DNA of 24,413 nt, taken from IMG/VR virus record IMGVR_UViG_3300046758_000235, positions 1 to 24,413 of that record. One strand, written 5' to 3'. The stretch is from a virus. The notes below the pieces were generated by a model. That model searched no databases. It was not told the origin of the DNA and was given only the letters and a program-made list of their open reading frames with translations. The position numbers were made by a program, and so were the translations under genes. How positions within the stretch are numbered: position 1 is the first letter of the stretch; every line of letters starts with the position of its first letter. This document shows, piece by piece, positions 1 through 24,413 of the stretch.

Positions 1-243
1 CCCTATATTAAATCCTGTTATTGTAGTCTTATCGCTTACTACGTTATCATTACCCATTGAGATAGCAAACTTAAAACATTTAGTTATTGTTTCTTGATCA
101 CTTACTTTAGGTACTATTAACATATGTCCTTCCGTTACTGGAAAGCCGTCGTTGAAGACTACAAATTCCTTTGTATTTATTTCCACATCTGTCCAAGGTG
201 CTCGTCCTGACTCCTGTGCCTTTTCTAAGGTATCAATATTCAC
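1..243 (-). CDS. HIT-family nucleotide hydrolase/transferase (partial, 3' end beyond window)
   Basis: The first 81 codons of an open frame run off the left edge of the window. I read it from a GTG at 241-243 that overlaps the end of the phosphoribosyltransferase gene, with a GGGAGA ribosome-binding-like stretch just before it. Around residues 27-43 it reads VVFNDGFPVTEGHMLIVPK, the classic N-terminal half of a HIT domain (phenylalanine-asparagine-x-tyrosine/phenylalanine, then GHxLxxPK). The last visible residues, GFNIG, are where HIT proteins approach their HxHxHxx active site, which lies outside the window. HIT proteins hydrolyse or transfer nucleotide monophosphates (AMP-lysine, Ap4A, GalT-like substrates). 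Its position directly after a purine phosphoribosyltransferase suggests nucleotide metabolism. The family call is firm; the substrate is unknown. Confidence 0.8.
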   Translation of the reverse strand, partial: MNIDTLEKAQESGRAPWTDVEINTKEFVVFNDGFPVTEGHMLIVPKVSDQETITKCFKFAISMGNDNVVSDKTTITGFNIG

Positions 244-790
244 CTACGTTCTCCCAAGGGTAAACTAACCAAACATCTTGTTCTGCTTTGTTTACTTCGT
301 GTACGCTGTAGTCTACAGTACCATTAAAGTCACTTGATAAGTTATCTGTAATAGTAGCAAAGCGAACATTGTTGTGCCATACTGTTTTCCAAGTTTCTTC
401 GTTAGGTAGACAACCTGCTTGCCAGTCTTGTTTAATCCAGTCAAATGTAGCACCAGTGTCGTTAATGTCATCTACAATTAAAATATTTTTACGTTTGCCG
501 ATATCCCAACGACTTTTGGTATTAACACGTTCTTCTTCATCTACATATCCAAATGCATCAGTTGCCATCCAACAGTTACTTTCACTTTCGCCTGTAGCAT
601 CACGTAAACTTACTTTTAATGCTTCGCCACGTACACCTAACATGTTGCTTAGTATAGTAGCAGGAACGTTTCCGCCTCTGGTAATACCTACAATATAGTC
701 AGGACGCCATTTGTCCTTGTACATCTGTAGTGTAATATTTAAACAAGCATTTTCTACATCTTGCCAATTATAATAGTGTTTCTTAATCAT
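233..790 (-). CDS. Purine (xanthine/hypoxanthine-type) phosphoribosyltransferase
   Basis: A 185-residue type I phosphoribosyltransferase. Residues 33-44 (IVGITRGGNVPA) match the PPi-binding loop and following helix. Residues 103-115 (ILIVDDINDTGAT) are the PRPP-binding motif of two acidic residues followed by the D-T-G-x-T loop. The C-terminal WLVYPWE resembles the end of E. coli xanthine-guanine phosphoribosyltransferase (Gpt) and its archaeal relatives. The expected reaction joins a free purine base to PRPP to give a nucleoside monophosphate in the cytoplasm, which would salvage bases from degraded host nucleic acid. It starts with ATG 9 bases after the preceding gene and overlaps the HIT gene by 11 bases. 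The base specificity cannot be read from sequence. Confidence 0.85.
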   Translation of the reverse strand: MIKKHYYNWQDVENACLNITLQMYKDKWRPDYIVGITRGGNVPATILSNMLGVRGEALKVSLRDATGESESNCWMATDAFGYVDEEERVNTKSRWDIGKRKNILIVDDINDTGATFDWIKQDWQAGCLPNEETWKTVWHNNVRFATITDNLSSDFNGTVDYSVHEVNKAEQDVWLVYPWENVGEY

Positions 791-799
791 CTAGTCCTC

Positions 800-1123
800 T
801 TATCCAACTAATATTTTCAAAAGTCCGCTTGCTAGTATCATAAACAAAGCGGCGTTTAACATAATCAATGCTCTGTCATTCCAAAGCAATCCAACCCATA
901 GCCAACCTGCTGTTCCTACAGTACTGAAGGCTAAATCATATATTGCAAGATCTCCGCCAGCGGCTCTACATGCAACTGCTATTAATACAAAGAAACTACT
1001 GATCCATTTAATATACCAACTAAGATCAAACTTAGGTGTTTGCTTTGGAACAAGATTTTTTGCATCTACAATTTCTTGTACTTGTTCTTCAACAACATCT
1101 TTAATTGTATTTTTAACTGTCAT
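800..1123 (-). CDS. Small membrane protein, related to the 72-aa protein at 13956-14174
   Basis: A 107-residue protein. The first 35 or so residues are charged and probably cytoplasmic. Three hydrophobic segments follow at about residues 38-53, 60-80 and 86-106. The last 35 residues (WLWVGLLWNDRALIMLNAALF) resemble the C-terminal half of the 72-residue membrane protein at 13956-14174 (WILIGVLWKEKSLIVMNAGLT), so the two look like paralogs. The pattern of short hydrophobic helices with a W-x-x-x-G-x-L-W motif resembles small phage membrane proteins, possibly of a PnuC-like or DUF-type family, but I cannot name it securely. It overlaps the upstream unknown gene by 11 bases. Confidence 0.7.
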   Translation of the reverse strand: MTVKNTIKDVVEEQVQEIVDAKNLVPKQTPKFDLSWYIKWISSFFVLIAVACRAAGGDLAIYDLAFSTVGTAGWLWVGLLWNDRALIMLNAALFMILASGLLKILVG

Positions 1124-1835
1124 ACAGTGTGCCTTTGATCCTTCTTAAAATAGAGTCTTTAAGTCTTGCTTGTTTAAATCGTTTGTATCTTTTTGCTAAC
1201 GGTACCCAACTTTCCCATGATGCTCCTGATGCAAGTGTAAGAGCAATGTCGTACAGTTCAGGAGTTAGATCAAATCTTTGTAATTGTATAGGTTTGTTAG
1301 TATTAAAACTTACATATGCTAGTGCTTCATCTTCTTCAACTGTAAAGTTTTTAGCACCAGGATAGAAGTTGTATTCTAAATTAATGGGTCTAAACCAGTC
1401 ACTTATGTTGAACCTTCCTGGCACAATACTACCTGACAATGTGTGCGGTGCGTTGTCCATATAAGGAGATGTTAGTGTTATGTCTACATTATCATCTTCT
1501 GCAAAGAATATCCACTGTAAGTTATATTTTAATGTTTGATGATCTTTAAGACAACTATCTCTTGTTTGATAAACAGGTATAACAGACTCTACTTTTGCAA
1601 AACTATTATTTTGCACAATAGGTACGTTTGTTCGCATAGGGTTAGTTAGTACTACAGTACTTTTTGCAAAGTCACTAAATGCAGGACAATAAAAGAAATC
1701 ACTTTGCTTGTCTTGTATTTTTATATGTTGCTCACTTTTACGTTCCCATAAGGTTTGTGGCTCTGGATATATTACACTCCAGTCACGATCCTCTGCTTGT
1801 GCAATAGGAGCATAGTATATTTTTGACTTACTCAT
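1113..1835 (-). CDS. Conserved hypothetical protein, 240 aa
   Basis: A complete frame with an ATG start that overlaps the preceding cupin gene by 8 bases, in the expected operon pattern. The protein is rich in aromatic residues, with no signal peptide and no membrane segment. It reads like a mainly beta-strand cytoplasmic protein, with a basic C-terminal helix (AKRYKRFKQARLKDSILRR). The N-terminal part contains DWSVIYPEPQTLWERKS. I do not recognise a catalytic motif or domain. Its neighbours are a cupin-like protein upstream and a small membrane protein downstream. The function is unknown. Confidence 0.75.
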   Translation of the reverse strand: MSKSKIYYAPIAQAEDRDWSVIYPEPQTLWERKSEQHIKIQDKQSDFFYCPAFSDFAKSTVVLTNPMRTNVPIVQNNSFAKVESVIPVYQTRDSCLKDHQTLKYNLQWIFFAEDDNVDITLTSPYMDNAPHTLSGSIVPGRFNISDWFRPINLEYNFYPGAKNFTVEEDEALAYVSFNTNKPIQLQRFDLTPELYDIALTLASGASWESWVPLAKRYKRFKQARLKDSILRRIKGTLYDS

Positions 1836-2244
1836 TTAGGTACCTTTTATGACTAACCCAATTACCTTTTACTTTGAATCCCCAGCTTTGTACTTTTTTA
1901 CCCATAAAGAATAAACTCCAACATGGGATTTCATTACCGTCTTTGTCTTTTGATAATTCTAACCAATGTAAGTCAGTTGCTTTACGATGACGAAAATGTC
2001 CAGGGCCTCTCCAAAACTTTCCTTCAGGAGTGTGTTCGTAGTACCCGCCTTTTAAAATTAGTGTACCATATGACCAAGGATGATCATGTAGTGTTGCTTC
2101 ATCGCTTTTTAAAACTTTGTGTAAAGTAATATTAAACGGAAAGTTCTTTCTGTCCTTTAGGAACAAGTAATAACGTATAAGATAAGGTTTATTTGTATTC
2201 CTATCTTTAATTACACGTTTACGATCTTTTAAAAAATTAAACAT
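1828..2244 (-). CDS. Cupin-fold-like protein with conserved histidines
   Basis: A 138-residue protein with a likely double-stranded beta-helix. The metal-site-like motif TLHDHPWSYGTLILKGGYYEH lies at about residues 51-71, with His53 and His55 as candidate ligands. A second block, HFRHRKATDLHWLEL (83-97), contributes further histidines, as expected for cupin motif 2. The C-terminal part is rich in tryptophan. Proteins of this type in phages are usually annotated only as cupin or cysteine-dioxygenase-like. The substrate cannot be inferred. The ATG overlaps the TAA stop of the preceding gene by one base, which suggests translational coupling. Confidence 0.65.
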   Translation of the reverse strand: MFNFLKDRKRVIKDRNTNKPYLIRYYLFLKDRKNFPFNITLHKVLKSDEATLHDHPWSYGTLILKGGYYEHTPEGKFWRGPGHFRHRKATDLHWLELSKDKDGNEIPCWSLFFMGKKVQSWGFKVKGNWVSHKRYLNE

Positions 2245-2615
2245 TATGCTGAATCTTTCAATGTTTCAAAGGTTTCAATTTTTGCCAGTTCACGTTCATA
2301 TGCTTCTGCGGCACGTTTTAGGCCTGCATACTTTTCTTCTTTATCGAGGTCCCTGCTTACAACTCCTAGTACACGTTGTATATCTTTAATAGACTGCACA
2401 ACATCTACACCACCTACTGTTAACTCACCTTCGATCTCAACATTACCATTGCCAGCGCCATTAGACGAGTATATTGATGCAGGAGACGAGTATATTGATG
2501 TAGGACTAGTAGTAAAACTATCATCCCACGAACTTGTGTCTATATCTATAGTAACTGTATCGTCGGAAGTATAATTTGAATCAAGTGTTAGTGTAAATGT
2601 TCCGTCATCATTCAT
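2244..2615 (-). CDS. Probable virion-associated protein with beta-rich N-terminus and coiled-coil C-terminus
   Basis: I chose the ATG at 2613-2615 (MNDDGTFTLTLDS), giving 123 residues. A longer frame from 2645 would reach further into the glycosyltransferase gene and has a less convincing N-terminus. The start overlaps the glycosyltransferase stop by 8 bases. The N-terminal half is rich in Thr, Ser and Asp and contains a 7-residue duplication (SIYSSPASIYSS). The C-terminal half (IKDIQRVLGVVSRDLDKEEKYAGLKRAAEAYERELAKI, given here only as a region of about residues 75-112) is a charged helix of the type seen at the ends of small structural and decoration proteins of marine T4-like phages. A role in the virion is an inference. 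Confidence 0.7.
   Translation of the reverse strand: MNDDGTFTLTLDSNYTSDDTVTIDIDTSSWDDSFTTSPTSIYSSPASIYSSNGAGNGNVEIEGELTVGGVDVVQSIKDIQRVLGVVSRDLDKEEKYAGLKRAAEAYERELAKIETFETLKDSA
2463..2504 (-). repeat. Tandem 21-bp direct repeat, two copies, inside a coding region
   Basis: Two adjacent 21-base units (2463-2483 and 2484-2504) differ at a single base. Each encodes seven residues, producing the SIYSSPASIYSS duplication in the protein at 2244-2615. The period is a multiple of three, so the frame is kept. It looks like a recent in-frame tandem duplication in a Ser/Thr-rich linker. Confidence 0.9.
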
Positions 2616-3666
2616 TTGCAATCGCCTTGTAAAGTTCTGTACCACTAAAGAAGTCTTTGTTTAATTTAGTAACTTGCTTGTTTATACTTGGAAGAAAGTC
2701 TTCATAGTTTTCCATGTATTCTACAATTTGTGCAACAACTTTGTCTTTGTTATGTAAGTATGCATCATAGTCTTCAGTCCATTTACTGTCGTACTTAAAT
2801 TCAGGTAATGCCATTTCACTATAACTAAGTCTATCAGGCATCATTGGAATAGCATCAACTAGTGCGCCTTCGTACCAACTAATACCTAGTGTCTCTTGCA
2901 AGTTAGCACTAAACACCATTTTTGCTTCGCCTAACATGTTGTGATATTCGTTCTTTGTTAAGTCACGTTCTTGACATACTACAAATTCATATTGCGGCAA
3001 ACGTTCTGCAAGATCTCTAAAGATATCAACCTGCTTCTCTGGTGCTACTCTATGTGGAAATAATATAAGATCTCGCTTTTCCATACCTTTGTAACTGCTT
3101 AAACTGTTCTTTAGATACTCCATAGGCCAACCTACACGATGTATTTTGTTCCAGTCTAATGCATAGTTTTCATCAAATACATCTGTAAACATGTCAATAT
3201 GAAAGTCAGTTGCAAAGAAGTTATCATCATAACATTCCATCATTGACATTTCAGCATGTCTAACCCAAGGTTTATCACCTATAAGTCTACCTAAGAAGTC
3301 TTGTGGATCATATGATCCAGCATGCCACAAGCCGCCGACAGCAATGTCAACGCCTAGTAGTTCTGCCATATAACGTAGTTGTATAACAGTAGGGTTCCAA
3401 GCATCAGTGTATAAAAAGTAGTCACCGTCTTTAACAGCACCGGCACAAAACAATTCACCTATGTGTTCTAGTTGTTTACTTTTATAAACATTAGTACCAC
3501 CAAAGTTTAGAAAAGCCCCAGGTGTAGTTGCCTGAGGAGTTTCGCCGCCACTAATAACTTTCACATTTTCATTTGTAGCTCGTTGCAGTTGCTTAGGAAG
3601 ATACTCTTTCCATTGCTTAGTATAACGTGTGTCTACTGCTTCGATGTCTACAATGTAAATAGTCAT
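2608..3666 (-). CDS. GT-B-type glycosyltransferase (GT4-like)
   Basis: A 352-residue protein whose C-terminal half has the nucleotide-sugar-binding layout of GT-B enzymes. Residues from about 201 (LILFPHRVAPEKQVDIFRDL) form the usual 'R-x-x-x-x-K' donor-site strand and helix, and the following AERLPQYEFVV is the next strand. At about 254-272, SANLQETLGISWYEGALVD carries the E-x-x-x-x-x-x-x-E-like motif of GT4 enzymes. The N-terminal half (1-190) is the acceptor domain and is less conserved. It sits at the end of the cluster with the TGT/DpdA-like and QueD-like genes, so DNA, tail fibre or a host glycan could be its acceptor; the sequence does not decide which. It starts with ATG directly after the small basic protein gene. 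Confidence 0.75.
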   Translation of the reverse strand: MTIYIVDIEAVDTRYTKQWKEYLPKQLQRATNENVKVISGGETPQATTPGAFLNFGGTNVYKSKQLEHIGELFCAGAVKDGDYFLYTDAWNPTVIQLRYMAELLGVDIAVGGLWHAGSYDPQDFLGRLIGDKPWVRHAEMSMMECYDDNFFATDFHIDMFTDVFDENYALDWNKIHRVGWPMEYLKNSLSSYKGMEKRDLILFPHRVAPEKQVDIFRDLAERLPQYEFVVCQERDLTKNEYHNMLGEAKMVFSANLQETLGISWYEGALVDAIPMMPDRLSYSEMALPEFKYDSKWTEDYDAYLHNKDKVVAQIVEYMENYEDFLPSINKQVTKLNKDFFSGTELYKAIANE

Positions 3667-3879
3667 TTAGTTTCTCCGTGGTTGAAAGTTCCGTCCACCG
3701 TTACGTGCCTTTGCACGAATATAGTTTTGCCATTTTCCATAAGCAATCCAAGTAGGGTGATCCTTTTTGTAAAGTGCTTTTTCATCGAACACTTTACCTT
3801 CAAAGCGACAGTAGTCGCGTAGTTTGTCCAAGTCGTTGAATACCTTCGTATACGCTTCACGATTGAATTTAGTAGACAT
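3667..3879 (-). CDS. Small basic protein, 70 aa, unknown function
   Basis: I chose the ATG at 3877-3879 (MSTKFNREAYTKVF) because a GAGAG-rich ribosome-binding-like stretch precedes it and because the longer frame from 3951 would overlap the QueD-like gene by 50 bases. The product has 70 residues, rich in Lys, Arg, Tyr and Trp, and a basic C-terminus (RAKARNGGRNFQPRRN) that could bind nucleic acid. No known domain is recognised. It lies between the QueD-like protein and the glycosyltransferase, with 23 bases before it and its stop overlapping nothing. Confidence 0.7.
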   Translation of the reverse strand: MSTKFNREAYTKVFNDLDKLRDYCRFEGKVFDEKALYKKDHPTWIAYGKWQNYIRAKARNGGRNFQPRRN

Positions 3880-3901
3880 TTTAAGTTTCTCTCTCTTGTC
3901 A

Positions 3902-4318
3902 TTATCTAGGGTAGTAAATTGAACAGCCGTTTTCGTTGTCTTCTGCAACACTAATCTCTACAAACCGGCCGGGGTATTTGTTAGAGATCATTTCGTATAG
4001 TTCGTCAGCGATCATCTCGCACGATCTATGATTTAGAACAAGCACTTCACCGTCGGACGCACCTTGTCCATTATAAAGTCTTTCAAGCCATCTTTTGAAT
4101 TGTATGAATTCGATGTCTCTATCGTTGTGGAACACTTCAATGCGCACCCGGAAATGAAAGATATGACGATGAGGAATACCAAGGAACGACACATCGTCCC
4201 AATCACCTGTTGCCAATTTTGGATCACTATCTGCTCCTGGATACATGTGTACACCTTCTTTATTAAAGGTTACCCATATACTTCTCTGTGCATTATTTAG
4301 TGCGTTTTCTGTTGCCAT
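3902..4318 (-). CDS. QueD/6-pyruvoyltetrahydropterin-synthase-like protein
   Basis: A T-fold protein that aligns by eye along E. coli QueD. The first strand carries a histidine (VTFNKEGVHMY). The paired metal-ligand strand reads IPHRHIFHFRVRIEV, followed by an F-x-x-x-K helix (FIQFKRWLERLY), LNHRSCEMIADELYEMI in place of the usual PT-x-E-x-x-A helix, and VEISVAEDNENGCSIYY in place of the final KET-x-x-x-x-x-x-Y strand. The cysteine that QueD has four residues before its HxH is not present, so chemistry may differ. QueD makes 6-carboxytetrahydropterin, an early step to preQ0. I chose the ATG at 4318 (139 aa), which has AGAGGAAG upstream. An ATG at 4381 would add 21 residues but lacks a ribosome-binding site and lies almost on the predicted transcription start. 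Confidence 0.65.
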   Translation of the reverse strand: MATENALNNAQRSIWVTFNKEGVHMYPGADSDPKLATGDWDDVSFLGIPHRHIFHFRVRIEVFHNDRDIEFIQFKRWLERLYNGQGASDGEVLVLNHRSCEMIADELYEMISNKYPGRFVEISVAEDNENGCSIYYPR

Positions 4319-4387
4319 TTTTGCATCTTCCTCTCTCATTCTACGTCCCATATAGTTATGATATGATTCACGTTGTTCCATATTATT

Positions 4388-4416
4388 AGTATACTTTCAT
4401 TTAATAACTTTGTCAA
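4388..4416 (-). promoter_or_regulatory. Sigma-70-type promoter before the QueD-like gene
   Basis: On the minus strand, TTGACA (4411-4416) is followed after exactly 17 bases by TATACT (4388-4393), one mismatch from TATAAT. It overlaps the end of the upstream 173-aa gene. Transcription would begin near 4381, giving a leader of about 60 bases to the ATG at 4318. Confidence 0.65.
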
Positions 4417-4918
4417 GGCCATATTTAGACCAATCGGTAAATTTTTCTCTATCCATTAAGTCATGTAGACTATGACACCAAACACCTGGGTTACTTGCTT
4501 TAAAGTCTTTGTCGTCAATCTTAACCATAGTATTATAGTTCCATTGCTTAACATATGGCACTACAACACGTATTTGCGGAATAAAGTTATCATACTCTAC
4601 TAAGCCGCCGTCTAAGAACCATTCTAAGTTAATAGTACTTGGAATGTCTAAACTACACAAGTAGCCTTCTTTTACAAATTCTAAAATGTATTTGTCCCAT
4701 GCTACAAAGTCGTCTGCTGTTCTTGGACTATATGAATGATTTGCACCAAAGAATATGTGCTTACATTCTAACTTGTTATAGTATTCCATTATAGTTTCAA
4801 TGTCTTGAATACCATCTACAAACAATGTTTGCATACCAAATGCAGGAGTCTTCTCAACTTCTACACCTGTAAACATAGTAGGAGTACTACTTATACCGCT
4901 TTCGTAATCTCTTTTCAT
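4397..4918 (-). CDS. Hypothetical protein in the transglycosylase/QueD-like cluster, 173 aa
   Basis: A complete frame whose ATG overlaps the stop of the DUF465-like gene (ATGA). The protein looks like a soluble alpha/beta protein: strands such as TLFVDGI and HIFFGAN alternate with helices, and a conserved-looking NHSYSPRTADDFVAWDKYI lies near residues 60-78. There is no cysteine cluster for a radical-SAM iron-sulfur centre and no Walker motif. I do not recognise the family. Its place between a TGT/DpdA-like and a QueD-like gene makes an accessory role in 7-deazaguanine chemistry or its regulation possible, but that is guilt by association only. Confidence 0.7.
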   Translation of the reverse strand: MKRDYESGISSTPTMFTGVEVEKTPAFGMQTLFVDGIQDIETIMEYYNKLECKHIFFGANHSYSPRTADDFVAWDKYILEFVKEGYLCSLDIPSTINLEWFLDGGLVEYDNFIPQIRVVVPYVKQWNYNTMVKIDDKDFKASNPGVWCHSLHDLMDREKFTDWSKYGLDKVIK

Positions 4919-5124
4919 TCTAAACCTAGCTGTATTAATCTTGCATTAATTCTATGTATTTCGTCTTTTAAATAAAGTTTCATAGTTTTCATTTTACGAA
5001 CTTCATCTGTAACTGTCATATTATTATACTTTACTTCTAGCTCAGTGTCAAGCTCTTTATGCTTTCTTTCTAGCTCAATTAAGTGGCTTTTCAGTTTATC
5101 TTCTTCCAATTCATAGTTGCTCAT
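4915..5124 (-). CDS. Small coiled-coil protein, DUF465/YdcH-like
   Basis: A 69-residue, almost wholly helical protein. The layout is a helix with HLIELERKHKELDTELE, a short break, then a basic helix MKTMKLYLKDEIHRIN. This is the arrangement of the DUF465/YdcH family, whose members read 'L-x-x-x-H-x-x-L-D-x-x-I' and then 'L-K-x-x-K-L-x-L-K-D-E-I-x-R-L'. That family is common in proteobacteria, including Alphaproteobacteria, and its function is unclear. The gene overlaps the preceding transglycosylase-like gene by 14 bases and the following gene by 4. A consensus promoter lies inside it. The family assignment is by eye. Confidence 0.65.
   Translation of the reverse strand: MSNYELEEDKLKSHLIELERKHKELDTELEVKYNNMTVTDEVRKMKTMKLYLKDEIHRINARLIQLGLE
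5023..5051 (-). promoter_or_regulatory. Consensus sigma-70-type promoter inside the DUF465-like gene
   Basis: On the minus strand a perfect TTGACA (5046-5051) and a perfect TATAAT (5023-5028) are separated by exactly 17 bases. Transcription would start near 5016, about 100 bases before the ATG of the 173-aa gene at 4918, so it could drive that gene and those after it. Lying inside a coding region it could be chance, but a full 12/12 match at ideal spacing is rare. Confidence 0.6.
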
Positions 5125-6640
5125 CCTCGAGATCCTCTAACTTAGTTTCATCTAAAATTTCTTCATCTTCAACAACTGATTCTTCTACATCAAACAGTGC
5201 GTTAAAGTGTGTACTAGCGTTCATGGTCTTTTTACCAATTGCACCTCTAGTACCTGGAATAGTCATCCAAAACTTTGAGTACTCGTCAATTTTTGCAAGT
5301 GCTTGTTCTTTATTATCGATAGCAAATATTTCATTTATTACATCTCTAAAGAATACTCTATCAAATGTTTCTTGCACAAGCATTTTTGGAATAATTCCGT
5401 TGTCGTATTGTCTGTTTGCTTCTTGTACAGCATTAACATGACTCCATACGTTATGACCCATTTGAATAGCATAACTAAAACTATCCCATGATGTCTTTCC
5501 TTCTTTACCTATCTTGTTTAAATCTCCTGGAGCATATGTACAAACGTCTGATACTTTGAGTCCGTCTGTAAGCGGCGAGTCTTCAAAGTTTTTAAATACC
5601 CCATCTGATATAACAGTGTCTCTAAATCCACGGTTGTCTGTAGCATATTTTTTATTGTCAACACTCGGCACCATACGATACGTCCACTTGCTTCTGTCTT
5701 CAGTTTCATTCTGAATGTAGATTTGTCCATTCGCGGTTGCGAGGAAAGGACTAGCACAGTCAAAGGTAATAGTAAAGTTCTCATTATAGTTCTTTCTTAC
5801 TGCTCGTTGTATGTCTGTTAGTAGCGTAGCCCATTCTAGTTTAGATGTGCCTAAGAAGTGCATTACATCATGTATGCCTGTTTGTAACAGGTTATCGTAA
5901 TGCAATGTAACTATGCGTTTAAGAACCAAATGCACATCGCACATGTTCTGTCCACCCATTGACCATCCGTTAAAATGATTGTCAGGATACTTAACTGGGT
6001 CACAGTAGTCTTTCATCTGCTCGTACCAGTCATCTGCGTCTGTATGATTCTCACCTTGTAAAACATTAAGGAACTTACAAGCACCTGTTCTATGTTTCAT
6101 CCAGTAGTCGTTGTTAATACGTGTTGCTTTTACAGCCTCATCGTATGTACTAATGCCTGTTGCTTTTGCACCTTCTGGTGAACGTGCTACCCAGGCTGGA
6201 ATATCAAGTATCATTCCATAGTCCATGTAAGCGTCCATCCAACGCAATACACCGTCTCTTTTCTTTTGTGCTTTAGGACAATTAGGATCTTTCCAATCGC
6301 CTTCCCAAACACCTTTACCAATTTGGAAACCACCTGAGTCTCCTAATATCCAAGTATTGTCTCTATCTCTATTACGCACCATATCTTCTTTAGGTGCGTG
6401 TTTGTTAACATCAAGTTCAGCATGTCCTGCTGAGTACAGTGTCCATTTGTATTGGAACTGTCCTTCTTGCTTATTAAGATAGTTTAGACTTTCTACACCG
6501 TGTGTAAAGTTGCTAGGTATACGTGACTTATCAACATACTCGTCATACCGTTGCTTACCTACGTAAGTAGCATAAAAGCCACTTAGTGCAGGTAAAAAAC
6601 GTGCATAATCTTTCTGTTCTGCGGTTAAGTCCTTACGCAT
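5111..6640 (-). CDS. tRNA-guanine transglycosylase superfamily enzyme, DpdA-like (candidate DNA 7-deazaguanine transglycosylase)
   Basis: A 509-residue protein with the TGT barrel motifs in order. ILGDSGGFQIG (98-108) matches the TGT substrate-binding motif with its conserved Asp101. GWSMGG (225-230) matches the glycine-rich base-recognition loop, HFLGTS (261-266) the 'Y-L-M-G-x-G' strand, and ITFDCASPF (291-299) the 'F-D-C-V-x-P' strand with the candidate nucleophile Asp294. The C-x-C-x-x-C...H zinc site of tRNA-type TGTs is absent, and the C-terminus is very acidic. TGTs swap guanine in RNA; DpdA relatives swap it in DNA for preQ0-type bases, and phages carry them. A QueD-like gene follows in the same cluster. 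DpdA-like is preferred over a true tRNA enzyme but is not proven. It follows gp45 by 3 bases. Confidence 0.7.
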   Translation of the reverse strand: MRKDLTAEQKDYARFLPALSGFYATYVGKQRYDEYVDKSRIPSNFTHGVESLNYLNKQEGQFQYKWTLYSAGHAELDVNKHAPKEDMVRNRDRDNTWILGDSGGFQIGKGVWEGDWKDPNCPKAQKKRDGVLRWMDAYMDYGMILDIPAWVARSPEGAKATGISTYDEAVKATRINNDYWMKHRTGACKFLNVLQGENHTDADDWYEQMKDYCDPVKYPDNHFNGWSMGGQNMCDVHLVLKRIVTLHYDNLLQTGIHDVMHFLGTSKLEWATLLTDIQRAVRKNYNENFTITFDCASPFLATANGQIYIQNETEDRSKWTYRMVPSVDNKKYATDNRGFRDTVISDGVFKNFEDSPLTDGLKVSDVCTYAPGDLNKIGKEGKTSWDSFSYAIQMGHNVWSHVNAVQEANRQYDNGIIPKMLVQETFDRVFFRDVINEIFAIDNKEQALAKIDEYSKFWMTIPGTRGAIGKKTMNASTHFNALFDVEESVVEDEEILDETKLEDLEDEQL

Positions 6641-6643
6641 ATT

Positions 6644-7372
6644 CTACTTGCTCTGTGCTGGTAGTATGTAGTCATATTTTACCATGCCACTGTCTACTGT
6701 AATCTTCATTGCACCTTGATCTGAAATGCTCATTGTAGCATCGCCGTCTAAGTTAAGTACTGCTTGTACTTGTGCTACAGGCCAACTCCATGTGTGTTGT
6801 AGTGTACCTTCAATACCATGTTGGAATACAAACTCACCTGCGTGTGTACTTGCATCACCAAAGCTGAATACTAAGTTACCTTCTGTAGCCTTTACATTAA
6901 ATACTGGCTCTTCGCTATGTGCCGCACTCATAAGTTTCATACGTGCAATACTAGCAACACTTGGTTGTACAGTTACGTCCCATGTTGCACCTTTAAACTT
7001 AACAGTCTTTAGTTTTTCTTCAATGATTGCTTTATTCATAAAGCGATAATCATTTTCAAAGTCACCTGTTGTGTTTTCAAAGTGAATATGTGTTGGAACA
7101 ACTTCACCGTTGCGCTCTGCACTAACTACATCAATTTTAGCATCTTTCTGATATTCAGGATTCTTTAAGTGTAGTGCTAACTTGTCTAAGTTAGGCATAC
7201 CAAATGTACCTGTAAACTCTGCTACTGTTGTATGTGCTTCTGCTGTTAAAATAACACTACGGTCTTCTGCCATTGCGTCAATTGTTGTGCCTTCATCATT
7301 GGAAACTTTTACCAATGTTAAAAAGCCTAATGCGTGTGTATGTGCTACCACGTCTTGTAAGATGTCTTTCAT
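6644..7372 (-). CDS. 45: DNA polymerase sliding clamp, T4 gp45-like
   Basis: A 242-residue protein close in length to T4 gp45 (228). It has no catalytic motif, as expected for a ring-forming processivity factor. The segments TVAEFTGTFGMPNLDKLALHLKN (a region near residues 50-72), the central DYRFMNKAIIEEKL and the C-terminal MKITVDSGMVKYDYILPA fit the two-domain clamp pattern of T4-like and cyanophage gp45. The clamp trimer holds gp43 on DNA and, in T4, also activates late transcription. It has its own strong promoter and an AAGGAG ribosome-binding site 9 bases before the ATG (7382-7387), suggesting high expression. Its loader genes (44, 62) are not in the window. Confidence 0.85.
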   Translation of the reverse strand: MKDILQDVVAHTHALGFLTLVKVSNDEGTTIDAMAEDRSVILTAEAHTTVAEFTGTFGMPNLDKLALHLKNPEYQKDAKIDVVSAERNGEVVPTHIHFENTTGDFENDYRFMNKAIIEEKLKTVKFKGATWDVTVQPSVASIARMKLMSAAHSEEPVFNVKATEGNLVFSFGDASTHAGEFVFQHGIEGTLQHTWSWPVAQVQAVLNLDGDATMSISDQGAMKITVDSGMVKYDYILPAQSK

Positions 7373-7398
7373 GCCTATTTACTCCTTAGTTATATTAT

Positions 7399-7427
7399 AT
7401 TGTACTGTATAACACATTGTTTGTCAA
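7399..7427 (-). promoter_or_regulatory. Sigma-70-type promoter for the gp45 sliding-clamp gene
   Basis: On the minus strand TTGACA (7422-7427) and TACAAT (7399-7404, one mismatch) are exactly 17 bases apart in the 62-base gap before gp45. Transcription would start near 7392, and the AAGGAG site at 7382-7387 fits a leader of about 20 bases. The -35 box and the four bases after it are identical to those of the promoter at 14734-14762. Confidence 0.8.
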
Positions 7428-7434
7428 GTGTTTT

Positions 7435-8142
7435 CTATACTTTATTTAGGTTTTTTAATTTATCTTGCGTGTCTTTCCAGGACTTAACATGGTAAGTTTG
7501 TCCACGCTTGATAGCTCTTGCTAAAGGTTCATCATTTCCTCCAGCATCCATTCTGTCTCCAAAGAAATGAATGAAATTGTTTTCGTCAAAATCTTTTAAG
7601 ATTTGACTTTTGTCTGCTCCAATAGGTGCGATATCAATGCCAGTGTCTCCACCCGGCCTTGCTTCTAAGTAATCAAACTCTCTATTGAATAGTTCTGCAA
7701 TATATGTACGTTCGTTGTGTAACTTATCGTACTTTACATATTGCTCTCTTTGTTCTTGTGTTGCGTTACGACCTACAATACTAAAGTTAACCATGCCTGT
7801 TCGTTCTTCTATATGATTGCCTGTGCGTATTTTAAATGCGCTTTCTTCTAGTTTCTCTTCTAACCATGTTTTTGCAGAGTGTGGAATTTTCCAATCATTT
7901 TGGTCTATGTTTTTTGAACCTTTCCAAACATCACTACCGGAGCAGTTATATACACGTTTGCAAAGACTGTATATTTCCTCTCCTACTTGTTCTATTGTTT
8001 TTTTCCTATCACTACCTGTTACAAGATATACATCATTCTCAGCACAGAAGGTACTAAAGAATACAGCAAAGTCTCCATCCATTTGTTGTCTGCTAGGGGT
8101 TAGTGTTCCGTCGACGTCGAATATAAATTTATGTTGTTTCAC
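7435..8142 (-). CDS. HAD-family phosphatase/mutase resembling eukaryote-type phosphomannomutase
   Basis: I chose the GTG at 8140-8142, which has GAGAG upstream and gives 235 residues (V/MKQHKFIFDVDGTL). An earlier GTG at 8169 would add nine residues. Asp9 and Asp11 form the HAD D-x-D motif. NFSIVGRNATQEQREQY (from 119) matches the substrate-binding cap of eukaryotic phosphomannomutases, and FIHFFGDRMDAGGNDEPLA (from 190) matches their Mg-binding motif, where the family reads F-F-G-D-x-T-x-x-G-G-N-D-x-E. Those enzymes interconvert mannose-6-phosphate and mannose-1-phosphate. The neighbouring cytidylyltransferase and cupin suggest a nucleotide-sugar or surface-polymer pathway. It could instead be a simple sugar phosphatase. 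It overlaps the preceding gene by 14 bases. Confidence 0.75.
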   Translation of the reverse strand: MKQHKFIFDVDGTLTPSRQQMDGDFAVFFSTFCAENDVYLVTGSDRKKTIEQVGEEIYSLCKRVYNCSGSDVWKGSKNIDQNDWKIPHSAKTWLEEKLEESAFKIRTGNHIEERTGMVNFSIVGRNATQEQREQYVKYDKLHNERTYIAELFNREFDYLEARPGGDTGIDIAPIGADKSQILKDFDENNFIHFFGDRMDAGGNDEPLARAIKRGQTYHVKSWKDTQDKLKNLNKV

Positions 8143-8545
8143 GTTGTGTAACTCTCTTTCTAAGATCACTCGAACTAAATCTATGATCTCGTTTGTTAAA
8201 GTATATGTCTATGTCTCTTTTACGACAGATATCTCTGCCAGTAAAATCTTTATCCCTATATTCTTCGCCAAGTACACGAACATTTATTGTGTACATGCTT
8301 AGTATGTCTTCTAGGTCTTGCTCCGTTCCATACGGAATAATTTCGTCTACGTAACCAACTGCTTTAAGTTGTGTGTAACGTTCTATAATTGTTTGTACAG
8401 GAGGATTCTTTTCCTCTCTATCTACACTTGGATCAACTTGCAATCCTACTAGTAAATAGTCACACTGGTCCTTTGCTTCACGTAACATTTGTACATGTCC
8501 TGCATGTAATAAGTCAAATGTACTACAAGTAAATCCTACCTTCAT
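8129..8545 (-). CDS. Glycerol-3-phosphate-type cytidylyltransferase (TagD-like)
   Basis: A 138-residue single-domain nucleotidyltransferase, the usual length for TagD (129 in Bacillus). HAGH (14-17) is the H-x-G-H nucleotide-binding motif and RFSSSDLRKR (122-131) is the R-x-S-S-T-x-x-R motif with Thr replaced by Asp; REEKNPPVQTIIERYTQL fits the substrate-side helix. Family members use CTP to activate glycerol-3-phosphate, ethanolamine phosphate or a related phosphosugar. The gene overlaps its neighbours on both sides and lies between a cupin and a phosphomannomutase-like gene. The substrate is uncertain. Confidence 0.8.
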   Translation of the reverse strand: MKVGFTCSTFDLLHAGHVQMLREAKDQCDYLLVGLQVDPSVDREEKNPPVQTIIERYTQLKAVGYVDEIIPYGTEQDLEDILSMYTINVRVLGEEYRDKDFTGRDICRKRDIDIYFNKRDHRFSSSDLRKRVTQRETT

Positions 8546-8874
8546 TAGTGATTCCTCCCACCGTCAAATATACACACAAAGTATAAACCGTAATCAGTTG
8601 TGTTGTGTACTTTATGAAATACGTTATCCTGTATTAGTACAGTATCGCCTTCCTGCACATCAAATATTTTGTGATCTAATTCCATTTGTCCTTTGCCACT
8701 AATAAAAATATAAACTTCTTCTTGTCCTTTATGTCGATGTCCTGTTGTACTTTTGTTTGCTGATAACATTGTACTACTAACAACTAAATTTTTTAATTCT
8801 GTATTATCCTTTACAGTATAAGTTGAATTATTCTTAACTATGTCTCCGCCAATATCCCAAGAACTATATTTCAT
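8545..8874 (-). CDS. Cupin-domain protein
   Basis: A 109-residue single cupin. Motif 1 is GHRHKGQEEVYIFISGKG (45-62), with His46, His48 and Glu52/Glu53 as metal ligands. Motif 2 is EGDTVLIQDNVFHKVHN (75-91), with His87 as the last ligand. Small cupins of this type include sugar epimerases or isomerases and mannose-6-phosphate isomerase-like domains, so a sugar role beside the phosphomannomutase-like and cytidylyltransferase genes is plausible. It shares one base with the next gene and follows the reductase by 9 bases. Confidence 0.8.
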   Translation of the reverse strand: MKYSSWDIGGDIVKNNSTYTVKDNTELKNLVVSSTMLSANKSTTGHRHKGQEEVYIFISGKGQMELDHKIFDVQEGDTVLIQDNVFHKVHNTTDYGLYFVCIFDGGRNH

Positions 8875-8883
8875 TAGTACCTC

Positions 8884-9591
8884 CTATGAAACAAATGCTT
8901 TTTCTTGTACAAAGGTTCCAGCAGTTTTACGACTACCTTCTTCCCATTTCCAATCTTCTAACATTAATTTAACATCATTATTAAACTCATTACTTCCACA
9001 AATCATTACTTTATTATTACTAGGATCTAAGTCTGGTATTAACATACCTGCACTTAACATTTTAGTAATACGTTTATTCATAAACGGCCATTCAGGGTCT
9101 TGTGTAACTATTGGAGTATACACAATATCTTGCTCCTGTAAGAAACTGTTATATGCTGTTAGCTCTGCTTGTTCTCTAACACTCCATACTACATGTATAC
9201 GTTCAAAGTGATCGTACGTTGTAGGGTCTCTTAGAAGCGATATAAACGGTGCTATGCCTGTTCCTGTGGCTAGTAGATATAAGTTACCACCGAGTTCTAA
9301 ATTAGCAAGTGTAAGCGTTCCTGTAGGCTTAGTACCTACATCTATCTCGTCGCCTACTTTAATATTTTGTAGTCGACTTGTTAACGGACCGTTTGGAACT
9401 TTAATTGAGTAGAACTCTAAGTATTCATCATATGGGCCACTAGTAATACTATACGCTCGCATAATATCGTTATCGCCCATCCCAATCATTGTAAATTCAC
9501 CTGCGGTAAATCTAAATGTACGAGGTCGTTCAGTTTTAATTCTAAATAACCTGTCTGTATAATGTTCTACTTCTGTTACTCTTAAGTTCAT
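8884..9591 (-). CDS. Ferredoxin/flavodoxin-NADP+ reductase-like flavoprotein
   Basis: A 235-residue protein with the full FNR layout. An FAD-binding barrel carries RAYSIT (45-50), the R-x-Y-S-x-x motif, and an NADP-binding domain carries GTGIAPF (110-116), HVVWSVRE, VMICGSNEF and the terminal FVQEKAFVS (227-235). That tail is typical of bacterial-type (Fpr-like) reductases. The family passes electrons between NADPH and ferredoxin or flavodoxin, and can also reduce free flavin. No ferredoxin gene is in the window. The nearby flavin-dependent halogenase needs reduced FAD, so this enzyme is a candidate partner; the host ferredoxin pool is the other. It has a complete length and no missing key residue. 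Confidence 0.85.
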   Translation of the reverse strand: MNLRVTEVEHYTDRLFRIKTERPRTFRFTAGEFTMIGMGDNDIMRAYSITSGPYDEYLEFYSIKVPNGPLTSRLQNIKVGDEIDVGTKPTGTLTLANLELGGNLYLLATGTGIAPFISLLRDPTTYDHFERIHVVWSVREQAELTAYNSFLQEQDIVYTPIVTQDPEWPFMNKRITKMLSAGMLIPDLDPSNNKVMICGSNEFNNDVKLMLEDWKWEEGSRKTAGTFVQEKAFVS

Positions 9592-9592
9592 G

Positions 9593-9706
9593 TTACTCCT
9601 CGTAATAGTTTTCTGCTAAGTTTCTTAGCATTGCAATTAATTCTTCAATAGTATTTAGGTCCTGAGCGTTCTCAGTATCTATTTCTGCTTCGAATTTAAT
9701 TTTCAT
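9593..9706 (-). CDS. Small acidic protein, 37 aa, between gp43 and the reductase
   Basis: The 116 bases between gp43 and the reductase hold an ATG (9704-9706) and a 37-codon frame ending in TAA at 9593. It reads MKIKFEAEIDTENAQDLNT, then a leucine-rich helix IEELIAMLRNLAE and an acidic end. GGAGAC lies 4-9 bases upstream of the ATG, inside the end of gp43, and the reductase ATG follows 1 base after its stop, so it fits the tight operon pattern exactly. The function is unknown; it is too short for a family assignment. Confidence 0.7.
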   Translation of the reverse strand: MKIKFEAEIDTENAQDLNTIEELIAMLRNLAENYYEE

Positions 9707-9707
9707 T

Positions 9708-12380
9708 TTAGTCTCCAAAATCAAACAAACTACTAAACGTGTTGTGTCGCTTAGTATCTTCTAATGGATAGTTAAGCACACCAATCAAGTTGTCTAGTTT
9801 GTTATCAATAATAGTCTCCGCCATTGCAGTGTCGTCAAATGGTAAATCTTTAAACCATTCTGGTATACGTAACTCGTCTGTTGGGTACGCAACACTTGTA
9901 TAGCCTAGCGGATTTTGTTTTAGTTTACAAACAATAACTTTCATACCGTCAACAATCTCTTGCGAGTATTTGTCTCCGTTCATACGCTTTAGCGTATTCC
10001 AGTTAATGCTTGCTCGTACATGCCCAGGCATGTTTGCTTTACCTTGCTTCTGCTCTAGTCTTTGATAGTGACCTACTTTGTTTGCACGTTTCGGACTACC
10101 TTTTTCCCAACCTGGACGTTCACTAAACTCCTGACGGAATTGTGTAATACGTTCAAGTACATCTGCTTGTGGAATATCAGTAAGTACCATAAGTAGTATC
10201 TCACTTAAAAACTGTTGCATGAACACAGGTGTATCTGACCTACGCAAGTCTAAGCCCATTGCTTTTACTTTGCCCGGCTTGCCATCTGTGTCTGTTCTAA
10301 AGCCTTCGTTGTCTACAACTAGTGCCGCATAACGTTTCTTAGTAATGTATAAGCCTGACTGTGCTACAATTTCACGTCCTGCCGCAATAACATCGCTACG
10401 TGACTTTGGACAATGAAATGCTTTTAACATAAACTCTGGAAAGGTTGTGTTTGCTTGTTCACAAACTTGATCCATAAGTGTAATACACTTATCAATGTTC
10501 CATTCAAGTTTACCACTGTTAACGTCATCTTTAAGTATTGGCCAAGCACTAAAGTAACAAGAGTCAGTATCACCATATATCATTGCTTCGCCTACATGAT
10601 CATATGTACCTGTAATAACATTGTTTACTTCTGCTGACATATGCTTAACAATAGTACGTCCTGTTAGTGTTGTACTCTGTCCAATACGTTTATCAAAGAA
10701 TCTACAGCCGGGGTTAAGAATAGCACCATACAAACTGTTCAAGTTAATTTTCTTAACCAACTGTCGCTTATCCCAGTATTCAATTTCAATAGGGTTGTTT
10801 GCTTCTTTTGCTTTTATAAGTTGTGCCTGCATGTCCTTACGTTCAGCATACCAACGCTTTAGTAGTCCAGGAATAACACCTTCAAACTCTGTTGTAAAGA
10901 TTGTACCATTCGAACTAAGCATCCACGGCATATGGTTGTCGTATATAAGACTATACAATTCTGCACCTGATAATACATCACTGCGACCGTCTTCCCAATC
11001 AACAGTTAGCGGAATATCTTTGCGTTGTTCTACTACTGCTTCGTATTCTTCTGTACTAAAGCGTCCTTCCCAACTACCTGCAAAAGACTTTTTCTTAAGA
11101 GTTGTATCTTCGTGTACACGTTGTTCTGATATCTCAGGACGTATTTGTCCTACAATAGTTTCTTGACCCATATTCAATGCACGAATAACACTCGGATACA
11201 GTGAATTCAAATCCATTGACGCTACCCATTTGTGCAAACCCTTTTTAGGAAATGCTACGTATGCGCCAGCGGCTTGTGTGTTCTCTGTGTCGTCACGTTT
11301 AGGTCTGTTAGGAACTTGTAAGCCTCTGTGATGTGCTTCGTTAACAATCGCTTGTTCTGTAACAGCAACAGCACCCATAGTGGTCTGTAACAAGACTGTG
11401 TTCTCGTGTGCAACAGTATTTGAAAGATCAATAAATCTTAGTTTTTTGTCCAACTTGTCCAGTAGTGCGGTATCTTGTATGTTGTATTCGATGAACTTTC
11501 TAAAGTCATTGTTGTACAACTGGTCCAAAGTGCCTTCATAAGGGACTTTGTTTTCACCAACTTCGATTTCGCCAATGGCATCAAGTCTATATGTATGTCT
11601 TTCTTCATATGTGTATTTACGATATAAATTCAAACTATCTAAATGCACTCTGCCTACTAGGTCAAAGGTCTGCGCTATTTTCCCATACTTTTCAAACTCA
11701 CGTTTCTTAGGCAACTGCCCCCATAAACAAAAACGTCTTGTGTCGTCTTTGCTTAATACACGACTAGTTCTGTTTACAGTATACGGAATATCATAACCTT
11801 CACTGTTCCAACCTGACAAAATATCAGCGTCTTCAATTAGTGTTAAGAACGTGTCAATCATGTCACCTTCTTTTTCAAACAACATTACATTGTCAATGCC
11901 TTCAAGTTCTTTTTCAGCTTGTTCCATTGTAAGTGTTTTAGGTGGTACTGCTAAACAGATCATTGTTTCCATCCACTGCAAGTATACACTAATACTTGTA
12001 ATAGGCATAAACGGATCACTAGGATCAGCAAAGCCACGCTCTGGGTCAAAGTCTGTCTCAATATCAAAAAACGCAATATTAAGTTTAGGTGCATCTTGGT
12101 TAAGATAGTTTTCACTTAAACACTGAAAGATTGGATTGATATCACTTTCAAATAGTTTCTTGCCTTTGTTAATAGCAACTTCCTTGCGAAAGTCTTTTGT
12201 ATTCTTACATACAATACGACTTAGAGGATCTCCGTATACACTCTTGTACTTGCCTTTAGCATCTTCATAGTAAAACGTATACTTTGCATTGTACTCTGTA
12301 AAGTGCCGTTTACCATCTTTGCGTTCAACACATCGAATAATATCCTGATCGCGGTCAAACATTGCATCTACATATGCCAT
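9708..12380 (-). CDS. 43: DNA polymerase, family B, T4 gp43-like
   Basis: An intact 890-residue replicative polymerase (T4 gp43 has 898). The 3'-5' exonuclease is present: FFDIETD with Asp106 and Glu108 (exo I), GWNSEGYDIPY (exo II) and YNIQDTALLDKL (exo III). The polymerase motifs follow: MDLNSLYPSVI (motif A), KKINLNSLYGAILN (motif B) and YGDTDSCYF (motif C) with its two catalytic aspartates. The C-terminal FSSLFDFGD resembles the clamp-binding tail of T4 and RB69 polymerases. No intein or intron interrupts it. It starts directly after the halogenase stop, so both may share one transcript. RegA, 44 and 62 do not accompany it here. Confidence 0.97.
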   Translation of the reverse strand: MAYVDAMFDRDQDIIRCVERKDGKRHFTEYNAKYTFYYEDAKGKYKSVYGDPLSRIVCKNTKDFRKEVAINKGKKLFESDINPIFQCLSENYLNQDAPKLNIAFFDIETDFDPERGFADPSDPFMPITSISVYLQWMETMICLAVPPKTLTMEQAEKELEGIDNVMLFEKEGDMIDTFLTLIEDADILSGWNSEGYDIPYTVNRTSRVLSKDDTRRFCLWGQLPKKREFEKYGKIAQTFDLVGRVHLDSLNLYRKYTYEERHTYRLDAIGEIEVGENKVPYEGTLDQLYNNDFRKFIEYNIQDTALLDKLDKKLRFIDLSNTVAHENTVLLQTTMGAVAVTEQAIVNEAHHRGLQVPNRPKRDDTENTQAAGAYVAFPKKGLHKWVASMDLNSLYPSVIRALNMGQETIVGQIRPEISEQRVHEDTTLKKKSFAGSWEGRFSTEEYEAVVEQRKDIPLTVDWEDGRSDVLSGAELYSLIYDNHMPWMLSSNGTIFTTEFEGVIPGLLKRWYAERKDMQAQLIKAKEANNPIEIEYWDKRQLVKKINLNSLYGAILNPGCRFFDKRIGQSTTLTGRTIVKHMSAEVNNVITGTYDHVGEAMIYGDTDSCYFSAWPILKDDVNSGKLEWNIDKCITLMDQVCEQANTTFPEFMLKAFHCPKSRSDVIAAGREIVAQSGLYITKKRYAALVVDNEGFRTDTDGKPGKVKAMGLDLRRSDTPVFMQQFLSEILLMVLTDIPQADVLERITQFRQEFSERPGWEKGSPKRANKVGHYQRLEQKQGKANMPGHVRASINWNTLKRMNGDKYSQEIVDGMKVIVCKLKQNPLGYTSVAYPTDELRIPEWFKDLPFDDTAMAETIIDNKLDNLIGVLNYPLEDTKRHNTFSSLFDFGD

Positions 12381-13880
12381 CTATTTCCCCTCATACCAGT
12401 TTGATAAAAACTTGTAATGGTTTGGAAACAAGTCAAGTGCTAGTTCAGTTTGTCTACGTTTGCTTTCTACAAAATAATTCAAGTATTCATCTTCCTTTGG
12501 TGTGTTCTTCTCCGGATCAATATATCCGCCGCCTGCTTGTATCATACTCCACCATTGTACACTAGAAAACATACTTTGTCTAGTTAAAAACATAATAGGC
12601 TTAGGATATGGATAATAAGCATTGAATACGTTTATACAGTCATCTGGCAAATCCTTTAAAGTCTTAGAACGTATGTTATCCCAATACGGTGTACCTTTTT
12701 TATTACTAAAGAAGTAATGTCCAAATATGAAACTTAGTATTTCAATATTCATTTCATAGAACGATTGGTTAATAGCACCACGTACATCATCATTCCATTC
12801 TCCGTTTGCCATACCAATAAAGTGTGCAAAGTTACGTATAGTACTAGTAGTAAAAGTAATACCTGTTGCTTCTAATGGTTCTACAAAGCCTCCTGCTAGT
12901 CCTACTGCTAATACGTTTTTATGTGCAACTGCTTGGTGTGTTCCGCATTTCATCTCAAGATGTTTTGCTGGAGCATCATATTCGCCTACTGCTTCACGTA
13001 GTTCTGCTTCTGCTTGTTCAGGAGTAATATAGTCACTGCTATAGCAATAACCATTACCAATTCTATCATACACAGGAATAGTCCAACGCCAGCCAGCATC
13101 CATAGCCGTTGCTTTTGTATACGGGTGACATTCTTCTTCTGGGTTAGTGTATTGTGTTTGTAATGCTACTGCACGATCATTTGGTAACCAAGGTTTAAAA
13201 CTTATAAACTGTTGTTCAAGTTTTTGTTCTAATAGTAAAGACTCAAAGCCTGTGCAATCCATATAAAGGTCTGCTTCGTAATTAACACCGTTTTCATCTT
13301 TAAGATAACTAATGCCGTTTACATCTGTACCAATATCAACAATGTTAGTATCAACGTATGTGATTCTGCTTATAATTTTACTTTTAATTGCATCAATAAT
13401 TTTGTATGCATCAAAGTGTACAGCACCAAAGCCTTCATCGCCGGTATTAAAATTACAGTCCATATCTTTTGTAAGTTTAGGACTTTTATTATTTTTTGCT
13501 AGTTGATATGCAGGATACCAATCTAAAAATTCTTGATAAGTTTTATTAGCAAATGCTTTGTTTGCAAATAAGTCAGGAGTAGCAAGATAGTTAACAGGAT
13601 CATCGTTGTCAACAAAGTATGGATCATCGTTCCATCCTTCTAGCATAACTCCGTGTTTGAATGTTGCATTACTTGCTGGCATCCAATCATGCGGTTGTAA
13701 TCCACACTCATATAAGAAACTTGCTGTTGCTGGTTGTGTACCTTCGCCTACGCCTATGGGACCTTTTGATGCGTCCTCTATTAGAGCTACTTGTACTTGT
13801 TCTGGAAGGTTGTTTGTTAAAAATGCGGCTGTAAGCCATCCGCTGGTGCCGCCACCAAAGACTATAATTTTTTCTATCAT
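12381..13880 (-). CDS. Flavin-dependent (tryptophan-type) halogenase
   Basis: A 499-residue flavoprotein with the signature of flavin-dependent halogenases. GGGTSGW (9-15) is the FAD-binding G-x-G-x-x-G variant, FKHG with Lys75 matches the catalytic lysine of PrnA-type enzymes, WRWTIP (264-269) is the diagnostic W-x-W-x-I-P motif that blocks monooxygenation, and FVEPLEATGITF (332-343) is the conserved chloride/FAD region. These enzymes use FADH2, O2 and halide to form a lysine-bound haloamine that halogenates an aromatic substrate. A cyanophage homologue, VirX1, is an established halogenase with a preference for iodide. The substrate here is unknown. GAGGAAAAC precedes the ATG, and gp43 follows with no gap. 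Confidence 0.92.
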   Translation of the reverse strand: MIEKIIVFGGGTSGWLTAAFLTNNLPEQVQVALIEDASKGPIGVGEGTQPATASFLYECGLQPHDWMPASNATFKHGVMLEGWNDDPYFVDNDDPVNYLATPDLFANKAFANKTYQEFLDWYPAYQLAKNNKSPKLTKDMDCNFNTGDEGFGAVHFDAYKIIDAIKSKIISRITYVDTNIVDIGTDVNGISYLKDENGVNYEADLYMDCTGFESLLLEQKLEQQFISFKPWLPNDRAVALQTQYTNPEEECHPYTKATAMDAGWRWTIPVYDRIGNGYCYSSDYITPEQAEAELREAVGEYDAPAKHLEMKCGTHQAVAHKNVLAVGLAGGFVEPLEATGITFTTSTIRNFAHFIGMANGEWNDDVRGAINQSFYEMNIEILSFIFGHYFFSNKKGTPYWDNIRSKTLKDLPDDCINVFNAYYPYPKPIMFLTRQSMFSSVQWWSMIQAGGGYIDPEKNTPKEDEYLNYFVESKRRQTELALDLFPNHYKFLSNWYEGK

Positions 13881-13921
13881 GTTTTCCTCTTGTTGCTTAT
13901 GGCCAACTTAACCATCTTCTT

Positions 13922-13941
13922 GCCAGGCAATTGCCATTGGC
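13922..13941 (-). other. Small imperfect inverted repeat in the gap before the halogenase
   Basis: In the 75-base gap before the halogenase, GGCAATTGCC (13926-13935) is a perfect 10-base palindrome flanked by GCCA and TGGC. Together they can form a short hairpin with a two-base bulge. No T-run follows, so it does not look like a rho-independent terminator. It could be an operator or be meaningless. The rest of the gap shows only the GAGGAAAAC ribosome-binding site. Confidence 0.35.
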
Positions 13942-13955
13942 GTTATTATTACTTA

Positions 13956-14174
13956 TTAGAACAACAAACCTGCAACGTAAATTACGGTTAAGCCTGCGTT
14001 CATTACTATAAGGCTTTTTTCTTTCCATAGAACACCAATAAGTATCCATAGACTGTTGCTAATAATGAATGCCCAAATGTACAAAGGGTAAACATTAAAT
14101 GCGGCTAGGGTAGCGGCTGACAGTAAACATACTGTAGCCACCCAAGCTAACCATTGATAAGGTTTTACCACCAT
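13956..14174 (-). CDS. Small membrane protein, 72 aa
   Basis: About three quarters of the 72 residues are hydrophobic, in three segments at roughly residues 8-26, 30-48 and 53-72. The stretch WILIGVLWKEKSLIVMNAGLT resembles the end of the 107-residue membrane protein at 800-1123, which suggests duplicated members of one family. The ATG lies 10 bases inside the end of the preceding membrane-protein gene, so the two are probably co-translated and may act together in the host inner membrane. A PnuC-like or DUF-type transporter fragment is possible, but no substrate motif is visible. Confidence 0.7.
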   Translation of the reverse strand: MVVKPYQWLAWVATVCLLSAATLAAFNVYPLYIWAFIISNSLWILIGVLWKEKSLIVMNAGLTVIYVAGLLF

Positions 14175-14449
14175 AGTGCGGCAACTCCGTATCCGTATAC
14201 ATTAACTACTGCAAAGTAGCCAGTTAATAACATTACCCAAGCGGCGCCTCTTCTAACTGCGGCGTAGCATTGTGTAACCGATCCTATAAAAAAGAACGGA
14301 TATATAATTAACATGTTTGGGTCTCTAGCGTTTAGTGCAAGTGTTAAACTTGCCGCTACAGTGAACACAAAACTAACGAGTTCAAATCCAAAAGCAATTT
14401 TATCACTCTTAAAACTCTCTATCCAAAAATCTCGTATTCGGCCTATCAT
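14165..14449 (-). CDS. Small membrane protein, 94 aa
   Basis: After a basic and aromatic N-terminal stretch (MIGRIRDFWIESFKSDK) there are three hydrophobic segments at about residues 22-41, 46-62 and 69-92, separated by short loops with RDPN and RRGA. The gene overlaps the DsbA-like gene by 4 bases upstream and the 72-aa membrane protein by 10 bases downstream. The pattern of tryptophan, tyrosine and short helices recalls PnuC/YgjV-type membrane proteins, but at this length I would call it only a small multi-pass membrane protein. Confidence 0.7.
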   Translation of the reverse strand: MIGRIRDFWIESFKSDKIAFGFELVSFVFTVAASLTLALNARDPNMLIIYPFFFIGSVTQCYAAVRRGAAWVMLLTGYFAVVNVYGYGVAALWW

Positions 14450-14706
14450 TTGTCATAACCAAGCGTAACGATCAATGTTTCTAGATCGTCATAGGCATCT
14501 TGATGATTCTCCCAATCACGTTTCTGTGCAATCTTAATTGCTTTATTAATAAGACTTGGTTTAATATCCATTTCTTCTGCAACTGCTTTTACAGTTTCTT
14601 TAAGACCTAGATTCAAATCTTCTACTTCTTGTAGTACTGTTACGCCTTCTTTTACTAGGCGCTCTAGTTTAGCCTTTTCATCGGCTCCATAGGTGCGTGT
14701 ACCCAT
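14446..14706 (-). CDS. dsbA: DsbA-like double-strand DNA-binding protein (T4-type transcription modulator)
   Basis: An 86-residue, mainly helical, charged protein: EEKAKLERLVKEG-type N-terminal helix, a second helix with LKETVKAVAEEM, and IKPSLINKAIKIAQKRDW as a helix-turn-helix-like segment. It resembles the short proteins annotated as DsbA in T4-like cyanophages. T4 DsbA (89 aa) binds double-stranded DNA near late promoters and modulates late transcription. The gene stands first behind a perfect consensus promoter (14734-14762) with AGGAGA before its ATG, and leads into the membrane-protein pair. The assignment is from remembered family likeness and size, so it is moderate. Confidence 0.6.
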   Translation of the reverse strand: MGTRTYGADEKAKLERLVKEGVTVLQEVEDLNLGLKETVKAVAEEMDIKPSLINKAIKIAQKRDWENHQDAYDDLETLIVTLGYDK

Positions 14707-14733
14707 AAGGTTCTCCTGTTAAGTTTATATACT

Positions 14734-14762
14734 ATTATACGTGATATTTAGGTGTTTGTCAA
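14734..14762 (-). promoter_or_regulatory. Perfect consensus sigma-70 promoter before the DsbA-like gene
   Basis: On the minus strand TTGACA (14757-14762) and TATAAT (14734-14739) match the consensus at 12 of 12 positions with the ideal 17-base spacer, in the 65-base gap before the DsbA-like gene. Transcription would start near 14727, about 20 bases before the ATG. This is the clearest promoter in the window and marks a new transcript start after the presumed virion-protein block. Confidence 0.88.
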
Positions 14763-14771
14763 GTAAAAGAT

Positions 14772-15380
14772 TTACTTTTTGGCATTTAATCTTGCCCACA
14801 GTTGATCTTTAATAGATACTACTGATTCGGACTTTGCATTTTTAGTTGCAGTTGCGTACATAACTGCTTCTGCGTCTTTGCCGTAACGCTTCTTAAAGTC
14901 GTCTTTGTTCTTTTTCATACCTTTGACGTACTTTTCTTTTTTATTTTCTTCACCTTTAGTAAGAGGACGTTCGTTAAGCATTGCTTCTAATGCTTCAATT
15001 CTACGCTCTAATTGAGTAATGCGATCTTCTTCTGCTTCGCCAACTAGTTTGTTTCTAGCAGGATGTGGAGATTCGTTGCCACCTGGAGTAGCACTTTTGG
15101 TAATTGCGTCTTTGCCTTTTAGTTGTCCTGCACTGCCTGTTTTTTGTTTGCCTTCTGTAAGACTAACTCCGGCTAATGCCGCAAAGTCTGACATACTATA
15201 GTCTTTGTCCATTTGTAGTGACCCTTGCGGTACATCTACACTTTCTTGTACAATGTTTTGTGGAACTTGTACACTTTCTTGCGGTTGACCTCCAAGGTCT
15301 GCCAACATCTTTGCCTTATCTGCGGCACGGTCAGTTGGTTCTATATCGAATAACTTCTGTTGGAGATCGTGAAAGTCCAT
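14772..15380 (-). CDS. Low-complexity probable head/internal protein, 202 aa
   Basis: The first half is rich in Gln, Ser, Val and Ala and contains DYSMSDFAALAGVSLTEG; LTE-G at 74-77 fits the T4 prohead protease site pattern (L/I)-x-E before A/G/S. Next come a short coiled coil (RITQLERRIEALEAMLNE) and a basic C-terminal module (EKYVKGMKKNKDDFKKRYG, then KDAEAVMYATATKNAK). I recall that last module from hypothetical proteins of marine T4-like phages. There is no catalytic motif. It shares one base with the preceding gene and is the last gene before the strong promoter. A virion role is inferred from company and composition. Confidence 0.7.
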   Translation of the reverse strand: MDFHDLQQKLFDIEPTDRAADKAKMLADLGGQPQESVQVPQNIVQESVDVPQGSLQMDKDYSMSDFAALAGVSLTEGKQKTGSAGQLKGKDAITKSATPGGNESPHPARNKLVGEAEEDRITQLERRIEALEAMLNERPLTKGEENKKEKYVKGMKKNKDDFKKRYGKDAEAVMYATATKNAKSESVVSIKDQLWARLNAKK

Positions 15381-16504
15381 TACTTACCGCCGCCTCCGCC
15401 ACCTGTACTTTTTATAGGCTTTAGGCTTTTGGCTTGAATATTACTTGGTTTTATATCTGCTGGAGCAGTAGGTGGTGTTACTGATGCTTTTAGTTTTTTC
15501 TTTAACTTTTCTGCAATCTGTTGTTTGTAACTATCTGTACTTTCGGCATGCATTGCGGCCATATGCTTTTTGTACTTCTTAGTACCTTTTTTATGTGGTG
15601 ATTTACCTTCGTCTACTTTAGGATCGTTACAGTTGCAATGTTCACAAGTAGGTTTACATTCACAGTCTTCTCTTTTAACATCTCCGCCACAGCACTTGTC
15701 TGAACAATGTGTATCTTTTTGTGATTCATCCATTTGCTGATCGTCACCAAACTTTTGATCATATTCCATATTATGGAACACACTACTCATATAGTCAGCG
15801 GCTTTAGTAATTTTAGCCTGTTGCCAACCTTCTAAACCTTGTTCTTCGTCTACACCTTTTAACATGTCGTGTAGTTTAATGGCATACTTAGCAATCTTAT
15901 AAAGATCAGCTCTTGCCATTTGCACTTCGTGATCAGCTTCTGCTTTGTAAGCTAAATCTGCTAATCCTTCTTTAATTGCTTTACCCATAATATCTTCCTT
16001 TGTCTTGGTGCTCTTAAGTGTCCAATCTTGATCGTTAACTTTTCTAATCATGTCAGCGTCAAGTGCATCTATTGCACCTTTATGTACTACTTGTATTCTT
16101 CCATCTTTTGTAAGTTTTGAAACTTTACCTTTTGCTAGTTTGCCTGTGCGTGGTAGTTCGTATGCTATTTCATCTTTAGGTTTAACAACAACTATCTTAC
16201 CTTTGCTTACACCTGTTGGAAACTGTGAATTCTTAGTAGGCTCTTTTTCGTCCTTCTTGTCCTTACCTTTTTCTAACGGCTTTTTAGCATCTACTGGATC
16301 CTTAGTTGGTACAGTATTTTTAGATTTAACTTTCTCGTCTTTATCTTTATCTTTTTTATCGTCTACTTTACCAGGTTTAGTAAAATAGTCTTTGATAGTA
16401 CGCTCTAAAGAATCAGGAGCCAATGCACCACCTTTTTGTGTAGCATTATAACCTGTTGCAACTCCTCTTTGGAATGGACCTTCGTTTATATCTTTAACTC
16501 GCAT
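15380..16504 (-). CDS. Lysine-rich probable internal/head protein with cysteine cluster, 374 aa
   Basis: The N-terminus MRVKDINEGPFQRG has INE-G at residues 6-9, a match to the T4 gp21 cleavage pattern. Residues 45-95 are almost all Lys, Asp, Glu and Pro. A helical block (DLYKIAKYAIKLHDMLKG, 200-217, to about 250) resembles segments of cyanophage head-associated proteins. Residues 267-292 hold eight cysteines (267, 271, 272, 281, 283, 287, 290, 292), a likely metal site, followed by HKKGTKKYKKHMAAMHAES and a terminal run of six glycines. No enzymatic motif is seen. The gene begins right after a GATAAATA motif. A packaged or scaffolding role is likely but inferred. Confidence 0.72.
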   Translation of the reverse strand: MRVKDINEGPFQRGVATGYNATQKGGALAPDSLERTIKDYFTKPGKVDDKKDKDKDEKVKSKNTVPTKDPVDAKKPLEKGKDKKDEKEPTKNSQFPTGVSKGKIVVVKPKDEIAYELPRTGKLAKGKVSKLTKDGRIQVVHKGAIDALDADMIRKVNDQDWTLKSTKTKEDIMGKAIKEGLADLAYKAEADHEVQMARADLYKIAKYAIKLHDMLKGVDEEQGLEGWQQAKITKAADYMSSVFHNMEYDQKFGDDQQMDESQKDTHCSDKCCGGDVKREDCECKPTCEHCNCNDPKVDEGKSPHKKGTKKYKKHMAAMHAESTDSYKQQIAEKLKKKLKASVTPPTAPADIKPSNIQAKSLKPIKSTGGGGGGK

Positions 16505-16508
16505 ATTG

Positions 16509-16516
16509 TATTTATC
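16509..16516 (-). promoter_or_regulatory. T4-late-promoter-like GATAAATA motif
   Basis: GATAAATA on the minus strand, one base from the T4 late -10 element TATAAATA, lies 4 bases before the ATG of the cysteine-cluster protein and overlaps the upstream stop codon. The short distance would give a nearly leaderless mRNA, which weakens the call. Confidence 0.3.
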
Positions 16517-16928
16517 GCTTCTTGTTTAGATGCTTATCTTTTATTGCACCCTTCTCTTCTTCGCTTGCGCCATTGCGTCCTGCTTTTTGTAATTCTTCAA
16601 AACCTTTTTTGCCGTACTTCTTAATACCTGTGTAACGCTGTAAGCCACTTTCTTTTGTAGCTTTGTCTTTCTTTTTAGGTTTACGTGATTGTACTGCACC
16701 TAACGGCATTGCTACAGCCGCTACTCCACCTGCTACAGTAGTTTCTTGCATCTTTGCTTTATTAGCCGCAAGCTCTTTACGCTTCTTATCAATATGGGCT
16801 TGTGTATCTTTGTCCATTCCGTCTGGTGATTTACGAATTTCTCTTTCTAAAGAATCTAAATCTTTAGTATGACGCAGATTTTTTGCCTTGTCAGTTTCAG
16901 TTTCATTAATTAGATCTAACATTTTCAT
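16512..16928 (-). CDS. Basic probable internal/head protein, 138 aa
   Basis: Begins MKMLDLINETETDK, another short hydrophobic-acidic N-terminus like those of its neighbours. The rest is very rich in Lys, with a charged helix (about residues 20-58), a neutral patch TTVAGGVAAVAMPLGAVQSR (63-82) and a C-terminal module RYTGIKKYGKKGFEELQKAG (97-116) with RNGASEEEKG after it. I associate both the GGVAAVAMP patch and the KYGKKGF-x-x-LQKAGR module with proteins of marine T4-like phages. No enzymatic motif is seen. The ATG overlaps the preceding stop by 4 bases. Confidence 0.7.
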   Translation of the reverse strand: MKMLDLINETETDKAKNLRHTKDLDSLEREIRKSPDGMDKDTQAHIDKKRKELAANKAKMQETTVAGGVAAVAMPLGAVQSRKPKKKDKATKESGLQRYTGIKKYGKKGFEELQKAGRNGASEEEKGAIKDKHLNKKR

Positions 16929-18490
16929 TTTTTGCCACCTTTCATATTAGCACACCAGTGATACATTTTAGCACGTTCACCTGATGCGTTTTTTGCTTTT
17001 TTACGTAAACTGGTTACGCTACCATTGCAACTAGCACCAGACTTCTTTACTCTGCCTGGTCTGCTTTTGCCTTTTTTCTTACCGTCAGCAAAGTTTTCAT
17101 TAGTTTCTTTATCTTCTTTGTCTTTCTCGTACTTCTTAATAGAATCACGAGCTACTTTGATCATTGCTTTGTCGTGTTTAGCAAGTGTACGTTTTGTTTT
17201 CTCTCTTTTTTCATCAGCATATGTTTCTTTTACGTTTTCTACTACGTCATCAATCATATGCACACGAGCATATTCTTCGCCTACTAAACGCAATGCATCT
17301 AGTCTATGATGTCCGTTAACTACTCTGCCCTTACGATCAATTTGTAATGGAGCATAGTCGTCTTCTAATACACGTTCAAGTTGCTTTGCTAATTTTTCGT
17401 ATGTTCTTTCTTTTTGTACACCACGTAACTTAGATATTTTAATTTTACCTAATGGGCCTTGGCCTTTCATTTGTGGAGGTGCTTCTCCGCCAGTTGGCTC
17501 TTCATCATAGTGTGTATCTTGATAACCTTGTGCATCTTGTGTTTTATAACCAATACGGTTAAGTTGCTTCATAAGATACTTCATTTCTTTTTGCCCAGCA
17601 TAAGGAGCAATAACTACATCAGGCTCATCATAGTTTGCACCCTTTGGAACTGTTTTTAAGTTTGCTAAGTTTGTGCCTACTTTATAATGATCGTATGCTG
17701 TGTCTGATTTTGTAATGAATGTATTTTTAGGATTTGGTATTAAAGCGCCTTCTTCTACATCAGCGTCCATATGTTGCTTAATGTTTTTAGCAGTACGTTC
17801 AAATTTATGGTCTTTGTGTTTAAACCCTATGCCACCTGCGGCTTCCCAAGCACTAACATTAACACCGTAGTCGTCAATTAATATGTTTGGAGTACCATCT
17901 TGTTGTTTTGCATATTGTGGTTTATTATGTGTAATAATAATTTCTTTAGGTGGAAAAAACGCTAGGTTCTTTTTAATCCATTCTTTTTTGTGAGGTACAC
18001 TATTTTCATCACCTGGTAACGGTGAACTACAAATACTATACGAACCTTTTACTTGTTTAATTAATTTTAACAAGCCTTTAGCATTATCTGTTAATGGTAA
18101 GTTAAGCCAAAAGTCATCTGTGTTTTTAATTTTTTCTAGTGCTTGTTCTACATCTTTAATATCACGGAAACTGTCTACGCCCATTAGTTTAGCCCAGTCA
18201 CCAAAGAAGTCTGCAAGTACACCGTCCATGTCTACATATATTTCTGTAGCACTTGCAATTTCACCTAGTGCTTCTGCAAAGTCTGTTGACTCTGTTACCA
18301 TGCCTAAGTTAAACAATACGTTTGTACTTTTGCCTTTTACTTTTTTGCTTAGTGTAGGCGGACGTCCGTCTTTGTCTACTGTGTTACCAAACTTAGCCGC
18401 TTGTATTTTAATTTCGTCAGGACCTACGTCAACAGTAGTGTTAACACCTTTTACAATTCTTCCGTCTTCATATAGTTGACGTAATCTCAT
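16925..18490 (-). CDS. Multidomain protein: deoxyribonucleotidase-like HAD domain, ParB-like domain and cysteine-containing C-terminal module
   Basis: A 521-residue mosaic. It starts MRLRQLYEDG, like its neighbours. Residues 83-245 are a HAD domain like 5'(3')-deoxyribonucleotidases: DMDGVLADF (87-95), SICSSPL (152-158) and ILIDDY (203-208). Residues 250-345 are unassigned. Residues 350-415 resemble a ParB/Srx-type domain, with PLQIDRKGRVVNGHHRLDAL (381-400). A Lys-rich stretch leads to a C-terminal module (about 473-521) with SCNGSVTSLRKKA and AKMYHWCANMK. The HAD domain would remove phosphate from dNMPs. Such a fusion inside a block of presumed virion proteins suggests a packaged enzyme, or a cytoplasmic enzyme with a virion tag. 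Domain calls are by motif; the packaged role is inference. Confidence 0.78.
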   Translation of the reverse strand: MRLRQLYEDGRIVKGVNTTVDVGPDEIKIQAAKFGNTVDKDGRPPTLSKKVKGKSTNVLFNLGMVTESTDFAEALGEIASATEIYVDMDGVLADFFGDWAKLMGVDSFRDIKDVEQALEKIKNTDDFWLNLPLTDNAKGLLKLIKQVKGSYSICSSPLPGDENSVPHKKEWIKKNLAFFPPKEIIITHNKPQYAKQQDGTPNILIDDYGVNVSAWEAAGGIGFKHKDHKFERTAKNIKQHMDADVEEGALIPNPKNTFITKSDTAYDHYKVGTNLANLKTVPKGANYDEPDVVIAPYAGQKEMKYLMKQLNRIGYKTQDAQGYQDTHYDEEPTGGEAPPQMKGQGPLGKIKISKLRGVQKERTYEKLAKQLERVLEDDYAPLQIDRKGRVVNGHHRLDALRLVGEEYARVHMIDDVVENVKETYADEKREKTKRTLAKHDKAMIKVARDSIKKYEKDKEDKETNENFADGKKKGKSRPGRVKKSGASCNGSVTSLRKKAKNASGERAKMYHWCANMKGGKK

Positions 18491-18705
18491 TTTGTGCGTC
18501 CTCTAAATTGCGTTGCACCTGTCATATAAGGTTTTGAAAACCATAACTTGAACCAGTCTTTATCACCAGGTTTTAATCCTAGTTCTTTTTCTTTTTTCTT
18601 TAGGACTGCGGCAGTTTCGCTAGGATTTTCATCTATTTGGTATTCTGTGTAACCTTTAAATTCACCTACGCCTGCTAGTCGCTTAATGTCCTGTAGTTCG
18701 TCCAT
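18487..18705 (-). CDS. Small hypothetical protein, 72 aa
   Basis: A short frame overlapping the stop of the nucleotidyltransferase gene by one base and the next gene by 4. It begins MDELQDIKRLAGVGEF, a short helix with an RLAG ending of a type I have seen at the start of small marine-phage virion proteins. The rest is polar, with a Lys/Glu-rich helix (LKKKEKELGLKPGDKDW) and an aromatic patch (WFKLWFSKPY) before a basic end. No domain is recognised. Confidence 0.65.
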   Translation of the reverse strand: MDELQDIKRLAGVGEFKGYTEYQIDENPSETAAVLKKKEKELGLKPGDKDWFKLWFSKPYMTGATQFRGRTK

Positions 18706-19439
18706 TATTTTATTGCACCTGATTTAAATGCATTAGGATCGCCTTTTGCAGACATTTCTCTACGTTTCTTAATTCTATCTGCAACAGTATCTTCTTCTGG
18801 TGGACGCTTCTTTACTTTTATAGTTGCACGTTTTGGACTCTTAGTAGCAAATCCTAGTATTTCGTTTGCAGGAACTTCGTCCTTAACACCCATACCTTTA
18901 CGTACAGCATCATACATTTTTTGTGCTAGATCTGGTTTAGGTACACCTTGTGCAAATGCTTCTAAGTTGCCTTCAGCGGCCGCTTGACGCATTTTACTTG
19001 CGCTCATACCTTCTGCACCATCTGCATCTGGATCACGTTCGCCTGCATTAACAACAGTAATACTATCAAAGTTATATTCTTTGCCGTTGTAGTCATTAAA
19101 CAGTTTATCAAAACTTGCTACACGATCTGAACCTGCTACATAGATAACATCTGTGTAACCTAGTTTTTCTAACATCTGTAACATTTGTATTGGTGTACGT
19201 ACTGTAGGATGTCCTACATTAACACCGGGAAAAAACTTTTTAGCAAAGTCTAATTTTATATCAAACGGTAATGGATTGTCTTTTGGTTTTTGTGTTTGGC
19301 TTAAAAATATATAATGATCGCCTTGCTGTTTCATAACAGCCTTTACAAGTTTTTCGTGACCAATAGTTGGCGGATTCATTCTTCCAAATGCCGCTACTGC
19401 TACTTTCTTAGGTGCTTCGAATAACTCTCTTAGGAACAT
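18705..19439 (-). CDS. Cytidylyltransferase-like nucleotidyltransferase with a putative capsid-targeting N-terminus
   Basis: The N-terminus MFLRELFEAPKK has LFE-A at residues 6-9, fitting the T4 prohead protease pattern. The enzyme domain follows: VAVAAFGRMNPPTIGHEKLV (13-32) with TIGH as the H-x-G-H motif, VAGSDR (101-106), and GMSASKMR (144-151) as the I-S-S-T-x-x-R motif. Similar proteins in T4-like cyanophages are annotated as nucleotidyltransferases, with NMN- or cytidylyltransferase-like folds. After about residue 190 the protein is basic (SPKRATIKVKKRPPEE and on). It overlaps the preceding gene by 10 bases. The substrate is unknown: adenylyl transfer to NMN, or cytidylyl transfer, are both possible. 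Confidence 0.8.
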   Translation of the reverse strand: MFLRELFEAPKKVAVAAFGRMNPPTIGHEKLVKAVMKQQGDHYIFLSQTQKPKDNPLPFDIKLDFAKKFFPGVNVGHPTVRTPIQMLQMLEKLGYTDVIYVAGSDRVASFDKLFNDYNGKEYNFDSITVVNAGERDPDADGAEGMSASKMRQAAAEGNLEAFAQGVPKPDLAQKMYDAVRKGMGVKDEVPANEILGFATKSPKRATIKVKKRPPEEDTVADRIKKRREMSAKGDPNAFKSGAIK

Positions 19440-19768
19440 TTATAGATACCCTTTTTGATATTAGGCATTTCTTCTTGTTCTATTTTATTACAACATGCGT
19501 CTATGTCTTCGCTTGTAAAAACATCCTCAGGACGTTTGTTAGGTAGATACTTTTTACAGTAACTTTTTATACCTTTATCAACTAAAGGGCGCATCATAAC
19601 TTTAGGATCTATTGAATCACCACGTTCTAATTTATCACTAACATCTGCCATTGCTGGGAAAAATGTTTTACGATAGAACATAGGATCGTTACGCATATAG
19701 ATAGATACATCGTCTGCTACATCAAATGGTATTTTATCTTTTTGTAATTCTAGTTCAAATAGTTTCAT
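19430..19768 (-). CDS. Hypothetical protein of the virion-protein block, 112 aa
   Basis: I chose the ATG at 19766-19768 (MKLFELELQKDKIPFD) because AGGAAG lies 7 to 12 bases upstream and because the longer frame from 19825 would overlap the preceding gene by 56 bases. The start then lies just 1 base after the preceding stop. The protein is acidic-to-neutral and helical, with FFPAMADVSDKLERG in the middle and four cysteines in the C-terminal half (SYCKKYL, DACCNKIE, YKCS). No domain is recognised. The N-terminus resembles the short leader-like N-termini of neighbouring genes. Confidence 0.72.
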   Translation of the reverse strand: MKLFELELQKDKIPFDVADDVSIYMRNDPMFYRKTFFPAMADVSDKLERGDSIDPKVMMRPLVDKGIKSYCKKYLPNKRPEDVFTSEDIDACCNKIEQEEMPNIKKGIYKCS

Positions 19769-19769
19769 A

Positions 19770-20366
19770 CTACCACTTCCTGCAAGACCAATAACGTGCC
19801 TTAGTACGTGGACCTGGGTTATCACAGTTGTGTCTTGCTCTGAATGAACGTCTACGTGCAGGGTTAGATTTTTTAATCTTCATTGCTTTACCCTTAACAC
19901 TTGATCCGCCATGTCCAAAGTTTACTTTTTTAACATTACCTGTCTTTGGATCTTTGACGTATACTTTAAATTTCTTAACATCACCTTGCATAGGCTTGCC
20001 AAGTTTAACTTTACGGCCTTGGTATTCTGCTTCGTCTATCGGGTCATCATCTTCATTGTACCACATAACACCGTACTGTTCATAAAATTCATCGTCGTCT
20101 TCGTATGTTTCTTCGTCTTCATCAATAGCGCCGTCTGCTGATATTTCAATATCAAAATCTTCGTAGCCTTGTTCAAAAACAAAGTTTGCTAATTTGTTTG
20201 CAAATTCGTCTGCTTGCTCTTCGCTTAATGCTGTAGGTAATGGCATTTCAAATATACTAGCACCTTGCTCTGATTCATAAATTGCACTTCCTGGAAATAC
20301 TGACTCATTTAAACTTTCGTTTAAATTATCTTGTTTCTCCATCACTACTCTAATAAAATGTTCCAT
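19770..20366 (-). CDS. Probable head protein with multiple prohead-protease-like sites and a basic cysteine-containing C-terminus
   Basis: A 198-residue protein starting with ATG after AAGGCGG. Within residues 15-32 three sites fit the T4 gp21 pattern: LNE-S at 15-18, LNE-S at 19-22 and IYE-S at 29-32. The middle is strongly acidic (about residues 75-115). The C-terminus is basic: KVKLGKPMQGDVKKFKVYVK, then VNFGHGG and the ending RARHNCDNPGPRTKARYWSC. I recall this ending from several proteins of marine T4-like phages, but cannot give its function; the paired cysteines and His could bind metal. A processed head or core protein is the best inference. Confidence 0.72.
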   Translation of the reverse strand: MEHFIRVVMEKQDNLNESLNESVFPGSAIYESEQGASIFEMPLPTALSEEQADEFANKLANFVFEQGYEDFDIEISADGAIDEDEETYEDDDEFYEQYGVMWYNEDDDPIDEAEYQGRKVKLGKPMQGDVKKFKVYVKDPKTGNVKKVNFGHGGSSVKGKAMKIKKSNPARRRSFRARHNCDNPGPRTKARYWSCRKW

Positions 20367-20375
20367 TGTTCCGCC

Positions 20376-20732
20376 TTAATGATTTAATTGCACACTGTTA
20401 ACAGTGCCGTCTGTCCAATTACTAATATTCGCTCTAACCCATACATAGTTTCCTGTAAAGTTAGTAAGGTTACTTTTAGTTGTACCTTGGTTATTTACTA
20501 CTGGGTATGCTTGTGTATACACAGTGAACCAATCAGCGTCTGTAGGGTCAACAGCAAGTGTTGCTTGGACATTTATAGTACCAATAAAACCTGTTAAGTT
20601 ATATTGTACCGTATGAAAACCGTCACTACGTCCATAGTAACCGTCACCTTTGTACTTACTGCCAGTGACAGTTTGAACTGTGCTATCACCGTCGTGTGTA
20701 TTATTTGATAATATTGTTATACTGTTTGCCAT
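20376..20732 (-). CDS. Probable virion structural protein, beta-sandwich-like, 118 aa
   Basis: I chose the ATG at 20730-20732 (MANSITILSNNTHDG); a TTG five codons earlier opens the same frame but would lie inside the preceding gene. The protein is rich in Thr, Asn, Gly, Tyr and Val, has almost no Lys or Glu, and alternates hydrophobic strands with turns (YNLTGFIGTINVQATL, DWFTVYTQAYPV, GNYVWVRANISNW). This is typical of tail, fibre or decoration proteins with an all-beta fold. The composition differs sharply from the charged proteins beside it. A GATAAATA motif lies 5 bases before the ATG. No family is recognised. Confidence 0.72.
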   Translation of the reverse strand: MANSITILSNNTHDGDSTVQTVTGSKYKGDGYYGRSDGFHTVQYNLTGFIGTINVQATLAVDPTDADWFTVYTQAYPVVNNQGTTKSNLTNFTGNYVWVRANISNWTDGTVNSVQLNH

Positions 20733-20736
20733 ATAA

Positions 20737-21411
20737 CTATTTATCAATATCGGACTTGACTACTAATTTATCCACACGCCTAACATTAGATAGCATTAAA
20801 CTGCATAATTGCAATGTTTTTTCGTCTCTAGCATAAAAATACATATCGTTTACATACCCATTGTAGGTTAATTGTTCTAATAGTACAGGACCTACTTTAA
20901 CTTGTCTAGTATTATTTTTAGCCCAATTAGCAAAGCCGGAAGTGTCGCCTACGTTAACTCCAAACGTTACTTTATATTCGTATCCGTTGCTACTGTCAAC
21001 AATAATAGTATTTGAATCAAGTGTTGGAATATGACTTGGATTTGGTTCCCAAAGTTCTAATAGGTTGTCTTTATTAATAGCACTTTTTAAAGTGTGTATC
21101 CATTCGTGGTTATTAGAGTATACACTAATATTAATGTTTTGAATTCGTAAAGTATAGTCGTCTCTTGCTCTAACTAAGAACTTATATAGTTTACGAGCAT
21201 CTAAGAAACTTAATTCACTTACAGAAAGTACACGAGCAAAGCTCTTTAAAACTAAAGGCTGACCTGACTCGTATTGTTGTTGGAGTGTATCAAGAACCTC
21301 TCTAGCATGAGAAAGGTTCTTGTCTCTGAATATACTACCTATACTATTGTTAATAGCAAGTTTGTAAAGATACTTGCCCCAAAATAACTTAGTTGTCTCT
21401 AATTTCTTCAA
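20737..21411 (-). CDS. Hypothetical protein, 224 aa, after clpA
   Basis: The frame opens with a TTG at 21409-21411, 23 bases inside the end of clpA, with GAAGG upstream; no ATG occurs until far into the frame, so the TTG start is likely. The N-terminal half is helical and basic (KLFWGKYLYKLAINN, LSFLDARKLYKFLVRARDDY). The C-terminal half looks like alternating strands and helices, with IIVDSSNGYEYKVTFGV and QLTYNGYVNDMYFYARDEKTLQL. There is no membrane segment and no motif I recognise. Translation coupled to clpA might point to a partner of ClpA, but this is weak. Confidence 0.7.
   Translation of the reverse strand: MKKLETTKLFWGKYLYKLAINNSIGSIFRDKNLSHAREVLDTLQQQYESGQPLVLKSFARVLSVSELSFLDARKLYKFLVRARDDYTLRIQNINISVYSNNHEWIHTLKSAINKDNLLELWEPNPSHIPTLDSNTIIVDSSNGYEYKVTFGVNVGDTSGFANWAKNNTRQVKVGPVLLEQLTYNGYVNDMYFYARDEKTLQLCSLMLSNVRRVDKLVVKSDIDK
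20738..20745 (-). promoter_or_regulatory. T4-late-promoter-like GATAAATA motif
   Basis: GATAAATA on the minus strand, one base from TATAAATA, 5 bases before the ATG of the beta-rich structural protein and overlapping the upstream TAG stop. It is the same octamer, at almost the same distance, as at 16509-16516. Chance in A+T-rich DNA is not excluded. Confidence 0.3.
20971..20999 (-). promoter_or_regulatory. Possible sigma-70-type promoter inside the 224-aa gene
   Basis: TTGACA (20994-20999) and TATAAA (20971-20976, one mismatch) on the minus strand are 17 bases apart. It lies inside a coding region about 240 bases before the beta-rich structural gene. The spacing equals that of the stronger promoters, but this one could be chance. 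Confidence 0.35.
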
Positions 21412-23641
21412 CGACTTGACCTTCAGACTCTAGAACAAATGCGCCGTCCTTAAAGTCAACAGTTACCTTGCCGCCATCTTTTAAACTACCAAATAATAGT
21501 TCTCTTGACAGTGGACGTTTGATCTCTTTATCGATAACTCGTTGTAAAGGTCTTGCACCCATCTTACTATCAAAGCCTTTTTCAACTAATTGATCTAATG
21601 CTTCATCAGTAATAATAATATCTACTTGCTTATCCTTAACCATATTTTTAAGTTCAACAAGGAACTTGCCAACAATCTTCATCATTATCTCTTTGCCTAA
21701 TTTAGCAAATGTAATTGTTGCATCAAGTCTGTTTCTAAATTCTGGTGCAAAGAATTTTTTAAGTTCTTTATCTTCGTATCCTGCGCCATCAAAGTCTTCG
21801 TCAAATCCAATAGTATTTTTCTCTGCTTCTTTAGCACCTAAGTTAGTAGTAAGAATTAGAATACAATTACGTGCATCTGCTTCTCTACCATTAGAGCCTG
21901 TAACTTTACCATTGTCCATAACTTGTAATAAAATCTGTGATACGTCTGGATGTGCTTTTTCAATCTCATCTAGTAGTAATACACAATTAGGATTCTCTTG
22001 AATTTTCTCAATAAGTAACCCACCTTTTTCTTCGTGTCCTACATATCCTGGAGGTGAACCTAACAGTTTAGCAACAGCATGTTTCTCTTGATACTCTGAC
22101 ATATCAAAACGTACTAGTCCTACACCAAGTGCCGATGCAAGTTGTTTTGCTGTTTCTGTTTTACCTGTACCTGTTGGACCCATAAACACAAACGAACCTA
22201 CTGGCTTGTCTTCCGGTTTAAGTCCTGCTTGTGCAACTAAAATTTTATCAACAATACTTTCAATTGCTTCGTCTTGTCCGTATACTTGACTCTTAAGATT
22301 CTTTTCTAAGTTAGCAAGATTTTCTGTTTCACGTTCTGCTACTTGCTCTTCAGGCAAGTTTAACATTTTACTAAGTTCAAATTGTACACTACTTTCATCA
22401 ACAATTTGTTGCTCAGGTGGTATTTCTTTTAGTTTAAATCTTGCACATGCAACATCTAACAAGTCAATTGCTTTATCAGGTAGTTTCTTGTCTGCTTGAT
22501 ATTTCACACTTAGTTTTACAGCCGCTTCAATAGCATCATCAGTAATTACAGTTTTGTGAAAATCTTCGTAGTACTTTTTAATACCATGTAAGATATCTTT
22601 TGTTACTTCTGAAGTTGGCTCATCAACTGTTACACGTTGGAATCGACGCATCAATGCACGATCCTTTTCAAAGTACTTGCGGTATTCATCCCAAGTAGTT
22701 GACGCAACAACTTTAATGTTACCTTTACTTAGTGCTGGCTTTAGCATATTAGCAAGGTCATTTGCACTGTTGCCGCCACCTGCGCCTGCACCACTTATCA
22801 TGTGTGCTTCGTCAATAAACATAATTGTTTTGCCTTTGCCTTTTAAACCTGCTAGTACAAGTTTAAAACGTTCTTCAAAGTCACCTCTATATTTTGAACC
22901 TGCTAGTAGCGATCCAATATCAAGGTTATAAACATTGTATTCTTTTAAAAACTCTGGAACTTGATCGTTAACAATTTTCCATGCTAGACCTTCTGCAATA
23001 GCAGTTTTACCAACACCTGGATCACCAACTAGTAGTACGTTGTTCTTTTGTCTACGTCCTAATGAAAGAGCAATGCTTTCAATTTCTTCAGCTCTGCCAA
23101 TTACAGGATCAATTTTGTTTTGCTTAACTTCATCATTTAAGTTTGTTGTAAATGCTCGAAGTGCTTTTTGTCCTTGACCTGTTTCTGCTATGTCATCTTC
23201 TGTAGTTGTTATTTCTGTACTTACATATTCAGCAAATGCTTCTTTAGTAATACCTGCTTCTTCTAAGTAGTAAACTGCCATTGATTTCTTTTCTGCAAGT
23301 GTACTAACAAGTACATCAGTAAGATCAATTTCAGGACGGCCTTGAAACAACACTTGTGTAAATGCTCTGTTAAGAACACGTTCTACTGTTTGTGTTTTCT
23401 TTGGCTTGTATTTTGTTTCTTCTATTTTAATATCATCTAACTTAGTAGTAAGGTAATGTTCTAAATTCTTTTTAAGATAGTCTACGTCTGAGCCAAAGCC
23501 CTTCACTACGTTATAAAAATTCTCCTCACAGAGCATTGCAAACACTAGGTGTTCTAGTGTTACATACTCGTGTTGTAACTTCTTAGCATCTTTAATGCTT
23601 TTCTCAAAAACCAACTGTAATGAATTACTCGGTTCAACCAT
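21389..23641 (-). CDS. clpA: ClpA-type AAA+ unfoldase with ClpP-docking loop
   Basis: A complete 750-residue double-ring AAA+ protein (E. coli ClpA has 758). The N-domain (about 1-145) begins with the usual LEHLVFAML repeat. D1 has Walker A GDPGVGKTA (206-214), pore loop KYRGDFE (250-256) and Walker B FIDEAH (275-280). D2 has GPTGTGKT (488-495), pore loop GYVG (532-535), LLLDEIEKAH (555-564) and the arginine region EFRNRLD (634-640). IGF at 611-613, just before it, is the tripeptide loop that docks on ClpP. There is no ClpB-type middle domain, so it should feed ClpP rather than disaggregate. No clpP or clpS is in the window; host ClpP is the likely partner. It overlaps the deformylase gene by 8 bases. 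Confidence 0.93.
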   Translation of the reverse strand: MVEPSNSLQLVFEKSIKDAKKLQHEYVTLEHLVFAMLCEENFYNVVKGFGSDVDYLKKNLEHYLTTKLDDIKIEETKYKPKKTQTVERVLNRAFTQVLFQGRPEIDLTDVLVSTLAEKKSMAVYYLEEAGITKEAFAEYVSTEITTTEDDIAETGQGQKALRAFTTNLNDEVKQNKIDPVIGRAEEIESIALSLGRRQKNNVLLVGDPGVGKTAIAEGLAWKIVNDQVPEFLKEYNVYNLDIGSLLAGSKYRGDFEERFKLVLAGLKGKGKTIMFIDEAHMISGAGAGGGNSANDLANMLKPALSKGNIKVVASTTWDEYRKYFEKDRALMRRFQRVTVDEPTSEVTKDILHGIKKYYEDFHKTVITDDAIEAAVKLSVKYQADKKLPDKAIDLLDVACARFKLKEIPPEQQIVDESSVQFELSKMLNLPEEQVAERETENLANLEKNLKSQVYGQDEAIESIVDKILVAQAGLKPEDKPVGSFVFMGPTGTGKTETAKQLASALGVGLVRFDMSEYQEKHAVAKLLGSPPGYVGHEEKGGLLIEKIQENPNCVLLLDEIEKAHPDVSQILLQVMDNGKVTGSNGREADARNCILILTTNLGAKEAEKNTIGFDEDFDGAGYEDKELKKFFAPEFRNRLDATITFAKLGKEIMMKIVGKFLVELKNMVKDKQVDIIITDEALDQLVEKGFDSKMGARPLQRVIDKEIKRPLSRELLFGSLKDGGKVTVDFKDGAFVLESEGQVVEEIRDN

Positions 23642-24146
23642 GCTGTATTTTCCTCTTTTTAAGTTCTTTTAAACGTTTCTTTTTTGCTCGATCTAATTTT
23701 AGTCTACTAATGCGATCAGTAAATTCAATACCTTGTAAGTGATCGAACTCATGTAAAAAACATCTAGCATCTATGTCGTATAATTCTATTATACGTTCTT
23801 TTGCATCAATGTCAAGAAACTTGGCAACCAAACCTCTTGGTCTTTTTATAGTAAGAAATAAGTCTGGATGACTTAAACAGCCTTCTGGTAAGTCTTCATA
23901 GTTTACCGTTGCACTTTCAACAGTAGGGTTTATAATAACCAATGGACTATTATCTTCTAATAGGTGTGGTTTCATTACAAATATTTTAGCATCTAATCCT
24001 ACTTGATTTGCGCTAAGTCCAATACCGCCTTCTTCTTTCATAAGGTCAATCATTTTTTCACTAATTGCTTTTGCATCTAGTTTTTCAAAGTCAAAGTCTA
24101 CTACGACTTTTTGTAACCATGGGTCAGGTGATTTAATTAAGTGCAT
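23634..24146 (-). CDS. def: Peptide deformylase
   Basis: A 170-residue iron/zinc hydrolase with all three family motifs: GGIGLSANQVG (40-50), EGCLS (88-92) with metal ligand Cys90, and HEFDHLQG (132-139) with ligands His132 and His136 and catalytic Glu133. It removes the formyl group from the N-terminal methionine of new proteins. The basic C-terminal helix (RLKLDRAKKKRLKELKKRK) seen in bacterial enzymes is kept, whereas several other phage deformylases are shorter. Deformylases are known from marine T4-like phages. It overlaps the DnaJ-like gene by 14 bases and clpA by 8, so the three are likely made together. Confidence 0.95.
   Translation of the reverse strand: MHLIKSPDPWLQKVVVDFDFEKLDAKAISEKMIDLMKEEGGIGLSANQVGLDAKIFVMKPHLLEDNSPLVIINPTVESATVNYEDLPEGCLSHPDLFLTIKRPRGLVAKFLDIDAKERIIELYDIDARCFLHEFDHLQGIEFTDRISRLKLDRAKKKRLKELKKRKIQHG
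23788..23815 (-). promoter_or_regulatory. Possible sigma-70-type promoter inside the deformylase gene, before clpA
   Basis: A perfect TTGACA (23810-23815) and a perfect TATAAT (23788-23793) on the minus strand are 16 bases apart, about 145 bases before the clpA ATG. It would let clpA be transcribed without the deformylase. Its place inside a gene leaves room for chance. Confidence 0.5.
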
Positions 24147-24413
24147 CTTTTATCCTCTCCAACTCTTGTACAATACCTTCATTCTCAATATTTGGTATTG
24201 CAGGGTTTAGTTTAACAATTATATTACCTCTGTGTCCGTCTTTAACATTAGGTATACCGTAATTAGGAATTGCAAATTTAGCAGTCGGTTGTGTGCCTTT
24301 AGGTATCTTTACTGATAAGTCTTTACCATCTAAAGTTTTAAACTTAGCTTCTCCGCCCAATAATAAATCAAATACTGAGCATAGTAAAGTTATTACTAAG
24401 TTATTACCTTCAC
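24133..24413 (-). CDS. DnaJ/Hsp40-like protein, C-terminal part (5' end beyond window)
   Basis: The frame is open to the right edge, so the gene starts outside the window; only the last 92 residues are visible. They read EGNNLVITLLCSVFDLLLGG, then EAKFKTLDGKDLSVKIPKGTQP, FAIPNYGIPN, RGNIIVKLNPAIPN and a final acidic helix. This follows the substrate-binding C-terminal domain of DnaJ (GG-x-x-x-V-x-T-L-D-G...K-I-P-x-G-T-Q...G-x-G-I-P...G-D-L-x-V). Whether a J-domain is attached cannot be seen. DnaJ hands unfolded proteins to DnaK. A TTG at 24360 could start a 75-residue fragment, but conserved sequence continues upstream of it, so the longer reading is right. Confidence 0.82.
   Translation of the reverse strand, partial: EGNNLVITLLCSVFDLLLGGEAKFKTLDGKDLSVKIPKGTQPTAKFAIPNYGIPNVKDGHRGNIIVKLNPAIPNIENEGIVQELERIKDALN

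Follow-up and report, generated by a model that had tools for sequence, protein, structure and literature searches.

Gene layout and N-terminal tags

The stretch of DNA analysed, here called the window, is 24,413 nucleotides long and comes from a giant bacterial virus that is uncultivated and apparently marine. Positions 14772-20366 hold a block of eight genes on the minus strand, arranged as an operon-like series in which adjoining genes overlap by a few bases. The genes and features are listed below, with a slash marking a predicted cut and parentheses the residue that follows the tag elsewhere.

19770..20366, minus strand: 198-aa protein with a basic C-terminal module and a YWSC end (phrog_7595)
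19430..19768, minus strand: 112-aa protein starting MKLFELELQK, tag weak or none
18705..19439, minus strand: 244-aa HIGH-type nucleotidyltransferase; tag MFLRELFE/A, catalytic domain at about residues 13-187, basic tail
19416..19439, minus strand: candidate capsid-targeting propeptide MFLRELFE, nucleotidyltransferase codons 1-8, predicted cut between E8 and A9
18487..18705, minus strand: 72-aa protein, untagged, a conserved neighbour
16925..18490, minus strand: 521-aa protein; tag MRLRQLYE(D), NTTxD segment, NT5C, ParB-like part, basic C-terminal MYHWC module
16512..16928, minus strand: 138-aa basic protein, pI 9.8; tag MKMLDLINE(T), C-terminal GLQxYTG module
15380..16504, minus strand: 374-aa protein; tag MRVKDINE/G, GLADLA domain, then CSDKCCG and SPHKK modules
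14772..15380, minus strand: 202-aa protein; no recognisable tag (MDFHDLQQKLFDIEP), C-terminal VKGMKK module
14446..14706, minus strand: 86-aa DNA-binding (DsbA-like) protein, adjoining the block

Four of the eight proteins (244, 521, 374 and 138 aa) start with a peptide of 8-9 residues that ends in [LI]xE, the tag peptides in question being MFLRELFEAPKK, MRVKDINEGPFQ, MRLRQLYEDGRI and MKMLDLINETET. A preliminary description of this DNA had pointed to the N-termini MFLRELFEAP, MRVKDINEGP, MRLRQLYEDG and MKMLDLINET; all are present where it placed them, with LFE-A and INE-G at residues 6-9 borne out in the translations, and so are the three cut-site motifs it saw in the 198-aa protein (LNES, LNES and IYES, with Glu at 17, 21 and 31). 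A further N-terminus, MKLFELELQK, exists but is not an ORF start, since it begins at an internal ATG (19430-19768) that gives 112 aa, the full ORF being 131 aa. No tag signal was found in the 72-, 112- and 202-aa proteins; the VKGMKK module of the last also occurs in tagged proteins. The site [LI]xE/[AGS] is complete in the nucleotidyltransferase and the 374-aa protein, while the residue after the tag Glu (P1') is Asp in the 521-aa and Thr in the 138-aa protein, not Ala, Gly or Ser. Relatives of the 138-aa protein start MKMLDLINEA or MKLLDLINEA, and unrelated families of the block start with peptides of the M[KR][IVLM]x[DE][IL]xxE type, so that the tag is common to proteins whose mature parts are unrelated.

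Within the window, [LIVMF]xE with Glu at residue 6-11 is found in 5 of the 8 block genes compared with 2 of the 26 others (p = 0.0035). For related loci we counted distinct protein clusters and left out the nucleotidyltransferases; [LI]xE[AGS] with Glu at residue 6-11 occurs in 26 of 154 clusters in the block and in 8 of 439 outside it (odds ratio 10.9, p = 2.8e-10), and control windows at residues 16-21, 26-31 and 46-51 of the same loci show no such difference. When the same cut-site rule was applied to 263 ORFs of T4 as a control, it selected seven, five of which are IPII, IPIII, gp22, gp24 and gp2. The tag signal is confined to the block and is more than chance.

Conservation and composition of the tagged proteins

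The 244-aa protein matches phrog_3041 (1.2e-57), and its conserved motifs PPTIGH and GMSASKMR represent the HIGH-type motif and the second motif of a nucleotidyltransferase. The structure model shows a Rossmann-like fold and resembles PPAT/NMNAT structures (Foldseek best PPAT E 1e-6, NadM 1.7e-5), and the modelled fold points to PPAT/NMNAT over a classical cytidylyltransferase. A sequence search of solved structures yielded nothing useful on the substrate, and NCBIfam profiles scored below cut-off.

Glu8 of the nucleotidyltransferase tag is invariant in 23 relatives. Among 58 nucleotidyltransferases, residue 9 is Ala, Ser or Gly in 56 and the adjacent linker residues vary freely; the tag codons show pN 0.19 and pS 0.82, the linker pN 0.35. 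The tag is under purifying selection as a protein, and since its codons are near saturation at synonymous sites, conservation of a DNA or RNA element at the gene start is ruled out. The conservation of the N-terminal octapeptide that had been expected across homologues holds for these 58 sequences but not for the nucleotidyltransferases of RaK2, GAP32, Phosso and PA5oct, which lack it. The RaK2, GAP32 and Phosso homologues are accordingly ruled out as tag carriers, and the tag is therefore lineage-specific.

In most relatives of the 374-aa protein the E/GL site is some 8 residues away from the initiator Met. The protein has a second, internal site, IKE/GL (E179), where the GLADLA domain begins, and E179-G180-L181 is invariant in 18 members of the family; its structure model was left out for low confidence (pLDDT 57). 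The 521-aa protein matches PF06941 (29.8 bits against a cut-off of 24.8, 6.6e-7) and phrog_2643 (6e-21), and its intact HAD motif DMDGV (DxDGV) together with the profile identifies it as an NT5C 5'-deoxynucleotidase. Its ParB-like part matches phrog_620 (E 2.6e-4) over just 46 residues and has no Pfam ParB match. The C-terminal 60 residues of the 198-aa protein carry a net charge of +16, and its C-terminal module also ends a nucleotidyltransferase of Melnitz; whether this protein belongs to the cargo set is uncertain, E17, E21 and E31 being possible cut sites. Domains and tails are swapped among the tagged proteins, and the architecture of the 521-aa protein varies among relatives. One tag, an enzyme domain and basic modules at the C-terminus make up these mosaic proteins.

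Relation to the prohead proteins

In this lineage the gp67-like core protein has the tag as well, beginning MILRELF. Encoded beside gp20/gp68/gp21/gp22/gp23, it begins M[IQNH]LRE[LFI][FY] in almost every one of 40 distinct sequences, and its MILRELF part is without Glu at position 8. A relative of 267,783 bp that carries the block, G006, also has gp21, gp22 and gp23. Five of the 301 ORFs of G006 fit the broad N-terminal pattern, and only three start MxxRELF, namely gp67 and two block genes, that of the nucleotidyltransferase and one of 76 aa; genome-wide, N-termini show no clear excess of the cut-site motif by itself (8 by the strict form compared with 2-6 in control windows).

There is no gp21 in the 24-kb window, nor in 34 related block-bearing sequences, whose result is uninformative because they are fragments. 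The gp21 link therefore rests on G006 and on the jumbo and Kyanoviridae relatives, a gp21-family protease having been found in all records of these two groups tested. Gp21-bearing contigs searched for the block yielded only one distant nucleotidyltransferase (32% identity, in G036), and no T4 late promoter was found in the window (TATAAATA, 0 compared with 3 expected).

Interpretation and comparison with known systems

We interpret the block as encoding proteins of the head interior in a jumbo phage of the T4 superfamily, with the tag cut off and the enzymes packed and delivered with the DNA, and we assign this reading a probability of about 0.78. As the tags are like the head-loading tags of T4, the enzymes probably travel in the capsid beside the DNA and reach the host cell with it. 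The tag, M-x-[LIV]-x-x-[LI]-x-E (8-9 residues), would bind the scaffolding core of the prohead, as it would where it begins the gp67-like protein; gp21, the protease of the prohead (Peptidase_S77), would then cut after Glu and the peptide would leave, while the mature enzyme or basic protein would remain amid the packaged DNA, aided by Lys/Arg-rich C-terminal modules. At infection the mature protein would pass into the cell together with the DNA, like T4 Alt and internal proteins such as IPI, and in the opening minutes the PPAT/NMNAT-like nucleotidyltransferase and the deoxynucleotidase/ParB protein would probably act on host nucleotides or cofactors, or on DNA.

Targeting of the tagged proteins to the capsid is well supported by the positional signal, the purifying selection, the tag in common with the gp67-like protein and a homologue with a T4-type tag that was detected in S-SM1 virions (PMC3037559), the last two being independent links to the prohead. 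The preliminary description had extended capsid cargo to the whole block, which stands for the four tagged proteins but not for the block as a whole, the 72-, 112- and 202-aa proteins being untagged and the 198-aa protein ambiguous. The gp21-type cleavage it proposed has good support in the nucleotidyltransferase and the 374-aa protein and is uncertain in the proteins of 521 and 138 aa. The Asp and Thr at P1' in the latter pair would also fit an unlikely alternative, in which the tag binds scaffold or capsid yet stays uncut and the proteins remain in the head as internal or structural parts instead of being ejected. Such a tag has a parallel in the gp67-like start, with no Glu at position 8, and in T4 IPIII, where Asp at position 10 stops processing and targeting is kept (PMC9026906); the restriction of residue 9 in the nucleotidyltransferases (56/58) beside free linker residues, and the invariant E/G of the 374-aa family even where it is internal, argue for cutting instead.

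Less likely still, the proteins could be tail or baseplate parts of the virion, or early enzymes outside it, and the N-terminal likeness a quirk of the lineage (partner binding, translational coupling or stability). The few-base gene overlaps are like those of a coupled operon, and in PA5oct the region syntenic with the block, which lies between ClpA and DNA polymerase, codes for many virion proteins of unassigned location. The tag, however, is conserved as peptide and not as DNA (pS 0.82) and is common to a prohead core protein, and the S-SM1 homologue found in virions (PMC3037559) has a T4 IP-type tag. Chance occurrence of short hydrophobic-x-Glu motifs near the starts of small charged proteins is very improbable overall, as the motif is indeed short and found at a low rate outside the block (8/439) but the odds ratio of 10.9 (p = 2.8e-10), the lack of effect at control positions and the selection on the tag peptide refute it for the nucleotidyltransferase and 374-aa families, leaving it a possible source of the motifs in the 198- and 112-aa proteins.

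Beyond the packaging of tagged head proteins, we speculate, at somewhat less than even odds, that T4-superfamily marine and jumbo phages possess a modular delivery kit, in which swapped enzyme domains of the nucleotidyltransferase, deoxynucleotidase and ParB kinds and basic DNA-associating tails travel under a prohead-core tag borrowed from gp67, and pre-made cofactor- or nucleotide-acting enzymes would enter the host before phage gene expression. If the head-cargo reading is right, the N-terminal tag would be a simple sequence rule predicting which uncharacterized proteins are head-borne in abundant marine T4-type and jumbo phages, and the nucleotidyltransferase detected in cyanophage virions in 2010 would become the basis of a delivery hypothesis. 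The gp67 scaffold protein and the cargo would then have a common docking peptide, making testable the old question of how T4 internal proteins recognize the core.

Polyvalent proteins (Iyer et al. 2017, PMC5512222) are likewise effectors built of several domains, nucleotide-active and ParB ones among them; they are packaged in virions, and their co-delivery with DNA is predicted. They differ in being one giant polypeptide with metallopeptidase domains, compared with several small mosaics here that have one capsid tag and swapped tails; the block proteins, 72-521 aa long and with no more than two enzyme-like domains and no peptidase match, fall outside that class.

PA5oct has tagged virion proteins and a gp21 in its genome. 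EST35_0237 and EST35_0238 (ESI-MS/MS per GenBank notes) carry MFLKDVKITE/S and MKIKDILVE/S, the likeness noted being that of the tags; gp67, also among the virion proteins, starts MKINDIITE/G, and the homologue of the 86-aa DsbA-like protein is a virion protein detected by mass spectrometry. The PA5oct nucleotidyltransferase differs in being untagged and not among the detected proteins, and the N-terminal enrichment is weak (4/88 compared with 3/372, p = 0.028, with one control window at p = 0.05).

The cyanophage virion cytidylyltransferase T4-GC190 (S-SM1; Syn9 gp184) is a homologous nucleotidyltransferase with a tagged N-terminus (MKKFSAFLNE/A), in a block between replication genes. The S-SM1 protein starts MKKFSAFLNEA (compare MKTYQEFIAEA of T4 IPIII), differing from ours in this T4 IP-type tag and in an extra segment before the enzyme. 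Mass spectrometry of virions revealed it (Sullivan et al. 2010, PMC3037559), so the virion location of this enzyme family is not new; the 2010 listing has it as a structural protein and gives no targeting or delivery role.

T4 itself groups its cargo genes differently from the single block near DNA polymerase seen here. Its tags are of the type MKTYQEFIAE compared with 8-9 residues of the MxLRELFE or MRxKDIxE type, and among our cargo are two enzymes, the nucleotidyltransferase and the deoxynucleotidase/ParB protein, with processing and ejection predicted. In T4 IPIII, Asp at position 10 blocks processing and not targeting (PMC9026906), and Alt is an enzyme, cut at ITE-6 (PMC5694885). IPI, IPII, IPIII and Alt resemble the proteins described here in their short N-terminal peptide ending [LI]xE, their unrelated mature parts and their basic cargo, and the prohead core and gp21 that serve them are present in this lineage as well.

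Gene content of the block

The window is a virus fragment from IMG/VR, 24,413 bases long. The closest DNA polymerases to that of the window are found in T4-superfamily jumbo phages (49% for Sinorhizobium phage Phosso), with about 41% for Agrobacterium phage Atu_ph07, GAP32 and RaK2. The genes of the block all lie on the minus strand, with neighbours almost abutting or overlapping by a few bases.

14772–20366, minus strand: the block, with products of 198, 112, 244, 72, 521, 138, 374 and 202 aa in reading order
244 aa, in the block: nucleotidyltransferase (phrog_3041, 1e-57)
521 aa, in the block: 5'-deoxynucleotidase (PF06941, above cut-off)
86 aa, directly after the 202-aa gene in reading order: DsbA-like DNA-binding protein
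12381–13880: tryptophan halogenase, adjoining the DNA polymerase gene (phrog_2928, 2e-100)
5111–6640: 509-aa protein, by eye like tRNA-guanine transglycosylase/DpdA-like phage DNA-modification proteins; no match in the PHROG search

The preliminary description took the 521-aa product for a deoxyribonucleotidase/ParB fusion; the deoxynucleotidase part stands, while the ParB match is weak. Sequence libraries call the 244-aa enzyme just "cytidyltransferase". Since its model best fits the structures of phosphopantetheine adenylyltransferase and NMN/NaMN adenylyltransferase, the enzyme is more likely a cofactor-precursor adenylyltransferase than a true cytidylyltransferase.

The N-terminal signal and its conservation

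We use "tag" for a proposed capsid-targeting peptide of 8–9 N-terminal residues ending in [LI]xE; a slash marks the cut predicted for gp21, the T4 prohead protease. Of the 8 block genes in the window, 5 encode [LIVMF]xE with its Glu at one of residues 6–11; of the 26 other genes, 2 do. The proposal that the block carries T4-like N-termini was upheld in related loci, which were retrieved with the 521-aa protein and the nucleotidyltransferase as queries. Once the proteins had been clustered and nucleotidyltransferases set aside, [LI]xE[AGS] with Glu at residue 6–11 was found in 26 of 154 clusters in the block and 8 of 439 outside (p = 2.8e-10), with no difference at control positions 16–21, 26–31 and 46–51. 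By gene order, the signal is up at the nucleotidyltransferase and genes +2 to +6 and down at +7. Matching proteins represent many unrelated families (MKIFEILTE/A, MKIHDIISE/A, MKVEDLVE/A, MKIFEIVE/G, MRDKEISE/G and others). The suggested run of tagged proteins applies to several block genes but not to the whole block, where tagging is not uniform, and the residue directly after the tag Glu is other than Ala, Gly or Ser in 2 of the 4 tagged window proteins. A second nucleotidyltransferase in the window (8129–8545; GCT-like, that is, of the glycerol-3-phosphate cytidylyltransferase type; MKVGFTCSTFDLLH) has no tag and provides a negative contrast.

Conservation of the N-terminal octapeptide was borne out among the related nucleotidyltransferases compared here. 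Codons 2–8 of 58 distinct starts, a set picked for Glu at residue 8, have pN 0.19 and pS 0.82, compared with pN 0.35 in the linker just past the tag; 56 of the 58 have Ala, Ser or Gly as residue 9. In a separate alignment of 23 sequences Glu8 is invariant, and Leu3, Arg4 and Phe7 each reach at least 90%. The linker varies in length, and the predicted structure is a compact domain to which residues 1–10 form a low-confidence appendage.

Regex counts of modules show one tag fronting many combinations: the nucleotidyltransferase by itself or joined to ParB or to basic tails, the deoxynucleotidase with or without ParB, and a GLADLA domain with differing cysteine-rich or basic tails. The ParB half is joined to the deoxynucleotidase in the window and to the nucleotidyltransferase in G006, a relative of 267,783 bases holding both the block and head genes. 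In relatives of 14772–20366, C-terminal modules that are short and either basic or rich in cysteine (VKGMKK...VMYATATK, GLQxYTG, MYHWCANM, YWSC, CSDKCCG, SPHKKGTKKYK, CWKG) recur, shuffled among unrelated phage proteins.

The 374-aa protein (15380–16504) has an internal E179/G180-L181 site, invariant in its family, as if two tagged cargo proteins were fused into one precursor. Because the same E/GL site is the N-terminal tag itself in most relatives, the window protein looks like an older tagged protein before which a tag and segment were placed, both sites being retained.

Proposed link to the prohead core

T4 internal proteins are directed to the prohead core by a stretch of ten residues, which in IPII and IPIII reads MKTYQEFIAE; its residues 4 and 7 serve targeting and 8 and 10 processing (PMC9026906); Alt is cut at ITE-6 (PMC5694885). 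Run on T4, the same cut-site rule picked 7 of 263 ORFs, including IPII, IPIII, gp22, gp24 and gp2. gp21 itself was absent from the window and from 34 related fragments searched.

In the window's lineage a small gp67-like gene sits where T4 has gene 67, after gp20 and ahead of gp68-, gp21-, gp22- and gp23-like genes. Nearly all of 40 distinct sequences of its product start M[IQNH]LRE[LFI][FY], which is the nucleotidyltransferase start (MFLRELFEA, MLLRELFEA). A broad N-terminal pattern picks five of the 301 ORFs of G006. Two of the five are MSALRSLL and MADLRTLL; the other three start MxxRELF and are the nucleotidyltransferase, a block gene of 76 aa and the gp67-like protein. Docking in the prohead core would lead one to expect a cargo tag resembling the start of a scaffold protein, and the apparent copying agrees with that prediction. 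Outside the block in G006 (L290-L303 40337–40903 and 21657–22376), two T4 IP-like starts, MKTFADYLTE/S and MSFTNLITE/A, mark candidates for further head cargo. We found no paper tying such marine or jumbo-phage N-termini to T4 capsid targeting, most subscription journals being beyond the reach of the search.

Comparison with virions of other phages

Among PA5oct virion proteins, taken as marked for ESI-MS/MS detection in GenBank notes, are the tagged MFLKDVKITE/S, MKIKDILVE/S and gp67-like MKINDIITE/G. Overall tag enrichment in this phage is weak (p = 0.028). The PA5oct nucleotidyltransferase differs in lacking the tag and is not among the marked proteins. At 154.8–158.2 kb of PA5oct (L286 4760–8178; with L001, L002 and L289), a row of mass-spectrometry-detected virion proteins lies near primase and nrdA, a position like that of the Kyanoviridae block (between gp41 and nrdA).

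Like the T4 internal proteins, the four tagged proteins of the window are all basic, with pI values of 9.1–9.8. The putative citidylyltransferase of gene cluster T4-GC190 was detected in purified virions of phage S-SM1 (Sullivan et al. 2010, PMC3037559). Its S-SM1 representative, gene 190, starts MKKFSAFLNEA and resembles IPIII in Glu10 and in having an aromatic or hydrophobic side chain at each of positions 4, 7 and 8.
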